This document shows, in pieces, positions 1-64,000 of a stretch of DNA of 64,000 nt. This DNA comes from Sphingobacteriales bacterium (GTDB taxonomy: Bacteria > Bacteroidota > Bacteroidia > Sphingobacteriales > Sphingobacteriaceae). The stretch lies in contig JAATFQ010000172.1 of NCBI GenBank assembly GCA_015655115.1, positions 1 to 64,000 of the forward strand, in the 5' to 3' direction. Position 1 is the stretch's first letter, and each line of letters opens with the position of its first letter. A program made the position numbers and the translations under genes. The notes under the pieces are model-generated. The model ran no database searches and was not told where the DNA came from. It worked only from the letters and a program-made list of their open reading frames with translations.

Positions 1-1366
1 TCTGTTCTGCCTGGAACCTTACCGCATCCATAGCATAAATAGCAATCTTACGCGGATCGGATTTTACAAAGTTCAGCTGTAAGTTCCCGGTTTCTACCTG
101 TGCCAGGTCGAGCAGTTCACTTGTAATCTTCAGCAGGCGCCCGCAATCTTCCTTAATGTGCTGAACAAGTTCTTTCTGTTCAGCGTTTATAGTGCCTACC
201 CTGTCGTCATCCAGTAGCTTCAAACTCATTTTGATGGATGAAATAGGCGTTTTCAGTTCATGGGATACGGTAGCGATGAAATTAGTTTTAGCCTCGTCCA
301 GCTCTTTGTACTGGGTAATATTTTTCAGGATATACACTTCGCCCGCCGTTTTCATGGATTCTTTGATCAGCTGGTCAAACTGATCATCATAAACAGGGAC
401 CATGATCTCCCGGCGTTCCAGCTGAAAGTAAGATTCTTTACCATCAGCATAGATCTTCATCGGTTTATCATTGCCACCTATCTGCAATATCTGATTCAGG
501 AGGTCATTCTTTTTCATCAGTTCCAATGCGTTTGCACCAATAACATCCTTTTCATTCATATTGAGCAGCTGTCCGGCTACCTGGTTCAGGAACAGCACTT
601 CTTTTTTCTCATTCAGCCCGATAATCGCATCCTGCATCTGCCCGATGATGGCCTCGATCCTTAGTTTTTCAGACTGCAATTTGGCTATGTTGCTGTTCTC
701 CCAATTATTAAGCTGCGTGGTCATTGCATTGAATTCTTTAGCCAGCTCCGAGAATTCATCAGTGCCACTGAATTCTAAATGCTGTTTATAGTTCTTCCTG
801 CTGATCTCTTTAATTGCTTCAGAAAATTCTCTTAAAGGATTGGCAACAAAACCAGGAAAGTTGACGCTAAAGGAAAACAGGATGATAAAACAGAGCGTTG
901 CGGCAGTGATGAGATAGGTAGCTGCCTTTTCTACGCCCCGCTGCGCCTGGTCGTTTTTTCTTACTATTGCCTTCATGTTCAGCTCATCAATGATCCTGAG
1001 CCGCAAGTGTATTTCTTTTAACGCCTGTGTTTGCTTATTCAGATCAACCCCAGTGGCTGTCAGCTGCCGGAAGGCATTTGCCAGCGCATCAACAGCCTCT
1101 CTTTCACCTTTTTCAGTAACATTACGTTCTTCCATGTGCAGCTGGGCAGCGAATTTGCCCGCCGCTGTTTCAGAAAGCGGCAAACCGCTGTCATCCAGGA
1201 TGGAACGCATAGACCGGGCAAACCTCAGGCTTTCATAATTATCCTTTAAAATGACCTTTGAGCTGATGGAAATCTTGTTCATGTAATACAGGGAAATGGC
1301 ACCGAAGAAGATCACTACCACGAATAAGAATCCGAATCCGAGGCGTAGTTTAGTTTTTATGTTCAT
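1..1366 (-). CDS. Sensor histidine kinase (C-terminus beyond window), partner of the truncated KdpD
   Basis: Membrane sensor kinase, open at the window edge, with about 455 codons visible from an ATG at 1366. Read in order: N-terminal membrane helix (about residues 8-28), an extracytoplasmic helical segment, a second membrane helix (about 155-178), a HAMP-like linker with a TDEFSELAKEFNAM stretch, a PAS region (about 240-345), and a HisKA domain with the phosphoacceptor in SHELKTPIS near residue 370. The ATP-binding domain must lie left of base 1. It starts 22 bp after the KdpD-like gene and is the last visible gene of the kdp operon. By family knowledge, many Bacteroidota split KdpD into a cytoplasmic sensor protein and a separate kinase; that this kinase supplies the missing half is inference from position. 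Confidence 0.85.
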   Translation of the reverse strand, partial: MNIKTKLRLGFGFLFVVVIFFGAISLYYMNKISISSKVILKDNYESLRFARSMRSILDDSGLPLSETAAGKFAAQLHMEERNVTEKGEREAVDALANAFRQLTATGVDLNKQTQALKEIHLRLRIIDELNMKAIVRKNDQAQRGVEKAATYLITAATLCFIILFSFSVNFPGFVANPLREFSEAIKEISRKNYKQHLEFSGTDEFSELAKEFNAMTTQLNNWENSNIAKLQSEKLRIEAIIGQMQDAIIGLNEKKEVLFLNQVAGQLLNMNEKDVIGANALELMKKNDLLNQILQIGGNDKPMKIYADGKESYFQLERREIMVPVYDDQFDQLIKESMKTAGEVYILKNITQYKELDEAKTNFIATVSHELKTPISSIKMSLKLLDDDRVGTINAEQKELVQHIKEDCGRLLKITSELLDLAQVETGNLQLNFVKSDPRKIAIYAMDAVRFQAEQ

Positions 1367-1388
1367 GACTTTATGGTATTATTGTTTC

Positions 1389-2522
1389 TTATGAAAGGAT
1401 CACGAGATCAGTATCCGTTTCAGCTATATTTTTCAACAATTTATTAAATATGGCTGTCTGCATAATAACCTGGAACAGACTAAGGTGCGGCTTGCCGATA
1501 CAGATCGTCGTCACTTCCTTTTCTGCAGCAATACGGCTGATCGTCAGTGTTACATCTTCACTTTTCACCTTTATCACTTCGGCTCCAAGTTCTGTGGCCA
1601 GCTTGAAGTTATTGATCAGGTGACGCTGCAGGTCAAGCCTGATCCTGTCTCCGCCTTCCCTGCTACGCTGTACATATAATAAGACCCATGGCGACCGGTA
1701 ATAAGAAGCCAGCCGGGCAGTTTTGCGGATGATGATCTTTGCTGTTTCAAGATTGGTAGAGATGCAGGCCATAAATTTCTCCGGCCGGAGTTTGATCTGC
1801 TTTGGAACTTCCACATTGATCTTTCTTTCCAGATGGTGTGCCACTTCCTTGAGTGCCAGCTCGCGCAGCTGGAGGATCCTTTCGGGTTGAAAGAAATTAT
1901 CCAGCGCACGTTTGATCTTGCTCTGATCATAGATCTTGCCCGCTTTCAGGCGGTCTATCAGCTCATCGGCGGTTAAATCTATATTGACAATCTCATCCGC
2001 CGTCTCCAGGATCTTGTCGGGTATCCTTTCCGTGATCGGAATGCCCGTAATAGTTTCGATCTCCTCGTTCATGCTTTCCAGGTGCTGGATATTTACCGCC
2101 GAGATTACACTGATTCCTGCATCAAGAATATCCGCCACATCCTGCCAGCGTTTACCATTCTTACTGCCTTCAATATTGGTATGGGCCAGTTCATCTACAA
2201 TTACAACCTCGGGGTGCAAATTGATGATTGCCTGCACATCCATCTCTTCCAGTTCCTTGCCTTTATAGAAGATCTTTCTCCTCGGAATAAGCGGGATACC
2301 ATGTAAAAGCGCATGCGTTTCCTCCCGGTTATGGGTCTCGATATAGCCGATCTGTATATCAATGCCATTTTTTAACAGCGCATGAGCTTCCTGCAACATG
2401 CGGTAGGTTTTGCCCACGCCTGCACTCATGCCGATATACACTTTAAATTTACCTCTTCTGGATTTTTTCACCAGGTCGAGGAATTTTTTTACAGATCCTG
2501 CTTTATCGTCTTCTTCCATCAT
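1389..2522 (-). CDS. kdpD: KdpD-like turgor/potassium sensor, N-terminal domains only
   Basis: At 377 aa this holds only the cytoplasmic sensor half of KdpD, whose classical form is about 900 aa. Visible parts: the KdpD sensor domain with Walker A GMSAGVGKT (residues 31-39) and Walker B-like VVIVDELAHTN (about 107-117), then a universal-stress-protein-like domain from about residue 250 to the end. The four-helix membrane region, HisKA and HATPase domains of classical KdpD are absent, and the stop codon is clean, so this looks like a native split architecture rather than a frameshift. It follows the porin gene and precedes a separate histidine kinase. In known KdpD proteins this half senses K+ status and modulates the kinase; the same role is inferred here, acting in trans. 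Confidence 0.9.
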   Translation of the reverse strand: MMEEDDKAGSVKKFLDLVKKSRRGKFKVYIGMSAGVGKTYRMLQEAHALLKNGIDIQIGYIETHNREETHALLHGIPLIPRRKIFYKGKELEEMDVQAIINLHPEVVIVDELAHTNIEGSKNGKRWQDVADILDAGISVISAVNIQHLESMNEEIETITGIPITERIPDKILETADEIVNIDLTADELIDRLKAGKIYDQSKIKRALDNFFQPERILQLRELALKEVAHHLERKINVEVPKQIKLRPEKFMACISTNLETAKIIIRKTARLASYYRSPWVLLYVQRSREGGDRIRLDLQRHLINNFKLATELGAEVIKVKSEDVTLTISRIAAEKEVTTICIGKPHLSLFQVIMQTAIFNKLLKNIAETDTDLVILS

Positions 2523-2655
2523 ATTAAATTACCATTTTAAAATAACGTACCCTTCTTTTATCAAAAAACCTATAACGACAATTAATCCTATGCAAATGCA
2601 TAGGATTAATTTTATACGAGGCGTCTTGAAATATCCGGGTACCATCGCGCTGTCA

Positions 2656-3726
2656 CTAAAATGAAACCGCAATGCTGGCAGTAATTGCCGCATTGTGATT
2701 TACAGGGTCCATCTCTCTGATGAACACCCTGTCTTTACTATCATATAGCTTACCTTCAAGCCGTACAACTGCATTGCTCACCGGTGCATAGTCGATATTC
2801 ATAGAATAGCCTGTGGTTTTAAAACCATTTGGTGTGCCAGTAGCTATAAATATCCCATTCTTGTCTTCATAATATTCTACCCTTCCGGCTAGTGCCCATT
2901 TGCTGTTTAGCTTATACTGGGCAATAGCTACCGGAGACAGGACTTCATTCTTAGCGTCGCTGCCTTTTGCCTTTTGCTGTGTTCCATAATCAAAGCCTAC
3001 GGTTAATCCAAACTGGTCAGTGACCTGGAAAATACCATATACATTGTGATAAAAACGCCTTACACGGACAGAGTCTGCTCCTTCAGTACCCAGGTAATTG
3101 CTATAGTTGACCGTAATTTCCGGAGTTGGTTTCCAGGTGAGCTGCAATCCACCGGCAGGCTGGCTATTTCCATTCTGACGGGTGATCCTCTGCCAGCCGT
3201 TCAGGTATAGCAATGCAGCAGTAAATTGTCCGTCATTGGTACCGTAAGTCATCTTTGCACCCGACTCATAATAAGGCGTATTTTCTGATGAAATATTCCT
3301 GGTGAGCACCCAGCAGTCTTTGGAAACGGCACTTTCAAAACCAATATGTGAAGAGAAAATTCCCGCATCCACCCAAAGGTTGGCAGATTTAGAAAGCTTG
3401 AGTCCGGCGTTGGCTTCGAAAATATTTTTCAGCACACCAGGTTCAGCCGCAAGATTAGCATTGGCATACGTTCCGGCCATCACACCAAGGTTGGCACGGA
3501 CCATGTCACTTTCGTAACTGCCTTTAATAAATCTAAGGTTCAGGTTCATTTCATTGTGACGGTTATGTGAATAGATAAATCCCGGTCTGTTATTATCCGT
3601 TGGCTTGTTAAAGTCGTATCCAAAATAAGCCTCCAGATATCCGGTAACTTTAATCTTTGGTGCGTCCTGTGCATAAGCAACAGATCCTATTGTTAATCCT
3701 GCAGCTAGTATTAATAGTTTTTTCAT
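2656..3726 (-). CDS. Outer-membrane beta-barrel porin of the kdp operon
   Basis: Predicted 356-aa outer-membrane protein. A signal peptide is evident (MKKLLILAAGLTIGSVAYA, cleavage before QDAPK), followed by alternating amphipathic strands rich in Y, N, G and T, ending in a typical C-terminal barrel strand with final F (SIAVSF). The sequence style matches the OmpL-like putative beta-barrel porin-2 family of Bacteroidota. It sits between kdpC and the kdpD-like gene on the same strand, so it is probably co-expressed with the potassium pump and may admit K+ or other ions across the outer membrane when K+ is scarce. Substrate specificity cannot be read from sequence. Confidence 0.8.
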   Translation of the reverse strand: MKKLLILAAGLTIGSVAYAQDAPKIKVTGYLEAYFGYDFNKPTDNNRPGFIYSHNRHNEMNLNLRFIKGSYESDMVRANLGVMAGTYANANLAAEPGVLKNIFEANAGLKLSKSANLWVDAGIFSSHIGFESAVSKDCWVLTRNISSENTPYYESGAKMTYGTNDGQFTAALLYLNGWQRITRQNGNSQPAGGLQLTWKPTPEITVNYSNYLGTEGADSVRVRRFYHNVYGIFQVTDQFGLTVGFDYGTQQKAKGSDAKNEVLSPVAIAQYKLNSKWALAGRVEYYEDKNGIFIATGTPNGFKTTGYSMNIDYAPVSNAVVRLEGKLYDSKDRVFIREMDPVNHNAAITASIAVSF

Positions 3727-3849
3727 ATATTTATTGCAATTATTTATTCGTAAATAAGGTTCCGATTTCCGTTAAGCTGCCTGTTCCTGGAGTTGGCAAA
3801 CGCATGTGGAGCAGGCAGCGGGTCGGAGTAATGTATATTGTATAAAGGT

Positions 3850-4416
3850 TTATTTCTTTAATCCGTCCAGCGCAAGGTTCAGTTTCAAAACGTTGACAGA
3901 TGAAGGACCAAACAAACCAAACAATGGTTTCTGAGTATTTTCTACTACCAGTTCAGCTACTTTTTTTTCATCCACCTTGCGGTAAACAGCAATCCTTTTA
4001 ATTTGAATAATGGCGCCCTGTTCAGAAATATTGGGATCCAGTCCGCTTCCTGAGGCAGTAACCATATCAGCCGGGATATCGGCCTTTTTTATAGTAGGAT
4101 TGTATTTAAGCAACGTATCAATCCTATCTGAAACTTGCTTCAGGTAATCAGGATTTGACGGGCCTTTATTTGAACCGGCAGAGCCTGCGGCATTGTAACC
4201 TACGGCAGATGCCCTTCCCCAAAAATATTCAGGCTTGGTAAAGGACTGTCCAAGTAAGGCATAGCCTACGACTTTACCATTTTTAGTGATTTTCTCACCT
4301 CCGCCCTTACCTTTAGAGAATCCGCCGGCAAAGGAAACAATAAGAGGATAGATAACGCAAAGCAGTACTAATAAGACTGCTGTTAGGCGTAAAGATTGTA
4401 AGATGTATGTTTTCAT
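3850..4416 (-). CDS. kdpC: Potassium-transporting ATPase subunit C
   Basis: KdpC (188 aa) is the small single-span subunit that stabilises the KdpFABC complex and assists ATP binding by KdpB. One N-terminal membrane helix (about residues 8-30) is followed by the conserved LLGQSFTKPEYFWGRASA block and a periplasmic domain with the family motif VTASGSGLDPNIS. Length is normal for the family. It lies 100 bp after kdpB, a larger gap than kdpA-kdpB, but on the same strand with no terminator hairpin noticed between them. Confidence 0.97.
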   Translation of the reverse strand: MKTYILQSLRLTAVLLVLLCVIYPLIVSFAGGFSKGKGGGEKITKNGKVVGYALLGQSFTKPEYFWGRASAVGYNAAGSAGSNKGPSNPDYLKQVSDRIDTLLKYNPTIKKADIPADMVTASGSGLDPNISEQGAIIQIKRIAVYRKVDEKKVAELVVENTQKPLFGLFGPSSVNVLKLNLALDGLKK

Positions 4417-4516
4417 GACGTTTTATTATTATTGATGTGTATTCGAGTTTAAGTGTATTCAAGCTTCATTTTATTCTCAAACTGAGACTTCCATGAGTTC
4501 TGTATTAAGGACGTGC

Positions 4517-6547
4517 TTAAACAAATAAGCCTACCAGCATGTCGATTATTTTGATCCCGATGAAGGGTGCTATTACACCACCCAAACCATAGATCAGCAA
4601 GTTTCTGCGCAACAGTGCACTGGCGCCGATCGGTTTGTATTCTACACCTTTCAGGGCAAGCGGAATAAGTATAGGAATGATGATCGCATTAAAAATCACA
4701 GCCGACAGGATTGCACTTTCCGGACTGTGTAGGCCCATAATGTTCAGGCTTTGCAGTGCTGGTATAGAGCCGATAAACAGCGCAGGTACAATGGCGAAGT
4801 ATTTAGCTACGTCATTAGCAATAGAGAAAGTAGTTAATGTACCTCTTGTGATTAACAACTGTTTGCCAATCTCAACGATCTCGATCAGCTTGGTCGGGTC
4901 ATTATCCAGGTCTACCATGTTTCCAGCCTCCTTAGCTGCCTGCGTACCACTATTCATGGCTACACCAACATCTGCCTGTGCAAGAGCCGGCGCATCATTT
5001 GTGCCATCGCCCATCATGGCTACCAGTTTACCCAAGGCTTGTTCTTCCTTGATATAATTCATCTTATCCTCTGGCTTAGCTTCAGCAATAAAGTCGTCTA
5101 CACCCGCCTTTTCGGCAATGAATTTTGCAGTCAGGGGATTATCTCCGGTAACCATTACTGTTTTTACGCCCATTTTTCTCAAGCGCTCGAAACGTTCACT
5201 GATACCTGGTTTAATAATATCCTGCAATTCGATTACACCCATTGTTTTCTCATTAACAGCCACAACAAGCGGTGTTCCACCGTTACTGGCGATGATCTTA
5301 ACCTGGTCTTCTGTTTGCGAAGGAAAGGGGTTGCCGGCAAGAAGGACAATATTTCTGATGGAATCAAAAGCACCTTTACGGGTTCTTTTGCCATCGGCAG
5401 TATCAAGGCCGCTGGAACGTGTCTCTGCAGTAAATTTGATGAATGTTGCCCCGGCAGGAACAGGCATCACTTTATAGTCCTGTGCTATGGCCAGTTCCAG
5501 TATAGATTTTCCCTCAGGCGTCTCATCTGCAAGAGAGCTCATCACGCAGGCTTCGGTAAAAGCCTTCATGTCTATTCCAGGTGCAGGGTAGAAGTTTGTA
5601 GCCTTGCGGTTACCTATAGTGATAGTACCTGTTTTATCGAGTAGCAATACGTCTATATCTCCTGCTGTCTCTACTGCCTTACCAGATTTGGTAATTACAT
5701 TTGCTCTTAATGCCCTGTCCATACCAGCTATACCAATAGCGGATAAAAGACCTCCGATGGTAGTAGGAATCAAACATACAAACAAGGAGATTAATGCCGC
5801 AATGGTGATTGGCGTATTTGCGTAATCTGCAAATGGCTTTAAAGTCACACATACAATAATAAATACCAGCGTGAAACTAGCCAGCAGGATAGTAAGGGCG
5901 ATTTCATTTGGCGTTTTCTGACGGGATGCACCTTCAACAAGAGCAATCATCTTATCAAGGAAGCTTTCACCCGGCTGGGTGTTTACCTGCACTTTAATCT
6001 GGTCTGACAATACCTTTGTTCCACCTGTTACGGACGATTTATCACCGCCTGATTCACGGATCACTGGTGCAGATTCACCTGTGATAGCCGACTCATCTAT
6101 GGTAGCAATACCTTCAATGATTTCACCGTCTGTTGGAATAGTGTCACCAGCCTCGCAGAAGAACATATCGCCTTTTTTCAGCAGGCTTGAAGAACGTACT
6201 TCTATTGTTCCATCTGCCAGAACCACTTTGGCAGGCGTTTCTTCTCTTGTTTTCCTTAACGAGTCGGCCTGAGCCTTTCCTCTTGCCTCTGCAATGGCCT
6301 CAGCGAAATTTGCAAAGAGCACTGTTAAGAGCAGGACAAAAAAGATGATAAAATTATAAGTGGGCGAACCTTGTCCTGTATTGCTGATCGAGTATACCGT
6401 AACATAGGCCATAATGACCGTTCCGATTTCTACGGTAAACATGACCGGATTTTTGATCATCACCCTGGGATCAAGCTTGATGAAGGATTGTTTCAGCGCA
6501 GTTTGCACTAAAGCAGGTTCAAATAATTTATTTGATGAAGATTTCAT
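4517..6547 (-). CDS. kdpB: Potassium-transporting P-type ATPase subunit B
   Basis: KdpB (676 aa) is the P-type ATPase subunit that hydrolyses ATP to drive K+ uptake. Key motifs are intact: TGES of the actuator domain (residues 156-159; its Ser is the inhibitory phosphorylation site known from E. coli), the phosphorylation loop DKTGTIT with Asp304, and the hinge motif [12 protein letters not shown] near residue 515. Membrane helices surround [15 protein letters not shown] (about 258-272). It starts 6 bp after kdpA ends, indicating translational coupling. Several long open frames on the opposite strand are shadows of this gene. Confidence 0.98.
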
Positions 6548-6553
6548 TATAAT

Positions 6554-8272
6554 CTATTTAAGCATGGTAAAGTATTCTGCCAGCGGGCCTAAAGCCAGGG
6601 CAGGGAAATAAGAAAGTGCGTTGAGTACAACGATTACGGCAAAGGTCATCAACCCGAAAGTCAGCGTATCTGTTTTCAGCGTTCCGGCAGATTCAGGGAT
6701 ATATTTTTTCGATCCCAATAAGCCTGCAATAGCAACAGGACCAATAATTGGCAGGAAACGTCCGATGAGTATCACCGCTCCAGTAAGTACATTCCACAAG
6801 ATGTTATTGTCACCCAGTCCTTCAAAACCAGACCCGTTATTTGCATTGGATGAGGTTACCTCATACAACATTTCTGAGAAACCATGAAAGCCGGGGTTAT
6901 TGAGCCAGTTTTTTGGCTGTACTGCCCATGCCGCATCTCCATGACTGGTAAAGATGAAACTTGCAATCGCTGTTCCGGCTAAGATGAGGAATGGACTGAG
7001 CAATGTAATCAGTGCTGCAATTTTCACTTCCCTGGCCTCGACTTTATGTCCGAGAAATTCAGGTGTTCTTCCCACCATCAGTCCGGATATAAATACTGCA
7101 ATAATCAGGTAGATAAAATAGTTCAGTAACCCCACACCACAACCTCCATAGAAAGAGTTGACCATCATGCCCAGCAGCTGCCATGCTCCTGTGAGTGGCA
7201 TTGTGCTATCGTGCATACTATTGACCGAGCCGGTGGAAATAATCGTCGTTACCGTACTCCAGTAAGCAGATATTGCCGGTCCAAAGCGGACTTCCTTGCC
7301 TTCCATTGCTCCGGTAGCCTGCGAAATCCCCATTTTTGACAAGGCAGGATTTCCTCCCAGTTCAGAACTGATAGTGGGGATCAGCAGCAGGAACATCCCA
7401 ATGGTCATCACACCAAAGATCATCCAGCCCAGTTTTCTGCGCCTAATGAAAATACCAAATGCAATAACCATAGCAATAGGAATGATCATCTGTGCGATCA
7501 ACTCTACCGTATTGGTAATGTAATTCGGATTTTCCAGCGGGTGTGCTGAGTTGGCCCCAAACCATCCGCCACCGTTGGTGCCTAAATGTTTAATGGCAAT
7601 CATACCCGCTGCAGGTCCTCTCGAAACATTTACAGTATCACCCTGTAGTGAAATAAACTGGTCTTTCGCCTCATAACTTGTGGGGGTGCCATTGAAAGCA
7701 AATATTAAAGCTATGATCAATGATAAAGGCAATAGCAAACGTGTAATCGCTTTTACAAAGAATTCCCAGAAATTACCCAGTTTAACACTTGTTTTATCTC
7801 TGAATGCTTTAAAGAATACAACAGCAGCAGCGATACCCGTAGCGCAGCTTACAAACATCAAAAACATCATGACCACGTGCTGGGTGAGATAAGTAACACC
7901 GCTTTCACCAGAATAGTGCTGCAAATCGCAGTTGGCTACAAAGCTGATAACAGTGTTAAAAGAAAGATCAGCTGTCATACCGGGATTTCCATCTGGATTT
8001 AAAGGCAGCTTATCCTGATACATCAGGACAAAAAATCCGTAAACCAGCCAAACCAGGTTGATCGTAAGCAGCGCTTTCATATGCTGCTTCCAGTTCATTT
8101 CCTCTTTAGGGTTGATTCCGGAAAGCTTATAGATCCCGGATTCAATAGGTTTTAAAAAGTCTGTCCAGACTTTTTCTCCGGCAAATACCTTAGCCAGGTA
8201 CTTGCCCAGCGGAATAGCGATCACCAGTGTGAGGACGTAGGTGGCTATAATTCCAAGTAATTCTGTGTTCAT
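6554..8272 (-). CDS. kdpA: Potassium-transporting ATPase subunit A (K+ channel-like subunit)
   Basis: KdpA (572 aa) is the channel-like subunit of the superfamily of K+ transporters that selects K+. About ten membrane helices are visible, with filter-loop segments recognisable at NCDLQHYSGE (about 114-123), GTNGGGWFGAN (231-241) and SNANNGSGFEGLG in the C-terminal part. Length is normal. It is the first large gene of the operon, after two tiny membrane-peptide genes, and starts 9 bp after the kdpF stop. Confidence 0.98.
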   Translation of the reverse strand: MNTELLGIIATYVLTLVIAIPLGKYLAKVFAGEKVWTDFLKPIESGIYKLSGINPKEEMNWKQHMKALLTINLVWLVYGFFVLMYQDKLPLNPDGNPGMTADLSFNTVISFVANCDLQHYSGESGVTYLTQHVVMMFLMFVSCATGIAAAVVFFKAFRDKTSVKLGNFWEFFVKAITRLLLPLSLIIALIFAFNGTPTSYEAKDQFISLQGDTVNVSRGPAAGMIAIKHLGTNGGGWFGANSAHPLENPNYITNTVELIAQMIIPIAMVIAFGIFIRRRKLGWMIFGVMTIGMFLLLIPTISSELGGNPALSKMGISQATGAMEGKEVRFGPAISAYWSTVTTIISTGSVNSMHDSTMPLTGAWQLLGMMVNSFYGGCGVGLLNYFIYLIIAVFISGLMVGRTPEFLGHKVEAREVKIAALITLLSPFLILAGTAIASFIFTSHGDAAWAVQPKNWLNNPGFHGFSEMLYEVTSSNANNGSGFEGLGDNNILWNVLTGAVILIGRFLPIIGPVAIAGLLGSKKYIPESAGTLKTDTLTFGLMTFAVIVVLNALSYFPALALGPLAEYFTMLK

Positions 8273-8281
8273 GGCGTTTAA

Positions 8282-8359
8282 TTAAAATTTTTCTGGTTTA
8301 ATCAGCACGTAGATCATGTAGATGAAGACGGCGATGGCGATAATGAATAATGCGATCAT
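8282..8359 (-). CDS. kdpF: KdpF-like small membrane subunit (25 aa)
   Basis: A 25-aa peptide, MIALFIIAIAVFIYMIYVLI plus KPEKF, is encoded 9 bp before kdpA. It is one hydrophobic helix with a short charged C-terminal tail, which matches the length, topology and position of KdpF, the lipid-like stabilising subunit of KdpFABC. Such short genes are often missed in annotation. Assignment rests on position and hydrophobicity, since 25 residues give little sequence signal. Confidence 0.85.
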   Translation of the reverse strand: MIALFIIAIAVFIYMIYVLIKPEKF

Positions 8360-8363
8360 AATT

Positions 8364-8447
8364 TTAGATTTTTTCGAACCAGTCGATGGATTTGTAAACT
8401 ACCCAGCAGAGGATCAGCAGGGCCAGAAATAATACGATTGTTAACAT
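8364..8447 (-). CDS. 27-aa single-span membrane peptide at the head of the kdp operon
   Basis: A 27-codon frame starts with ATG at 8447 and ends with TAA 4 bp before kdpF. It encodes a hydrophobic stretch MLTIVLFLALLILCWVVY followed by KSIDWFEKI, giving one membrane helix with a short amphipathic tail. Codon-like composition, tight spacing and its position as first gene after a promoter-like sequence support translation. It could be a second KdpF-like subunit, a regulator of the pump, or a leader peptide; function is unknown. Confidence 0.65.
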   Translation of the reverse strand: MLTIVLFLALLILCWVVYKSIDWFEKI

Positions 8448-8473
8448 GATTTTTTTATTTTGTGATAAGCGTA

Positions 8474-8490
8474 TGCCAATCTAAGTGCCA
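8474..8490 (-). promoter_or_regulatory. Sigma-54-type promoter of the kdp operon
   Basis: On the minus strand the sequence TGGCAC-TTAGA-TTGGCA lies 27 bp before the first operon ATG. The sigma-54 consensus is TGGCAC-N5-TTGCW; the -24 hexamer is perfect and the TTG is at the right distance, with one extra G before the C. The start site would fall near 8463, leaving a leader of about 16 nt. Bacteroidota kdp operons are often next to an NtrC-type activator gene, which is not in this window. Confidence 0.5.
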
Positions 8491-8568
8491 CAAACCCTTG
8501 CTTAGGCCACAACAAACTAACAGTCAGAAACTTAAACACAAAAAACCCAAAAAAACCGCTTCTATCAA

Positions 8569-8607
8569 ATGATAAAGACCCTTCCATAATGGAAGGGTCT
8601 TTATCAT
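8569..8607. terminator. Perfect 18-bp hairpin between M20 gene and kdp operon
   Basis: Arms 8569-8586 and 8590-8607 are perfectly complementary (ATGATAAAGACCCTTCCA), with a three-base loop TAA. It lies 90 bp past the stop of the minus-strand M20 gene and upstream of the kdp promoter, so it probably terminates the former and insulates the latter. There is no clean T tract directly after the stem. Confidence 0.7.
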
Positions 8608-8696
8608 ATTGGAACCATTTGAAATAAAATACTAAATCCTTTCGTTGCCCATGATCTGAGCAGCGCCCTGCATAATTTTCATTTTAACAACAGCTG

Positions 8697-9809
8697 TTAA
8701 TTGTGTTGCGGTTCATCAAGCTGCAACGCTGATTTAGGGTTATTTGAAAGATATGGGAAGATAGATTCCAGCAGATCAATGTAAATGGTGATCCCATCGC
8801 TGATTTCGGAAAGGTAAATATATTCGTCCGCGGTATGTGAGCGTGCCGAATCCCCTGGCCCCATTTTTACTGAGGGCATTTCCAGCCAGCCCTGATCGGA
8901 GCTTGTTGGGGAGATATATGTTTGGCGGCCGATGGCGATACCTGCTTTTACAAGAGGATGCAAGATATCAATTGATGAAGGCGTCAGCACATTAGGGCGC
9001 AGGGTCGTATCGCAAAAGGTGTGGTTTTTAATCGTATTGAGTATTTCCCTGGCAGTATAGCTATGGTCAAACCGGATGTCGACCGTAAAATGGCATTCTC
9101 CAGGAACGATATTATGCTGCAGACCGGCATTGATCTGGGTAACTGTCATTTTTACCGGGTTAGGCATATTTGATTCTATCGGGAAATCGAATGTGGAAAA
9201 CCAGGCTATATCCTTAATGGCTTTATAAATAGCATTGTCGCCCTCTTCCCTGGCAGCATGTCCCGATCGCCCTGTTGAAATGCAGTCCAGTACCATAGAT
9301 CCTTTTTCGGCAATTGCCAGCTGCATATTGGTTGGTTCCCCTACAATCGCAAAGGAAATTGGCATCAGGTCGTCCAGGATACACCTTATCCCCTTCTGTC
9401 CGGAATTTTCTTCTTCTGCTGTGGTGGCAAGGCATAGGTTAAAAGGCAGGTCCTTTCTTTCATAAAAATAGAGGAAAGTGGAAATGAGTGACACCAGGGG
9501 GCCTCCTGCATCATTACTGCCCAGGCCATACAGCTTTCCCTCTTTAATTAAGGGTTCAAAAGGATCATTTACATATTGCGAGTTCGGCTTAACTGTATCT
9601 AAGTGCGAATTGAGCATGATGACAGGTTTTTCCTGATCGAAGTATTTATTGTAGCACCAGATATTGTTAAACTTACGGATAGTGGACACAGAACGTTCAT
9701 TAAGGAATTTTTCTACCGCATCTGCGGCGACGCGCTCTTCTCCACTAAAAGAACGGATGCTGATCAATTTTTCAAGCAGCGATACCGCCTGTTCATATAA
9801 CTGTTTCAT
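8697..9809 (-). CDS. M20-family metallo-deacylase, ArgE-like
   Basis: Dinuclear zinc hydrolase of the M20 family, predicted to remove an N-acyl group from an amino acid. Metal-site and catalytic motifs are present: LNSHLDTVKPN, GLGSNDAGGPL, TAEEENSG, and late GPGDSARSHTADEY. The sequence closely resembles the deacetylase/desuccinylase of Bacteroidota arginine clusters. I prefer the ATG at 9809 (MKQLYEQAVSLLEKLI), which matches family N-termini; an in-frame ATG at 9863 would add 18 residues. It follows the GNAT gene on the same strand and the two probably form an operon. No other arg genes adjoin, so the substrate may be N-acetyl- or N-succinylornithine or another N-acyl amino acid. Confidence 0.85.
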   Translation of the reverse strand: MKQLYEQAVSLLEKLISIRSFSGEERVAADAVEKFLNERSVSTIRKFNNIWCYNKYFDQEKPVIMLNSHLDTVKPNSQYVNDPFEPLIKEGKLYGLGSNDAGGPLVSLISTFLYFYERKDLPFNLCLATTAEEENSGQKGIRCILDDLMPISFAIVGEPTNMQLAIAEKGSMVLDCISTGRSGHAAREEGDNAIYKAIKDIAWFSTFDFPIESNMPNPVKMTVTQINAGLQHNIVPGECHFTVDIRFDHSYTAREILNTIKNHTFCDTTLRPNVLTPSSIDILHPLVKAGIAIGRQTYISPTSSDQGWLEMPSVKMGPGDSARSHTADEYIYLSEISDGITIYIDLLESIFPYLSNNPKSALQLDEPQHN

Positions 9810-9889
9810 TTTGATAAAATTTTGTTGTTCAATATTCTGTTTAATAGCTTTTACAGCCTTCATCTTTAAATGATGGTTTAGATCAATGA

Positions 9890-10504
9890 TTAAATGATGT
9901 TTACCTGCTGGGCCAGATACCTTTGAAAAAACTCATGTCCGGGCAAGATGCTGTGGTCTGCACATACCAAAGGATCAAATAACATGGCCGTGCAAAGGCA
10001 GTTGCATTTGTTCTTGCGTTGAAGGATATCATAGTTGGGACAACTTTTACATCCTTCCCAAAACTGCTCATCCTTAGTGATCTCCGAAAAAGCTACGGGC
10101 ATGAATCCTAGCTGGGAATTCATTTTCATTACTGCCGTTCCTGAGGTGATGCTGAAAATCCTGGCATTTGGGTACATCCGCCTGGAGATCCTGAATACCC
10201 TGTCCTTAATAGACCGGGCGACACCTGAATTGCGGTACTGTGGCGCAACTATCAGCCCAGAGTTAGATACAAAACTTCCCTGCTCCCAGCTTTCAAAGTA
10301 AGAGAACCCTACCCATTGCCCACTGCTGGTCAGGGCTATTACCGCCTTTCCGTCGCGCATCTTTTGTGCAACAGACTCCGGGGTACGCCTGGCGATTCCT
10401 GTTCCTCTGCTGATAGCTGAAGCTTCTGTTTCTTTTATTATTTCATCGACGTATCGGATATCATTTATCGTAGCAATACGCACAAATATCAATTGATTGT
10501 TCAT
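9890..10504 (-). CDS. GNAT N-acetyltransferase, arginine-cluster type
   Basis: A 204-aa GNAT acyltransferase. The acetyl-CoA loop region is visible around LIVAPQYRNSGVARSIKDRVF. The C-terminal tail is unusual and diagnostic: CKSCPNYDILQ followed by KCNCLCTAMLFDP, a cysteine-rich end that I associate with the GNAT that heads Bacteroidota arginine operons, where it is thought to supply N-acylglutamate. Here it is followed only by the ArgE-like deacylase, with the argG, argC, argD, argF and argB genes absent. Function as an N-acylglutamate synthase is inference; a role in modifying another amino acid is possible. Confidence 0.8.
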   Translation of the reverse strand: MNNQLIFVRIATINDIRYVDEIIKETEASAISRGTGIARRTPESVAQKMRDGKAVIALTSSGQWVGFSYFESWEQGSFVSNSGLIVAPQYRNSGVARSIKDRVFRISRRMYPNARIFSITSGTAVMKMNSQLGFMPVAFSEITKDEQFWEGCKSCPNYDILQRKNKCNCLCTAMLFDPLVCADHSILPGHEFFQRYLAQQVNII

Positions 10505-10633
10505 TTTTTCTAGATTGATTGGTCCGCGTGTTTCAAAACTGGTGCCCTATTTCTGAAAGCCAGGAAAAAGCCCCTTCAAAACAAAACAACGAGTAATGAA
10601 AAAAATTCGCTCATCAAATGCCTTCGGGATACC

Positions 10634-10668
10634 CTTTCAAAATGGTATGGTAAATTCCATTTTGAAGG
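10634..10668. repeat. 12-bp inverted repeat upstream of XRE regulator
   Basis: Arms 10634-10645 and 10657-10668 pair over 12 bp (one G-T) around an 11-nt loop. It lies about 50 bp upstream of the XRE gene and about 130 bp upstream of the divergent GNAT gene. No T tract follows, so an operator for the XRE protein is as likely as a terminator. Confidence 0.45.
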
Positions 10669-10716
10669 AAAGATCCCATTAATACCCTAAGCAGTATTAT
10701 TACGTATAAAAAATAA

Positions 10717-10971
10717 ATGATGCAGTGCAACCCGGAAGACATACCTGAAAACATCAGAAAACTAAGATTACAACTTGGGTATTCTCAGCATACTGTGGCA
10801 CGGGCGCTAGGCATATCGCAAAATTCTTACTGCAAAATTGAGTTGGGATATAGCAAGCTTACCGTCAACAAATTATTCAACATTGCTGAGGTATTTAAAT
10901 TACCTATTCAGGATTTTTTTCTTAATCCAAGGTATTGGGCTGTTGATACTTTTAAGGCCAATTTCAGGTAA
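10717..10971 (+). CDS. Small XRE-family HTH transcriptional regulator
   Basis: An 84-aa protein that is almost entirely a Cro/C1-type helix-turn-helix: IRKLRLQLGYSQHTVARALGISQNSYCKIELGYSKLTVNKLFNIAEVF. No effector domain is present. Such single-domain regulators control their own or neighbouring genes. It is divergent from the GNAT-deacylase pair and has an inverted repeat upstream. Targets are unknown. Confidence 0.85.
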   Translation: MMQCNPEDIPENIRKLRLQLGYSQHTVARALGISQNSYCKIELGYSKLTVNKLFNIAEVFKLPIQDFFLNPRYWAVDTFKANFR

Positions 10972-11116
10972 CCTATTCTATTTAGTTATATAAATAATAA
11001 TATATTTTAATATCTATTTGGGAGGTTTTTGAATAAACTACACTATAGTAGAATGGGAGTATAATTTAATAAAATGCTCCCGGAACTATAAACCTTAACC
11101 ACCAATAGCAACTTGC

Positions 11117-11665
11117 ATGCAATACACTAAACTAACAGATGATGAACTGTATGGTCTTATGAAATACGGCGACTCAACCGCTTTTAATGCTATCTATGAG
11201 AGACACTGGGGCGAAGTCTACAATGCAGTTTATAAACGCTTAATGAATTCCAACCAGGCAGAAGAAATTGTCCAGGATATCTTTAGTGAACTCTGGAGAA
11301 CAAGGGCAACAAAAAGCATCGGGAACCTTAAAAATTACTTGCGTGTTACAGGCAAGTATCAGGTATATGCCATATACCGCAGGGAGAAAAATAATCCCAA
11401 ATTTGAAGAAGCTCTGGAAGGAATAGGAATAAGAGATACGTTGCAGGCGGATTCTCCACAGAACGAGAAGGACCTTAAAAGTATGATTTCCGCCTGGATT
11501 ACCACTCAGCCACCCAAAAGACGTCAGATTATTCATTTAGGGTTTAATAAAGAGATGGGGACTAAAGATATTGCACTGAAATTGGGAATTAGCCGGAAGA
11601 CGGTTCAAAACCAGTTGCTGACGGCTAAGGCTGCTTTAAAAGAATACATCAGGAAAATGATGTGA
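11117..11665 (+). CDS. ECF RNA polymerase sigma factor (orphan)
   Basis: A 182-aa sigma-70 family protein with region 2 (about residues 8-80; FNAIYERHWGEVYNAVYKRL and QAEEIVQDIFSELWR) and region 4 HTH (about 120-175; MGTKDIALKLGISRKTVQNQLLTAKAALKEYI). In Bacteroidota this class is usually followed by a FecR-type anti-sigma gene and a SusC receptor; neither is present here, so it is an orphan. It is probably monocistronic, with a hairpin about 50 bp downstream. Target genes are unknown. Confidence 0.9.
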   Translation: MQYTKLTDDELYGLMKYGDSTAFNAIYERHWGEVYNAVYKRLMNSNQAEEIVQDIFSELWRTRATKSIGNLKNYLRVTGKYQVYAIYRREKNNPKFEEALEGIGIRDTLQADSPQNEKDLKSMISAWITTQPPKRRQIIHLGFNKEMGTKDIALKLGISRKTVQNQLLTAKAALKEYIRKMM

Positions 11666-11717
11666 AATTTATTACTCTGATTTGCGTGAATGAAAGGGGT
11701 AATTTTTGTTCCATATA

Positions 11718-11739
11718 AACTGCGCAGGGATGCGCAGTT
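11718..11739 (+). terminator. Hairpin after ECF sigma gene
   Basis: Perfect 8-bp stem AACTGCGC/GCGCAGTT with a 6-nt loop, followed by CTCTT. It lies about 50 bp after the sigma gene stop and probably ends that transcript. The T tract is short. Confidence 0.55.
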
Positions 11740-11869
11740 CTCTTAAAATTTATGGTATTATTTTTACACGCTACCCCATAGGAAAGCCTGCCCGTTTATG
11801 CAAACAGGTAAGGACTAAGGGAATGATAGCTACATGCCTTTGTATAGAGGTTATTCGTTGGAAGAGGGT

Positions 11870-11979
11870 TGAAACGGATCTGGAAGGAGGATGGAACAGC
11901 GTTGGAAAGGGGTTGGAAGGGCTACAGCCATTTCAACCCCTTTCCAATACCGATGCAATACTATTCCAGATCCGTTTCA
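11870..11979. repeat. Large interrupted palindrome with flanking degenerate copies
   Basis: Arms 11870-11915 and 11934-11979 are 46 nt each. The outer 16 bases (TGAAACGGATCTGGAA) and inner 14 bases (TTGGAAAGGGGTTG) are perfectly complementary, separated by a symmetric 16/16 unpaired block, around an 18-nt loop. A diverged direct copy of the right arm follows at about 11989-12032, and a partial copy of the TTGGAA...GGGTTG unit precedes the left arm at 11858-11871. This looks like a dispersed intergenic repeat (REP- or MITE-like) rather than a simple terminator. No transposase gene is nearby. Confidence 0.75.
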
Positions 11980-12042
11980 GCCCCGCTCCAAGCCTTTTCC
12001 AATGCCGTGTAAATCACTATTCAGATCCCTTTGGCTTGCGCT

Positions 12043-12393
12043 TTAAATCAGTTTTTTTAATGAAAGATATCCCACCAAAACTGTAAGCGCAGCAATTTTC
12101 TTTTCCATTATGCTGATATCTTCCTTAAATTTTTTCAACTCTGCACTTTTAGCGATGGATTCATTTTCAGGCATTAAAATCTGCCTGATGTCTATCCTCA
12201 GCTCCACTGCTATTTTACGGATCATGGACATCCTGGCTTTGGCTATCCCAGTCTCAATGGCCCACAAAGTTGACTTGGCTACGCCCAGATCTTGCGCCAG
12301 CTGATCTTGCGAAATGCCGTTTTCGATTCTTAATCTTTTAATGTTTGCTCCTATTTCATTTACAGGAAAAATAATTTCATAATGCTTTTGCAT
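12043..12393 (-). CDS. XRE-family HTH regulator with C-terminal helix
   Basis: A 116-aa protein with an N-terminal Cro/C1 HTH (about residues 10-65; IKRLRIENGISQDQLAQDLGVAKSTLWAIE) and a C-terminal charged helix likely to form a coiled-coil dimer (about 75-105), ending in a short hydrophobic stretch. It is divergent from the DUF6266 gene across a 250-bp AT-rich gap that probably holds both promoters. It belongs to the same regulator class as the 84-aa protein upstream but is not a close copy. Confidence 0.85.
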   Translation of the reverse strand: MQKHYEIIFPVNEIGANIKRLRIENGISQDQLAQDLGVAKSTLWAIETGIAKARMSMIRKIAVELRIDIRQILMPENESIAKSAELKKFKEDISIMEKKIAALTVLVGYLSLKKLI

Positions 12394-12646
12394 TTTATTG
12401 ATTTTAAAATTGATTAAATTATATTTTGCTTTAACGAAATTTTAACACTATTTTTCATCTAAAGAAGGATATAAATAATACAATGTTAAACTTTAAAAAT
12501 ACAACAAACAGACAATAGAAACATAAAATACATCATAAGAATAAACAACAGGTATGTAAAAACTTCATAATTGGTAAAAGCTGGCTCCTGTCTGAGAGGA
12601 GTACAAATACCTAATCAATAATAATTTTAAATTTTAATCAAAAAAA

Positions 12647-13279
12647 ATGATAAGTTCAAGAGCAGGAATCCCAATGATAGGGAAACTAGGCAATACTGTA
12701 ACGTATTTGCTAAATGGAAAATTAGTCACCAGAACGATAGGCCTCACCACCAGGAAGCCTACAATACCGAAGTTGGCAGCAAGGATGGCTTTGACAGTTA
12801 TAGACGAATTGCTGACCGAAGTGATAGACGTCATCAACATCGGATTTAAGCAGGAAGGTATACGTACACGCACAAACGCATATAACCAGGCTTTCAGCTA
12901 TAACCGAATAAATGCAATTGAAGGCAGTTATCCTGATATCAAGGTCAATTATCCAAATGTATTGCTCTCCTATGGCAAGCTGATGCCAGTCTGCAATCCT
13001 GTGATCTCAGTAACGGCAACAGGACTGGCCTGTGAATGGGATAAAGAAATGAAAGCAAACAAAGCACATTGGAGTGATACGGTCATGATCATCGCTTACT
13101 GTCCTGATCTGCAAAAAGCAGCGTATTTAACCGCTGGTGCTGAACGTTACACCGGCAAGGATGAACTGCAGCTGTATACTATGCCGCATGGACATTGGCT
13201 GGAAACATATGTATCGGTAATTTCTGCTAATCATAAAAACGTTAGCAACAGTGTCTATTCCGGCCGCCATTTTTGGTGA
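12647..13279 (+). CDS. DUF6266 family protein
   Basis: A 210-aa protein that I recognise as a member of a Bacteroidota family of unknown function (DUF6266). The N-terminus has the typical glycine-rich opening (GIPMIGKLGNTVTYLLNGKLVTRTIG), and the C-terminal half has the usual beta-sandwich-like pattern with DELQLYTMPHGHWLETYVSVISA and a closing SNSVYSG. No signal peptide or membrane helix is seen. It heads a three-gene run with the HTH protein and the DUF6266-like gene that follow, ended by a terminator at 14084. Function is unknown; such genes are usually found in accessory DNA. Confidence 0.75.
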   Translation: MISSRAGIPMIGKLGNTVTYLLNGKLVTRTIGLTTRKPTIPKLAARMALTVIDELLTEVIDVINIGFKQEGIRTRTNAYNQAFSYNRINAIEGSYPDIKVNYPNVLLSYGKLMPVCNPVISVTATGLACEWDKEMKANKAHWSDTVMIIAYCPDLQKAAYLTAGAERYTGKDELQLYTMPHGHWLETYVSVISANHKNVSNSVYSGRHFW

Positions 13280-13316
13280 TGATGATTGATTATTTTACAG
13301 TTAATAATTTATAAAA

Positions 13317-13577
13317 ATGAGAGCACTTATAAAATATCTCCTGCAGATTTTACAAAACCAGAGGGAGCTGAAAGCTTTAGTTCTTGAAACACAGAATGCA
13401 AGCGCAGCTGTGGACGACACTTTTCTGATCACGGAAGATGTAATGCAGATTTTACAGATATGCAAAAGGAAAGTTTGGGATTTAAGAGATCAAAAAATCC
13501 TCCCATACACCATAGTTGGCAAGACGGTCTATTTCTCTAAAAGGGCTGTCTATAGTTTATTAAAGAAAAATGACTAA
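13317..13577 (+). CDS. Excisionase/MerR-type helix-turn-helix protein
   Basis: An 86-aa protein with an N-terminal helix (LIKYLLQILQNQRELKALVL) and a C-terminal winged HTH of the excisionase type: FLITEDVMQILQICKRKVWDLRDQKILPY followed by GKTVYFSKRAVYSLLKK. In Bacteroidota this architecture is abundant in mobile and accessory islands. It starts 37 bp after the DUF6266 gene and ends 2 bp before the next gene. No integrase is visible in the window. Confidence 0.75.
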   Translation: MRALIKYLLQILQNQRELKALVLETQNASAAVDDTFLITEDVMQILQICKRKVWDLRDQKILPYTIVGKTVYFSKRAVYSLLKKND

Positions 13578-13579
13578 AT

Positions 13580-14065
13580 ATGAAATCAACTTATGTAGAG
13601 TTAACCAGTTTACCTGCGCTTACGAATGACGCAGCTCATGTTCTTAAAGTGACACCTGTTAACATGATATGCAGACATATCCTACGGGACGTAATAATTG
13701 GTGAGTATCCAGAGTACAGCATTGATTGTAGGAAACTATGTATTAGTAAGGGAATAAAAAGCCTGAATCGCCTGGAGTGCCCTGAAGCTAGACTACTACC
13801 CGGCTTTATATTCCAACTGCAGTGGAAATTATCAGACATGAGTACCCATTGCCCAGTTAAAGATGATACTGTCCACGTATTATTGTACAGCGAGTGGCGC
13901 GATGACTTTGCGGTTTTTAAAAATGCAGGAATATGCGGGGATCTGAGTATCTGTCTGCCCTTGCCTTCCAAGTTTGCAGGTGAAGCTCTGCATTGCTGGG
14001 TATTTATAACTAGAGATGATGGAAAAATGGCGAGCGTAAGCGAATATTTGGGCGAGATAATGTAA
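13580..14065 (+). CDS. Diverged DUF6266-like protein
   Basis: A 161-aa protein. Its C-terminal 60 residues (DTVHVLLYSEWRDDFAVF, LPLPSKFAGEALHCWVFITR and SVSEYLGE) follow the same pattern as the C-terminal domain of the DUF6266 protein at 12647 (DTVMIIAYCPD, LYTMPHGHWLETYVSVISA, SNSVYSG). The N-terminal part is shorter and lacks the family's glycine-rich opening, so it may be a truncated or fast-evolving paralogue. The start is coupled to the preceding HTH gene, and a strong terminator follows. Function is unknown. Confidence 0.55.
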   Translation: MKSTYVELTSLPALTNDAAHVLKVTPVNMICRHILRDVIIGEYPEYSIDCRKLCISKGIKSLNRLECPEARLLPGFIFQLQWKLSDMSTHCPVKDDTVHVLLYSEWRDDFAVFKNAGICGDLSICLPLPSKFAGEALHCWVFITRDDGKMASVSEYLGEIM

Positions 14066-14083
14066 TTATGCTTTAGTAGGTTT

Positions 14084-14117
14084 AACACCTGTGATCAACT
14101 GATTGCAGGTGTTTTTT
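14084..14117 (+). terminator. Intrinsic terminator of the DUF6266 gene run
   Basis: Stem AACACCTG (14084-14091) with CAGGTGTT (14106-14113) and a 14-nt loop, followed directly by TTTT. It lies about 20 bp after the stop of the third gene. Confidence 0.8.
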
Positions 14118-14259
14118 ATAATATTCTCATATTTATCCGGGCAGGCTATATATATCGTTGGAGCAGGATCATCACAGATCTCACAGCGCTATAGTAGCTC
14201 CTTCTTTGATTTTTATGCCTTGAAATTATTTACTATCATTGCAGGTATACATCTACTGA

Positions 14260-15354
14260 ATGAGCGCTAAAGAAATAAAAAGCCTGACCGGTATCAGGGG
14301 GCTGGCTGCAATTTATGTGATTGCCTTTCACTGGAATGCCGAGATTGCCAGGAAACTGCCTGTACCAGGCTCCTCTACAGCAGAATTCCTGATGTTGAAA
14401 CTCCTGGGTCATGGATACCTGTCGGTAGATCTGTTCTTCATTCTGAGCGGCTTTGTACTCTGTATAACCTATGCAAAAGTTTTTGGAGAAAGGGTATCGG
14501 CGGGCGACTACCGTTCTTTTATGCTGAAAAGGCTTGCCCGCATTTTCCCATTGTATATTGTAATCACTTTACTGTATTTCGTAGTCTTCCATTATACAGA
14601 TCTTAAGAACTTATTGATGAACCTGACATTGTTACATGGGCTCAATTACAATGAAAATAACTCCATTATACCGCCGGGATGGTCGCTCACCAACGAATGG
14701 GTAGTGTATTTCATATTCCCTTTTTTATTTTTCGTACTGCGGAAAGTAAAAAGAGTATGGCTGATTCTGGGAGCCGCATTACTTATCCTGCTCTTTCTGA
14801 GCTGCTATAGAAGCCTGTACTTTAACTGGTCAAACTACTCTTACCTGAAAAAAGTGGACGGTTTTAACCCGGTAATTTCCTTTACCCGGGGACCAGCAAG
14901 CTTTCTCCGTACGATTACAGCCTACTTACTTGGCGCTGTTACCTTTTTCTGGCTTCAGAAACAACAACAACTCACGTTTTTGAAATTTCTTTGGATGCCC
15001 CTTCTTATACTGATGTTTGTATTGATGTTTATCAGTCGCACGGACATCCTCATCATTCTTGCCATGCCATTCTTCATTATTTACCTGACCAGGGATAATC
15101 TGCTCAGCAGGTTTTTATCGCTGAAGGCTATCCATTTTTTAGGATTAATCTCTTACTCACTCTATGTAAACCACTATTTGTTCATTAAGACTTACAAGAG
15201 TTTTTCGCATTGGGTAGATATGGACAGCCTGCTGCTGAGCTGGGGATATGTATTGGTATGTAGCTTAATTTTCAGTACACTGACATACTATATAATAGAG
15301 AAACCAGGTGTAGCTCTGATCAGGAGATTTACCGGAAGAGCTGCAGGGCAATAA
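14260..15354 (+). CDS. Acyltransferase-3 family membrane O-acyltransferase
   Basis: A 364-aa integral membrane protein with about ten helices, of the acyltransferase-3 (OafA/NodX-like) family that O-acetylates surface polysaccharides or other envelope molecules. Family hallmarks are visible: LTGIRGLAAIYVIAFHWN with the catalytic His near residue 24, GYLSVDLFFILSGFVLC (about 48-64) and the terminal IEKPG. Length fits the membrane-only form without a C-terminal SGNH domain. It stands alone between the DUF6266 run and the small zinc-ribbon gene; no polysaccharide cluster adjoins it, so the substrate is unknown. Confidence 0.9.
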   Translation: MSAKEIKSLTGIRGLAAIYVIAFHWNAEIARKLPVPGSSTAEFLMLKLLGHGYLSVDLFFILSGFVLCITYAKVFGERVSAGDYRSFMLKRLARIFPLYIVITLLYFVVFHYTDLKNLLMNLTLLHGLNYNENNSIIPPGWSLTNEWVVYFIFPFLFFVLRKVKRVWLILGAALLILLFLSCYRSLYFNWSNYSYLKKVDGFNPVISFTRGPASFLRTITAYLLGAVTFFWLQKQQQLTFLKFLWMPLLILMFVLMFISRTDILIILAMPFFIIYLTRDNLLSRFLSLKAIHFLGLISYSLYVNHYLFIKTYKSFSHWVDMDSLLLSWGYVLVCSLIFSTLTYYIIEKPGVALIRRFTGRAAGQ

Positions 15355-15395
15355 TGTTCCTAACCCTGCTCCTTCCCGGATTGGTGTGGTATCTG

Positions 15396-15611
15396 TTATA
15401 ATATGTTAATATTGTTATTCTTGTTTTTAAGTTTAGTATAAGAATTCCTGGTATATGCTGCATCCCAAACATACCGGTTGGTTAGACAATGGGGACAAAA
15501 ATATGTTTTCACAGGCAAAAAGAACAGCAAATGTTTAACAGCCCATGGCCTGTGAGTTTGAAAGTGAAAAGGCGTATTACACTTCCTGCATGCTGAATTA
15601 ATATTGGACAT
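15396..15611 (-). CDS. Small CxxC zinc-ribbon-like protein
   Basis: A 71-aa protein with two cysteine pairs, CRKC near the N-terminus and CPHC near residue 38, separated by a conserved-looking HFQTHRPWAVKHLLFFLPVKTYF segment that is partly hydrophobic. This suggests a small zinc-binding protein. It is convergent with the acyltransferase gene. I do not recognise a named family; the coding call rests on the paired CxxC motifs and a sensible start. Confidence 0.5.
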   Translation of the reverse strand: MSNINSACRKCNTPFHFQTHRPWAVKHLLFFLPVKTYFCPHCLTNRYVWDAAYTRNSYTKLKNKNNNINIL

Positions 15612-15882
15612 ACGGTAATGATTCTGAAACGTTGTAAAATTAACTAAAATAATTAATAAACCATATAATTAAGATAATTAATTGTTCTCTTTTTTACATA
15701 AAAGAATATGATTTGTAGTATTTGATCAGCAATAGTTAAGCCAAAAAGTATAAATAAACGACAAATACCTACATCTGGGTATGAATTTAATCTATATTCA
15801 GGGAGGCAGTATTTAATCAATTTGTTATTCAGTACGTTAAGGTCGTTTTCGTCCTATATCCATACATTCATTCTATTCATAA

Positions 15883-16113
15883 ATTACTGCATTTCTTATT
15901 GTATTATATATTTCCTTACTTATTGGCGGATACCTTATTGTAAAACTTGGTGTATGCTGGATAGGATTACTAGTATTCTTTGTCATATATAAACATAAAG
16001 CTTTAGCTCCAACTACAATAGGTGGAATTTTGCTTTTTGTACAGATCCTTGTTCAAAGGAAAAGATACCTTGATAAAATCGCAGAAGAACATACTCGCAG
16101 TACTGGTACGTAA
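15883..16113 (+). pseudogene. Holin-like two-helix membrane protein frame lacking a standard start
   Basis: A 76-codon frame runs from just after a TAA (15880-15882) to TAA at 16111. It encodes two hydrophobic helices (ISLLIGGYLIVKLGVCWIGL and LLVFFVIYKH, then TTIGGILLFVQILV) and a charged tail RKRYLDKIAEEHTRSTGT. There is no ATG, GTG or TTG in frame; only ATT codons could start it, so it may be a decayed gene or one with an uncommon start. It lies 55 bp upstream of the GH19 lysozyme-like gene, an arrangement like a holin and endolysin pair. The rest of the gap from 15612 is AT-rich and I see no other gene in it. Confidence 0.4.
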
Positions 16114-16168
16114 AAAACAAATTCTTTGCCTGATTGTTGTTTTTCAGATAGTTCAAATCTAGGATAAT

Positions 16169-17140
16169 ATGAATGTTAAGATGTTTAGTATAATCAGGTA
16201 CATATTATTACTTTTTATAGTTCTTGTTTGGAGTTGCAAGGAGGGATCGGGACGGCAAATAAATCCAATTCGTTCAATCCTATCTGAAAAAGAATATGAT
16301 CTGTTATTTCCTTTAAGGGATAGATTCTACAGTTACAATGCACTTCTAGGGGCTGTAAAGCAAATGTCTGCGATAAAAATTACTATTGAACGTGAAGGTG
16401 AATGGATATATAAGATCACACGGTATGACTCGAATACAGGAATAAGCATTGTTTTAAGGGAAGATGCCGATTGGGATCAGCCCTGGGCAAAAAAATTCCA
16501 CAAAAGCATCAATGTAGTTGACTTCGCCAAATTCTGCGCTAATAACAATGCTGAGGTTAATAAAAGAGAATTGCCAGCATTTTTTGCGCATTTATCTCAC
16601 GAAACCAGAAATGGGGAAAGGAACAATTTCAAAGACGGCTTAATGTTGACAAAAGAGTTAGACACGAGTGCAACTTATGTTACTATCAATACTATTTACC
16701 CGGCAATTAAAGGTAAGAAATACTATGGCAGAGGTCCATTGCAGTTGAGCTACAATACTAATTATGGACTGGCTTCATCGTGTATATTTGGTGATAAAAA
16801 TATTTTACTACAAAATCCGGATCTGATTACTAAAGATGCTGTCGTAGCTTTTGAAACTGCGATTTTTTTCTGGATGACTCCCCAAGGTTCAAAGCCATCC
16901 GCTCACGAGGTAATTACCAATGGCTGGAGCCCAAACGAACAAGACAAGGCACATAATTATTCTGCTGGCTTTGGACTAACAATAAACATAATTAATGGGG
17001 GTTTAGAATGTAATAAGGGGTTGGAACAGAAAGAAATGCAAGATAGAGTTTCGTTTTATAAATATTATTTACGCTTTTTCAAAATCAAGGATAATAATGA
17101 AAAGTGCACCTGCGAAAAGATGATACCTTATCCGGGTTAA
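16169..17140 (+). CDS. GH19 chitinase/lysozyme-like lipoprotein
   Basis: A 323-aa protein with an N-terminal hydrophobic segment ending in a Cys (LLFIVLVWSCKEG), consistent with a lipoprotein. The second half is a GH19 domain: FFAHLSHETRNGE holds the expected catalytic Glu, followed by KYYGRGPLQLSYNTNYG, NPDLITKDAVVAFETAIFFW and INGGLEC. GH19 enzymes cut chitin or, in many bacteria and phages, peptidoglycan. Residues 30-115 are a separate N-terminal region I do not recognise. Whether it digests external chitin, attacks other bacteria or remodels the cell's own wall is open. Confidence 0.85.
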   Translation: MNVKMFSIIRYILLLFIVLVWSCKEGSGRQINPIRSILSEKEYDLLFPLRDRFYSYNALLGAVKQMSAIKITIEREGEWIYKITRYDSNTGISIVLREDADWDQPWAKKFHKSINVVDFAKFCANNNAEVNKRELPAFFAHLSHETRNGERNNFKDGLMLTKELDTSATYVTINTIYPAIKGKKYYGRGPLQLSYNTNYGLASSCIFGDKNILLQNPDLITKDAVVAFETAIFFWMTPQGSKPSAHEVITNGWSPNEQDKAHNYSAGFGLTINIINGGLECNKGLEQKEMQDRVSFYKYYLRFFKIKDNNEKCTCEKMIPYPG

Positions 17141-17179
17141 TCCTAAATAATTGTTTATTCCACCATTAACTGAATTGTA

Positions 17180-17551
17180 ATGAAGTATCTTTTAGATTTT
17201 TTTATCGGATTTATTGCCCTGGAGCACCTGTACATCCTGTGGATGGAGATGTTTGCCTGGGAAACCAAGGGCAAAAAGGCATTCGGCAGCCGGCTGCCTG
17301 CCGAATTCTTTAAACCAACTAAGCCCCTTGCTGCCAATCAAGGGCTCTACAACGGCTTTTTAGCAGCGGGTTTAGTGTGGACTTTCTTCATTGAGGATGC
17401 TGCATGGAAGCAGCATATTGCACTCTTCTTTTTATGTTGTGTAGCTATTGCCGGTATTTTTGGCGCTTTAACGGCAAGCAAAAAGATATTCTTTCTGCAA
17501 GCCCTACCAGCACTTATTGCACTGCTGGTTATGTTGCTGAGCGGACCCTGA
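17180..17551 (+). CDS. DUF1304 family membrane protein
   Basis: A 123-aa protein with four membrane helices. The N-terminal part FIALEHLYILWMEMFAWET and the following ANQGLYNGFLAAGL block are characteristic of the DUF1304 family of small membrane proteins, whose function is not established. It lies 39 bp after the GH19 gene on the same strand and may be co-transcribed, though the two have no known link. Confidence 0.85.
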   Translation: MKYLLDFFIGFIALEHLYILWMEMFAWETKGKKAFGSRLPAEFFKPTKPLAANQGLYNGFLAAGLVWTFFIEDAAWKQHIALFFLCCVAIAGIFGALTASKKIFFLQALPALIALLVMLLSGP

Positions 17552-17682
17552 TTGTATGCTCACTGGTTTTTCTGAAAACTTAAGCGTGTCTGGCTTGTTT
17601 ATTACGCATTGTGTTTGCTGACATTTTTTAATGTGTCTGCACAAATAGCATAACCATAAACAGGAAATTAAAAGATAAGATC

Positions 17683-17865
17683 ATGGAAAATAAAGATATC
17701 AAAGATTTAAAAAATCAGGAGGATGTAAATCCTACAACGCAATTAGATAAATTGGTGGAAAATACTGAAGACGAAAATTTACCTGATACAAACGGGACTG
17801 GCTCGAACCGCCCGGTACCAACTTCGGGATCAGTAATTATAAAGGATGATGATAAAAAAGAATAA
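17683..17865 (+). CDS. Small acidic hypothetical protein
   Basis: A 60-aa, very acidic, low-complexity protein (many D, E, N, with a TNGTGSNRPVPTSGS segment). No domain, signal peptide or membrane helix is visible. It lies between the DUF1304 gene and the stressosome cassette. A purine-rich AAAAGATAAGATC precedes the ATG. Small acidic disordered proteins of this kind occur in Pedobacter-type genomes, but I cannot assign a role. Confidence 0.5.
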   Translation: MENKDIKDLKNQEDVNPTTQLDKLVENTEDENLPDTNGTGSNRPVPTSGSVIIKDDDKKE

Positions 17866-18071
17866 CGCATTGCCTGGTTTGCCTGCATCGAATGTCAAAT
17901 TATAATCATTTAAAATAAGTAACATTTTTTTCATAGCAATAACCAACACAAAATTCTCATTATCAAGTATTAGCGATTAGAGAATTAGATAAACAGAATT
18001 GAAATGTTTACATGGTTTTATTTACTATTTAAGATTTTTTCCTATCATTACACATTATAAAAAATCTATCG

Positions 18072-18944
18072 ATGTTTGTGAACATTAGTACTACGTTAAA
18101 AAAGAAAAAATCCGAAATTCTGGAATTGTGGATAAAAAACCAATTGGCAGATTCTCATAGCTCTGAAGACCTCATTAGCAATAAAGAATTGCGTGGACAG
18201 TCTGAAGAAATTGTCAATGCTTTGTTGAATAACCTCAATGAAAATAACATCAACAACAGCCAGTCATCCGACTTTGATCTGTTGGCGGAATTGCTGGGTG
18301 CCTTCTCTATCATGAGGGCAAAACAAGGATTTAGTCCCCGTGAAACAGGGTCATTTATCCTGAGCCTCAAAGAAGCAATCCTGGAAGTACTTAAACAGGA
18401 ATCTGCAGACCCAAATCAATTGTTTGAAGAAAGCCTTAAGCTAAGCCGTTTACTGGATAATTTCACGATCCTTACTTTTGAAACTTTTATTAAAGGCCGC
18501 GAAGAAGTGATTTTACGGCAGACAGATGAGATTACTGATATTTCTACCCCTGTGATTAAAGTATGGGATGGTATTTTAGCAATGCCTATTATCGGGACTT
18601 TAGATAGCGCCCGTACACAGGTAGTCATGGAAAACCTGTTACAGGAAATTGTGAATACAGGCAGTGTAATTGCTATCCTGGATATCTCTGGTGTACCAAC
18701 TGTAGATTCATTAGTGGCCCAGCATTTACTGAAAGCTGTAAGCGCAACCCGTTTGATGGGTGCCGATTGTATTATCAGTGGGATAAGACCTGAGATTGCT
18801 CAAACTATTGTCCACTTGGGTATAGATCTTTCCCAGATCATTACTAAAGCTTCTTTGGCCAGTGCCTTACAATATGCGTTTAAATCTCTTCGTTTGGAAG
18901 TGAGAAAAACTTCACTGGAAAATAAAGCGACGACTAAATTCTAA
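18072..18944 (+). CDS. rsbR: RsbR-type stressosome protein (RsbRD-like N-terminus plus STAS)
   Basis: A 290-aa stressosome scaffold and sensor homologue. The N-terminal helical domain (about residues 8-145; KSEILELWIKNQLADSHS, then RGQSEEIVNALLNN) resembles the RsbRD_N domain rather than a globin or PAS sensor. The C-terminal STAS domain (about 160-285) is very close to B. subtilis RsbR: ILDISGVPTVDS (Ser206 at the place of Thr171) and GIRPEIAQTIVHLGIDLSQIITK (Thr245 at the place of Thr205). Both candidate phosphosites for the partner kinase are therefore present. It is the first gene of a tight five-gene cassette; rsbS follows after 9 bp. Confidence 0.93.
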   Translation: MFVNISTTLKKKKSEILELWIKNQLADSHSSEDLISNKELRGQSEEIVNALLNNLNENNINNSQSSDFDLLAELLGAFSIMRAKQGFSPRETGSFILSLKEAILEVLKQESADPNQLFEESLKLSRLLDNFTILTFETFIKGREEVILRQTDEITDISTPVIKVWDGILAMPIIGTLDSARTQVVMENLLQEIVNTGSVIAILDISGVPTVDSLVAQHLLKAVSATRLMGADCIISGIRPEIAQTIVHLGIDLSQIITKASLASALQYAFKSLRLEVRKTSLENKATTKF

Positions 18945-18953
18945 TTCATACAA

Positions 18954-19358
18954 ATGGAAAGAATTCCTATATTAAAAATGGGGCCATTTCTTTTGGTGAC
19001 CATACAGGTTGACCTGTACGACCGGCTGGCACTTGATCTGGAAGCAGATTTAGTGCAGATGGTGAGCAAGACAGAGGCGAAGGGTGTACTGATTGATATT
19101 TCTGCAGTGAGTATTGTAGATTCATTTATGGGACGTATCCTTGGCAATATTGCCAGCATGTCTAAACTTTTAGATGCCGAAACTGTTGTGGTAGGTATGC
19201 AGCCAGCTGTAGCGATTACCCTTGTAGAATTGGGTTTACCATTAAAAGGGGTGTCTACAGCCTTAGATGTAGAAAAAGGGATGAATTTACTAAGATCTAT
19301 TATTCAGGTTCAGGATCCTAAAGAAGAAGATGACGACGATGATCTCATCTTTGACTAA
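18954..19358 (+). CDS. rsbS: RsbS-type STAS stressosome protein
   Basis: A 134-aa single STAS domain protein. LIDISAVSIVDSFMGRIL carries Ser50 at the position of the RsbS phosphorylation site (Ser59 in B. subtilis). An acidic C-terminal tail (DPKEEDDDDDLIFD) extends past the domain and overlaps the start of the next gene by 29 bp. RsbS normally holds RsbT in the stressosome until it is phosphorylated. Co-location with rsbR and rsbT makes the role clear. Confidence 0.93.
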   Translation: MERIPILKMGPFLLVTIQVDLYDRLALDLEADLVQMVSKTEAKGVLIDISAVSIVDSFMGRILGNIASMSKLLDAETVVVGMQPAVAITLVELGLPLKGVSTALDVEKGMNLLRSIIQVQDPKEEDDDDDLIFD

Positions 19359-19752
19359 GGAGATTTTAATCATTTCCAGGGAGCAGGACGTAGTTCCTTT
19401 TCGCAATCGCGTAAAGGAACATGCTGTCAAAATTAAAATGGGACTGGTAAACCAGACCAAATTGATGACTGCTGCCAGTGAAATGATCAGGAATATGCTG
19501 AGGTATGGTGAAGGCGGACAGGCGTCCGTTGAAACGATATCAAAGGGTAGTCAAAGCGGTGTGCGCCTGATTTTTGTAGATAAAGGGCCCGGAATTGCCG
19601 ATATACAAATGGCGATGAAAGATGGCTTTTCTACAGGTAAAAGCCTTGGACTGGGCCTCCCGGGAACAAAGCGCCTGGTAAATGAATTTGATATACAGAG
19701 TGAATTGGGAAAAGGTACAGTTGTGATGCTAATTAAATGGGCGAATGGTTGA
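19330..19752 (+). CDS. rsbT: RsbT-type serine kinase / switch protein
   Basis: A 140-aa GHKL ATPase-fold kinase. Motifs: N box ASEMIRNMLRYG, G1 box DKGPGI and G2 box GLGLPGTKRLVNEF. RsbT phosphorylates RsbR and RsbS and, when released, activates a downstream output protein. The ATG at 19330 lies inside rsbS; an in-frame ATG at 19339 is a possible alternative start. It overlaps the next gene by 8 bp. Confidence 0.93.
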   Translation: MTTMISSLTKEILIISREQDVVPFRNRVKEHAVKIKMGLVNQTKLMTAASEMIRNMLRYGEGGQASVETISKGSQSGVRLIFVDKGPGIADIQMAMKDGFSTGKSLGLGLPGTKRLVNEFDIQSELGKGTVVMLIKWANG

Positions 19753-20767
19753 TGCTACTTATTCGAGTTTTGCTGCGGATGACAGAAGCTATTTCTCGAT
19801 TATAAAAAAAACAATTCATGCACAGGCGGAAGCGGCAGGTTTTGAGACGCGAAAGCTAGGAGATCTTGACCTGGTTTTAGCGGAGATGACGTCTAATCTG
19901 TATAAATATGCTAAAGGCGGGGAAATCTTAGCCGGTATATTTGGTACAGAAGAAAACCGCTATATAGAAATTATTAGTATAGACTATGGCCCTGGGATGA
20001 ACGATCCACAGCACATGATGACGGATGGTTATTCTTCATCAAACACGCTGGGCATGGGCCTGGGGAGTATCAAACGTCTTTCGGATGAATTTGACCTTTA
20101 TTCTTTAAGGGAGTGGGGTACCATTGTGCTGAGCCGCCTTTACCGGAAACCGAAAGGTAAGCCGGAAAGAAATGCACTAAGCGTAGCGATACGTCCGATG
20201 GTGATTAATATGCCGGGACAGGCGACAAGCGGCGATGGCACCTATTACAAGCAGACAGACAATTTTTTCAAACTACTGGTTGCCGATGGACTGGGACACG
20301 GACCAGAAGCTAATTTTGCTGTTAATGAAGCAGTAAAAGCTTTCAGAGTTTGTCCCTATCATTCTCCGGCAGAGATCCTGAGGTTTCTGCATTCATCGAC
20401 CCTTAAAACAAGAGGTATGGTAGCCGCTGTAGTAGTATTTGATTTTAAGAAAAAGGTTTGGCAGGTTGCAGGCGTGGGCAATATCGCGGTACGCATGGCT
20501 AACTTCCTGGAAGTTAAAAACCTGATGTCTTATAACGGGATTGTAGGACATAATATACCCAATACGATCCGAGACCAGGAGTTTTTGCTCAGTGATTTCC
20601 ACCAGATGACCTTATGCTCTGATGGGATAAAATCACGCTGGGATATTGGTAAGCTGACAGGTATCCACCGTTGTGATTTAAGTATTCAGGCTGCTGCGAT
20701 TTATAAAGAATCGGGACGGCGAAATGATGATACCTCTGTGGTAATTGTAAAAATAAACGGAAGATGA
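19745..20767 (+). CDS. RsbT-like ATPase fused to PP2C (SpoIIE/RsbX-like) phosphatase
   Basis: A 340-aa two-domain protein. Residues about 1-135 are an anti-sigma-type GHKL ATPase (LAEMTSNLYKYAKGGE, DYGPGMNDP, GMGLGSIKRLSDEFDLYS). Residues about 145-340 are a PP2C/SpoIIE-type phosphatase with metal motifs VADGLGHGPEA, TLCSDGIKSRW and NDDTSVVIV. The phosphatase part would correspond to RsbX, which resets phosphorylated RsbR and RsbS; the ATPase part is a second RsbT-like module. It overlaps rsbT by 8 bp and the next gene by 4 bp, so the products are probably made in fixed ratio. Confidence 0.9.
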   Translation: MVDATYSSFAADDRSYFSIIKKTIHAQAEAAGFETRKLGDLDLVLAEMTSNLYKYAKGGEILAGIFGTEENRYIEIISIDYGPGMNDPQHMMTDGYSSSNTLGMGLGSIKRLSDEFDLYSLREWGTIVLSRLYRKPKGKPERNALSVAIRPMVINMPGQATSGDGTYYKQTDNFFKLLVADGLGHGPEANFAVNEAVKAFRVCPYHSPAEILRFLHSSTLKTRGMVAAVVVFDFKKKVWQVAGVGNIAVRMANFLEVKNLMSYNGIVGHNIPNTIRDQEFLLSDFHQMTLCSDGIKSRWDIGKLTGIHRCDLSIQAAAIYKESGRRNDDTSVVIVKINGR

Positions 20768-21942
20768 TTGAAATTGTTCGTGTATCGGTAGAAAATGAAA
20801 TGGATCTTACACTGGCCTATAAGAAATCCATCAAAGCAGCTGAGCTGACAGGCCTCTCTATGTCGACCCAAACCGCCTTTGCCACCGCTGTATCTGAGGT
20901 ATGCCGCGAGATAATAGATAAGACACATGACGGACTGGCCCTGATCTATATTGCGCTATCTGGCGAACGTTATCATCTGGGTGCCCGGATTACTTATACT
21001 GAAGATCCTGTAATGGGTAAGCTGGAGGAAGGTATCCAGTATGCGAAAAAACTGGTGCCCGTGTTCAAACATACAATGCACCAGGGCATTGGTACTGTAG
21101 AATTGAATATCAGCATTCCAAGAGCATGCAGCATGAATAACCAAAAAATAAATGCTGTAAAGGCTTTTTTCGCACATTTAGAGCCTACTACTCCATATGA
21201 GGAGCTACGCCAGAAGAACATGGAACTTTACCAGATCAATGAACAGTCTGAACTGGCCCTGCGCCAGGCCGAATATCTGATCGAGAAGAAAAATGAGTTC
21301 CTTACTGTAGCCAGTCATGAGCTTAAAACGCCCTTAACAATATTACGCGCGTATACGCAGATGGCCCTGAAAAGTGACTGCAGTCCTACCGCCCTTTCTC
21401 ATTTGAGGAAGGTAGATATGCAGGCTTTAAAGTTGCAGGCAATGATGCAGCAGTTGCTGGATATTTCGAAAATTGAAACGGGAGTTGCAGACTATAATAA
21501 GGAAGAAGTAAATTTTAGCAGCTATATTGATGACCTGGCAGACCTGATCAGAAAGCTGATACCAGAACACCCGCTGGAGATCAGTGCCGACACTGTACTT
21601 ATTTCAATTGATAAACTACGGATAGAGCAGGTAATTATGAATATTGCCGGTAATGCAGCGAAATATTCCGACTCTGGAAGTGCTATTCATTTTTCGACGC
21701 ACATCAACACTGAAGGAGAGATACAGGTTTCGGTGAAAGATGAAGGCATAGGTATGTCGCCCGAGGAGCTTAACAAAGTTTTCGCAAAGTTTTACCGCGT
21801 TGAAGACATCGCAACGTCTTACAGCGGACTGGGTATGGGCTTATATATCAGCGCAAAGATTATCCAGGGCCATGGCGGCAGGATCTGGGTAGAAAGCATT
21901 GTGGGCGAAGGCTCTACATTCTTTTTTACACTGCCAATTTAA
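20764..21942 (+). CDS. Histidine kinase of the stressosome cassette
   Basis: A 392-aa soluble histidine kinase. The N-terminus (about 1-135; STQTAFATAVSEVCREIIDK and GARITYTEDPVMG) resembles a degenerate anti-sigma-type ATPase fold, as in the two preceding genes. A short coiled coil (about 140-175) leads to HisKA (FLTVASHELKTPLTILRAY, phosphoacceptor His185) and HATPase (IMNIAGNAAKYSDSGS, VKDEGIGMSPEELNKVF, GLGMGLYISAKIIQGHGG). No receiver domain and no separate response regulator are encoded nearby, so the phosphotransfer target lies elsewhere. It is last in the cassette. Confidence 0.9.
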   Translation: MIEIVRVSVENEMDLTLAYKKSIKAAELTGLSMSTQTAFATAVSEVCREIIDKTHDGLALIYIALSGERYHLGARITYTEDPVMGKLEEGIQYAKKLVPVFKHTMHQGIGTVELNISIPRACSMNNQKINAVKAFFAHLEPTTPYEELRQKNMELYQINEQSELALRQAEYLIEKKNEFLTVASHELKTPLTILRAYTQMALKSDCSPTALSHLRKVDMQALKLQAMMQQLLDISKIETGVADYNKEEVNFSSYIDDLADLIRKLIPEHPLEISADTVLISIDKLRIEQVIMNIAGNAAKYSDSGSAIHFSTHINTEGEIQVSVKDEGIGMSPEELNKVFAKFYRVEDIATSYSGLGMGLYISAKIIQGHGGRIWVESIVGEGSTFFFTLPI

Positions 21943-22128
21943 CCAAGTGTGCAAAATAATCAAATATTAAATTTCGAGTCTACTCCTCTGGAGGGAATAC
22001 CTTGCTAATAATAGCGACTTGCTATTGAAGAATGATGAATTGACTATACAGCGACAGCAGATGAGCATTAAATCCACACACATTACCTGCATAGCCATCC
22101 ATAATTATATGAAAATACAGGAAAAAGC

Positions 22129-22881
22129 CTAAGCATAGATAGGTGTACTATTAGAGATACCCTCCAAGAGTTCCTGATACCATTGCTTATAAAAAGCCTG
22201 ATAAGCATCAAAACGCCGATCAAAACTTTTGACCCTGTTCATCCTGTTGTGCAGTGCTGTAAATCTTTTTTCATATTTTTTCCTGATTTCAGGTTGTGTA
22301 GAGGGAATGTTCTGGTCACTTACATATGGTCTGCGCTTAAAAGATATCTCGTGATTGAACTGATTATAAGCCTGGACCCTGGCTAAGGAAATCTGGTCCA
22401 GAAATGCTGCTAGTGCATGTACTGGCTTCATCCGGCAGAGTGCGCACATCATATTAAACTCAAAGCTGATTTGCAAACTTTTGTGTTGTTCCAACATCAG
22501 CTTTGCTGGCAGCTGGATCAGGGCCGAAGTTTCCTGTTCCCATTGTTTCATCAGAATGTTGCCCGCAGCAATTTTTTCTGCTTCAGTAAGACAGGAGTTG
22601 CTTTTTAAAGCATGAATCTGCTTTAAGTAGGTAGTGCTTAACACATGGCTGTCTGGTGCTTCTACCGGGGAGTAAGCATGATTATACTGCTCAATCAAAT
22701 CCAGCACACCGTCATTGATCTGATTATTGAAATTATGAATCTTCTGGCTGTAAAAACTATAGAATGAGGTGCCGTCGATAAATTCCTGCAGTATATTTTC
22801 AATGTCCAGATGGGCTATCACTGCCGCCTCTACAACATTATCCGGATATTGCAGCGTTCCGTTTAAATTTTTTGTTTTCAT
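22129..22881 (-). CDS. Hypothetical helical protein
   Basis: A 250-aa protein that I do not recognise. It is mostly alpha-helical and polar, without signal peptide, membrane helix or known motif; notable parts are KLMLEQHKSLQISFEFNMM followed by CALCRMKPVHALAAFLDQIS, and an aromatic C-terminus (RRFDAYQAFYKQWYQELLEGIS). The AT-rich upstream region (22882-23000) probably holds its promoter. It is monocistronic, convergent with the stressosome cassette. Confidence 0.7.
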   Translation of the reverse strand: MKTKNLNGTLQYPDNVVEAAVIAHLDIENILQEFIDGTSFYSFYSQKIHNFNNQINDGVLDLIEQYNHAYSPVEAPDSHVLSTTYLKQIHALKSNSCLTEAEKIAAGNILMKQWEQETSALIQLPAKLMLEQHKSLQISFEFNMMCALCRMKPVHALAAFLDQISLARVQAYNQFNHEISFKRRPYVSDQNIPSTQPEIRKKYEKRFTALHNRMNRVKSFDRRFDAYQAFYKQWYQELLEGISNSTPIYA

Positions 22882-23039
22882 ATCGATATTTTGTTATAAA
22901 GTAAAAGATAATGACACAAATATAATACTAATAATTTTAGCAAAATAAACCTGAACACGATTTTTGAAAAGTTAAACGACTATATTCGTTTAAATATATA
23001 AAGCATTATACCTACCTGGAATTTGAGTATATCAAACGT

Positions 23040-23072
23040 AAAAAAGGCGCAGCTAAATCAATTGCTGCGCCT
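23040..23072 (-). terminator. Intrinsic terminator of purL
   Basis: Read on the minus strand, a 9-bp stem AGGCGCAGC/GCTGCGCCT with a 10-nt loop is followed directly by six T residues. It lies about 40 bp past the purL stop. Confidence 0.9.
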
Positions 23073-23112
23073 GTTGGCCTATTTTAAATGAGGAAAATAT
23101 GTTCTGCTCTTT

Positions 23113-26100
23113 CTAACCTTTATCCTGTTCCAACCATTTTCTGGCATTCACAAATGCCTCAATCCATGGTGACACTTCATCCTTACGTCCCTCAGGATAG
23201 TTTGCCCAGTGCCACTGGAATGCTGAACGCTCAATATGAGGCATCATAACCAGGTGCCTGCCAGAATGATCACATAGCATTGCAGTATTGTAATCAGATC
23301 CGTTAGGATTAGCAGGATAGCTTTCATAACCGTATTTAGCTACGATATGGTACTGATCTTCGGCATATGGGAGCTGGAATTTTCCCTCTCCATGTGAGAT
23401 CCATACACCCAGTGTACTGCCTGCCAGGGTAGATAACATTACTGAATTGTTTTCCTGAATGGTTAATGAGGTGAAACCACTTTCGTGCTTTTTACTGTCG
23501 TTGTGCAGCATTTTAGGTTTTTCAGTATGATCTTCGTTGATGAGCCCCATCTCTATGAAGAGCTGACAGCCATTACAGATACCTACGGATAGGGTATCGT
23601 CACGTTTGAAGAAGTTTTCTAAGGCTAACCTTGCTTTTTCGTTATAGAGGAAAGCTCCGGCCCAGCCTTTAGCTGACCCCAGTACGTCTGAGTTCGAGAA
23701 CCCTCCTACTGCACCTATAAACTGGATATCTTCGAGGGTTTCCCTGCCTGATATCAGATCTGTCATGTGTACATCTTTTACATCAAACCCGGCAAGGTAC
23801 ATCGCATTAGCCAGTTCCCTTTCGGAATTACTCCCTTTTTCGCGAATTACAGCTGCTTTTGGCCTTGGTTTTGAGGGATCAATTACTGGTTTTTTACCGT
23901 CGAACTGCAACGGAAAGTTATACTGCAATACGTGGTTTTTATAATTATCAAAACGTTCTTTAGCTTTTACTGATCCGCTTTGCTGCTGATCTAACAGATA
24001 AGAGGTTTTGAACCATACATCACGCAGATGGTCAATATCAAAGGACCAGCTGTCTGCTCCATTGCCGACTACCAGCGTAGCTTCTGAAGTGACAGCACCT
24101 AATTTATGGTAGACGACAGCAGCTGATTCCAGAATAGCTTCTACGGCTGCCGTAGCCTGAAATACGATGCCTATATTTTCAGCAAACAGTTTTTTGATGA
24201 TATCCTGTCCGCCTAATGAAGAAAGGTCAAGCGCAGCCCCCAAATTACGATCTGCAAAGCACATTTCTAAAAGTGTGGTAATTAAACCACCACTGCCTAT
24301 ATCGTGTCCTGCCTGGATATGTCCTTCTTTAATTAATTGCTGGAGGGTATTAAATGCATTTTTAAACTGAGCCGTATCAAGTATGTCTGGCGTTTCAGTA
24401 CCGACCTTATTCAGGATCTGCGCAAATGAAGAACCTCCAAGTTTATAACTGTCTGCCGAAAGATTGATATAATAGATAGATCCGCCGCTTTTGTGCAATA
24501 CGGGTTCCACTACAGCAGTTATATCGTCACAATGGCCGGCAGCAGAGATGATGACCGTACCTGGTGCGATAACTTCTCCGTCTTTGTACTTCTGTTTCAT
24601 TGACAGGGAATCTTTCCCCGTTGGGATATTGATCCCTAAGTCGATCGCGAATGCAGAACAAGCTTTTACAGCTGCATACAAACGGGCATCTTCACCTTCA
24701 TTCTTACAGGCCCACATCCAGTTGGCTGAAAGGGAAATACTCTCCAGTCCGTCTTTTAATGGTGCCCAGACAATGTTGGACAATGCTTCTGCGATAGCAT
24801 TACGGCTACCTGCAGCAGGGTTGATCAGTGCCGACAGCGGCGCATGGCCGATAGAGGTAGCGATACCGTCTTTTCCCTGGTAATCCAAAGCCATTACACC
24901 ACAATTGTTAAGCGGCAACTGCAGCGGACCAGCAGTTTGCTGTTTAGCTACACGGCCGCCTACGCAACGGTCAACTTTATTTGTGAGCCAGTCTTTGGAG
25001 GCTACAGCTTCCAGTTGAAGGACTTGTTCGAGATAAACATTCAGGTTTTCGACAGCGTAAGCTACGGGCTGGTATTTTCTTTCTACTGTTTTATCCTGCA
25101 TGACCACCTTCGGAGAGCTGCCGAACATATCTTCCATTTTGAGGTCCATCGGTTTGGCACCTGTAGTGGCCGATTCAAAAGTAAAGCGGTGATTACCGGT
25201 TACTGTACCTACAGTATACATAGGAGACCGTTCACGGTCTGCTATAGCCTGCAGGATGTCGATATTTTTCTTGCTGATGACCAATCCCATACGTTCCTGA
25301 GATTCATTGCCAATAATTTCTTTGGCTGAGAGTGTCGGATCTCCTACAGGTAATTGATCAAGGTCTATGTTTCCGCCGGTTTCTTCTACCAGTTCTGAAA
25401 GGCAGTTAAGGTGTCCGCCGGCACCATGATCATGGATAGAGACAATTGCATTATGATCACTCTCTACCATACCACGAATGGCATTAGCAGCTCTTTTCTG
25501 CATTTCCGGGTTAGAGCGTTGAACAGCATTAAGTTCGATACCAGAGCCTAAAGCTCCTGTATCAGCTGAGGAAACCGCCGCACCACCCATACCTATTCTA
25601 TAATTCTCACCACCCAGGATGACAATTTTATCGTCTACCGAAGGTTTTTCTTTTTGTGCCTGTTCGACCTTACCATATCCCACACCACCTGCCTGCATGA
25701 TCACTTTATCATAACCCAGTGTGCGGCCATCTTCCTGGTGCTCGAAGGTGAGCACAGAACCTGTGATGAGCGGCTGACCGAATTTATTTCCAAAATCTGA
25801 TGCACCATTAGAGGCTTTGATAAGGATATCTGTTGGTGTCTGGTACAACCATTTTCTTTCTGCCACACCTTTTTCCCATTCGCGGTTTTCTTCGAGACGG
25901 GAAAGAGCAGTCATATAAACGGCTGTACCTGCAAGAGGCAAAGAACCTTGTCCCCCGGCAAGCCTGTCCCTGATTTCTCCTCCGGCACCTGTTGCGGCAC
26001 CATTGAAAGGCTCTACTGTGGTCGGGAAGTTATGCGTTTCTGCCTTCAGGGAAATCACAGATTCGAAATCTTTGATTTCATAGTATGCAGGCACATCGGC

Positions 26101-26778
26101 ACGCTGTGGTGCAAACTGCTGTACCCTTGGTCCTTTAACGAAGGCTACATTGTCTTTATAAGCAGAGACAATGCCATTAGGGTGTGCCTCTGAGGTTCTA
26201 CGGATGAGTTTAAATAAAGATACAGGCTGCTCTTCGCCGTCAATCACGAAGGTACCATTAAAGATCTTGTGACGGCAGTGTTCTGAATTGACCTGCGAGA
26301 ATCCGAATACTTCAGAGTCTGTTAGTTTCCTGCCCAGTTTTTCTGCCAGTTTGTCCAGGTAGTCTATTTCTTCATTGCTAAGCGACAGGCCCTCCTGTTT
26401 GTTGTAGGCTGCAATATCGCTGACCTCAAGGATCGCTTCGGGTTGCAGCCTGATTGTATAAATGTCTTGCGTAATTTCACTATATTTTTGAAATAACATC
26501 GGGTCAAATGCTGAAAATTCAGCTTCTACCTGGTGGAATTCCTCAATCCTGATGATGCCGGCTATGCCCATATTCTGGGTAATTTCTACTGCATTGGTGC
26601 TCCATGGGGTAACCATTGCTGCACGTGGCCCAATAAAAAAGTCTGTTAAGGATGTTTCCTCTTTTAAGTTCGAGCCGCCAAACAGCCAATTTAACTTTGA
26701 AGTGTCTGATGCTGTGAGTGTTCGCTCTATCTGTAAAACAAAGACAGTGTCAAGCTCACCTTGGAAGAAATAGATCAT
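23113..26778 (-). CDS. purL: Phosphoribosylformylglycinamidine synthase, large single-chain form
   Basis: FGAM synthase (1221 aa) catalyses the ATP- and glutamine-dependent fourth step of purine synthesis. It is the long fused form with a PurS-like N-terminus, two AIR-synthase-type halves (FSQVNSEHCRHKIF, SLKAETHNFPTTVEPFNGA, VSIHDHGAGGHLNC, IPTGKDSLSMKQKY) and a C-terminal class I glutaminase (GSNSERELANAMYLAGFDV, nucleophile Cys in VGICNGCQLFIEMGL, MMPHIERSAFQWHW). No PurQ or PurS partner is needed. The gene stands alone with its own terminator; the first ATG at 26778 gives the family-typical start. Confidence 0.97.
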   Translation of the reverse strand: MIYFFQGELDTVFVLQIERTLTASDTSKLNWLFGGSNLKEETSLTDFFIGPRAAMVTPWSTNAVEITQNMGIAGIIRIEEFHQVEAEFSAFDPMLFQKYSEITQDIYTIRLQPEAILEVSDIAAYNKQEGLSLSNEEIDYLDKLAEKLGRKLTDSEVFGFSQVNSEHCRHKIFNGTFVIDGEEQPVSLFKLIRRTSEAHPNGIVSAYKDNVAFVKGPRVQQFAPQRADVPAYYEIKDFESVISLKAETHNFPTTVEPFNGAATGAGGEIRDRLAGGQGSLPLAGTAVYMTALSRLEENREWEKGVAERKWLYQTPTDILIKASNGASDFGNKFGQPLITGSVLTFEHQEDGRTLGYDKVIMQAGGVGYGKVEQAQKEKPSVDDKIVILGGENYRIGMGGAAVSSADTGALGSGIELNAVQRSNPEMQKRAANAIRGMVESDHNAIVSIHDHGAGGHLNCLSELVEETGGNIDLDQLPVGDPTLSAKEIIGNESQERMGLVISKKNIDILQAIADRERSPMYTVGTVTGNHRFTFESATTGAKPMDLKMEDMFGSSPKVVMQDKTVERKYQPVAYAVENLNVYLEQVLQLEAVASKDWLTNKVDRCVGGRVAKQQTAGPLQLPLNNCGVMALDYQGKDGIATSIGHAPLSALINPAAGSRNAIAEALSNIVWAPLKDGLESISLSANWMWACKNEGEDARLYAAVKACSAFAIDLGINIPTGKDSLSMKQKYKDGEVIAPGTVIISAAGHCDDITAVVEPVLHKSGGSIYYINLSADSYKLGGSSFAQILNKVGTETPDILDTAQFKNAFNTLQQLIKEGHIQAGHDIGSGGLITTLLEMCFADRNLGAALDLSSLGGQDIIKKLFAENIGIVFQATAAVEAILESAAVVYHKLGAVTSEATLVVGNGADSWSFDIDHLRDVWFKTSYLLDQQQSGSVKAKERFDNYKNHVLQYNFPLQFDGKKPVIDPSKPRPKAAVIREKGSNSERELANAMYLAGFDVKDVHMTDLISGRETLEDIQFIGAVGGFSNSDVLGSAKGWAGAFLYNEKARLALENFFKRDDTLSVGICNGCQLFIEMGLINEDHTEKPKMLHNDSKKHESGFTSLTIQENNSVMLSTLAGSTLGVWISHGEGKFQLPYAEDQYHIVAKYGYESYPANPNGSDYNTAMLCDHSGRHLVMMPHIERSAFQWHWANYPEGRKDEVSPWIEAFVNARKWLEQDKG

Positions 26779-26900
26779 AGTGTGTTTTTATCGCGCAAAT
26801 TTAATTTAAAATTTTTTATGCGCTCCCATTTTGGGAGACAGAATGATCTTTTTTTTGTAATAACATTATATTCACCTGTTTAAGCAGCATAAAGGCAATC

Positions 26901-28304
26901 CTAAGGATCCAGGGTTTCCGTACTATGTATAATACTTTTTATGGCTGTATCAAGCTCTACGGCAGAGTAGCTGAGGTAGCTGAGCAATTCTTTCTGGCCT
27001 TCGCTCAGAAAAGCTTCATCTTCGAGCAAGGTTGTCAGTGCCAGTATTCGGGCCAACGGGGCTCTCACCCTGTGCGATTGTGACCAGGCGATTTCTTTCA
27101 GCACCTCATTTTGCTGCTGGATTTGGTAAAGGGTGTTTTTATTAGTCGTAATATCTCTGAATGAGCCTACTGCACGTATGGCTTTGCCCTCATCATTTCT
27201 AAGGAAAATTGCCCTGTACTGAATAGTCGTAACTTCACGGTTAGCCTTAAGAAAGCGGTATTCTGAATAAAGCGCTTCTTTTAGCGGGTCGTTCACTGCT
27301 TCTTCAAGCTCTTTTTCTACCCATTCCTTATCATCTGGATGAATATTTTCAGACCATATAGTATTGTCGTACACACTGAGGTCATAGCCGAAGATCTCCT
27401 GGAAGCCGCTGCCCCAGTCTACATAGTCATTTTCAATATCCCAATCCAGCACGGCCTCATCTGAGGCTTTTAAAACCAATTTATATCGTTCGTTACTTAA
27501 GCGGAGTTCTTCTCGTTTAGCAACTGTTTCAGTGACATCCCTGGAATTGAGCACCACACCACTAATAGCGGGGTCATCCAGCATTTTTGTAGCTTTAGTA
27601 GTCAGCCATATCCACTCTCCGGCCCCGTTAACAAACCTGAACGGGCTAAGATCAATATGCGTACATTCCGGAATAGCCAGTACAGTTTTCAGTACCCTTT
27701 CCCTGTCATCCGTATGAATAAATTCGAGCACATTTTTGCCCAGGAGCTGAGATGGAGAAAAACCGATAATGACAGCAGAACTTTCACTGACAAACTGGTA
27801 AATCCCTTTTTCATCGACAATCATAATCAGGTCTGACCCCTCCTGCACCAATGCTTTAAAACGCTTTTCGCTTTTCAGCAGCTCTTCTCTGGATATCTTC
27901 AATTCCCGCTCAGATTTAAGAATTGCAGTGATATCTGTGATCAGGACCAGTTCGGCATGAGTTCCATTATAGTCAATAAAACTGCTGTGTACCTGCACAT
28001 TGATAATATCGCCATTACTTTTTTGATGCCTATGAATGTTATTCGTATGTTCTGGTTGATTGTTTCTCACAGCCTCCATCGCCTTTTCCTGCAGGAGATG
28101 ATCTTCTGCTGGTCTGATTTCACGGATGGTCATGCTAAGGAACTGAGCCCTGGAATAGCCATAATGGCATATTGCAGCCTCATTTACATCTAAAAATCGC
28201 AGACTGAGTATATCATACACCCACATAGGCTGGGGGCTAAGCCGGAAGAGGTCTTTACAGTTTTTTCTCCATTCTTGCAAAAGGTTTTGCAGGTCGTTAT
28301 GCAT
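26901..28304 (-). CDS. Multi-PAS sensor protein with DHp helix but no ATPase domain
   Basis: A 467-aa cytoplasmic protein with three PAS domains (about residues 10-125, 150-265 and 275-390; each opens with a pattern such as PQPMWVYDILSLRFLDVNEAA) and a C-terminal helical hairpin with SQSHRVRAPLARILALT that resembles a HisKA domain (phosphoacceptor His near 414). The protein stops there; no HATPase domain follows and the 122-bp gap to purL is not coding. It may be phosphorylated by another kinase, act as a phosphorelay scaffold, or only look like a kinase. Confidence 0.85.
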   Translation of the reverse strand: MHNDLQNLLQEWRKNCKDLFRLSPQPMWVYDILSLRFLDVNEAAICHYGYSRAQFLSMTIREIRPAEDHLLQEKAMEAVRNNQPEHTNNIHRHQKSNGDIINVQVHSSFIDYNGTHAELVLITDITAILKSERELKISREELLKSEKRFKALVQEGSDLIMIVDEKGIYQFVSESSAVIIGFSPSQLLGKNVLEFIHTDDRERVLKTVLAIPECTHIDLSPFRFVNGAGEWIWLTTKATKMLDDPAISGVVLNSRDVTETVAKREELRLSNERYKLVLKASDEAVLDWDIENDYVDWGSGFQEIFGYDLSVYDNTIWSENIHPDDKEWVEKELEEAVNDPLKEALYSEYRFLKANREVTTIQYRAIFLRNDEGKAIRAVGSFRDITTNKNTLYQIQQQNEVLKEIAWSQSHRVRAPLARILALTTLLEDEAFLSEGQKELLSYLSYSAVELDTAIKSIIHSTETLDP

Positions 28305-28356
28305 AGCAGCTTATCTGTAAATTTGACACAAAGTAAGAAATTTATCCGTAAAAGGA

Positions 28357-28388
28357 AAAGCCGCTGCAGTAAATACTACAACGGCTTT
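28357..28388 (-). terminator. Hairpin after inositol-3-phosphate synthase gene
   Basis: Outer 7-bp stem AAAGCCG/CGGCTTT with an inner imperfect stem TGCAGT/ACTACA; on the minus strand it is followed by TTTCCTTTT. It lies about 25 bp after the stop of the inositol-3-phosphate synthase gene. Confidence 0.6.
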
Positions 28389-28411
28389 AAAAAAATTATC
28401 AAAAAAGCTTA

Positions 28412-29605
28412 TTATTTCTTTAGTTGTTTTTTTGTAGACTCTGTAAGCTGACGTTTGGCCAGTGAATGACACTCAAAGATGGCATCACTAAACATCATTT
28501 GTTCTGGCGGAGTTTTCTGAGTGGAAGCGGAAGGACCTCTTAGCGCGCCTACTAAACCAAGCTCTCTGGCTACATATACATATCTGATGGCATCAATTAC
28601 CACACCCGCTGAGTTTGGAGAATCCTGTACAGATAGTTGTGCATCGAAAATTACAGGAGCGCCCATAAATCCTTCTAATTCCAGACGGAAGTTAGCTACT
28701 TTATTGTCTCCGTAATAGGCAATATATTCTGACGGACCAGCATGAAGGAAGCTATCTTCAGTTGAGATACCTCTGATATCATTCTGTGCCCTGATTACAT
28801 TTTCTTTGGAGATTTTTTTAGACTTCAGCCTGTTTTTATCTTCCATATTCAGGAAGTCGGTATTTCCACCAACATTTCTTTGGATATGAGCTTTAACATG
28901 GTGTCCTCTTTCGAAGGCAAGTTCCTGAAGCATCTGTGAAACGATACTGGCACCGAACTGGCTGCGCATATCATCACCGATGATAGGGATTCCTGCATTA
29001 ATGAATTTCTGTTCCCATACTGGATCTGAAGCGATGAATACAGGGATACAGTTAACAAGAGAGATACCTAATTCTAAACAGATCTCTGCATAAAACTCTG
29101 TCGCTAACTGAGATCCTACTGGCAGGTAGTTAATCAGTACTTCGGCTTTATGGCTGCGTAAATGTTCAATAATTTCTGCACGCAAAGTGCTGACAAGGTT
29201 TTTGTCATAATCAATGCCATCAATCAGTGCATCTGTAGTTTTAAGTTCGTCTTTAATAACAAACCTGTTGGCTTCAGGATAGGCACTCATCTGTGGGGAA
29301 ACACCATCAATAACAGGTGACCTGTATACTGGTGCTTCAGTTTTAATATTTGCATTAAGTACTATAGTACAATTTGGGTTTGCAAAAATAGCATCCTTAA
29401 GTGGAAGACCAATTTTTCTATCGTCTACCTCAAATGCACACACAAACTCAATGTTTGCCGCTTTGTAACCACCAATGTCATCAGCCATTAGACCTGATGT
29501 TTTATCTGTAAACTCTGTATAATACTCTACACCTTGTACAAGTGAACTGGCGCAATTACCCACGCCCAGGATTGCAACTTTGATTTTATTTTCTTGGTTT
29601 TGCAT
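28412..29605 (-). CDS. Inositol-3-phosphate synthase
   Basis: A 397-aa NAD-dependent enzyme that converts glucose-6-phosphate to inositol-3-phosphate. The N-terminal Rossmann motif VAILGVGNCASSLVQGVEYY, the central IPVFIASDPVWEQKF and IPIIGDDMRSQFGAS, and the DFLNMEDKNRLKSKKISKE block with substrate-binding lysines fit the bacterial/archaeal INO1-type family. In Bacteroidota, inositol is used for phosphatidylinositol and inositol sphingolipids; that use is inferred, since no lipid genes adjoin. It is monocistronic with a 255-bp AT-rich upstream gap. Confidence 0.92.
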   Translation of the reverse strand: MQNQENKIKVAILGVGNCASSLVQGVEYYTEFTDKTSGLMADDIGGYKAANIEFVCAFEVDDRKIGLPLKDAIFANPNCTIVLNANIKTEAPVYRSPVIDGVSPQMSAYPEANRFVIKDELKTTDALIDGIDYDKNLVSTLRAEIIEHLRSHKAEVLINYLPVGSQLATEFYAEICLELGISLVNCIPVFIASDPVWEQKFINAGIPIIGDDMRSQFGASIVSQMLQELAFERGHHVKAHIQRNVGGNTDFLNMEDKNRLKSKKISKENVIRAQNDIRGISTEDSFLHAGPSEYIAYYGDNKVANFRLELEGFMGAPVIFDAQLSVQDSPNSAGVVIDAIRYVYVARELGLVGALRGPSASTQKTPPEQMMFSDAIFECHSLAKRQLTESTKKQLKK

Positions 29606-29861
29606 TATTGATTCGGTTATTCTATATTAATAAGTAGGCTAATAGATTTTTGTCAACCATCTTAATCTGCGCAAAAATAGGAATCAGCTTGTAATTCCAA
29701 TCATTAATTGACAATAAAAACATAATTTATTGCGAATTAATGAAAGTTTTACATTCTGACAACTTTCAATTTAAAGTCAGGACTTGCAAGTTAAGTAAAA
29801 TTTAGTTAAAAAGCTTAACCTCAATCCTAATAGAAGATGATGATTGTTGTCTGAACATCTA

Positions 29862-31145
29862 TTATAGCCTGGCGTCGGCAAATTTCCTGTCAATAAATGA
29901 TTTGGTATCAAACACTAAAGCACCTCTGGTTTTATAAGCGGAATAGTCGATTTCCAGGAATTCGTTGTGTGCCACTGCAAGGATGATAGCTTTATAATCT
30001 TTTTGCTGCAAATGCGTTTCGAGTGTTATCCCATATTCTTTTTCCACTTCTGCGGCAATTGCCCAAGGGTCATATATATCTACCGACAAGCCAAATTGTT
30101 TTAGCTCCTTATAAATATCTATTACGCGGGTATTTCTAATATCAGGACAGTTTTCTTTAAAAGCGAAGCCAAGGATAAGCACGTTGTCCCCTTTTACCTT
30201 ATCATCTCTGGCAATGAGCATTTTCACCACTTTACCAGCCACGAAGATACCCATGTTTTCATTTACGCTCCTGCCCGAAAGGATGACCTGCGGATTGTAA
30301 CCTAGTGCGTTGGACTTATAAGCCAGGTAATAGGGATCTACCCCTATGCAGTGCCCACCAACCAGTCCGGGTTTATATTTCAGGAAATTCCATTTTGTTG
30401 ATGCAGCATCAATCACATCAGCAGTATCTATGCCCATTTTATCGAAAATGAGTGCCAGCTCGTTTACAAAAGAGATGTTTACATCGCGCTGCGCATTTTC
30501 AATAGCCTTTGATGCTTCTGCAACTTTAATGCTTGGTGCCTGGTGCGTGCCGGCAGTGATGATACTTTTATAGAGCAGGTCTACCTGTGATGCCGCCGCC
30601 AGGGTTGAGCCTGACGTTACTTTGATAATCTTCGTCAGCGTATTCACTTTGTCGCCCGGATTTATCCGCTCCGGTGAATACCCGCAAAAAAAATCGCGGT
30701 TAAAAACCAAACCAGAATATTTTTCAAGCACAGGTACACAATCCTCTTCAGTGCAGCCAGGGTAAACGGTAGACTCATAAATCACGATGTCACCTGCCTT
30801 CAAAAAACCGGCAACAAGCCGTGTGGCCGACAAGAGCGGGCGCAAATCGGGCACTTTAAAATGATCAATTGGCGTGGGAACAGTAACGATATACACCTGT
30901 TGGCCTGCGAGCATTTGCGGATCTGCCGAAAGGCTTAGCGCATTTTCCCCGTCTTTTAATAAAGACTTGAGCGTGGGCATATCAGCCTCACGCGTGCTAT
31001 CGGTATAATTACTTAATTCCGTTATCCGCTGTTGATTAGTGTCGAACCCCAACACCTTATATTTCTTCGCAAACTCGATGGCCAATGGCAGGCCTACGTA
31101 GCCTAATCCTATGACGGCGATTTTTGTTTGGGAACTTAATTGCAT
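29862..31145 (-). CDS. Nucleotide-sugar dehydrogenase (TviB/WbpA/WecC-like)
   Basis: A 427-aa UDP-sugar 6-dehydrogenase that oxidises a UDP-N-acetylhexosamine to its uronic acid in two NAD-dependent steps. Visible: IAVIGLGYVGLPLAIEFA (Rossmann), VYIVTVPTPID, YESTVYPGCTEEDCVPVLE, the KAIENAQRDVNISFVNELA helix and the catalytic-Cys motif GLVGGHCIGVDPYYLAYK. The pattern fits the N-acetylhexosamine group (TviB-like) better than UDP-glucose dehydrogenase. It makes precursor for surface polysaccharide, but no glycosyltransferase cluster adjoins it here. Confidence 0.9.
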   Translation of the reverse strand: MQLSSQTKIAVIGLGYVGLPLAIEFAKKYKVLGFDTNQQRITELSNYTDSTREADMPTLKSLLKDGENALSLSADPQMLAGQQVYIVTVPTPIDHFKVPDLRPLLSATRLVAGFLKAGDIVIYESTVYPGCTEEDCVPVLEKYSGLVFNRDFFCGYSPERINPGDKVNTLTKIIKVTSGSTLAAASQVDLLYKSIITAGTHQAPSIKVAEASKAIENAQRDVNISFVNELALIFDKMGIDTADVIDAASTKWNFLKYKPGLVGGHCIGVDPYYLAYKSNALGYNPQVILSGRSVNENMGIFVAGKVVKMLIARDDKVKGDNVLILGFAFKENCPDIRNTRVIDIYKELKQFGLSVDIYDPWAIAAEVEKEYGITLETHLQQKDYKAIILAVAHNEFLEIDYSAYKTRGALVFDTKSFIDRKFADARL

Positions 31146-31287
31146 AGCTGAAATTTGAGAGCAAACATACTAATAATCCCCTCTAATTATAGAAGAGCCA
31201 ACAGTAAAAAACTGAACTCATATTATACAATTTTGTCTCAGTGATTTCTATTATATTGCGTACGCAAAATAAAAAAGAAGTAATACT

Positions 31288-31392
31288 GTGTTTAGAAACA
31301 AACAAGCCAATATTATCGAAATGGTCGAGTTGAGCAAAGCGAGTCTTATGCAGGGATTATTACATAATATGAATACCGGTAATATATTATGA
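31288..31392 (+). other. Possible coupled mini-frame before the hybrid kinase
   Basis: A 34-codon frame from GTG 31288 (or 23 codons from ATG 31321) ends in TGA at 31390-31392, overlapping the ATG of the kinase gene (31389) as TTATGA. The overlap suggests translational coupling, and a purine-rich AAAAAAGAAG precedes the GTG. The peptide (MVELSKASLMQGLLHNMNTG) matches no family I know. It could be chance. Confidence 0.3.
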
Positions 31393-33161
31393 TTTTTTTT
31401 AGCTCTTTAGTACAGAGGTATACCAGTCTGCTAAAAAATACGGAGTCTCCGCTGGAGCAGGCAAGGATAAGGATCTTATCATGCGGATTGTGTATGCTCC
31501 TTGTCCTGGCAACTCTTATTTTGGGAATCCGGTTATTTCATCCACAGACAGTGATTATCGTAAGGCTGTTGATTTTTCTTATCGCGCTGCTTTATGCAGG
31601 ATATCTGCTTGTTTACAAAAGACAATGGAAGATATCAGCACACCTGCTCTTATTGTCTCTGTGCCTGATCGTCCTGACAAACCTGGTATTACGCCAAAAT
31701 GGGATTAATGTGGTGACAATGCAGATTTCACTGATCATTATCTCATCAAGTTTTTATATACTGGGGAAAAACTGGGGATTGATTTATTCGATTGCCAATG
31801 TAATGACAATAACAATGTACATGTTCTATACCCGTTTGCAGGATGGCCATGTCTATTTAAATAAGTCACAACTCGACAGCAATACATTTATGTTGACAAT
31901 GGTAGTCAACTTTATCCTGATTATAGTCATACACCATGAATTTTTCCGGTCCTTTCATTTAAGCCATGCTAAAGAGAAAGAGCTGAACACCCAGTTGCAG
32001 ATAGCCTTAAACGAGGCTCATGCAGCAACAAAGATGAGAGCGGATTTTCTCTCCTCTATGTCCCACGAGCTACGGACACCCTTACATGCTGTTGTCAGCT
32101 TAACGAATATCCTATGTGTTGAAAACCCAAGAAAAGATCAGGAAGAAAATCTTGCCATACTGCGCTTTTCTACAGAGAACTTACTAGCCTTAATTGACGA
32201 CACGCTGGATTTCAGCAAGATGAACGAGAATAAGATCGTGCTGAACAAAACAGTTTTCAACCTGAACATGCTGTTACAAAACATATATTCCACATTTTAT
32301 GCTAAAGCAGAACAAAAAGGCCTTTTACTGCATATGGAGCTGGAAAATGAACATATCTGCGTATCAGGCGATCAAACCAGGCTTACACAAATACTCAATA
32401 ACCTGATTTCTAATGCTATTAAATTTACAGATACAGGTGGCAAGGTGGACATCAAGATCGGAATCCTGAGCCGTACTGAGGAGGACATAAGATTATCATT
32501 TTCTATTGTTGACACAGGCATAGGCATTCCGAAAGATAAGCAGAATATTATTTTCGAGCCTTTTCTCCAGGCAAACAATAACATTACCAAACGCTATGGG
32601 GGTACCGGGCTAGGGCTGGCTATTGTGAAACGGTTGATTGCGCTGCACGGCAGCAACCTGAAACTGGAGAGTGAGGAACATAAAGGCTCCAGCTTTTCTT
32701 TTGAACTGGCCTATGAACTGGCAGCGGAAGGGAGCTGGAATGGAGATTTAACAGAAAAGGCGGATGGGGTGATTGACATCAGCAATCTCCATGTATTGAT
32801 TGCTGAAGACAACCTGGTAAACGTAATGGTACTGAAAAAGATATTGGACCAATGGGGATGTACTCACGAACTGGCCAACAACGGCCTGGAAGCTTTGGAA
32901 ATGGCTAAGACAGGCAATTTCAATGTAATATTGATGGATATCCATATGCCCGTGATGGATGGGTTTGAAGCTTCAAAGCAAATCAGGGCTTTAGCGGACA
33001 TTAAGGTTTCGACGATAAAGATCATCGCATTAACAGCATCGAGCGATGTTGATATACAGCAATCTTTTAGCTATGCTTACCTGGATGATTATTTGATTAA
33101 ACCTTTCCGACCTGAAGCGCTGAAGATAAAACTGGAAGCATTAGTACCAAGGATATGCTGA
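31389..33161 (+). CDS. Membrane hybrid histidine kinase with receiver domain
   Basis: A 590-aa protein with about six membrane helices in the first 195 residues, a short coiled coil, HisKA (FLSSMSHELRTPLHAVVSL, His226), HATPase (ILNNLISNAIKFTDTGG, VDTGIGIPKDK, GGTGLGLAIVKRLI) and a C-terminal receiver domain (LIAEDNLVNVMVL, phosphoacceptor Asp517 in LMDIHMPVMDG, Lys in YLIKPF). There is no output domain, so signal must pass to an Hpt protein or act by binding. Its last 21 bp overlap the end of the convergent epimerase gene. Confidence 0.93.
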   Translation: MIFFSSLVQRYTSLLKNTESPLEQARIRILSCGLCMLLVLATLILGIRLFHPQTVIIVRLLIFLIALLYAGYLLVYKRQWKISAHLLLLSLCLIVLTNLVLRQNGINVVTMQISLIIISSSFYILGKNWGLIYSIANVMTITMYMFYTRLQDGHVYLNKSQLDSNTFMLTMVVNFILIIVIHHEFFRSFHLSHAKEKELNTQLQIALNEAHAATKMRADFLSSMSHELRTPLHAVVSLTNILCVENPRKDQEENLAILRFSTENLLALIDDTLDFSKMNENKIVLNKTVFNLNMLLQNIYSTFYAKAEQKGLLLHMELENEHICVSGDQTRLTQILNNLISNAIKFTDTGGKVDIKIGILSRTEEDIRLSFSIVDTGIGIPKDKQNIIFEPFLQANNNITKRYGGTGLGLAIVKRLIALHGSNLKLESEEHKGSSFSFELAYELAAEGSWNGDLTEKADGVIDISNLHVLIAEDNLVNVMVLKKILDQWGCTHELANNGLEALEMAKTGNFNVILMDIHMPVMDGFEASKQIRALADIKVSTIKIIALTASSDVDIQQSFSYAYLDDYLIKPFRPEALKIKLEALVPRIC

Positions 33162-34373
33162 CCCCCGTTCCCCTATCCTGCTGATAATTTCTATACATGC
33201 CCTGCTATTGTGGTAAGGGCATTTCCATACACCCGCTTTATCCTCATTCATCAACCGCCCCTGTTCATCACGTCCCCAGAACCATTCTCCATTTTCTTTA
33301 TCAAGAAGATTGTTTTTTACATAGTCCCAAATCTCCAGGGATAGGGAGAGATAAGCTGCATTACCACTGAGCTGCCACGCATTAAAAAAGCCAATCATCC
33401 CTTCTGCCTGCACCCACCAGTGTTTTTCTTCAGTCACATGATTCTGTTCTGCATGTTTTTCATACCATAGCGCTCCATCTGTATCCAGCCCCTCCATGCA
33501 GTACATCGCCATTTTTACAGCCATATTTTTTGCAAGGTCTATCCAGTAAGGGGCCGCAATAGTTTCTGCGGCTTCCAAAATCAGCCAGGAAGCTTCAATA
33601 TCATGGCCATAGGAGATATCCGACGATTTACGGTTCCATTCTTCATCAAAGAAAAGCACCATATGCCCGTTTTTGTTATCTATAATATGTTTGTTAAAAT
33701 TATCCAGCAGACCTATGATCTTGTCTTCCAGCTCTCCATCCGGCCAAATGCGGTATAAGTTAGTGAAAGCCTCGAGCACGTGCAGATGGGTATTCATTGT
33801 CTTTTTTTCATTTGCATCTTTTGTGCTGAGCCTTAAATCAGAAAGTGGTTCCCATTCAGGGCCGAAGGCTTCGAAATACCCACCCATTAAGGGATCAAAA
33901 CTATGTTTGATGAGCTGATGGTATAATGTTATGGCGTACATCCTGGCGGTCTCATTTGCTGTGGCCATAAAATACTCACTGAGCGCATAGATAGTGAAGG
34001 CCAGTGCATAGATCTGTTTTTTACCATCAGTTACCTTTCCTTTATAATCTACCATCCAGAAAACACCACCATGTTTATGGTCAATAAAATAATGTACGAT
34101 ATAATCATATGCACGGTTAGCCATCTCAAGATACTGTTGACTGGCATTTAAGCGGTAAGCGGCAGAGAAAGACCATAATATCCTGGCATTTAAAACAGCT
34201 CCTTTATCCGCCTGCGGCACCATCTCGTTGTCACTGTTTATTTCTCCGATGAAGCCGCCGTATTCTTCATCCAGGGCATTATGCTGCCAGAAATTAAGGA
34301 TACTGCTCAGCTCCGCCTTAAGTTCGCTGGCATAGTCGCTCAATCTCGTGTTTACTGTAGCTGACGTATTCAT
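33141..34373 (-). CDS. AGE-family epimerase, probable cellobiose/mannobiose 2-epimerase
   Basis: A 410-aa (alpha/alpha)6-barrel enzyme of the N-acylglucosamine 2-epimerase superfamily. Features of cellobiose 2-epimerases are visible: LNFWQHNALDEEYGGFIGEI, HKHGGVFWMVD, SYGHDIEASWLILEAAE, HWWVQAEGMIGF and WKCPYHNSRACIEI, with the expected active-site histidines. In mannan degradation this enzyme converts beta-1,4-mannobiose to mannosyl-glucose. It follows the GH26 gene by 46 bp and has no signal peptide, so it acts in the cytoplasm. No GH130 phosphorylase, its usual partner, lies in the window. Confidence 0.92.
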   Translation of the reverse strand: MNTSATVNTRLSDYASELKAELSSILNFWQHNALDEEYGGFIGEINSDNEMVPQADKGAVLNARILWSFSAAYRLNASQQYLEMANRAYDYIVHYFIDHKHGGVFWMVDYKGKVTDGKKQIYALAFTIYALSEYFMATANETARMYAITLYHQLIKHSFDPLMGGYFEAFGPEWEPLSDLRLSTKDANEKKTMNTHLHVLEAFTNLYRIWPDGELEDKIIGLLDNFNKHIIDNKNGHMVLFFDEEWNRKSSDISYGHDIEASWLILEAAETIAAPYWIDLAKNMAVKMAMYCMEGLDTDGALWYEKHAEQNHVTEEKHWWVQAEGMIGFFNAWQLSGNAAYLSLSLEIWDYVKNNLLDKENGEWFWGRDEQGRLMNEDKAGVWKCPYHNSRACIEIISRIGERGSAYPWY

Positions 34374-34419
34374 GGTCTTTTTTTACTAATGTTCTAAATT
34401 TATAAAAGCGATAGATGAT

Positions 34420-35556
34420 CTACTGATACAAACGGCTTTTTCTTGCTTTTTCCAAAAACATGACTTCTGGGATTTGGTAGAATTGCAGGAAATTGGCTGC
34501 AGACACCTGCCCTTTGTAAGGGGCATAGTAATGATTATCCTTTTCAACAGGCCTGTAACCTGCATTTCTCCATACCAGCACATAAGAAACCTTAAACCCT
34601 TTCAGAGACTCCCATAAGATGTTTGTCCACCATTGGGTGTCAGGGATTTCTACATATCCTGTTTCTCCTATCGCAGCAATTTTATGATGTTCTTCTGCGA
34701 GCCGCTCCTGGATTTTCAACCTGTTGCGCAGACTCTCCCTGAACGCAGGGCCTTTGTCGGTTGCCCCATACTGGTAGGTATCGAAACTGAGAACATCTAC
34801 ATATCCATCGCCCGGATAGCGCTCCATGTAAGTATCTGGCGTATCAAAATCCGCTGGGTTAAACACATAAATCAGGTTATGCACTTTTTTATCCTTCCGC
34901 AGGTAGTTTACCGTAAACCGGAACAGCGATTTAAACTGTGCCGGGGTACATTGTTTTGCCCCCCACCAGAACCACGAGCCTGTGCATTCATGAAAAGGTC
35001 TGAAAAGGATAGGTATGGCAATGCCATTTGTATCTCTAAGGCTATGCAGATATTTGGCAAAAGCATCAAGTGAGGCTTTATACCGGGCATGTAATTTACC
35101 TCCGGGAAGAATGGCAGGAATAGCGGCAGAGGTAGTATCCCAGGCATTTTTACCGGTGTAGGGATTATCCATATGCCAGCTTAGCGTGGTAACACCTCCA
35201 TGCTGGTAAGTCGTGATAATGTACTGCCTCATTTTACTAAAAGGAATGCCATCAATATTATTCGGCGAATACCGCTCCAGTCCCCCTGCATCCCAGCCTA
35301 TTAGCGCAGGATAATCTCCTGTTACGTCTTTCACATCGCTCCGTCCTTCTTCATATTTCCAGCCTACGCCATAAGCAAGGTCATCCTGGTGACCAAATAG
35401 CAGAGCTTTGCCCCAAAGTGTATGCAGGTTTGTATACAATTTTTTTGTTTCTTTTGTAGCCTTTGGGTCTGCCGTTTGTGCATTGGCTTTTTGCGCTGAG
35501 CAGCATAACAACACTAATAATGGCCATAAGAAGCTGATATTTTTAAGCCTGATCAT
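34420..35556 (-). CDS. GH26 beta-mannanase, exported
   Basis: A 378-aa glycoside hydrolase family 26 enzyme, predicted to cut beta-1,4-mannan or galactomannan. The N-terminus is a signal peptide with LLVLLCCSAQKANA, so it is either a lipoprotein (lipid on Cys) or cleaved before Q27. GH26 motifs: TLSWHMDNPYTG, FRPFHECTGSWFWWGA with acid/base Glu190, VFNPADFDTPDTYMERYPGD, and nucleophile Glu298 in AAIGETGYVE. It is first in an operon with the epimerase and is divergent from the AraC gene. Confidence 0.93.
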   Translation of the reverse strand: MIRLKNISFLWPLLVLLCCSAQKANAQTADPKATKETKKLYTNLHTLWGKALLFGHQDDLAYGVGWKYEEGRSDVKDVTGDYPALIGWDAGGLERYSPNNIDGIPFSKMRQYIITTYQHGGVTTLSWHMDNPYTGKNAWDTTSAAIPAILPGGKLHARYKASLDAFAKYLHSLRDTNGIAIPILFRPFHECTGSWFWWGAKQCTPAQFKSLFRFTVNYLRKDKKVHNLIYVFNPADFDTPDTYMERYPGDGYVDVLSFDTYQYGATDKGPAFRESLRNRLKIQERLAEEHHKIAAIGETGYVEIPDTQWWTNILWESLKGFKVSYVLVWRNAGYRPVEKDNHYYAPYKGQVSAANFLQFYQIPEVMFLEKARKSRLYQ

Positions 35557-35560
35557 TGAA

Positions 35561-35572
35561 TTATATTTGGTT
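35561..35572 (-). promoter_or_regulatory. AACCAAATATAA leader motif of the GH26 operon
   Basis: On the minus strand AACCAAATATAA ends 4 nt before the GH26 ATG. The same motif (AACCAAATACAA) ends 4 nt before the susC ATG at 62059, and CCAAATATAA ends 6 nt before the GH5 ATG. No Shine-Dalgarno sequence is present at these genes, so the motif may help translation start. Confidence 0.4.
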
Positions 35573-35613
35573 TAATATATTTCTCTAAAATACAGCTGGA
35601 TAAGACATTCAGA

Positions 35614-35629
35614 GTAATACTATTTTAAC
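35614..35629 (-). promoter_or_regulatory. Predicted mannan-operon activator site, GH26 side
   Basis: Minus-strand sequence GTTAAAATAGTATTAC, 57 bp before the GH26 ATG and about 21 bp upstream of a -7-like TATTTTAG. A related element lies at exactly the same distance from the GH5 start. It covers the -33 region, as expected for an activator site, and the AraC regulator between the two operons is the natural candidate to bind it. Confidence 0.6.
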
Positions 35630-35746
35630 CAATTAGCATGTATAATGATAAAAATAATAATTAAGGTATGATTTCGAAGGAGTATTTTCATATATTTATT
35701 TTCTCGATAAATTAAAATTTAAAGTTTTCTTTTTGCAAGGCCAGAT

Positions 35747-36622
35747 ATGAACAATATTATTAAGGAGATTACTCCATTAACTCAAAACGACTGTTTTACA
35801 ATTTTTTCGAGGGTAAAAAAGACCTTTAACTTCCCTCTTCACTTTCACGAAGAGTACGAGCTGAACCTGATTATCAATGCGCCTGGTGCAAAACGTATTG
35901 TTGGCGATAATGTAGAGGTTATTGACGACATAGAACTTGTACTTGTTGGCCCGAATTTATCACATGTATGGCTTACCCATGAGTGTAAAAGCGATGCGAT
36001 CACAGAAGTAACCGTGCAGTGGCATAAAGATCTGTTTGATGAAAAATTCTTGAAAAGAAACCAGCTGAGCTTTATTAAAAAGATGCTGGAACGTTCATGC
36101 CGGGGCATCCTATTTCCTAAAGAAACAGCACAGCAGCTGGCTAAAAGATTGCAGAATATCAATGAGCTGCAAGGCTTCGATTCTGTGCTGGAGCTGATGA
36201 GCATTTTGCATGAGCTGTCTACTTCCAGAAGTATGCGGGTGTTATCGGATGTGGTATTAAATAACGACCAGATCCTCAATTACAATAGCCGGAGGATAGA
36301 TAAGGCGTTTGAGTTTATGAATGCTAATTTCCAGAAAGCGATTACCCTGAAGGACCTGGCAAAACTGGTTAGCATGACGGATGTTTCTTTTAGCAGGTTT
36401 ATTAAAAAACGTACTGGTAATACATTTATAGATACTATGAATGAGATCCGGCTTGGCCACGCCACGCGGATGCTGATTGAGACCACACACTCCATAGCGG
36501 AGATTTCGTACAATTGCGGCTTCAATAACATCTCTAATTTTAACCGTATTTTCAAAAAGAAAAAACATTGTACCCCTAAAGAATTCAGGGAAAACTTTTC
36601 GGGTACAAGGATTTTTATTTAG
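35747..36622 (+). CDS. AraC-family regulator with cupin sensor domain
   Basis: A 291-aa protein with an N-terminal cupin-like ligand domain (FNFPLHFHEEYELNLIIN with metal-type histidines near residues 28-30, and GPNLSHVWLTHE) and a C-terminal double HTH (about 185-290; TLKDLAKLVSMTDVSFSRFIKKRTG and IAEISYNCGFNNISNFNRIFKKK). It is flanked by the GH26 operon, which is divergent, and the GH27 gene, which is convergent. It probably activates both mannan operons in response to a manno-oligosaccharide or mannobiose; that is inference from position. Confidence 0.92.
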   Translation: MNNIIKEITPLTQNDCFTIFSRVKKTFNFPLHFHEEYELNLIINAPGAKRIVGDNVEVIDDIELVLVGPNLSHVWLTHECKSDAITEVTVQWHKDLFDEKFLKRNQLSFIKKMLERSCRGILFPKETAQQLAKRLQNINELQGFDSVLELMSILHELSTSRSMRVLSDVVLNNDQILNYNSRRIDKAFEFMNANFQKAITLKDLAKLVSMTDVSFSRFIKKRTGNTFIDTMNEIRLGHATRMLIETTHSIAEISYNCGFNNISNFNRIFKKKKHCTPKEFRENFSGTRIFI

Positions 36623-36671
36623 CAGCTTCTGTTTTTATTCATGAGCAGCTTTATAGGTAGTCTTATAGTAG

Positions 36672-37907
36672 CTATTGCTGTTCCAATCGTAACAGCAGGA
36701 TATCATGGGCAGGTACCTCTGCTTTTAAAACAGTTTTTGTGGTGCCAGTATTTTTACCTGTCCACAGATTTTTAAGGTTAAAATTTTGTGTCTGTATGTT
36801 TAGCTGGTGGTCGAAGTCGGGATCTTTTATGGGCGACAGCTTCCAGTTCCAGGCTATCTTTTGAGATTGTTTAGACCTGTTGACAAAAGCGATTGCCCAG
36901 TCTCCCCCTTTTAATGGTTTAAACCATGTTTCTACACTATCTTTAGTTGTGTATTTGAATGCCTGAACTCCAAGCTCATCCTGGTTTATGGCGATAACTG
37001 CTTTATTTGTCAGCACAGCAATAGTTTCCTTGTCCATCGTACGCAGGTCATTTCCGGCAATTAAAGGTGCTGCGATCATTGCCCACATTGCAAAATGTGA
37101 TCTGTCTTCAGCTGCCGTTAGCTTACCGTTGCCAATCTCGAGCATATCAGGATCATTCCAGTGCCCCGGGCCGGCATATTTCCGCAGTCCTTTCTGCATA
37201 TCAAGGATTTGCATTACCCCGAAGGACTTCCAGGTACCGTGGTCATTTATACAATCAAAACAGTTGAATATATCGCCTGTAGTACGCCATAAATGTCCTA
37301 CAGCAGGCCCCCATTCCCAGGGCTTGTCATTCCCCCATTCACATATACTTAAGACCACTGGTCTACCCGCCCGGCGCAAGGCCGCAGTTATCGTTTTATA
37401 GGCACCTTCGGCCTTTAGTCCATCGGTATTGCACCAGTCATATTTAAGGTAATCTACACCCCAGGCAGCGTAGGTCATTGCATCCTGGAATTCATAGCCC
37501 CTGCTTCCCGGGCGACCGCCACAGGTTTGTGATCCTGCATCAGAATAGATACCCATTTTTAATCCTTTACTATGGATATAATCTGCCAGAGCTTTCATCC
37601 CCGACGGAAACCTAGTAGCATCAGGATGGATAAAACCGAGGCTATCACGGTCGCCATGCCAGCAGTCGTCAATATTGATATAGGTATAGCCGGCATCTTT
37701 CATACCCGACGACACCATCGCATCGGCAACTTCCCTGATGAGTTTCTCATCTACATTACAGGCAAATTTATTCCAGCTATTCCAGCCCATGGGTGGCGTG
37801 AGCGCCAGTCCGTCGAATTTACTATAATTTTGCACATAGTTATTTCCTTGTGAAAAGCCAGAAACAGCTATTGAAACAACCAACAGGAAAATTAAACAAT
37901 GCTTCAT
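36672..37907 (-). CDS. GH27 alpha-galactosidase, exported
   Basis: A 411-aa clan D alpha-galactosidase with signal peptide (cleaved near SGFSQ). Motifs: LTPPMGWNSWNKFACNV, YINIDDCWHG, GIYSDAGSQTCGGRPGSRG, nucleophile Asp157 in DYLKYDWCN and acid/base Asp212 in WRTTGDI. The C-terminal beta domain carries GDWAIAFVNRSKQSQKIAW. It would remove alpha-1,6-galactose side chains from galactomannan. It starts 7 bp after the GH3 gene ends and is the last gene of the GH5-GH3-GH27 operon. Confidence 0.95.
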   Translation of the reverse strand: MKHCLIFLLVVSIAVSGFSQGNNYVQNYSKFDGLALTPPMGWNSWNKFACNVDEKLIREVADAMVSSGMKDAGYTYINIDDCWHGDRDSLGFIHPDATRFPSGMKALADYIHSKGLKMGIYSDAGSQTCGGRPGSRGYEFQDAMTYAAWGVDYLKYDWCNTDGLKAEGAYKTITAALRRAGRPVVLSICEWGNDKPWEWGPAVGHLWRTTGDIFNCFDCINDHGTWKSFGVMQILDMQKGLRKYAGPGHWNDPDMLEIGNGKLTAAEDRSHFAMWAMIAAPLIAGNDLRTMDKETIAVLTNKAVIAINQDELGVQAFKYTTKDSVETWFKPLKGGDWAIAFVNRSKQSQKIAWNWKLSPIKDPDFDHQLNIQTQNFNLKNLWTGKNTGTTKTVLKAEVPAHDILLLRLEQQ

Positions 37908-37914
37908 CGTATTT

Positions 37915-40155
37915 TTAGTTATAATTAAAATTAGCAGTCAGATCTGCAATAGAGATTTTAAATTCACCGGGTTCAGTTGTTCTTTGCAGATCTCTGTTAA
38001 TGAAAGACAATGCGGCGGCATCCAGTGTAAAAGTGACGATTTTACTTTCTCCGGGTTTAAGATCTGTTTTCTCAAACGCCCTTAAGCGTTTCACTTCAGG
38101 AGTTACAGAAGCCACCAGGTCGCTCACGTACAGCAGTACCGTTTCTTTACCTTCACGTTTGCCTGTATTGGTAACCCTGACAGACACCTGAACGGGTTGG
38201 TTTGAGCTCATTGTTACGGAACTGATCTTTAAATCTGAATATTTAAACTGCGTATAGCTCAGGCCAAAGCCGAATTCCCATTGCGGCTGATAACCCGCCG
38301 TAGGATCGAACTCCATGCTTTCTGTATATTTATGGTAATAGTTATGCAGGGCATTGGTATATCTTGGATAAGTATAAGGCAGTTTGGCACTTGGATTAAT
38401 TTTGCCGTCCAGTATATCTGCAATGACATTGCCGCTTTCATTACCCGATAAAAAGGCATGAAGCACTGCCGTGGCATAGGGCTCTATCTGGGCGATAATC
38501 CTTGGTCGACCTTCTGTGAGCACAAATACAATAGGCTTGCCTGTTTTTGACAAAGCTTTGGCCAGTTCCAGTTGCGGTGCCGATAAAGTAAGGTCGCTGA
38601 TATTACCCGGAGTTTCGGTATAGCTGTTTTCCCCGATACATAATACGATAACATCTGCACTGGCAGCCTGTGTTACTGCCACAGCAATATCTACAGGATC
38701 AGTAAATGTGGTACCAGGCGCGTAAGACACCTGCTCTTTACCGAACTTATTCTGTATAGCTTCAAGAATAGTATTATGGTCGCTTTCCGTTTCATCGCTA
38801 TTTAAACCTTGCCAGTTTCTTGCCCATCCGCCATTGAGGGGGCGCATACTATTTGCCGAAGGCCCTGTAACAAAGATTTTCATTCCCGGTTTCAGCGGCA
38901 GCAAATCAGCTTCATTTTTTAGCAATGCGATACTTTCTGAAGCAACGGCATAGTTAAGCTGATTATGGGCCGGGCTATTAAAATCTTTATAATCCGAAGC
39001 CTTACCCAACGGTCTGTCGAACAGGCCCATTTCGTACTTTACAGTAAGTATCCGAGTTACGGCATCATCAATACGGCTTACAGGGACCTTACCTTCTTTA
39101 ACCAGGGCAAGCAAAGCCTCGCAAAACGTATAGTCTGTAGGCACCATACTCATATCTATACCTGCATTGATAGCAATCATCACGGCTTCTTTATTGTCTT
39201 TAGCGATGTGGTGCCTAAGGTAGAGATATTGAATATCCTGCCAGTCGCTCACAGCAAAGCCCGTAAAGCCAAGCTCACCTTTAAGGATATCAGTGAGGAT
39301 ATGTTTATCAGCGTGGACCGGGAGCCCATTGATTTCGCCGCTGTTTACCATTACTGTTCTCGCTCCTGCTTTTACGGCAGCAGCAAACTGTGGCAGGAAA
39401 TATTCCCGGAGTTCCCTTTCAGGGATCCATGCCGGGGTACGGTCGTGCCCACTCAGTGGCATACTATAGCCCATATAATGTTTTAAACAGGCAGCGACAT
39501 GGTATTTATCGCTGATATCTTTCCCTTGAAAGCCAGCGATAGAAGCTTCGCCCATTTTGGTCACCAGGTAAGGATCTTCGCCAAAAGTTTCCCAGATACG
39601 AGGCCACAAAGGCTGGCGGCCAAGATCGAGTACCGGGCTGAAGGTCCATGGGATAAAAGAAGCCCTTGTTTCGTAGGCCGTTACCTCTGTGGCCTTGCGA
39701 ACCATTTCGGGATTAAATGTAGCAGCCTGGGCAATTTGCTGAGGGAAGAGTACAGAGTTTAAAGTGTAATTATTACCGTGGATAGCATCAATACCATACA
39801 GCACAGGGATTTTTAAGCGCTCAGCAAGAGCCAGTTTCTGAATAGACGTAATAATGCCCTGCCAGTTTTTTACGGTTTGTGCATCGCCGCCAACATTCAG
39901 TATAGACCCTACTTTGTAAGTCTGAATTGCGGCTTTCAGCTTTTCCATATCCAGCTGGTGCGGTTCTGCAACAACACCGTTCTCCATTTTAAGAAAGGCC
40001 TCCAGACTAATTTGTGTCATTTGCCCTACTTTTTCCTCCAGCGTCATCTTTCCTACCAGCGCTGCTGCTTTCTGGCCTGGTGTTTCTTGTTGGTTTTGTG
40101 CCTGCATACTGCCTGTAAGAAAGACAAGTAAGCTTAAAAATATGATTTTTGTCAT
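37915..40155 (-). CDS. GH3 beta-glucosidase-type enzyme, exported
   Basis: A 746-aa glycoside hydrolase family 3 protein with signal peptide, N-terminal TIM barrel (PVLYGIDAIHGNNY, KHYMGYSMPLSGHDRTP, nucleophile Asp304 in AVSDWQDI), alpha/beta sandwich (NESGNVIADILDGKINPSAKLPYT pieces) and C-terminal fibronectin-like domain. GH3 enzymes release terminal beta-linked sugars; in this locus it may process gluco-manno-oligosaccharides. It lies 21 bp after the GH5 gene and 7 bp before GH27, so all three are likely translated from one mRNA. Confidence 0.95.
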   Translation of the reverse strand: MTKIIFLSLLVFLTGSMQAQNQQETPGQKAAALVGKMTLEEKVGQMTQISLEAFLKMENGVVAEPHQLDMEKLKAAIQTYKVGSILNVGGDAQTVKNWQGIITSIQKLALAERLKIPVLYGIDAIHGNNYTLNSVLFPQQIAQAATFNPEMVRKATEVTAYETRASFIPWTFSPVLDLGRQPLWPRIWETFGEDPYLVTKMGEASIAGFQGKDISDKYHVAACLKHYMGYSMPLSGHDRTPAWIPERELREYFLPQFAAAVKAGARTVMVNSGEINGLPVHADKHILTDILKGELGFTGFAVSDWQDIQYLYLRHHIAKDNKEAVMIAINAGIDMSMVPTDYTFCEALLALVKEGKVPVSRIDDAVTRILTVKYEMGLFDRPLGKASDYKDFNSPAHNQLNYAVASESIALLKNEADLLPLKPGMKIFVTGPSANSMRPLNGGWARNWQGLNSDETESDHNTILEAIQNKFGKEQVSYAPGTTFTDPVDIAVAVTQAASADVIVLCIGENSYTETPGNISDLTLSAPQLELAKALSKTGKPIVFVLTEGRPRIIAQIEPYATAVLHAFLSGNESGNVIADILDGKINPSAKLPYTYPRYTNALHNYYHKYTESMEFDPTAGYQPQWEFGFGLSYTQFKYSDLKISSVTMSSNQPVQVSVRVTNTGKREGKETVLLYVSDLVASVTPEVKRLRAFEKTDLKPGESKIVTFTLDAAALSFINRDLQRTTEPGEFKISIADLTANFNYN

Positions 40156-40176
40156 AATTAATTTGTTACCGGTTTA

Positions 40177-41478
40177 TTATTTGATTAGGTTACTAAAGTA
40201 GTAAATTAATTTCCATGTGGATACATCTGTATTAAAAACAGTATTCAGTCCCTGTTCCTCCTGTGGAGGGTCTCCGAGGAACTCATCACCCTCCTGCCAG
40301 AACACTCTTCCTTGATGCGGACGGACATTGCCGCCATAAGCCCAGAAGTTGAGCCCGCTTATTGGCCCATGTTCTTTTCTGCTTGTTGCGAAAATGCTGA
40401 AGATGTGTCTGTAAAATTCATCTCTGTAGACTGTGGATACATCAGGGCAGAAAGAATGCCCATCGCGTGGGAGGCCAAACTCTTCAATAACGAGAGGTTT
40501 ATGCAGTTCTGCTGCAATTTGCTCATGCCGGGCTATATAAGAAGCCGATTTGCCAAGGATGAGCGGCATGCTTTCTGCGATAGCCTCATCCTTAAACCAT
40601 CCCCAGTTTTTAGGCCAGATATGCAGGGTGAGATAATCTATGGTTGGGATAGTATGTATTTCTTTGTAAAGTGAGGGAGATTCATCCGTGCCCATTGTTC
40701 CTTCTGTGCCGATGGTGATCAGGTGGTTGGGATCTGTCTTTTTGATGAAGGCTGCACTTTCGGCGATCCATGATTTGTATGCATCGATAGCTCCGGCACG
40801 CATAGGCCGCGGTTCATTTGCCAGTTCCCAGGCCATAATTGCCGATTCCTCAGCATATGTTTTTCCCGTTACACTGCTTTTATGAGCCAGGATATAAGCT
40901 ACCTGTTTTTTATAGTTCAGCATACAGGGCTGGCAACTGTAAAACTGGCTGGTATAATCCCTTTGTTCATCCCAGGTAAGCTTACGCTGCAATGTATCAT
41001 TGTTTATTTTGCCCTCCCAGTTGAGGTATTGTAAGAATCCGCCGCTCCATTCCCAGTTGTTACTAAGGAACAGCACTGCATACATTTTACGTTTATGCAT
41101 TTCTGCTAAAAGAAGATCAAGCCCATTGAGGATGTCCGCATTAAAGTTGCCTGGAGAAGGTTGTAGAGCGGGCGTTACGCGGGTTACTCCATTAATCTGT
41201 CCGGTACCTTCAGCACCAACCAATACCCGCAGGTTGCTTACTCCTTTTGACTTCAGGAAATCCAGTTCTTTGCGTAACCTGATGATGCCGCGCCTGGGGT
41301 CTTTTTCCAGTCCCAGTAAAGCACCATACCAATAATTGGCACCTATATACGCATACGGCTTGCCATCAACAGAAAACCCCGATGTTCCGGCTTTTACAAA
41401 TCCCGGCTGGGCCTTTACTTGGTGTATAGAGCTGAAAAGTATTATACTGAGGAGGAGTATCTGGAAAGTCCATCGCAT
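40177..41478 (-). CDS. GH5 (subfamily 7-like) endo-beta-mannanase, exported
   Basis: A 433-aa enzyme with signal peptide (cleaved after VKA). GH5 clan A motifs: YIGANYWYGALLG, SNNWEWSGGFLQYLNW, acid/base Glu222 in WELANEPRPM and nucleophile Glu333 in VIEEFGLPRDG. The N-terminal ANYWYG and the arrangement around the active site fit mannanases of GH5_7. It is the first gene of the GH5-GH3-GH27 operon. The ATG at 41478 gives a full signal peptide; two nearby ATGs are in other frames. Confidence 0.93.
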   Translation of the reverse strand: MRWTFQILLLSIILFSSIHQVKAQPGFVKAGTSGFSVDGKPYAYIGANYWYGALLGLEKDPRRGIIRLRKELDFLKSKGVSNLRVLVGAEGTGQINGVTRVTPALQPSPGNFNADILNGLDLLLAEMHKRKMYAVLFLSNNWEWSGGFLQYLNWEGKINNDTLQRKLTWDEQRDYTSQFYSCQPCMLNYKKQVAYILAHKSSVTGKTYAEESAIMAWELANEPRPMRAGAIDAYKSWIAESAAFIKKTDPNHLITIGTEGTMGTDESPSLYKEIHTIPTIDYLTLHIWPKNWGWFKDEAIAESMPLILGKSASYIARHEQIAAELHKPLVIEEFGLPRDGHSFCPDVSTVYRDEFYRHIFSIFATSRKEHGPISGLNFWAYGGNVRPHQGRVFWQEGDEFLGDPPQEEQGLNTVFNTDVSTWKLIYYFSNLIK

Positions 41479-41481
41479 GGC

Positions 41482-41519
41482 ATTTTATATTTGGTGAATA
41501 TACGTTCCAAATATAAAAT
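41482..41519 (-). promoter_or_regulatory. Perfect 13-bp inverted repeat spanning the GH5 promoter and leader
   Basis: Arms 41482-41494 and 41507-41519 (ATTTTATATTTGG and its complement) are separated by 12 nt. On the minus strand the upstream arm contains the -7 box TATATTTG (41508-41515), and the downstream arm carries the CCAAATATAA leader motif just before the ATG. The repeat could be an operator or an mRNA hairpin at the 5' end. Confidence 0.65.
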
Positions 41520-41535
41520 CAGCCTTGCAGTGCTT

Positions 41536-41551
41536 ATAGTATTATTTTAGC
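41536..41551 (-). promoter_or_regulatory. Predicted mannan-operon activator site, GH5 side
   Basis: Minus-strand sequence GCTAAAATAATACTAT, 57 bp before the GH5 ATG and 20 bp upstream of the -7 box. It matches the GH26-side element at 12 of 16 positions, all differences being transitions. Its distal end overlaps the 12-bp perfect palindrome TAGCTTAAGCTA (41548-41559). Confidence 0.6.
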
Positions 41552-41666
41552 TTAAGCTAGGCCAAAATAAACTTTAAAGATGCGATGATTGCCTGATGTC
41601 GGGTAATTGATGTTGGGTATTCAGCTTAGCGATATGGAATGGCAAACGGAAAGAGAAAAACCGGTC

Positions 41667-42413
41667 TTATTTTTTAGTTTTAACACCCCCAACATTAATG
41701 ACAGCTCCAATGCTGAAAATTGAATTCCCAGCAGTCATGTATTTTCTATTTTTAAGACCAAAGTTACCGCTGCTGGTATATTGGAGCTGCACAGCATCAC
41801 TTAAGCGCATTCTCGTGAAAAAGATAGGTTCAAGGAAGATATTATCCTCTTTAGGCTGTGCAGTACCATTAATTAAAAAGACGTCCATCGAAACATGGCT
41901 GAAGCGCAGGGCGGTGCCATAATTTATAGTATAATCATTACCGAACAGGTGCCAGTTTTTATTCTTCTTAGAACTATAGTTTACCTGGAGGAACGTTTTA
42001 CTGTATTCAACCTTCTGCAATTCAGTACTCAGGAGGACATCTGAATCATAATCCCGGTAGGTACGCAAGGTATTCCCCGAACCGACACCTGCATAAACCT
42101 CTATGATCCTTTTATTACCGGGGCCAAAAGTATCAAAGTAACCAGCACAAGCCTCAATCAATTTATGTTCAAAATCTTTATTAGTGCGTTCATTTTTCAT
42201 ATAAGCACCACTGAGCAGTACACCCAGGTGATTGCTTACTGCATAAGCACCATTAAAGTTGCCATTTCCCTTTAAAGAAACATGGGCACCCCCACTAAAT
42301 TCACCCTTTGAACTTAGCATTGGCGTATTGGGAACATTTGGTATATATACAGAAGAACAGGAATAGAGGCCGCAAAGAAAAAATATAGAGAGTACTGCTA
42401 ACAGTCTTGACAT
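41667..42413 (-). CDS. Predicted outer-membrane lipoprotein, function unknown
   Basis: A 248-aa protein with a lipoprotein signal (FFLCGLYSCSS, lipid on the second Cys) and a body of alternating strands that reads like a small beta-barrel or beta-sheet protein (GGAHVSLKGNGNFNGAYAVS, HLGVLLSGAYMKNE, IIEVYAGVGSG). It ends with ISIGAVINVGG-type strand plus a KTKK tail. I do not recognise a named family. It is upstream of the GH5 operon on the same strand, separated by 188 bp, and may or may not belong to the mannan locus. Confidence 0.75.
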   Translation of the reverse strand: MSRLLAVLSIFFLCGLYSCSSVYIPNVPNTPMLSSKGEFSGGAHVSLKGNGNFNGAYAVSNHLGVLLSGAYMKNERTNKDFEHKLIEACAGYFDTFGPGNKRIIEVYAGVGSGNTLRTYRDYDSDVLLSTELQKVEYSKTFLQVNYSSKKNKNWHLFGNDYTINYGTALRFSHVSMDVFLINGTAQPKEDNIFLEPIFFTRMRLSDAVQLQYTSSGNFGLKNRKYMTAGNSIFSIGAVINVGGVKTKK

Positions 42414-42809
42414 ACGTGGATAAAAATTAAAATTTGAGCTCAGCTTTAGCGTTCAAATCTACGGCCTTCATTTAATATAACATTTATATACTTGGAGAAA
42501 CACCAATATTTTTTAATTGTTTGAAGGATTTTGAAGGAATAGCTAATAGGGTAATAGATTAGAAAAGCATTTGTCCCAAGGTTCCAGACATTTTTTAAAT
42601 GATCTTTATCACCTTTAAAATGACAATAAAAGAGGGATATTTCCGCTTATTATTGGGCGTGATTCTTCAAAAAAAGTATTTTATTCGCGTTAACACGAAT
42701 TTAACACTTTTAATACGATTTTATCTACTTTTAACAATAAACGTTAGTTGAACGTTTAAACATAATCGCCGATTTTAGTCTTATAGACGCCCTCTCGTAT
42801 TTATGCACA

Positions 42810-42825
42810 GTAATACTATTTTAAC
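42810..42825 (-). promoter_or_regulatory. Orphan copy of the mannan-operon element
   Basis: Minus-strand GTTAAAATAGTATTAC, identical over 16 bases (17 with one flanking base) to the site upstream of GH26. No start codon or -7 box lies at the expected distance on the minus strand; the next minus-strand gene starts about 400 bp away. Confidence 0.4.
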
Positions 42826-43005
42826 ATAGTGTATATAATACACTATTGAAACACTTTATAAAAAGGTGTTGAAAAAGGAAAAAAACAGGTGAAATTCTGC
42901 GATTTTGTAATTTTATATAACTGAATATCAATGAGTTGTATTTTATTTTAACATTTTTTAACAATTATACTATGAGCTATTAAAATTAATTATAGCTTTG
43001 ACTTA

Positions 43006-43217
43006 GTGTTAAGGAAACAACGACACTTTCTAACCAAATATAAACCGTATGATAGTTTTTACCCTTGTGTACTATATTAGCATACAAGACGGAGACTAAA
43101 AAACAACCAAATACTTACGCTGTGTAATAGCAGGGTATGAACAAAACCTTTTCTAACCAAATAGGAAATTATGAGCTTTTCAACCAATGTGTACTTTAGG
43201 AGTACACATTGGTTTTA
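43006..43217 (+). ncRNA. Candidate small RNA with two repeated modules
   Basis: A promoter-like TAGCTTTG (TAnnTTTG) at 42993-43000 predicts a start near 43006, and a strong intrinsic terminator ends the transcript near 43217, giving about 210 nt. Inside are two related modules, at about 43028-43087 and 43149-43210. Each begins TTCTAACCAAATA, contains an ATG about 18 nt later and then a GTGTAC-centred hairpin. No convincing protein frame spans it. Alternatives are a leader with two short peptides or remnants of a duplicated gene start. Confidence 0.45.
43182..43217 (+). terminator. Strong intrinsic terminator
   Basis: Perfect 14-bp stem AACCAATGTGTACT (43182-43195) with its complement (43201-43214), 5-nt loop TTAGG, T-rich tail. 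No plus-strand protein gene lies upstream within 10 kb apart from the AraC gene, so it must end a non-coding or unannotated transcript. Confidence 0.85.
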
Positions 43218-43329
43218 TTATCAATATGATAATGGCAAAGCAAAACTGCTTATTTTTTCGCTTGCAGCGAAAGAATAGCAGACAGGTAGTATCTGATTGA
43301 TAGCCCTAAATACAAAGCAGACAAACTCT

Positions 43330-44064
43330 TTACATCCATTTACTTAAATACGCATTAAAGGCATCTTTATATTGGTCGCCAATTGTAATGACCTGGTCAT
43401 TGATATTCAAACTGTTTTTTGTAACTGAGTTAACCTTATCCAGTGACACGATATAAGAGCGGTGTACACGCATGAATATTTTTGCAGGCAGTTTCTGTTC
43501 CAGGGCTTTCAAACTTGTAAGCGTAAGCAAAGGTCTGTCTGTATTTTCCAGATGCACCTTTACATAGTCCTTGAGTCCTTCGATATAAATAATATCCTTT
43601 ATGGCTACGCGCACCAGCTGGTACTCTACTTTCAGAAAAACATATTCCTCCTGCTCTGACGTTGTAACCGGTGTGGCTTGACTTACGAGTTCTGCATATA
43701 CCCTGGCCTTGTTGGCAGCTTTTAAGAACTCTTCGTAATCAAAAGGCTTCAGTAAGTAATCAAGCGCATCGACTTTGTATCCTTCTAACGCAAAGTTGTT
43801 GAATGCAGTGGTAAAGATAACTCTGGGTTTACCGCTGCCGGGCTGCCCTTCTAACAGGCGTGCCATCTGGATTCCCGTCAGATCGGGCATTTGTATATCA
43901 AGAAAAATCAGGTCTATTTGCTCCTCGTGTAAAATCTCCATTGCTTTGATGCCACTGGAAAAACTGCTCTTCAAATTAAGAAAAGGTGTTTTTTCTATGA
44001 AACTACAAATAAGACCCAGAGCCAGGGGCTCATCATCTACAGCTATACAGTTAAGCATCATCAA
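43330..44064 (-). CDS. LytTR-family response regulator
   Basis: A 244-aa regulator with an N-terminal receiver domain (VDDEPLALGLICSFIE; phosphoacceptor Asp in LIFLDIQMPDLTG; Lys in YLLKPFDYEEF) and a C-terminal LytTR DNA-binding domain (about 140-244; YVFLKVEYQLVRVAIKDIIY, IFMRVHRSYIVSLDKV). Its first codons overlap the end of the kinase gene by 14 bp. In Bacteroidota such pairs often control an adjoining exporter; the efflux operon starts divergently from the kinase. Confidence 0.95.
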   Translation of the reverse strand: MMMLNCIAVDDEPLALGLICSFIEKTPFLNLKSSFSSGIKAMEILHEEQIDLIFLDIQMPDLTGIQMARLLEGQPGSGKPRVIFTTAFNNFALEGYKVDALDYLLKPFDYEEFLKAANKARVYAELVSQATPVTTSEQEEYVFLKVEYQLVRVAIKDIIYIEGLKDYVKVHLENTDRPLLTLTSLKALEQKLPAKIFMRVHRSYIVSLDKVNSVTKNSLNINDQVITIGDQYKDAFNAYLSKWM

Positions 44065-45124
44065 GTGTTAAGGTTAAATTCACGACAAACTCATTTCCAT
44101 CTTCGGCCCTGGTGGCTGAAAAAGTATGTTTACCAGGATATAACAAGTCGAGCCTCCTTTTTGTGTTTGTCAATCCTATACCGCCATACTCATCTGCCGT
44201 TATCGTATTCTCGCTAAAGATTGTGTTTTTTACAGTCATAGACAAAATCCTGTTCTCAATTTTTATCTGAATAGAGATGACTGAGGGCTTGGTAGTGCTT
44301 ACACCATGTTTAAACGCATTTTCAATGTAAGGTAAAAACAACATCGGCGCAATCTGTACATCATTGGTGATTACAGGCTCTTCGAAGGTCACCGCTGTAG
44401 TGTCGTGCAGCCTGAGCTTCATCAGCTCCATATAATCTGTAATAAAAGACATTTCCTTACTTAGAGGTGTGATACCAGCCTGCGTATCATACAAAAGATA
44501 GCGCATCATTCTCGACAATTTATGGAGGGCACGCCTGGAGTTTTCTACATCGACATGGGTTAAGGCATAAATATTATTTAAAGTATTGAAAAAGAAGTGC
44601 GGATTGATCTGTGCTTTTAAATAAGAAAGTTCTGAAATAACTTTTTCTTTCTCCAGCGCTTCGCGGCTTTGTTTGTCACCCTGCCAGGATTGGATCAGCG
44701 TAACACTCGTACTGATACCCACGGTAACGAAAGTCATTAACACTAAAAAAACATCAATAGCTTCATCCCTTCTGGGCCTGTTTATCCCCACGTCATTAAA
44801 AGCCTTTTGCATCAGCTGTGGTAAAGACAAAAGGTTATCGACCACCTTTACAGATGATCCTGCAACAAGAGAAATGAGGACAATAACGACTACAAAAAGA
44901 AGATTTTTATTTTTCAGCAATAACCTGGGCACCAGCACATAGCTGTTAAAGTAGAATACAACTACAAGAATTGTTAAAATAACACCCTGTTTGACCCAGA
45001 ACTGAAAAGGAAAGCTTATATTCCATGAAAATGGAAGATAGACCAAAAGGATAAACGCAAATAATGTCCATAACAATACATGAAGCAAAACGGTAATGTA
45101 GGAACGGCTTTTCAGTTCTATCAT
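44051..45124 (-). CDS. LytS/YehU-type membrane histidine kinase
   Basis: A 357-aa sensor with four membrane helices (about residues 8-150), a linker, the His_kinase family motif SYLKAQINPHFFFNTLNNIYAL (split here as SYLKAQINPHFF with His176) and an ATPase domain (LFLPYIENAFKHGVS, GGIGLTNTKRRLDLLYP). A TAAATTTG -7 box on the minus strand (45131-45138) ends only 6 nt before the ATG at 45124, so the mRNA may be leaderless. It is followed by its LytTR partner with overlapping ends. Confidence 0.93.
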   Translation of the reverse strand: MIELKSRSYITVLLHVLLWTLFAFILLVYLPFSWNISFPFQFWVKQGVILTILVVVFYFNSYVLVPRLLLKNKNLLFVVVIVLISLVAGSSVKVVDNLLSLPQLMQKAFNDVGINRPRRDEAIDVFLVLMTFVTVGISTSVTLIQSWQGDKQSREALEKEKVISELSYLKAQINPHFFFNTLNNIYALTHVDVENSRRALHKLSRMMRYLLYDTQAGITPLSKEMSFITDYMELMKLRLHDTTAVTFEEPVITNDVQIAPMLFLPYIENAFKHGVSTTKPSVISIQIKIENRILSMTVKNTIFSENTITADEYGGIGLTNTKRRLDLLYPGKHTFSATRAEDGNEFVVNLTLTLDDA

Positions 45125-45310
45125 CTATTTCAAATTTAAGCCTGTTTAGGTGAGTACAAGGTACTGAACATGAATAGAAAAGTGCGAATCTTTAAGTCGA
45201 TCAATATTTAATGCTCGTCGGTTTGTTTTTAACGCTCGTCTATTGGATTTTTTTTATAGCGTAAAGAACTGTTGATTTGATGAGTTAACAATGATTTTTA
45301 ACAGCCGTAT

Positions 45311-46639
45311 ATGTCACAATTCACCATTAAAAGTCTGCTCCTGATTTTCCTCGGCTTCTCTTGTATAAAGGGGTATAGTCAGGATACCACAGCGAAAGCG
45401 CTTCCGCCGGTATGGAATCTGGAAGCTTGCCTTCAATATGCAAAGCGCAATAATATAACGCTGAAGAACTTAAGACTGGATCAACAAAGTGCGGAGCAGG
45501 ATAAGCTATTGGCCAAAGCAGCCGTATTGCCAGACCTGTATGGATCAGGATCCCTTTCTTATAACCATGTGAACATGAATAATTCTGGTTCCGGGATTAA
45601 TTCTTCGGGGTCGTATGGCGTAAGTTCGGCATGGACTCTTTACCAGGGAGGATATCTGAAGAAAGACATCCTGCAGAAAGACCTTTCAGTACAGGCGGCA
45701 AACTTCAGTGTGCTGGAGAATGAAAATGATATTACCCTGCAGATTACACAGGCTTATTTGAGCATCCTGATAGATAAGGAGAGCATCATCTATAATGAGG
45801 ACCTGGTAAAAACCTCCGTTGCACAACTGGCCCAGGCACAGCGCCGCTTTGATGCAGGCAGTGTAGCAAAAAAAGAAGTTGTTCAGTTTGAAGCCCAACT
45901 GGCCAGCGACCGCTATAATCTGACGACTGCAAGAAATGCAGAGCGTCAGGATAAAATTACGCTGAAACAATTGCTGCAGCTGCCGGAAACAGGGAATTTT
46001 GATGTCGTGAAACCAGATACAGTACTGTCTGACGGGGTTATTCCAGATCTGACAGCAGTACAGCAATATGCATTAGCCAATCGTCCTGAGGTAAAAAATG
46101 CAGAGCTAGGTGTACGAATTGCAGATTTAAATGTGCAAAAAGCACAATCTGGCTATCTCCCGACTTTGTCGCTCGGAGCCGGTATAGGTACCAGCTTTGC
46201 TAAAGATGCAACTTATAACACCTTCAGACAGTTTGACAATAACTTTTACCAACAGGCAGGATTAACATTGTCTGTTCCAATTTTCACCAAGCGACAGAAC
46301 AAGACCAATGTGGCTAAGGCCAGAATTGTGATGGAGCAATCTAAAAATACCCTGGAGAATACAAAAACAACGCTGACCCTGACCACGGAAAAGGCATTCA
46401 TTACCGTTCAGAATGCGAAGGAGCAGTTTACTTCAGCTCAGGAGCAGCTTAGCTATAACAAAGAGCTGTACCGTATTTCTAATGAGGAACTGAGAATAGG
46501 TTCAGCTAATATTTACGACTTCTACCAGCAGCGGAACCTGTACGTACAAGCCCTGCAATCTTTTATACAAGCGAAATACAATGCTGCCCTTGCAGCGAGA
46601 ATCTATGAGTTTTACATTGGAATACCCATTAAATTATAA
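45311..46639 (+). CDS. TolC-family outer-membrane efflux protein
   Basis: A 442-aa outer-membrane channel protein with signal peptide (cleaved near KGYSQ) and two repeats of the outer-membrane efflux fold: WNLEACLQYAKRNNITLKNL, LAQAQRRFDAGSVAKKEVVQFEAQLA and ELRIGSANIYDFYQQRNLYVQA. It forms the outer part of a tripartite pump with the two products downstream. It starts 187 bp from the divergent kinase gene and ends 3 bp before the adaptor gene. Confidence 0.95.
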   Translation: MSQFTIKSLLLIFLGFSCIKGYSQDTTAKALPPVWNLEACLQYAKRNNITLKNLRLDQQSAEQDKLLAKAAVLPDLYGSGSLSYNHVNMNNSGSGINSSGSYGVSSAWTLYQGGYLKKDILQKDLSVQAANFSVLENENDITLQITQAYLSILIDKESIIYNEDLVKTSVAQLAQAQRRFDAGSVAKKEVVQFEAQLASDRYNLTTARNAERQDKITLKQLLQLPETGNFDVVKPDTVLSDGVIPDLTAVQQYALANRPEVKNAELGVRIADLNVQKAQSGYLPTLSLGAGIGTSFAKDATYNTFRQFDNNFYQQAGLTLSVPIFTKRQNKTNVAKARIVMEQSKNTLENTKTTLTLTTEKAFITVQNAKEQFTSAQEQLSYNKELYRISNEELRIGSANIYDFYQQRNLYVQALQSFIQAKYNAALAARIYEFYIGIPIKL

Positions 46640-46642
46640 GAC

Positions 46643-47851
46643 ATGAAGCCTAAAAAAATTATCCTGATTGTAGTTTCCATTATTGTCGTTCTCGGCCTGG
46701 TGTGGTACTTCTTTCTGAGGAACACAGAAAAACCTATAACACTCACTACAGAAAAGGCTGCAACAGGAGAAATTTCTACCAGCGTAACTGCCACAGGTAC
46801 GATACAGCCGGTAGATACAGTAACAGTGGGTACACAGGTATCCGGCACAATTATAACCTTGTTTGCCGACTTTAACTCGACGGTAAAAAAAGGGCAGTTG
46901 CTTGCACAGCTTGACCCTATACTGATTCAGGCCACAGTTGACCAGGCCAAGGCCAGTCTTGCACAGGCACAGAGTAACGAAGTATACCAGGGAGCAAACT
47001 ATAAACGCCAGCAGCAATTATATGCAACCGGTGCAATCAGCAAAGCAGAGTATGATCTTGCACTTAATACATACCAGGTAGCTAAATCTACAGTGAACAA
47101 TGCCAAGGCACAACTCAGGTCGGCCGAGCGGAATTTATCCTTCACCCAGATTTACTCGCCAATTGACGGTGTAGTATTGGGAAGAAGCGTGAGTATCGGA
47201 CAGACAGTAGCAGCAAGTTTCAATACGCCAACGATCTTCACGATCGCGAAAGACATTACCAAGATGCAGGTACAGGCAAAAGTAGATGAGGCAGATATAG
47301 GTAACGTGGTGAAAGGACAGCGTGCAACATTTACTGTAGATGCTTTTATCGATGACACCTTTAACGGAACAGTGAAAGAGATCCGTTTACAACCTTCGAT
47401 ATCATCGAATGTAGTTACCTACTCTACCCTGATCGATGCACCTAACGACGATAAGAAACTGAAACCGGGAATGACTGCCAGTATTGTCATCTACACCAAA
47501 GAAATAAAAGACGCTTTACTGGTTTCGGCACAGGCATTGAAATTTAATCCGGACTCTACACTATGGAAGAAGTACCAGATTTTGCCAATTAAAGATCTTA
47601 AAAAAACCAAGGCAAAGACAAAAGATGGCGAGACAACAGTTACACCATCCAATTATGTATGGGTGCTGGAGGGAGAGAAAATTGTACAGAAAAAAATCAC
47701 AACAGGCTTGAATGACAATACACATGTACAGGTATTAGGCGGCCTGACGGCTAATGACATTGTGGTAACTGGCACAGAAACAGCCGCTGCGGGTACTTCT
47801 GAAGCCTCATCAAGTCCATTTATGCCAAAAAGACCTTCAAGAAAGAAATAA
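46643..47851 (+). CDS. macA: MacA-like periplasmic adaptor subunit
   Basis: A 402-aa membrane-fusion protein with an N-terminal membrane anchor (IILIVVSIIVVLGLVWYFF), lipoyl halves (VTATGTIQPVDTVTVGTQVSG and IYSPIDGVVLGRSVSIGQTV), an alpha-helical hairpin (about 95-150) and a beta-barrel/membrane-proximal domain. The length and fit with MacB-type ABC genes point to MacA rather than an RND adaptor. Its TAA shares one base with the ATG of the next gene. The C-terminus has a basic tail (PKRPSRKK). Confidence 0.93.
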   Translation: MKPKKIILIVVSIIVVLGLVWYFFLRNTEKPITLTTEKAATGEISTSVTATGTIQPVDTVTVGTQVSGTIITLFADFNSTVKKGQLLAQLDPILIQATVDQAKASLAQAQSNEVYQGANYKRQQQLYATGAISKAEYDLALNTYQVAKSTVNNAKAQLRSAERNLSFTQIYSPIDGVVLGRSVSIGQTVAASFNTPTIFTIAKDITKMQVQAKVDEADIGNVVKGQRATFTVDAFIDDTFNGTVKEIRLQPSISSNVVTYSTLIDAPNDDKKLKPGMTASIVIYTKEIKDALLVSAQALKFNPDSTLWKKYQILPIKDLKKTKAKTKDGETTVTPSNYVWVLEGEKIVQKKITTGLNDNTHVQVLGGLTANDIVVTGTETAAAGTSEASSSPFMPKRPSRKK

Positions 47852-48594
47852 TGGGCAGAATTCTTGAAATCCATGACGTAAGAAGGGAGTTTACGATGGG
47901 CACTGAAATTGTAAGAGCACTAAAGGGAGTATCTTTTAATGTAGACGCAGGTGAATTTGTAACGATTATGGGAAGCAGTGGATCTGGGAAGACTACCTTA
48001 CTGAACATGCTGGGCTGCTTAGACAAGCCAACGTCGGGCACTTACCTGTTGGATAGCGTGAATGTAAAAGACCTGTCCAGAGATGAACTGGCGAAACTAA
48101 GAAACACGAAAATAGGTTTTGTTTTCCAGGCTTATAATTTATTACCGCGCACCTCTGCATTAGAGAATGTAGAACTACCGCTTCTTTATAATCCGACTAT
48201 TGGAACTAAGGAGCGTACCGAGCGGGCAATTGCAGCTTTACAGGCTGTAAAACTCGACGGAAGATTTGACCACACACCAAACCAGTTATCTGGCGGGCAG
48301 CAGCAGCGTGTTGCTATCGCCAGAGCTCTGGTGAATGAGCCAGTGATGATCCTCGCAGATGAGGCTACTGGAAACCTGGATACAAGGACATCGTATGAAA
48401 TTATGGCGCTGATGCAGGATCTGAACCAGAATGGCAAGACCATAGTCTTTGTTACCCATGAGCCCGATATTGCCTCATTCAGCAGTCGCACGGTGATGCT
48501 CAGAGATGGCAAAGTACAAAAAGACACATTGAATACCAACCGCCGTTCTGCGAAGGAGTCGCTGGCGTCACTTCCTGAAACCGACGACTATTAA
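47851..48594 (+). CDS. MacB-type ABC transporter ATPase
   Basis: A 247-aa ATPase of the LolD/MacB group. Walker A GSSGSGKTTLLNMLG, Q-loop FVFQAYNLLPRTSALENVELPL, signature LSGGQQQRVAIARAL, Walker B ILADEATGNLD and H-loop VTHEPD are all present. In E. coli MacB this domain is fused to the permease; here the two are separate genes 11 bp apart. It energises the MacA-TolC exporter. Confidence 0.96.
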   Translation: MGRILEIHDVRREFTMGTEIVRALKGVSFNVDAGEFVTIMGSSGSGKTTLLNMLGCLDKPTSGTYLLDSVNVKDLSRDELAKLRNTKIGFVFQAYNLLPRTSALENVELPLLYNPTIGTKERTERAIAALQAVKLDGRFDHTPNQLSGGQQQRVAIARALVNEPVMILADEATGNLDTRTSYEIMALMQDLNQNGKTIVFVTHEPDIASFSSRTVMLRDGKVQKDTLNTNRRSAKESLASLPETDDY

Positions 48595-48605
48595 CTCTGT
48601 TATTT

Positions 48606-49826
48606 ATGAAGATAATTAATCTGATCAGGCTCGCTATTAAAGCATTACAGCGCAATAAATTACGCGCATTGCTGACTATGCTGGGCATTATTATAGGAGT
48701 GGCTTCTGTGATAACGATGATGTCTATCGGTGAAGGCTCAAAACAAAGTATCAATGCTTCTTTATCCAGCATGGGATCAAATATGATCACCATTATGCCT
48801 TACAGCAATGAGCCGGGCGGAGCCCGTATGATGGGCAGCAGCATACAGAGCTTAACGATACTGGATGTAAACGCATTAAAAAAAGATGCACCACATATTG
48901 CGAAAATTTCGCCCCTGGCATCCTCCAGTGGGCAGTCTATCAATGGCGCCTCAAACTGGCCTACGACCATACAGGGAGTAAGTCCGGAATACCTGGATAT
49001 CAGAAAGCTGACTGTAAAAGAAGGGATCATATTTTCTGACCAGGATGTAAAATCATCCGCAAAAGTATGCCTGTTAGGGAAGACAGTGGTTGACAATTTA
49101 TTTCCAAACGGGCAGGATCCGCTTGGAAAGATTATCAGGTTCGGGAAAATACCTTTTCAGGTTATTGGCGTACTGACCCCTAAAGGGCAGAGTAATTTTG
49201 GGCAGGACCAGGATGACATTATCATCGCTCCTTATACTACGGTACAGAAGAGAGTGCTGTCCTCTATCTATTTCGGACAGATTTATGCGTCGGCAACCAC
49301 CGAGTCAGCTTCGGATGCTGCAGTTGATGAGGCGACAAGTACCTTGAGGGAAACCCATCGTTTACGAACAGACGAAGAAAATGATTTCCAGATCCGTACA
49401 CAGGCAGAGCTGATGACGATGCTGAATTCGACAAGCAGTATGATGACCGCCCTTTTGACTGCGGTGGCCAGTATATCATTGGTTATCGGGGGAATAGGCA
49501 TTATGAACATCATGTATGTTTCTGTCACAGAGAGGACGCGTGAGATAGGATTGAGGATGGCTATCGGAGCAAGAGGCATAGACATCCTGTTCCAGTTTTT
49601 AATTGAAGCGATCATGATCAGTATAACCGGAGGAGTTATTGGTGTGGCACTCGGAATTTCATCATCGCTGATTGTTTCTTCCCTGCTGCACTGGCCAACA
49701 GTAATTTCAGAATCATCTATAGTAATATCCTTCCTGGTGTGTGCGTTTACAGGAATATTCTTCGGTTACTACCCTGCAGTGAAAGCATCCAAACTAGATC
49801 CTATTGAGGCCTTGCGTTATGAATAA
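48606..49826 (+). CDS. MacB-type ABC transporter permease
   Basis: A 406-aa permease with an N-terminal membrane helix (LRALLTMLGIIIGVASVITMMSIG split across about 17-38), a large periplasmic MacB_PCD domain (about 45-245) and three C-terminal FtsX-type helices (MMTALLTAVASISLVIGGIGI, and EAIMISITGGVIGVALGI), ending ASKLDPIEALRYE. It is last in the operon. Substrates of such pumps include macrolides, peptides and lipids; none can be chosen from sequence. Confidence 0.95.
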   Translation: MKIINLIRLAIKALQRNKLRALLTMLGIIIGVASVITMMSIGEGSKQSINASLSSMGSNMITIMPYSNEPGGARMMGSSIQSLTILDVNALKKDAPHIAKISPLASSSGQSINGASNWPTTIQGVSPEYLDIRKLTVKEGIIFSDQDVKSSAKVCLLGKTVVDNLFPNGQDPLGKIIRFGKIPFQVIGVLTPKGQSNFGQDQDDIIIAPYTTVQKRVLSSIYFGQIYASATTESASDAAVDEATSTLRETHRLRTDEENDFQIRTQAELMTMLNSTSSMMTALLTAVASISLVIGGIGIMNIMYVSVTERTREIGLRMAIGARGIDILFQFLIEAIMISITGGVIGVALGISSSLIVSSLLHWPTVISESSIVISFLVCAFTGIFFGYYPAVKASKLDPIEALRYE

Positions 49827-49862
49827 AATCCATTTAGATAAAGATTCTCATTTCTAATAATT

Positions 49863-49891
49863 ACGGCCCGGATCAGTATTGACCGGGTCGT
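49863..49891. terminator. Bidirectional terminator between efflux and molybdopterin operons
   Basis: Stem ACGGCCCGG/CCGGGTCGT, 9 bp with one G-T pair, 11-nt loop. It lies between the convergent ends of the permease gene and moaC-moaB. Confidence 0.75.
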
Positions 49892-49936
49892 TAAAGTTAT
49901 TATATCCTTCATTTTACCTGCCGGAGATTTTGTAGC

Positions 49937-50848
49937 TTATCCATGTCCTGCACCGCCATTTATTTTAAACACATGTAATACCGCCGGAAACAAGGCATCA
50001 ATACTTTCTTCCGCACCCTTCACAGATCCGGGAAGAGTGATGACAAGCGTGTTTTGTATGAAGCCCGCCACACCCCTGGAAAGCATCGCATAAGGCATGC
50101 GCTCTTGCCCGTATGCTCTTACATTTTCCATAATCCCGGGAATCTCTCTGTCTAGCAGTGGAGATATGGCTTCTGGCGTAACATCTCTTGGAGATACACC
50201 TGTGCCTCCGGTAAAGATCAGGAGATCAAAATTTTGTGCAGTCAGTTCGAGTACTTTTTCCTGGATCCTGGTAAAATCATCCGGAATGACAGCATAATGG
50301 TTGGTCTCCTGCTTAAACTGTTCCAGCTTCCGGATAATAGCTTTCCCGGAACCATCCTCTTTCTGACCTGCGCTGATGCTGTCGGAGCAAACAACCACAG
50401 CGCATTTGAGCACCAGGCCTTCAGTTATCAGGTTCTGGCTTTTACCACCAGATTTATGGTCCAGCCGGATATTTTCTATTTCTACTTTTTTATCTATAGG
50501 CTTTAACATATCGTAAAGAGTGAGTGCTGTTACCGCAGCGCCATGCATTGCTTCAACCTCAACCCCTGTCTTATAGATGGTATGTACCTCTACCCGGATG
50601 ATGATATGACAGCCTTCAATTACGTGGGTAATTGAAGTATATTCTATTGGAAGAGGATGACAATCGGGAATGACATCACTTGTTTTTTTGACAGCGAACA
50701 AGCCTGCGGCTCTGGAAAATTCGAAGACATCGCCTTTGGGTACAGTCTTTTGAACTATCGCATCTACAGTTTCCTGACTGGAGACTTTTACCGTGGCAAT
50801 AGCCACGGCTTTGCGCAATGTGTTTGACTTATGTGTGATGTTGACCAT
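49937..50848 (-). CDS. moaCB: Bifunctional MoaC-MoaB molybdopterin biosynthesis protein
   Basis: A 303-aa fusion. Residues about 1-150 are MoaC ([56 protein letters not shown]), which with MoaA forms cyclic pyranopterin monophosphate. Residues about 152-303 are a MoaB/MogA-type adenylyltransferase ([45 protein letters not shown]), which adenylates molybdopterin. The fusion joins two non-adjacent pathway steps. It overlaps the moaE stop by one base and is last in the operon. Confidence 0.95.
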
Positions 50849-51291
50849 TATTTATTCTCCTTCCACTGGTGTGATTCATTGGTTAAAATCTCTTTACCCC
50901 ATATTGGTAACTCTGCTTTAATGCGTTCAACCAGTTCACCGCAGGCATCCATGGCAGCTTTACGATGTGCCGAAGAGGTAAAAACAAACAGACATATCTC
51001 ACCGGCAGCTACTAAACCCAGGCTGTGATATACATGGATACAGGTTAACCTATATTTTTTAAAAACATCCTCCCTGATCTCATCCATCTTCAGTAAAGCC
51101 ATTTCTTCATAAGCAGTATAGTTAATCCCTGTTACCTGCGCATCGCCGAGTTGATCTGCCCGTACTTGCCCCAGGAAGATGCTGTGGGCACCAATGGCCG
51201 TATTTGCCTGATGCTTCTGTATACTGTCAGCGATAAAATGTGCAGGAATGGCACCAGGGGAAAATATATTTTTCAACTTCTTTTCTTTCAT
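50848..51291 (-). CDS. moaE: Molybdopterin synthase large subunit
   Basis: A 147-aa MoaE protein: the active-site region [24 protein letters not shown] has been partly recast, with VRAD in place of the common VRxx[33 protein letters not shown] and PIWGKEIL carry the conserved Lys. With MoaD it adds the dithiolene sulfurs to the pterin. It is in the middle of the Moco operon, 6 bp after moeB. Confidence 0.95.
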
Positions 51292-51297
51292 CCTGAA

Positions 51298-52428
51298 TTA
51301 TGGGTTGTTAATGTAGATGAAGCTATCATTATTTTGAATTATACCTCCCTTAAGTGTATAAAATCGTTTATCGGGATAACTTTCCAACAATAATTCTCCG
51401 GCAATTACACTTCTGATTCCAGACTGGCAGAAGAGCACAACCTGATCGCTATCAATTAAAGGGATTTCTTCTCTCAACTCTGATAAGGGTATGCTGATGT
51501 GCTTAAATGCTGTAACCTCAGGCAATTCCCCGTACTCACGGACATCAATAATGGTGTAGCGCTCATCACCCAGAATTGTATTGAATTTTGTCAGGGAGAT
51601 TTCTTTCAAACCTTCATCTGCGGGCTTGATACCACAGAACCAATTGTAGTCCATGCTGAGAAATGCCGGCAGATCTGCCGGCAGCGAGCTGCCTGTCTGA
51701 TCTGCCTTCAGATTAATCTGATAAGTATGGTGGGTATATAAATTATAAATCAGCAGCCGGTTAATCAGTGGAGTTCCTATTCCTGTAATCAGCTTAATTG
51801 CTTCAGCAGCCTGCATTGTTCCAATTATGCCCGGCAATACCCCCAATACGCCGGCTTCGGCGCAGTTTAATACTTCTCCTGGTTTTGGTGCTGTTGGAAA
51901 AACATCCCTGTAGTTGACTTTAGCACCTGTGGAATCTGGCACATTAAAAACAGACACCTGGCCTTCGCTGACAGATAGGGCACCATATATCAAAGGTTTA
52001 TTCAATAAGGCGCAGGCATCATTAATCATGTACCGGGTAGGGAAGTTATCTGAACCATCAATAACGATGTCAAATTTGCCGATAATAGCAACTGCATTTT
52101 GATTACTGAGCTGCAGCTGGTAAGGAATAACAGTGATTCCGGGGTTAAATTGCTGCAGACGTGCAGCTGCACAGGCTGCTTTTGGCAATCCGATATCTGT
52201 CATGGTATATAAAATCTGCCTGTGCAAATTACTCAGCTCTACCACATCGTGATCTACTACTCCTAAGGTCCCTATCCCTGCCGCGGCCAGGTATTGCAGT
52301 ATGGGACAGCCAAGGCCTCCGGCACCTATAACCAATACTTTTGCAGTGGAAAGTTTACACTGTCCTCCTGTGCCAAGTTCTTTCAGCAAAATTTGCCGCT
52401 GATATCTTGCTGTATCTATGTTGTCCAT
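51298..52428 (-). CDS. moeB: MoeB/ThiF-type adenylyltransferase with C-terminal rhodanese domain
   Basis: A 376-aa enzyme that adenylates the C-terminal Gly of MoaD. The E1-like domain (about 1-235) has the nucleotide motif VIGAGGLGCPILQYLAAAG, DGSDNFPTRYMINDAC and EVLNCAEAGVLG. A C-terminal rhodanese domain (about 275-370) has VVLFCQSGIRS with the sulfur-carrying Cys. This MOCS3-like architecture could supply sulfur as well as activation. No CxxC zinc pairs typical of E. coli MoeB were noticed in the E1 domain. It starts 1 bp after moaD ends. Confidence 0.94.
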   Translation of the reverse strand: MDNIDTARYQRQILLKELGTGGQCKLSTAKVLVIGAGGLGCPILQYLAAAGIGTLGVVDHDVVELSNLHRQILYTMTDIGLPKAACAAARLQQFNPGITVIPYQLQLSNQNAVAIIGKFDIVIDGSDNFPTRYMINDACALLNKPLIYGALSVSEGQVSVFNVPDSTGAKVNYRDVFPTAPKPGEVLNCAEAGVLGVLPGIIGTMQAAEAIKLITGIGTPLINRLLIYNLYTHHTYQINLKADQTGSSLPADLPAFLSMDYNWFCGIKPADEGLKEISLTKFNTILGDERYTIIDVREYGELPEVTAFKHISIPLSELREEIPLIDSDQVVLFCQSGIRSVIAGELLLESYPDKRFYTLKGGIIQNNDSFIYINNP

Positions 52429-52429
52429 A

Positions 52430-52663
52430 TTATCCTCCTGAAAATGGTGGCATTAAAGCTACCGTCATCCCTGTTGTTAAATGTGTGTTGCCCTGAATAA
52501 TTTCCAGATCTACAGCAACCTGGTAGTCAGCGTGTTTTAAAGAGGGATATTTTGCTAAAAGATATGAAAAAACGGCATCAGTATCTGCCACATCATACAA
52601 ATCCAGATGTGTTTCACCAATGAGTTCCGTTAATTGTCCGAATAATAAGATCTGTACTTTCAA
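52430..52663 (-). CDS. moaD: Molybdopterin synthase sulfur carrier subunit
   Basis: A 77-aa ubiquitin-fold protein ending in the obligatory Gly-Gly (LMPPFSGG), which is adenylated by MoeB and thiocarboxylated. The start MKVQILLFGQLTELIG is family-typical. It lies between moeA and moeB in the operon. Confidence 0.95.
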   Translation of the reverse strand: MKVQILLFGQLTELIGETHLDLYDVADTDAVFSYLLAKYPSLKHADYQVAVDLEIIQGNTHLTTGMTVALMPPFSGG

Positions 52664-52698
52664 TTTGTTATCTATTGAGCGCTTTATAGCCTGGTTTG

Positions 52699-53907
52699 TT
52701 AATCAGGAAGAAGACAAACTTTCACTGATGTCCCTGCATGGAATACCGTCTGTCCTTCTTCCAGTTCTATCATACAATTTGCTTCTGCAAAAGAACTCAT
52801 TCTGAAAGATTCCTGTGCATGAAGAGGTGTAACTTTTCCATCATTAAAGCATGCTTTTAAAAAATGAGTTAATCCTGCTGCCTTGAAACAATCGTGCGTT
52901 AATGTTGCATCAATAACCTTTACCCTTCCCGTTGAATTTTCATTGCTAATGGAAATATCATTAAAATTCATCATTATTTCTAATGCTGGCAGCACATATT
53001 GGTAAAAGCAGCTCAGTACTGAAGATGGATTGCCGGGAAGGCCGAAAATCACTTTCTTGCCCTTTTTGCCAAAGTATAGCGGTTTACCAGGCTTCTGTTT
53101 CACCTTGTGAAATATCTGCCGGATAGCGAGCTGCTCTGCCGCAGAAACAACAAAATCATAATCACCCACACTGACACCCCCGGTCAGCAATACCAGATCG
53201 TTAGCTTTCAGTGCCTCCTGTAAAACACTAATCAGCTCTTCCAAGACATCATCAGCAGTGTAAAAATTAATTTGTGTGACTTGTGCCTGTTCCAGTGCGG
53301 CAGTTAAGGAATAAGAATTAGATTCATATACCTGGCCAAATGCCAGTGCTTTGCCCGGTTGCTGCAATTCCCTGCCAGTGACAATGATGCCTACCGAAGG
53401 CCTGCGGTAAACGGGGACATCAGTGATGCCGATCCCTGCGAGAAAACCTATTGCCGCAGGCCTTAGTTTACTACCTTTCGCCATCGCCAGTCCACCGCTT
53501 TTGACCTCTGCTCCTTTATTACGCACATTAAGCCCTATTTTTAAATCAGGATCAACAATGGTCAGCATGCCTTTATTCAGTACTACCTTTTCCTGCATTA
53601 CTACAGTGTCGGCACCTGCGGGCAAGGGGGCACCTGTGAAAATGCGCGCAGCCTCAAATGGCGATAATGTAAATCCCTTTTCTGCACCGGCCCGCATTTC
53701 TCCATTCACGGTTAAAATGGACTGACGATCTGCATATCTGATCGCATAACCGTCCATAGACGATTGCTGAAAGGCCGGAATGTCAATTTCAGCATACAGA
53801 TCGGCTCCTAAGATATGCCCGGCAGCCACAGACAACTGGACGATATGAATACCAAGGGGTGCAATGTGCGCTTTGATATGTGATCTGGCTTCTTCTACTG
53901 AAATCAT
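52699..53907 (-). CDS. moeA: Molybdopterin molybdenumtransferase
   Basis: A 402-aa MoeA that inserts molybdate into adenylylated molybdopterin. Motifs: AEIDIPAFQQSSMDGYAIRY, FTGAPLPAGADTVVMQE, VRNKGAEVKSGG, LTGGVSVGDYDFV and IFGLPGNPSSVLSCFYQYV. All four domains appear to be present and length is normal. It lies 20 bp after moaA. Confidence 0.96.
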   Translation of the reverse strand: MISVEEARSHIKAHIAPLGIHIVQLSVAAGHILGADLYAEIDIPAFQQSSMDGYAIRYADRQSILTVNGEMRAGAEKGFTLSPFEAARIFTGAPLPAGADTVVMQEKVVLNKGMLTIVDPDLKIGLNVRNKGAEVKSGGLAMAKGSKLRPAAIGFLAGIGITDVPVYRRPSVGIIVTGRELQQPGKALAFGQVYESNSYSLTAALEQAQVTQINFYTADDVLEELISVLQEALKANDLVLLTGGVSVGDYDFVVSAAEQLAIRQIFHKVKQKPGKPLYFGKKGKKVIFGLPGNPSSVLSCFYQYVLPALEIMMNFNDISISNENSTGRVKVIDATLTHDCFKAAGLTHFLKACFNDGKVTPLHAQESFRMSSFAEANCMIELEEGQTVFHAGTSVKVCLLPD

Positions 53908-53927
53908 ATTAAAAATTGAAATAGATA

Positions 53928-54908
53928 TTAACCACCAATAGTGATCATACTTCTGTTATGAATGGTGCTAGCATCGATATGCTCAAATAAACCAGAAAAT
54001 TGTCCCCCCAAGGCTTTCGCTTTGTCGCCAATACATTGATGAATTAAAGGCAATACGTCCTCTCCATTTCTTAGTGGCCCTAATAAATCTGTTTCAGACT
54101 CAGAGAAAAGACAATTTTTCAACTTCCCGTCTGCTGTTAACCGCATACGGTTACAGGTAGAGCAAAAAGGGGCACTCATAGTACTGATGATAGCAAAAGA
54201 GCCCACATGACCCGCTATCTGATAATGTTTAGCTGTATCATTTAAGCCTCCCTGCAGGGGTAAATACTCATACCGGGAAGCCACCAGGGTCAGGATTTCT
54301 TCGAGCGATACCACCTGGTTGCTGGTCCACCGGTTGCCGGAAAAAGGCATAAACTCTATAAACCTCACTTCAAGAGGAGAGTCTTTTGTCCATGCTATAA
54401 AGTCAACAATCTCCATATCATTTAATCCTTTCATCACCACTACATTGATCTTTACCGTGATATTATGCTGCAACAGGAGGTCAACATTTGCCTTCACCTG
54501 CTTAAAGATATCCCTGCGGGTAATGGTATGGAATTTATCGGCAATTAAAGTATCCAGACTAATGTTGATACTTTTTATTTTTGCCTGTAGTAAAACACTT
54601 ATAAAATCATGTACCCTGGCCCCATTTGTGGTCAGCGATAGTTCTACAGGAAGTTTAGCGAGTGACAGGATAATCTGTGCGGCGTCTTTGCGTACCAGCG
54701 GTTCACCACCGGTAAGTTTGATTTTAGTTACGCCTTCCGTCACAAATGTTTTCGCGAGCGACTCAATTTCTGAGGGCTGCATTAATTTAAAGGCTTGGGT
54801 AAATTCATGATCTTCCTCTGGCATACAATAAAAACAGCGCAGGTTACAGTTATCTGTAAGTGATATACGCAGGTAGTTATGTATACGATTGAAAGAATCT
54901 CTTATCAT
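53928..54908 (-). CDS. moaA: GTP 3',8-cyclase (radical SAM)
   Basis: A 326-aa MoaA that catalyses the first step of Moco synthesis. N-terminal radical-SAM cluster motif CNLRCFYC, C-terminal second Fe-S cluster APFCSTCNRMRLTADGKLKNCLF in two parts (CSTC and the later Cys), KLTGGEPLVRKD for SAM binding, and a C-terminal Gly-Gly that is functionally important in known MoaA. It is the first intact gene of the operon; the decayed nucleotidyltransferase lies just upstream. Confidence 0.97.
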   Translation of the reverse strand: MIRDSFNRIHNYLRISLTDNCNLRCFYCMPEEDHEFTQAFKLMQPSEIESLAKTFVTEGVTKIKLTGGEPLVRKDAAQIILSLAKLPVELSLTTNGARVHDFISVLLQAKIKSINISLDTLIADKFHTITRRDIFKQVKANVDLLLQHNITVKINVVVMKGLNDMEIVDFIAWTKDSPLEVRFIEFMPFSGNRWTSNQVVSLEEILTLVASRYEYLPLQGGLNDTAKHYQIAGHVGSFAIISTMSAPFCSTCNRMRLTADGKLKNCLFSESETDLLGPLRNGEDVLPLIHQCIGDKAKALGGQFSGLFEHIDASTIHNRSMITIGG

Positions 54909-54967
54909 TATATATCTTTTTACTGTTCGTTTTTTATCAATCTGATTCAGGATATTTCCTGCAGCTG

Positions 54968-55248
54968 TTACCTGTTATTCAACGGAGTATCATTTATTAG
55001 TTTTGTATAATCTGCAGGGGTGTCAATGTCAATCTTTCCATTGATAAATGGAACTGTTGCTACCCCCATTTTATATTTCAATATTAATTTTTTAAGCCTT
55101 CTTTACCTTTGAGCACCGAATTCGTTAAAATATTGATTAGAGAACAACGAAGGAATACCTAATGTTTTGGCATAGGCGTTTGCAATAATATCCGATATCT
55201 CCTTCATAAGCTCTTCCTCTATTTGTTAAGCAAAGCAGAGCGCCATGA
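54968..55248 (-). pseudogene. Decayed MobA/MocA-like molybdenum cofactor nucleotidyltransferase
   Basis: The C-terminal part of an NTP-transferase can be read on the minus strand in one frame with two in-frame stops: a segment QIEEELMKEISDIIANAYAK, then TLGIPSLFSNQYFNEFGAQR, a stop, then RRLKKLILKYKMGVATVPF and INGKIDIDTPADYTKLIND. The LGIP-LFS and closing GxxDIDTP-DY patterns are those of MobA/MocA proteins. Between FNEF and LKKLIL the +1 frame reads LKGKEGLK, the expected family sequence, so two compensating indels seem to flank it. The N-terminal half, including the nucleotide-binding loop, was not found. Confidence 0.75.
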
Positions 55249-55360
55249 TTTACGATTGCTCATTCATCCTTCAAAGCAGATAGAAAAACGAACAGGAAAA
55301 ATTTCGAATTATTTGGAACATTGTGTCCCTCAGATAATCTGAAAGAAGACAAATAAATCA

Positions 55361-55588
55361 TTACATACGGTAGCGCAAAGATACAGAGCGACCCAATGCC
55401 TGCGCAAAGTCGGGCTCAATAGTCAATTCTCCATCCTGTGCCCATACTTTATTCACGTTCTTTAAGGTAACAGGCTGTCCGTTTAATATTATTTTTATTT
55501 CAACAGTTTCCTTATTTATTGCAGCACCATTTTCAATCTCGTACACATAATCTGTGTCTTTATACGTTATACGCATCTTCAATCCCAT
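55361..55588 (-). CDS. Small hypothetical protein
   Basis: A 75-aa protein with a predicted all-beta pattern (MRITYKDTDYVYEIENGA, VEIKIILNGQPVTLKNVNKVW, SVSLRYRM). An alternative start at the second Met (MRIT) is as good as the first. No family is recognised. It is upstream of the Moco operon on the same strand, separated by the pseudogene. Confidence 0.6.
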   Translation of the reverse strand: MGLKMRITYKDTDYVYEIENGAAINKETVEIKIILNGQPVTLKNVNKVWAQDGELTIEPDFAQALGRSVSLRYRM

Positions 55589-55841
55589 ATTCTTCTCCTC
55601 AGCTTCAAAGGTAATTTAAAACTCCTATAACACCGCGTTTTTGTTTTTATTGCTAAAAAATGGATATATAAAATAACCTTTGCCGCTCCCAAGCAGGGCA
55701 AACAACGCTCAGGATTGGCAATGGTATGATTATTACTGGGGGGTAAGATAGTTTTTCGCTGAAACTTTACGAAATAAATTATTGAAATTTTATGATTTAA
55801 TCCAAAATTTTGCTTTGTCTAAAGGGTGTAAATAAATTCTT

Positions 55842-55849
55842 TAGATTTG
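55842..55849 (+). promoter_or_regulatory. -7 box of the Xaa-Pro aminopeptidase gene
   Basis: TAGATTTG fits the Bacteroidota -7 consensus TAnnTTTG, 31 bp before the ATG at 55881, with a TTTG at 55814-55817 as a rather distant -33 candidate. Confidence 0.5.
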
Positions 55850-55880
55850 CTATCGAAAATTCAATACTGAACATTTGCAT

Positions 55881-57656
55881 ATGACATATCAGGAAAAACT
55901 TAGCGCAATACGTAAACAAATGAAGGCTGATCAGGTAGAAGCCTATATTATCCCATCAGCGGACCCGCATATAAGTGAGTATCTGCCGAAACATTATAAG
56001 TGTATCCCCTTTACCTCTGGCTTTACGGGGTCTGCAGGTACGCTGGTCATTACGCATGACTTCGCCGGTTTATGGACCGACTCAAGATATTTTGAGCAAG
56101 CAGCAGAGCAGCTTAACGGCAGCGGATTTGAGCTGGTGAAGCAGAAAATACAGCATGCACCAGAGTATATACAGTGGCTTGCAGAGACATTGAACGAGGG
56201 GGCTGTAGTAGCTACAAACGAGCAACTGCTTTCTGTTTTACTGGGAGACCTGCTTACGCAGGAGTTATCAGTTAAAAACATAACGCTGCAAAGCAAAGAT
56301 TATTTAAGCTCGATTTGGGAAAACCGTGAAGCATTGCCATCTGCTGCTGCTTTTTTGATCACTGAGGCCAATACAGGAAAATCAGTAAGCAGCAAGCTTG
56401 CAGAAGTTAGAGCAGCACTAAGCAAGTACCATGCAGATTATCATTTGATTTCTTCACTGGATGACATTGCATGGTTATTCAATATCAGGGGGAAAGATGT
56501 AAATTATAACCCTGTAGTATTGAGTTTCGCACTCATCAGCCAGGATCATGCTACACTGTTTATTAACCCCGATAAGCTCACCGAGGAGGAAAAAGTGACC
56601 CTGCTTAAAAGCGGAACAGAAATATTGCCATATGAGGATATAGAACACGCGCTGCAAAATATACCGGCAAATACGTCGATATTTATCGACCCTAAGCGCA
56701 ACTGCTATGCATATTCAAAACTGATACCTGCTTCGGTAAGTGTCATTAAAGAAACTAACCCCTCTACTCATTTTAAAGCTGTTAAAAATGAAACAGAGTT
56801 GACTAACACCCGTGATGCTATGCTTAAGGACGGTGTTGCTATCACACGGTTTTTAAAATGGTTATCGGAAAGTATAGGTAAAACAAAAATCACCGAACTG
56901 TCTGCTGCTGCCCAGTTGCGTAAATACAGGGAAGAGCAGGAAGGTTTTATTGGAGACAGTTTTAATACTATCAGTGCTTACAAGGCACATGGAGCTTTAC
57001 CACATTATGCCGCATCGGACGAGAGCGATGTAGAAGTACTGCCAGAAAGCCTTTTCCTGGTAGATTCCGGAGGCCAGTATTTTTATGGAACAACAGATAT
57101 TACCCGTACCATTCCTATGGGCACTACTACAGAAGAGGAAAAAACGGATTATACGCTAGTGCTTAAAGGAATGATAGACGGCTGCAAGGCAAAATTCCCT
57201 AAAGGCACCTGTGGATATCAGATTGATGCAATCACCAGGAAGCCACTATGGGACCATGCAATCAACTATGGCCACGGTACTGGCCATGGCGTGGGATTTT
57301 TCCTTAATGTACATGAAGGCCCGCAGGTGTTCAACCCCACAAATACACCTGTTCCGGTAGCTATAGGGATGATCACCTCTATTGAGCCAGGTGTTTACCG
57401 CCCGGGAAAACACGGTATCCGCATTGAAAATCTGGTGCAGGCAGTTGCTTTGGAAGTCAATGAGTTTAACGAGTTTTACGGCTTTGAAACCCTAACTATT
57501 GCGCCAATCGATACTACTATTGTAAAGAAAGAGTTACTGGAGAAAGTCCAGATAGAATGGCTGAATACCTATAATGCCCATGTATTTGAAAAATTAAGCC
57601 CATTACTTAGCGTTGAAGAGGTTAAATGGCTGCAAGAGGCTACTCAGGCCATCTAG
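55881..57656 (+). CDS. pepP: Xaa-Pro aminopeptidase (aminopeptidase P, M24B)
   Basis: A 591-aa cytoplasmic metallopeptidase that removes the N-terminal residue before proline. It is the long three-domain form (two creatinase-like N-terminal domains about 1-300, catalytic pita-bread domain about 305-525, C-terminal extension). Metal ligands are visible in VDSGGQYFYGTTDITRT (two Asp), HGTGHGVGFFLNVHEGP (His) and TSIEPGVYRPGKHGIRIEN (two Glu). The ATG at 55881 is chosen; a TTG two codons earlier is also open. The gene is monocistronic with a strong terminator. Confidence 0.95.
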   Translation: MTYQEKLSAIRKQMKADQVEAYIIPSADPHISEYLPKHYKCIPFTSGFTGSAGTLVITHDFAGLWTDSRYFEQAAEQLNGSGFELVKQKIQHAPEYIQWLAETLNEGAVVATNEQLLSVLLGDLLTQELSVKNITLQSKDYLSSIWENREALPSAAAFLITEANTGKSVSSKLAEVRAALSKYHADYHLISSLDDIAWLFNIRGKDVNYNPVVLSFALISQDHATLFINPDKLTEEEKVTLLKSGTEILPYEDIEHALQNIPANTSIFIDPKRNCYAYSKLIPASVSVIKETNPSTHFKAVKNETELTNTRDAMLKDGVAITRFLKWLSESIGKTKITELSAAAQLRKYREEQEGFIGDSFNTISAYKAHGALPHYAASDESDVEVLPESLFLVDSGGQYFYGTTDITRTIPMGTTTEEEKTDYTLVLKGMIDGCKAKFPKGTCGYQIDAITRKPLWDHAINYGHGTGHGVGFFLNVHEGPQVFNPTNTPVPVAIGMITSIEPGVYRPGKHGIRIENLVQAVALEVNEFNEFYGFETLTIAPIDTTIVKKELLEKVQIEWLNTYNAHVFEKLSPLLSVEEVKWLQEATQAI

Positions 57657-57667
57657 CCTGGAATCAC

Positions 57668-57713
57668 CCCGCAGCATCCGGCCTGATTTCCTGATGCTGC
57701 GGGTTTAATTTTT
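57668..57713 (+). terminator. Intrinsic terminator of the aminopeptidase gene
   Basis: Perfect 11-bp stem CCCGCAGCATC/GATGCTGCGGG (57668-57678 and 57693-57703) with 14-nt loop, followed by TTTAATTTTTT. Confidence 0.92.
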
Positions 57714-57792
57714 TACCTTACCTTGTGTACGATTTACATGATTAACGCAGAACTGATCCCGCGTATTTTATGTTGCCAATCGTAACTGATCA

Positions 57793-60700
57793 ATGAATAC
57801 TTTCCTAAAATTTTATTTGGTACTTCTTGTTACAGGAATTATTTGCCCTGCCTATACCTCAGCGATAACGGTAAAGGAACCACAGCATTTTTATTTTCAG
57901 CAACTCGACAATAGGAACGGACTGTCAAACAGCGCTGTAAATGCCGTACTTCAGGATAATGAAGATCTGGTATGGATAGGAACATGGGATGGGTTAAACA
58001 TGTTTGATGGCACTGATTTCAGGGTGTTTAATTACAATACACAAAGCCATCAGGGTAACATTGGCAATAATGTAATTCAGGATATCAAAGCAGATGGAAA
58101 AGGGAATATATGGCTCAGCACTATTGGCGGGATCACCAGATTTGAGAAATCGAGCGGCAAATTTTATAACTATTTTTATAATATCAGTACCAGGAAGAGC
58201 ATCATAGAGAAAGAATATGAGCTATTGATAGATGCGAAGGGGCAAGTATTCTGCTACAGCAAGACAAACGGGCTTAGTTCTTTTGATGCTTCGGCAAACG
58301 TATTTAAGAGCATTGACATTCCTACCTTAGGCAAGGATATTAAGGATAGGAAGATTATCAAAATTGAATGTTCTGCAAGTGGTCTCATCTGGATTTTGAA
58401 GGAAAATGGGGAGTTGCTGACCTGTAAATCGACCTCTAAAGGCTTGTCCCTAATCAGGTCTATTCGTAATGCCAGTAAAACCAGTAATTTCTTTCTTGTA
58501 AATAACCAGGTATTCATAACCAGCACTACGCATGGGCTGGCCAGCATAGAGCCGAATGGAGAATTGAAACCAATCAAGGGTATTTTCAATGGTATTAAAG
58601 CTATTGATTATTATCAGTCTAACTATGTTATTGCATGGGAGAGCCAGGGTATTGCTACCTACAACAAAGATTTTGTACCCAGCCTGTTTATGCAGGAAGA
58701 AGTAAAAAAGCTTTCGGGCATTAAAGTTACGGCTATTACACCAGCAAAGAACCATGTTTTATGGCTGGGAACAGACGGAAACGGGCTGATTAAGATCTAT
58801 CCGAAAATAAATTCCTTTGCACTTGTAAACAAAGCCGTAAACTATGACCTGAACAAACCCGTACGCGCCTTTTGCAGTGTGGACAATAATTTATGGATAG
58901 CGACAAAGGGACATGGTATACTGATACTTGATGCAGCTTTACCCCCAGGTCCGGAGGTTAAAGTGAGTACAGTGCTCAATACCACAAATGGGCTGAGCAA
59001 CAATTCTGTTTTTGCGCTAAAGAGAGGGTTGGACCTGCATATATATATTGGTACCGACGGAGAAGGTATTGATGTTTACGACCTCAAAACAAAAAAGATT
59101 ATTAAATGGGCCGACATAAGAGGTATACAGGCATTGCCTACTTTTGGTTCTGTATATGCGATAATGCAGGATAGAGACAGCACCATATGGCTTGGGACAA
59201 GTGGCAGCGGACTTATTCATCTGAGGTTAAAAAAAGAGGGAACAGGGCTTTTTGTGTCATCTTTCAAACAATACTTATCTGCTGCAAAATCGGGGCCTGC
59301 CAATGACATTATCTATGCCCTCGCAGACGGTGGTGATGGCAGGTTATGGATAGCCTGCAGGTATGGAGGTTTGAGTGTGATGAACAAAAAAACAGGGCTT
59401 TTCAAAACTTTTAAAGCTTTTACCTACCCCAATAGCTTGTCAAATAATGACGTTCTCTCCCTTTACCTTGATCATCAGCTGAAACTTTGGATTGGTACCA
59501 GCTATGGTTTGAATGTACTCGATTATAAGGAGTCGGCCAAAGCACAACCTGCTTTTAAAAAATATACTATGGCTGATGGTTTGCCCAATAATACTATTCA
59601 TGCGATAGAGATGGCTAATAGCGGGGCCATCTGGGTAAGTACCAATAAAGGGTTGGCCCGATTGAATCCGGCTACAAATGCCATTGCAAGTTTCAGGGAA
59701 AGCGACGGGTTGCAAAGCAATGAGTTTAGTGACGGCGCGGCATGGAAATCACCTTTAGGATATATCTATTTTGGGGGAATATATGGCTATAATTATTTCC
59801 TTCCCGAAAAATTAACAGAAAATACTATTCAGCCGAACCTGCTGGTTTCAAGGCTACAGATTGGGGGGCAATCCATCGGTGAAAACAAGATACAGGTACT
59901 AACAGGGACACAAGGGGCCATTCCTGAATATGTTGTGGAACGCAAAAGTAATTTTTTTCAGATCTCACTGAAGTCTATGAGTTTTTTAAACCCCTTGAAA
60001 AACGAGTTCGCTTATAAACTGGAAGGCTTAGATAAAGACTGGAACTACTCGGGTGCTATCGGGAATATAAACTATAATAACATACCCACGGGAAACTACA
60101 TTTTACAGGTAAGATGGTCTAATGGAGAAGGCGTATGGACAGATAGCATCAGTGTTATGAAAATTCACGTAGACCAGTTTTTCTGGCTTACCTACCCTGC
60201 CCTATTGTTGTATATGCTGGTTGTTATTGCCTCTGCCTATGCATTTCATGTGTACCGGAAGAATAAGATACAGATGAAGTATCAGCTGGAAATGGAATCC
60301 CTGCTGCGTGAAAAGGATAAAGAAGAACATCAGCAACGGCTTAATTTTTTCACTAACATCGCTCATGAGATACAAACTCCATTAACATTGATTATGGGTA
60401 CTGTAGAGCATTTTTTACAGAAAAGAAAAGCGGAACTGTCTAAAAATAAAGAAAACAGCTACTTCTTGTCGATAGTACATCAGCATACTGCCAGGCTAAG
60501 CTACCTGGTGCAGCAACTGCTGGAATTCAGAAAAGCAGAGGCTGGTTATTTAAAGAGAAACGATGATTACCTGGATTTAAGTAAAATGCTCGACAGTCTT
60601 TCTGCCTTATTCCAATCAGGCACCGAGTACAGCAACAGGCCCTTCATCCGCAAGGTGCAGGAAGGTATAGCCGGGTATATTGATAAAGATAAGCTGGAGA

Positions 60701-61938
60701 AAATCATGTTCAATCTGCTGTCCAATGCCTTCAAACATTCAGGGAATGGAGATACGATAGAATTTGTAGTTAACTATGATAAAGAAACCCAAATACTGAC
60801 CATTCGCGTCTCCAATTCGGGATGTACCCTGGAGGCCGAAGATATCAGCCAGATTTTCAACAAGTTTTATACCGTTAATGACCAGTCGCAGGAGAAATTC
60901 AGTACAGGCATAGGACTCGCATTTACCAAAGAACTGGTGAACCTGATGGGCGCTGAAATATCAGTTGAACTGGCGGAGGGCTGGATCCATTTCACCATAT
61001 CCATAGTACTGGAAACAAAAACTGCGGAAGGCAAAAAAGAGGAAGTGATTACTTCTGCACCTTCTTATTTATATGAATCGCTGGTTAAGCATTATGAAAA
61101 ACCAGAACAGTTATCTGCCGGCGAAGAAAACAAAAATAGCCTCATCGAGGAATTACAGCAGCACAATGCGCAAAGTATCCTGCTGGTAGAAGACGATCCG
61201 GAACTTCGTTTTATGATCAGGAATGTTTTAAAAGACCAGTATATCGTATACGAATCCAGTAATGCGATAGAGGCGCTTGTTTTTTTGCGTAAAACTGCTC
61301 CCAGTCTGATCATCAGTGATGTGATGATGCCGGGAATGAACGGACTGGATTTCTGCCGGGAGGTAAAACAGACTCCAGCTACTGCACAGATCCCATTTAT
61401 AATTCTTTCTGCAAAAAGTACGGAAGAAAATAAAACCGAGGGATATGAGGTTGGTGCTGATGCGTATATTCCAAAACCTTTTCATATTAATTATTTACAG
61501 GTGAGGATACGCAAATTGCTGGACTACCAGGCAAAAATGCAGAACCTGATCAAAGACCAGCATATCACTAACCAATTCATGGATACTGATATTCCTGATG
61601 TCGATAAACATTTCCTGGAATCCCTGCTAAAAGTTATTGAACAGAATCTGAATGAGCCGGAATTAAATGCAGCAATGCTGGAAGATGCCCTTTCCATTAG
61701 TAAAATGCAGTTGTACAGGAAGCTAAAGTCGCTCACGGGCATGACACCCGCTGAGTTTATTAAAAGAATACGGCTGAAGCATGCTGCTGATATGCTGCTC
61801 AGCTCTCAGTATACAGTATCCGAGATTTTTTACCGTACGGGTTTTAATAATAAATCTTATTTTTTCAGAGAGTTTAAGAAAATATATCAATGTGCCCCGA
61901 GTGATTACCGCCAGCGGCAATATGAGAGCAATTCATAA
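57793..61938 (+). CDS. Hybrid two-component system regulator (HTCS)
   Basis: A 1381-aa single-protein sensor and transcription factor of the kind that controls polysaccharide utilisation loci. Order: signal peptide, about 14 two-component propeller repeats (for example NEDLVWIGTWDGLNMFD and GRLWIACRYGGLSVMN), Y_Y_Y domain (about 705-785), membrane helix (about 796-815), HisKA (FFTNIAHEIQTPLTLIM, His858), HATPase, receiver (VEDDPELRFMIRN, Asp1176 in ISDVMMPGMNG) and AraC-type HTH (about 1275-1378). The H-box reads HEIQTPL instead of HEIRTPL. It is followed by susC on the same strand, whose promoter carries a direct repeat. Confidence 0.96.
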   Translation: MNTFLKFYLVLLVTGIICPAYTSAITVKEPQHFYFQQLDNRNGLSNSAVNAVLQDNEDLVWIGTWDGLNMFDGTDFRVFNYNTQSHQGNIGNNVIQDIKADGKGNIWLSTIGGITRFEKSSGKFYNYFYNISTRKSIIEKEYELLIDAKGQVFCYSKTNGLSSFDASANVFKSIDIPTLGKDIKDRKIIKIECSASGLIWILKENGELLTCKSTSKGLSLIRSIRNASKTSNFFLVNNQVFITSTTHGLASIEPNGELKPIKGIFNGIKAIDYYQSNYVIAWESQGIATYNKDFVPSLFMQEEVKKLSGIKVTAITPAKNHVLWLGTDGNGLIKIYPKINSFALVNKAVNYDLNKPVRAFCSVDNNLWIATKGHGILILDAALPPGPEVKVSTVLNTTNGLSNNSVFALKRGLDLHIYIGTDGEGIDVYDLKTKKIIKWADIRGIQALPTFGSVYAIMQDRDSTIWLGTSGSGLIHLRLKKEGTGLFVSSFKQYLSAAKSGPANDIIYALADGGDGRLWIACRYGGLSVMNKKTGLFKTFKAFTYPNSLSNNDVLSLYLDHQLKLWIGTSYGLNVLDYKESAKAQPAFKKYTMADGLPNNTIHAIEMANSGAIWVSTNKGLARLNPATNAIASFRESDGLQSNEFSDGAAWKSPLGYIYFGGIYGYNYFLPEKLTENTIQPNLLVSRLQIGGQSIGENKIQVLTGTQGAIPEYVVERKSNFFQISLKSMSFLNPLKNEFAYKLEGLDKDWNYSGAIGNINYNNIPTGNYILQVRWSNGEGVWTDSISVMKIHVDQFFWLTYPALLLYMLVVIASAYAFHVYRKNKIQMKYQLEMESLLREKDKEEHQQRLNFFTNIAHEIQTPLTLIMGTVEHFLQKRKAELSKNKENSYFLSIVHQHTARLSYLVQQLLEFRKAEAGYLKRNDDYLDLSKMLDSLSALFQSGTEYSNRPFIRKVQEGIAGYIDKDKLEKIMFNLLSNAFKHSGNGDTIEFVVNYDKETQILTIRVSNSGCTLEAEDISQIFNKFYTVNDQSQEKFSTGIGLAFTKELVNLMGAEISVELAEGWIHFTISIVLETKTAEGKKEEVITSAPSYLYESLVKHYEKPEQLSAGEENKNSLIEELQQHNAQSILLVEDDPELRFMIRNVLKDQYIVYESSNAIEALVFLRKTAPSLIISDVMMPGMNGLDFCREVKQTPATAQIPFIILSAKSTEENKTEGYEVGADAYIPKPFHINYLQVRIRKLLDYQAKMQNLIKDQHITNQFMDTDIPDVDKHFLESLLKVIEQNLNEPELNAAMLEDALSISKMQLYRKLKSLTGMTPAEFIKRIRLKHAADMLLSSQYTVSEIFYRTGFNNKSYFFREFKKIYQCAPSDYRQRQYESNS

Positions 61939-61971
61939 AAAACACCATTTTAAGCTATATTTCTAGCTATT

Positions 61972-62010
61972 TTGTAACTATAGTGAACCAAATTGTAACT
62001 ATAGTGCACC
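61972..62010 (+). promoter_or_regulatory. Two 18-bp direct repeats at 21-bp spacing: predicted HTCS operator
   Basis: TTGTAACTATAGTGAACC (61972-61989) and TTGTAACTATAGTGCACC (61993-62010) differ at one base and start 21 bp apart, two turns of the helix. They end 20 bp before the -7 box of susC. Direct repeats on one face of DNA are typical of AraC-type activators, and the HTCS gene ends just upstream. Confidence 0.75.
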
Positions 62011-62030
62011 CCCCGAAATGCCCTCTTCCC

Positions 62031-62038
62031 TACTTTTG
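62031..62038 (+). promoter_or_regulatory. -7 box of susC
   Basis: TACTTTTG matches TAnnTTTG, 20 bp before the susC ATG. The -33 region falls at the edge of the direct repeats, suggesting that the bound activator replaces a weak -33 contact. An AACCAAATACAA leader motif (62043-62054) follows. Confidence 0.65.
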
Positions 62039-62058
62039 CTTTAACCAAATACAATCAA

Positions 62059-64000
62059 ATGAAAAGAAAATTATCTTTCAGAACGGGCCTGGTATTTATA
62101 CTTTTAGTACTTACATACTTTAACAGTATGGCCCAGGAAAAATTATCAGGAAAAGTAAGCGATGAGAATAACATGCCTTTACCGGGGGTTATTGTTCAGC
62201 AGCTGAATACCCAAAACCGGACCGCTACCAATACAAACGGACAGTATACACTAACATTGATAGCAGGTGGCGCAAAATCGCTGGTATTTTCTTATATCGG
62301 TTATCAATCCGTCACCCTTCCTATTAATGGCACAGCGGCAATCAATACCAGCCTGAAGCCTGCGACATCGAATTTAAATGAAGTAGTGGTGGTTGGTTAC
62401 ACCTCTCAGCGCAAAGCCTCTATCTCTGGTGCCATTGGTACCGTAAATATGGAAAGTGCAGAAAAGCGCCGGGTAGCCGATGTTGCACAGGTATTGCAGG
62501 GACAGGTTGCCGGCGTACAGGTGACACAAAGTACCGGCGCACCAGGTGACCCGATTAATATCCGTATCCGGGGTGAAGGTACGATAGGAAATAATAACCC
62601 ACTCTACATAGTGGATGGCACGCCTACTGAGGACATCACCTTTTTAAATCCTTCAGACATCAAAACCTTTAGTGTGCTTAAGGATGCCGCCTCTGCTGCC
62701 GTATACGGTTCCCGGGCCGCCGGCGGTGTGGTTATTATTACCACAAAAAGTGGAGTAACCGGAAAGTCTAACCTGGAATTCAGCTATTACACAGGTATAC
62801 AAAAGGCAACTAATTTACCAACGATGCTCAATACTACCCAATATCTGGATGTAACTGAGCAGGCATGGAACAATGCGGGCTATAGCGGCACAAACCCTTA
62901 CATTGCTGAAAAAGGCAGAACTGATCTCGCTAATACAGATTGGTTAAAAGAATTATTTGAAACCGGTATCTCGCAAAATGCACAATTTTCGGCAAGCGGA
63001 GGTTCGGATAAAGTTCAGTATTTGCTTTCTGGTGGCTACTACAGCCAGGATGGAATTGTAAAATTTGACAATGATAAATATCAGCGTACCACTTTCAGGT
63101 CAAATATCAATGCCAATTTAACCGACAGGTTTAAAATTGGAACTAATCTGCAAATTTCCTATGCTAAACAAGATTGGTTATCTGGCAAGGGCGATGCACC
63201 CGGAATTATAAGGCATGCCTTTCTGAGACCACCAGTTCTTTCGGTTTACAAAGACCCTTCAGACCCTACTTACAGTGCGAGTGACCCTTTTACAGATTTA
63301 CCTTTTTACCAGAACAACAACTCCACTACTGGCTGGGACCAGAATTTTGAGAAATCATCGAACCCGGTGGCACTTGCTAATTTTGCGAACGATCAAAGAA
63401 GCTATTTCAGGACTTTTGGTAATATGTATGGTGAGTACGCTTTTTTAAAGGATAAATCTTTAAAGCTCAAAACAAGCGTAGGATTAGATCTGACCTTTAC
63501 GCATAACAAAGCCTTTATGCAAAACTTTGGAGACGATGATGGTGGGGGTGCTACGATAGATCAGGGTAAAGGCATGGGCCGTCAGAACAGACCTACGTCC
63601 TTAAGTGAAGCACGAGGTCAGCAAACAAACTACAACTGGACAAACACTTTAAATTACAGCAAAACATTTGATAAACATTCTATCAACGCACTGATAGGTT
63701 CAGAATTCATCAAACAATCCGCATCGGCCATTTCTGCTTCAAGAGCACGGTATGACTATACCACAGAAAGCTTTCAATATATCGATTTCGGCGGTACTAC
63801 TGCTGATTTATGGAACGGTGGTAATGCTTCAGAAAACTCACTGTTCTCTTTGTTTGGATCTGCTACTTATGTATATAATTCCCGTTATATGTTAACGGCT
63901 AACTTCAGGGCGGATGCTTCTTCCAGGTTCGGTGAAAACAACCAATGGGGATATTTCCCTTCCGTATCCGCAGGATGGACCATTTCGGAGGAAGAATTCA
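62059..64000 (+). CDS. SusC-family TonB-linked outer-membrane receptor, incomplete at window end
   Basis: At least 647 codons of a SusC-type transporter are visible. Signal peptide (cleaved after SMA), carboxypeptidase-D-regulatory-like domain (LSGKVSDENNMPLPGVIVQQL, VFSYIGYQSVTLPI), TonB box region NEVVVVGYTSQRK, and plug domain (VLQGQVAGVQVTQSTGAPGD, IRIRGEGTIGNNNPLYIVDG, VLKDAASAAVYGSRAAGGVV), then barrel strands. It imports oligosaccharide or another ligand across the outer membrane with a SusD lipoprotein expected just beyond the window. It lies 120 bp after the HTCS gene. No STN domain is present, so it is not obviously a sigma/anti-sigma signalling receptor. Confidence 0.97.
   Translation, partial: MKRKLSFRTGLVFILLVLTYFNSMAQEKLSGKVSDENNMPLPGVIVQQLNTQNRTATNTNGQYTLTLIAGGAKSLVFSYIGYQSVTLPINGTAAINTSLKPATSNLNEVVVVGYTSQRKASISGAIGTVNMESAEKRRVADVAQVLQGQVAGVQVTQSTGAPGDPINIRIRGEGTIGNNNPLYIVDGTPTEDITFLNPSDIKTFSVLKDAASAAVYGSRAAGGVVIITTKSGVTGKSNLEFSYYTGIQKATNLPTMLNTTQYLDVTEQAWNNAGYSGTNPYIAEKGRTDLANTDWLKELFETGISQNAQFSASGGSDKVQYLLSGGYYSQDGIVKFDNDKYQRTTFRSNINANLTDRFKIGTNLQISYAKQDWLSGKGDAPGIIRHAFLRPPVLSVYKDPSDPTYSASDPFTDLPFYQNNNSTTGWDQNFEKSSNPVALANFANDQRSYFRTFGNMYGEYAFLKDKSLKLKTSVGLDLTFTHNKAFMQNFGDDDGGGATIDQGKGMGRQNRPTSLSEARGQQTNYNWTNTLNYSKTFDKHSINALIGSEFIKQSASAISASRARYDYTTESFQYIDFGGTTADLWNGGNASENSLFSLFGSATYVYNSRYMLTANFRADASSRFGENNQWGYFPSVSAGWTISEEEF

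Follow-up and report, generated by a model that had tools for sequence, protein, structure and literature searches.

Introduction

The araI1-I2 site of Escherichia coli, an AraC class II site, consists of two direct half-sites of about 17 bp with a 21-bp period, and the proximal half-site lies next to the upstream element of the polymerase. AraC itself is a soluble, arabinose-binding protein with an AraC-type HTH. The system described here differs from it in its regulator, as HTCSs are membrane kinases that include a receiver domain, and in its Bacteroidota-type promoter. For the HTCSs of Bacteroides thetaiotaomicron, tandem direct-repeat sites averaging 21 bp were predicted in 16 of 36 cases, upstream of polysaccharide-utilization operons. 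The similarity of their motifs generally follows the similarity of the HTHs, and the binding of the two HTHs of one dimer to tandem sites was proposed for the Bacteroides HTCSs (Ravcheev et al. 2013, PMC3878776, available passages). In ChIP-seq experiments intact HTCSs bind their target loci; for BT1754 the top peak falls on the 3' part of the BT1754 gene itself, and loci repressed by BT0366 are among those to which BT0366 binds (PMC3404733, available passages). Response-regulator fragments of HTCSs bind susCD promoter DNA in EMSA (PMC11253607, available passages).

Here, a predicted operator of an HTCS was analysed in a window of 64,000 nucleotides, by which we mean the whole stretch of DNA from a bacterium of a Pedobacter-like genus. 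The site is like the predicted B. thetaiotaomicron operators in that direct orientation of the copies, a distance of about 21 bp, a susCD pair downstream with an adjacent HTCS gene and conservation across genomes were found, and it is assigned to the HTCS. Genus and motif are different. Compared with what the available passages of PMC3878776 describe, the site occurs once per genome under a strict pattern, keeps a fixed distance of 21-22 nt to the -7 box and has the stop codon of the regulator gene within a half-site at 13 of 30 loci. With BT1754 and BT0366 it shares a membrane HTCS that would bind its own locus, and the position of the BT1754 peak matches that of the predicted site. The available passages of PMC3404733 do not resolve a site to the base, and the single site found here differs from the additional loci of BT0366.

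The name Pedobacter does not occur in the main text of PMC3878776, and a literature search, with subscription journals mostly outside its coverage, turned up no publication that describes an HTCS operator in Pedobacter. The arrangement as such is already predicted for gut Bacteroides, and the locus is a further, well-conserved example of it. New are the motif and its occurrence in more than one family, as well as the constant spacing between site and -7 box and the regulator stop codon in the half-site. This provides a footprinted, base-level predicted operator with a rigid promoter geometry outside Bacteroides, a 39-bp tandem site followed after 21-22 nt by TAnnTTTG, and it makes tests of binding, spacing and cis-action simple to design.

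Results and discussion

The tandem repeat between the HTCS gene and susC

The HTCS gene (57793..61938, forward strand) codes for a protein of 1381 residues. It is followed after 120 bp, in the same direction, by the gene of a susC-like TonB-dependent transporter (62059..64000, forward strand), which runs beyond the window end and encodes 1028 residues on the contig. Another 2.8 kb of the contig lie beyond the window and contain the remainder of susC, followed by susD. Within the 120-bp gap, the upstream half-site, copy 1 (TTGTAACTATAGTGAACC, 61972-61989, forward strand), begins 33 bp past the end of the HTCS reading frame. The promoter-proximal half-site, copy 2 (TTGTAACTATAGTGCACC, 61993-62010, forward strand), is located approximately where a -33 element is expected. 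Together they make up a candidate operator of about 39 bp (61971..62010, forward strand). Downstream, TACTTTTG at 62031-62038 of the forward strand corresponds to the -7 box TAnnTTTG, the consensus of the Bacteroidota primary sigma factor (PMC7366714, available passages), and the ATG of susC at 62059 follows 20 bp after this box.

The preliminary description had reported two 18-bp copies with one base different, two helical turns apart and ending 20 bp before a consensus -7 box. This was borne out: the copies are identical at 17 of 18 positions, their starts are 21 bp apart, a period that was found without a preset value, and TACTTTTG comes after a further 20 bp once copy 2 has ended. The operator-to-box distances of 21-22 nt used below were counted from the end of the ...CAC motif at 62009 and not from the end of copy 2. 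When the 120-bp gap was simulated with a first-order Markov model (n=1000), the best 18-mer pair at periods 18-60 never reached 17 identities and reached 16 once. In the whole 64-kb window, this repeat was the sole 18-mer pair with at least 16 of 18 identities at periods 18-60.

The HTCS protein

In the 1381-residue protein a propeller sensor (Reg_prop), Y_Y_Y, HisKA, HATPase_c, a receiver (Response_reg) and an AraC-type HTH (HTH_18) were found together in a single chain, as in an HTCS. Its relatives in the PDB are 4a2l and 3v9f for the sensor and 12aw for the receiver-HTH part. Among five stretches compared, the HTH was the best conserved. Within the genus, the mean identity to the window HTCS was 83% for the HTH versus 56% for the sensor (n=29); the individual values in the Chitinophagales orthologs were 65-71% versus 45-47% (n=4).

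Most Bacteroides HTCSs have in the receiver an S/CHIP motif, which was reported to keep the HTH inactive, with S/C present in 84% and HIP in over 90% of the HTCSs (PMC11253607, available passages). In the window HTCS, residues 1198-1201 in the alpha3-beta4 loop of the receiver are AQIP. When the orthologs were inspected by eye, AQIP or ARIP was seen in 13 of 16 closer members of the genus and S/CHIP in 12 of 14 more distant ones. A protein need not have S/CHIP to count as an HTCS, and DNA binding may be regulated differently in the clade that bears AQIP.

Conservation of the predicted operator within the genus

The HTCS protein was searched against 145 genomes of the genus with a threshold of E <= 1e-200, and 33 were found. 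These comprised 30 intact orthologs with 53-100% identity (the window included), a broken ortholog in G080 and two genomes, G151 and G155, in which a paralog of about 40% identity was the best match; G012 has both the ortholog and the paralog. The site of P. cryoconitis (L040) has the same sequence as that of G088, and the two were counted once.

A block matching the 39-bp operator was present at all 30 intact ortholog loci, the window among them. Measured against the pair pattern, the best site per locus scored 14-18 of 18, versus 10-13 for sites in the wrong place or orientation. In the alignment of the 30 sites about 39 consecutive columns were highly conserved and both flanks were much lower. 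A few upstream columns were conserved as well, for example with 1.65 bits at -21, where many loci still have HTCS coding sequence. The approximately 20 bases between the block and the -7 box vary freely in sequence, and yet TAnnTTTG was found in 29 of the 30 loci, 17 times at a distance of 21 nt and 12 times at 22 nt; G173 was a near-miss. Beyond the -7 box (62035-62051 in the window, and in the orthologs), a sequence TTTGnnnTAACCAAATA / AATCAAATATAAATC looks well kept and is possibly an initiation or leader element; in this genome TTTGnnnTAACCAAATA gave 13 matches versus 8 for the control and was not clearly enriched.

At the one base that differs between the copies, the 35 operators compared showed A in 30, C in 3, G in 1 and T in 1 for box 1, and C in 24 and T in 11 for box 2, where A never occurred. 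This difference is not noise. The copies of the window are more alike (17/18) than those of the other 34 operators (10-16 of 18), which were found with a pattern that fixes the period at 21 and therefore agree in spacing by construction. A recent tandem duplication without function would leave just such a nearly perfect pair as that of the window. It would hardly account for a block that is present in orthologs down to 47% protein identity, that keeps its box-specific differences and whose spacer to the -7 box drifts, and slippage of this kind was rejected as having a negligible chance of being correct.

Each copy contains a palindromic core, and the two cores can pair in RNA. We therefore considered that the conserved element might be an RNA hairpin at the 3' end of the HTCS transcript or in the susC leader. 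The 120-nt gap of the window does fold with z = -2.6, a value equalled by 1 of 200 shuffled sequences, and structure prediction gives several closely related operators a stem that resembles it. However, RNAalifold returned no structure for the 35 operators, the more distant ones fold otherwise, the pairing palindrome is kept in both boxes in only 10 of 35, and a search for a terminator-like site found none. The hairpin was rejected on this evidence and is judged highly improbable. Likewise, a factor that binds a dyad should have preserved the palindromic core, which is kept in only 13 of 35 sequences of box 1 and 13 of 35 of box 2, and a dyad operator was rejected.

The operator starts no more than 62 nt from the HTCS stop codon in 27 of the 30 loci of the genus. 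In the 13 loci where the stop codon lies inside box 1, it is the TAG of CATAGTG in G014, and in the other 12 a TAA that belongs to TTTGTAAC or to a variant of it. Displaced operators were found in G091, G138 and G170 at 0.65, 2.9 and 1.7 kb from the HTCS gene, respectively. Two genes are located between HTCS and operator in G138 and one in G170, in both cases including a gene with a peptidase M19 domain. All three displaced sites are still followed, after 50-51 nt, by the start codon of a SusC-like gene, and the site thus tracks the promoter and not the 3' end of the HTCS gene. When the distance was measured in 28 loci, G138 and G170 being left out, the ATG of the first long ORF was found 49-54 nt after the site in 26. 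The exceptions were G042 with 62 nt and G079 with 11 nt, where the script chose an ATG within the spacer.

A separate observation was made in G080 (C17:26491-30565), where the HTCS ortholog is broken, with five internal stops and a match in two pieces; its operator and -7 box look intact.

Co-occurrence with the HTCS

The genomes were then screened with the strict pair pattern TATAGTGnAC-N11-TATAGTGnAC, allowing at most one mismatch, and with the backwards pattern as a control. The strict pattern was found in 21 of the 145 genomes of the genus, once in each, and the control pattern gave 1 match. All 21 were among the 31 genomes with an HTCS ortholog, intact or broken, and none of the 114 genomes of the genus without the ortholog had the pattern. 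The pattern could go together with the linked operon just as strictly as with the HTCS.

As an alternative, the operator might belong to a different regulator of the same operon, such as another AraC-type protein, a Crp-like protein or an ECF sigma factor. Candidates are encoded nearby: G026 has, at the far end of the locus, a 319-residue protein with a cNMP-binding domain and an AraC-type HTH, and in G105 a FecR/ECF-sigma pair lies past the far end. In the 19-kb stretch of G105, on the other hand, an AraC-type HTH was found in none of 11 scanned ORFs of at least 150 residues (12 listed). The lack of the strict operator in the 114 genomes without an HTCS ortholog also speaks against a different regulator, as do related sites that accompany a paralog subfamily with a similar HTH (see below). 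We rejected this explanation as very unlikely.

Sites outside the genus and at paralogs

A looser joint pattern was run on 400 genomes of the order, sampled from a larger group. It gave 26 matches versus 2 control matches; the window is not among them, its own spacer not fitting the joint pattern. The matches were in 24 Pedobacter genomes with the ortholog, in G239 beside an ortholog of 51% identity and in G151, which has a paralog of 41% identity. G239 is an independent test, as it was matched by a pattern made before G239 was seen.

Outside the genus, a sister motif was observed at five orthologs, namely G239 (51%) and four Chitinophagales loci (L041, L042, L045 and L097; 47-48%). It lies 73-877 nt after the HTCS match in the five loci (197-877 nt in the Chitinophagales), and TAnnTTT was found at 21 nt in 5 of 5. 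The sister motif of L045 is ATTGTAACCATAGTACAGTAAAATGTAACCATAGTGTAC. Against the strict pattern the Chitinophagales sites scored 13-15 of 18, and 12-13 was reached elsewhere in these loci of 16-24 kb, which makes ties or near-ties. The case for the Chitinophagales rests on the repeat itself, the common TAAAATG spacer and the promoter distance. A long ORF begins 47-48 nt after the site in L042 and L045. The first long ORF of L041 and that of L097, both susC-like, begin at 342 and 257 nt, respectively, and not at about 50.

The HTHs of the paralog subfamily are 56-65% identical to the window HTH, and two of the three genomes with such a paralog have a related site. In G151 the related operator is 29 kb away from the HTCS paralog and has a TAnnTTT at 21 nt. 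In G012 the site is located 63 nt after the paralog; it deviates from the pattern at 2 positions and lacks a correctly spaced TAnnTTT. The search for a related site in G155 found none. As a usable rule of thumb from few cases, this suggests that a common motif can be recognized for HTCSs once their HTHs reach an identity of about 60%.

Regulon and the 21-bp period at other HTCS loci

It had been expected in the preliminary description that the regulon could be predicted from the sequence of the repeat. This succeeded for one site, whereas the other matches in the genome were at or below control, with the count limited to an assembly that is about 81% complete. With up to 3 mismatches, the pair gave 4 matches in this genome (this site with 0 and three with 3 mismatches) versus 10 in the controls. 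A single 14-mer with up to 2 mismatches gave 46 matches versus 98 in the controls, and a match to one box alone is thus uninformative.

The other 17 HTCSs found in the genome of the window have HTHs that are 31-40% identical to that of the window HTCS. At their loci, strict repeats (at least 13/16, periods 10-60, 37 regions) had a period of 21 in 3 of 8 cases. When a -7 box was required, as present in 14 of 47 promoters, a period-21 repeat of at least 11/16 was seen in 2, and periods 22 and 23 in one each. For a diverse set of loci (L043-L101) the strict search did not single out one period: 16 came first with 8 repeats and 21 second with 7, two of which belong to the Chitinophagales orthologs of this HTCS. 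With the -7 box required (95 of 379 promoters), period 21 became the commonest of 46 periods. It then had 10 repeats versus a mean of 2.2 at a threshold of at least 10/16, 5 versus 0.44 at 11/16 and 2 versus 0.11 at 12/16, several of these repeats being weak or AT-rich. At other HTCS loci the period-21 rule thus shows up only modestly.

Proposed mode of action

We consider the repeat to be the operator of the adjacent HTCS, where the two AraC-type HTHs of a dimer would bind the tandem half-sites and activate susCD, and estimate the probability of this reading from the sequence comparisons at about 0.92. The signal would start with the periplasmic sensor, which may detect a glycan and lead to the phosphorylation of the HTCS. 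The two HTHs would then contact half-sites of the same orientation, two turns apart on one face of the DNA, such that the promoter-proximal half-site is occupied at about the -33 position, 20 bp before the -7 box. Most likely, the phosphorylated HTCS would recruit RNA polymerase with the primary sigma factor in a manner like AraC at class II sites, and the susC-susD operon would be switched on.

The preliminary description had called the repeat a textbook activator site of the HTCS encoded upstream. The assignment to the HTCS stands, with the footprint at 30 of 30 loci, the 21 of 21 strict matches, the five sister motifs and the sites of the paralogs, whereas the term activator was deduced from the geometry alone. 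TTTG was absent from the last 12 nt of the operator in all 35 sequences. The proximal half-site takes the place of TTTG, which fits activation without proving it. A TTTG near -33 is described in B. fragilis and was not identified in Flavobacterium johnsoniae (PMC7366714, available passages), and its absence here is for this reason weak evidence of activation. The position of the proximal half-site fits the overlap with the upstream element seen in AraC class II sites, although the promoter is a predicted one and this branch of the phylum may lack a -33 box altogether.

Why the operator lies at the end of the regulator gene might be explained by the membrane-tethered HTCS itself. Its co-translational insertion would hold the end of its own gene, and with it the operator, at the membrane, which would solve the target search and result in activation mostly in cis. 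If so, the stop codon within the half-site and the top ChIP peak of BT1754 would follow as consequences. The three displaced loci of the genus (0.65-2.9 kb) and the paralog-type site of G151 at 29 kb speak against such a coupling, and we regard it as unlikely.

Gene content of the operon

Downstream of the operator, G026 and G105 have the genes for a protein of about 830-880 residues, SusC, SusD, a member of the GH130 family, an MFS-like protein and a protein of about 579 residues, and G138 has those for SusC, SusD and GH130. The GH130 protein of G026 is nearest to the models of mannobiose phosphorylases, below the NCBIfam cut-offs. Our guess is that the substrate of the operon might be a beta-mannoside, a hint taken from the orthologous operons, as the contig of the window ends short of the GH130 region.

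The gene for the conserved protein of about 830-880 residues comes first in the operon in G026 (L187:253-2754), G105 (L188:16205-18850) and Ferruginibacter (L042:15061-17541). It has no Pfam match, and its identity to the G026 version is 84% in G105 and 67% in Ferruginibacter. Perhaps it is an undescribed glycan-active enzyme of the GH130 locus. The protein of about 579 residues (L187:9768-11507 and L188:7493-9229) is likewise without a Pfam match.

Elsewhere in the window, the minus strand carries a molybdenum-cofactor synthesis cluster at 49937-54908, with MoaC fused to a MoCF domain, MoaE, a ThiF family protein, MoeA and radical-SAM proteins with Mob_synth_C (MoaA-like).
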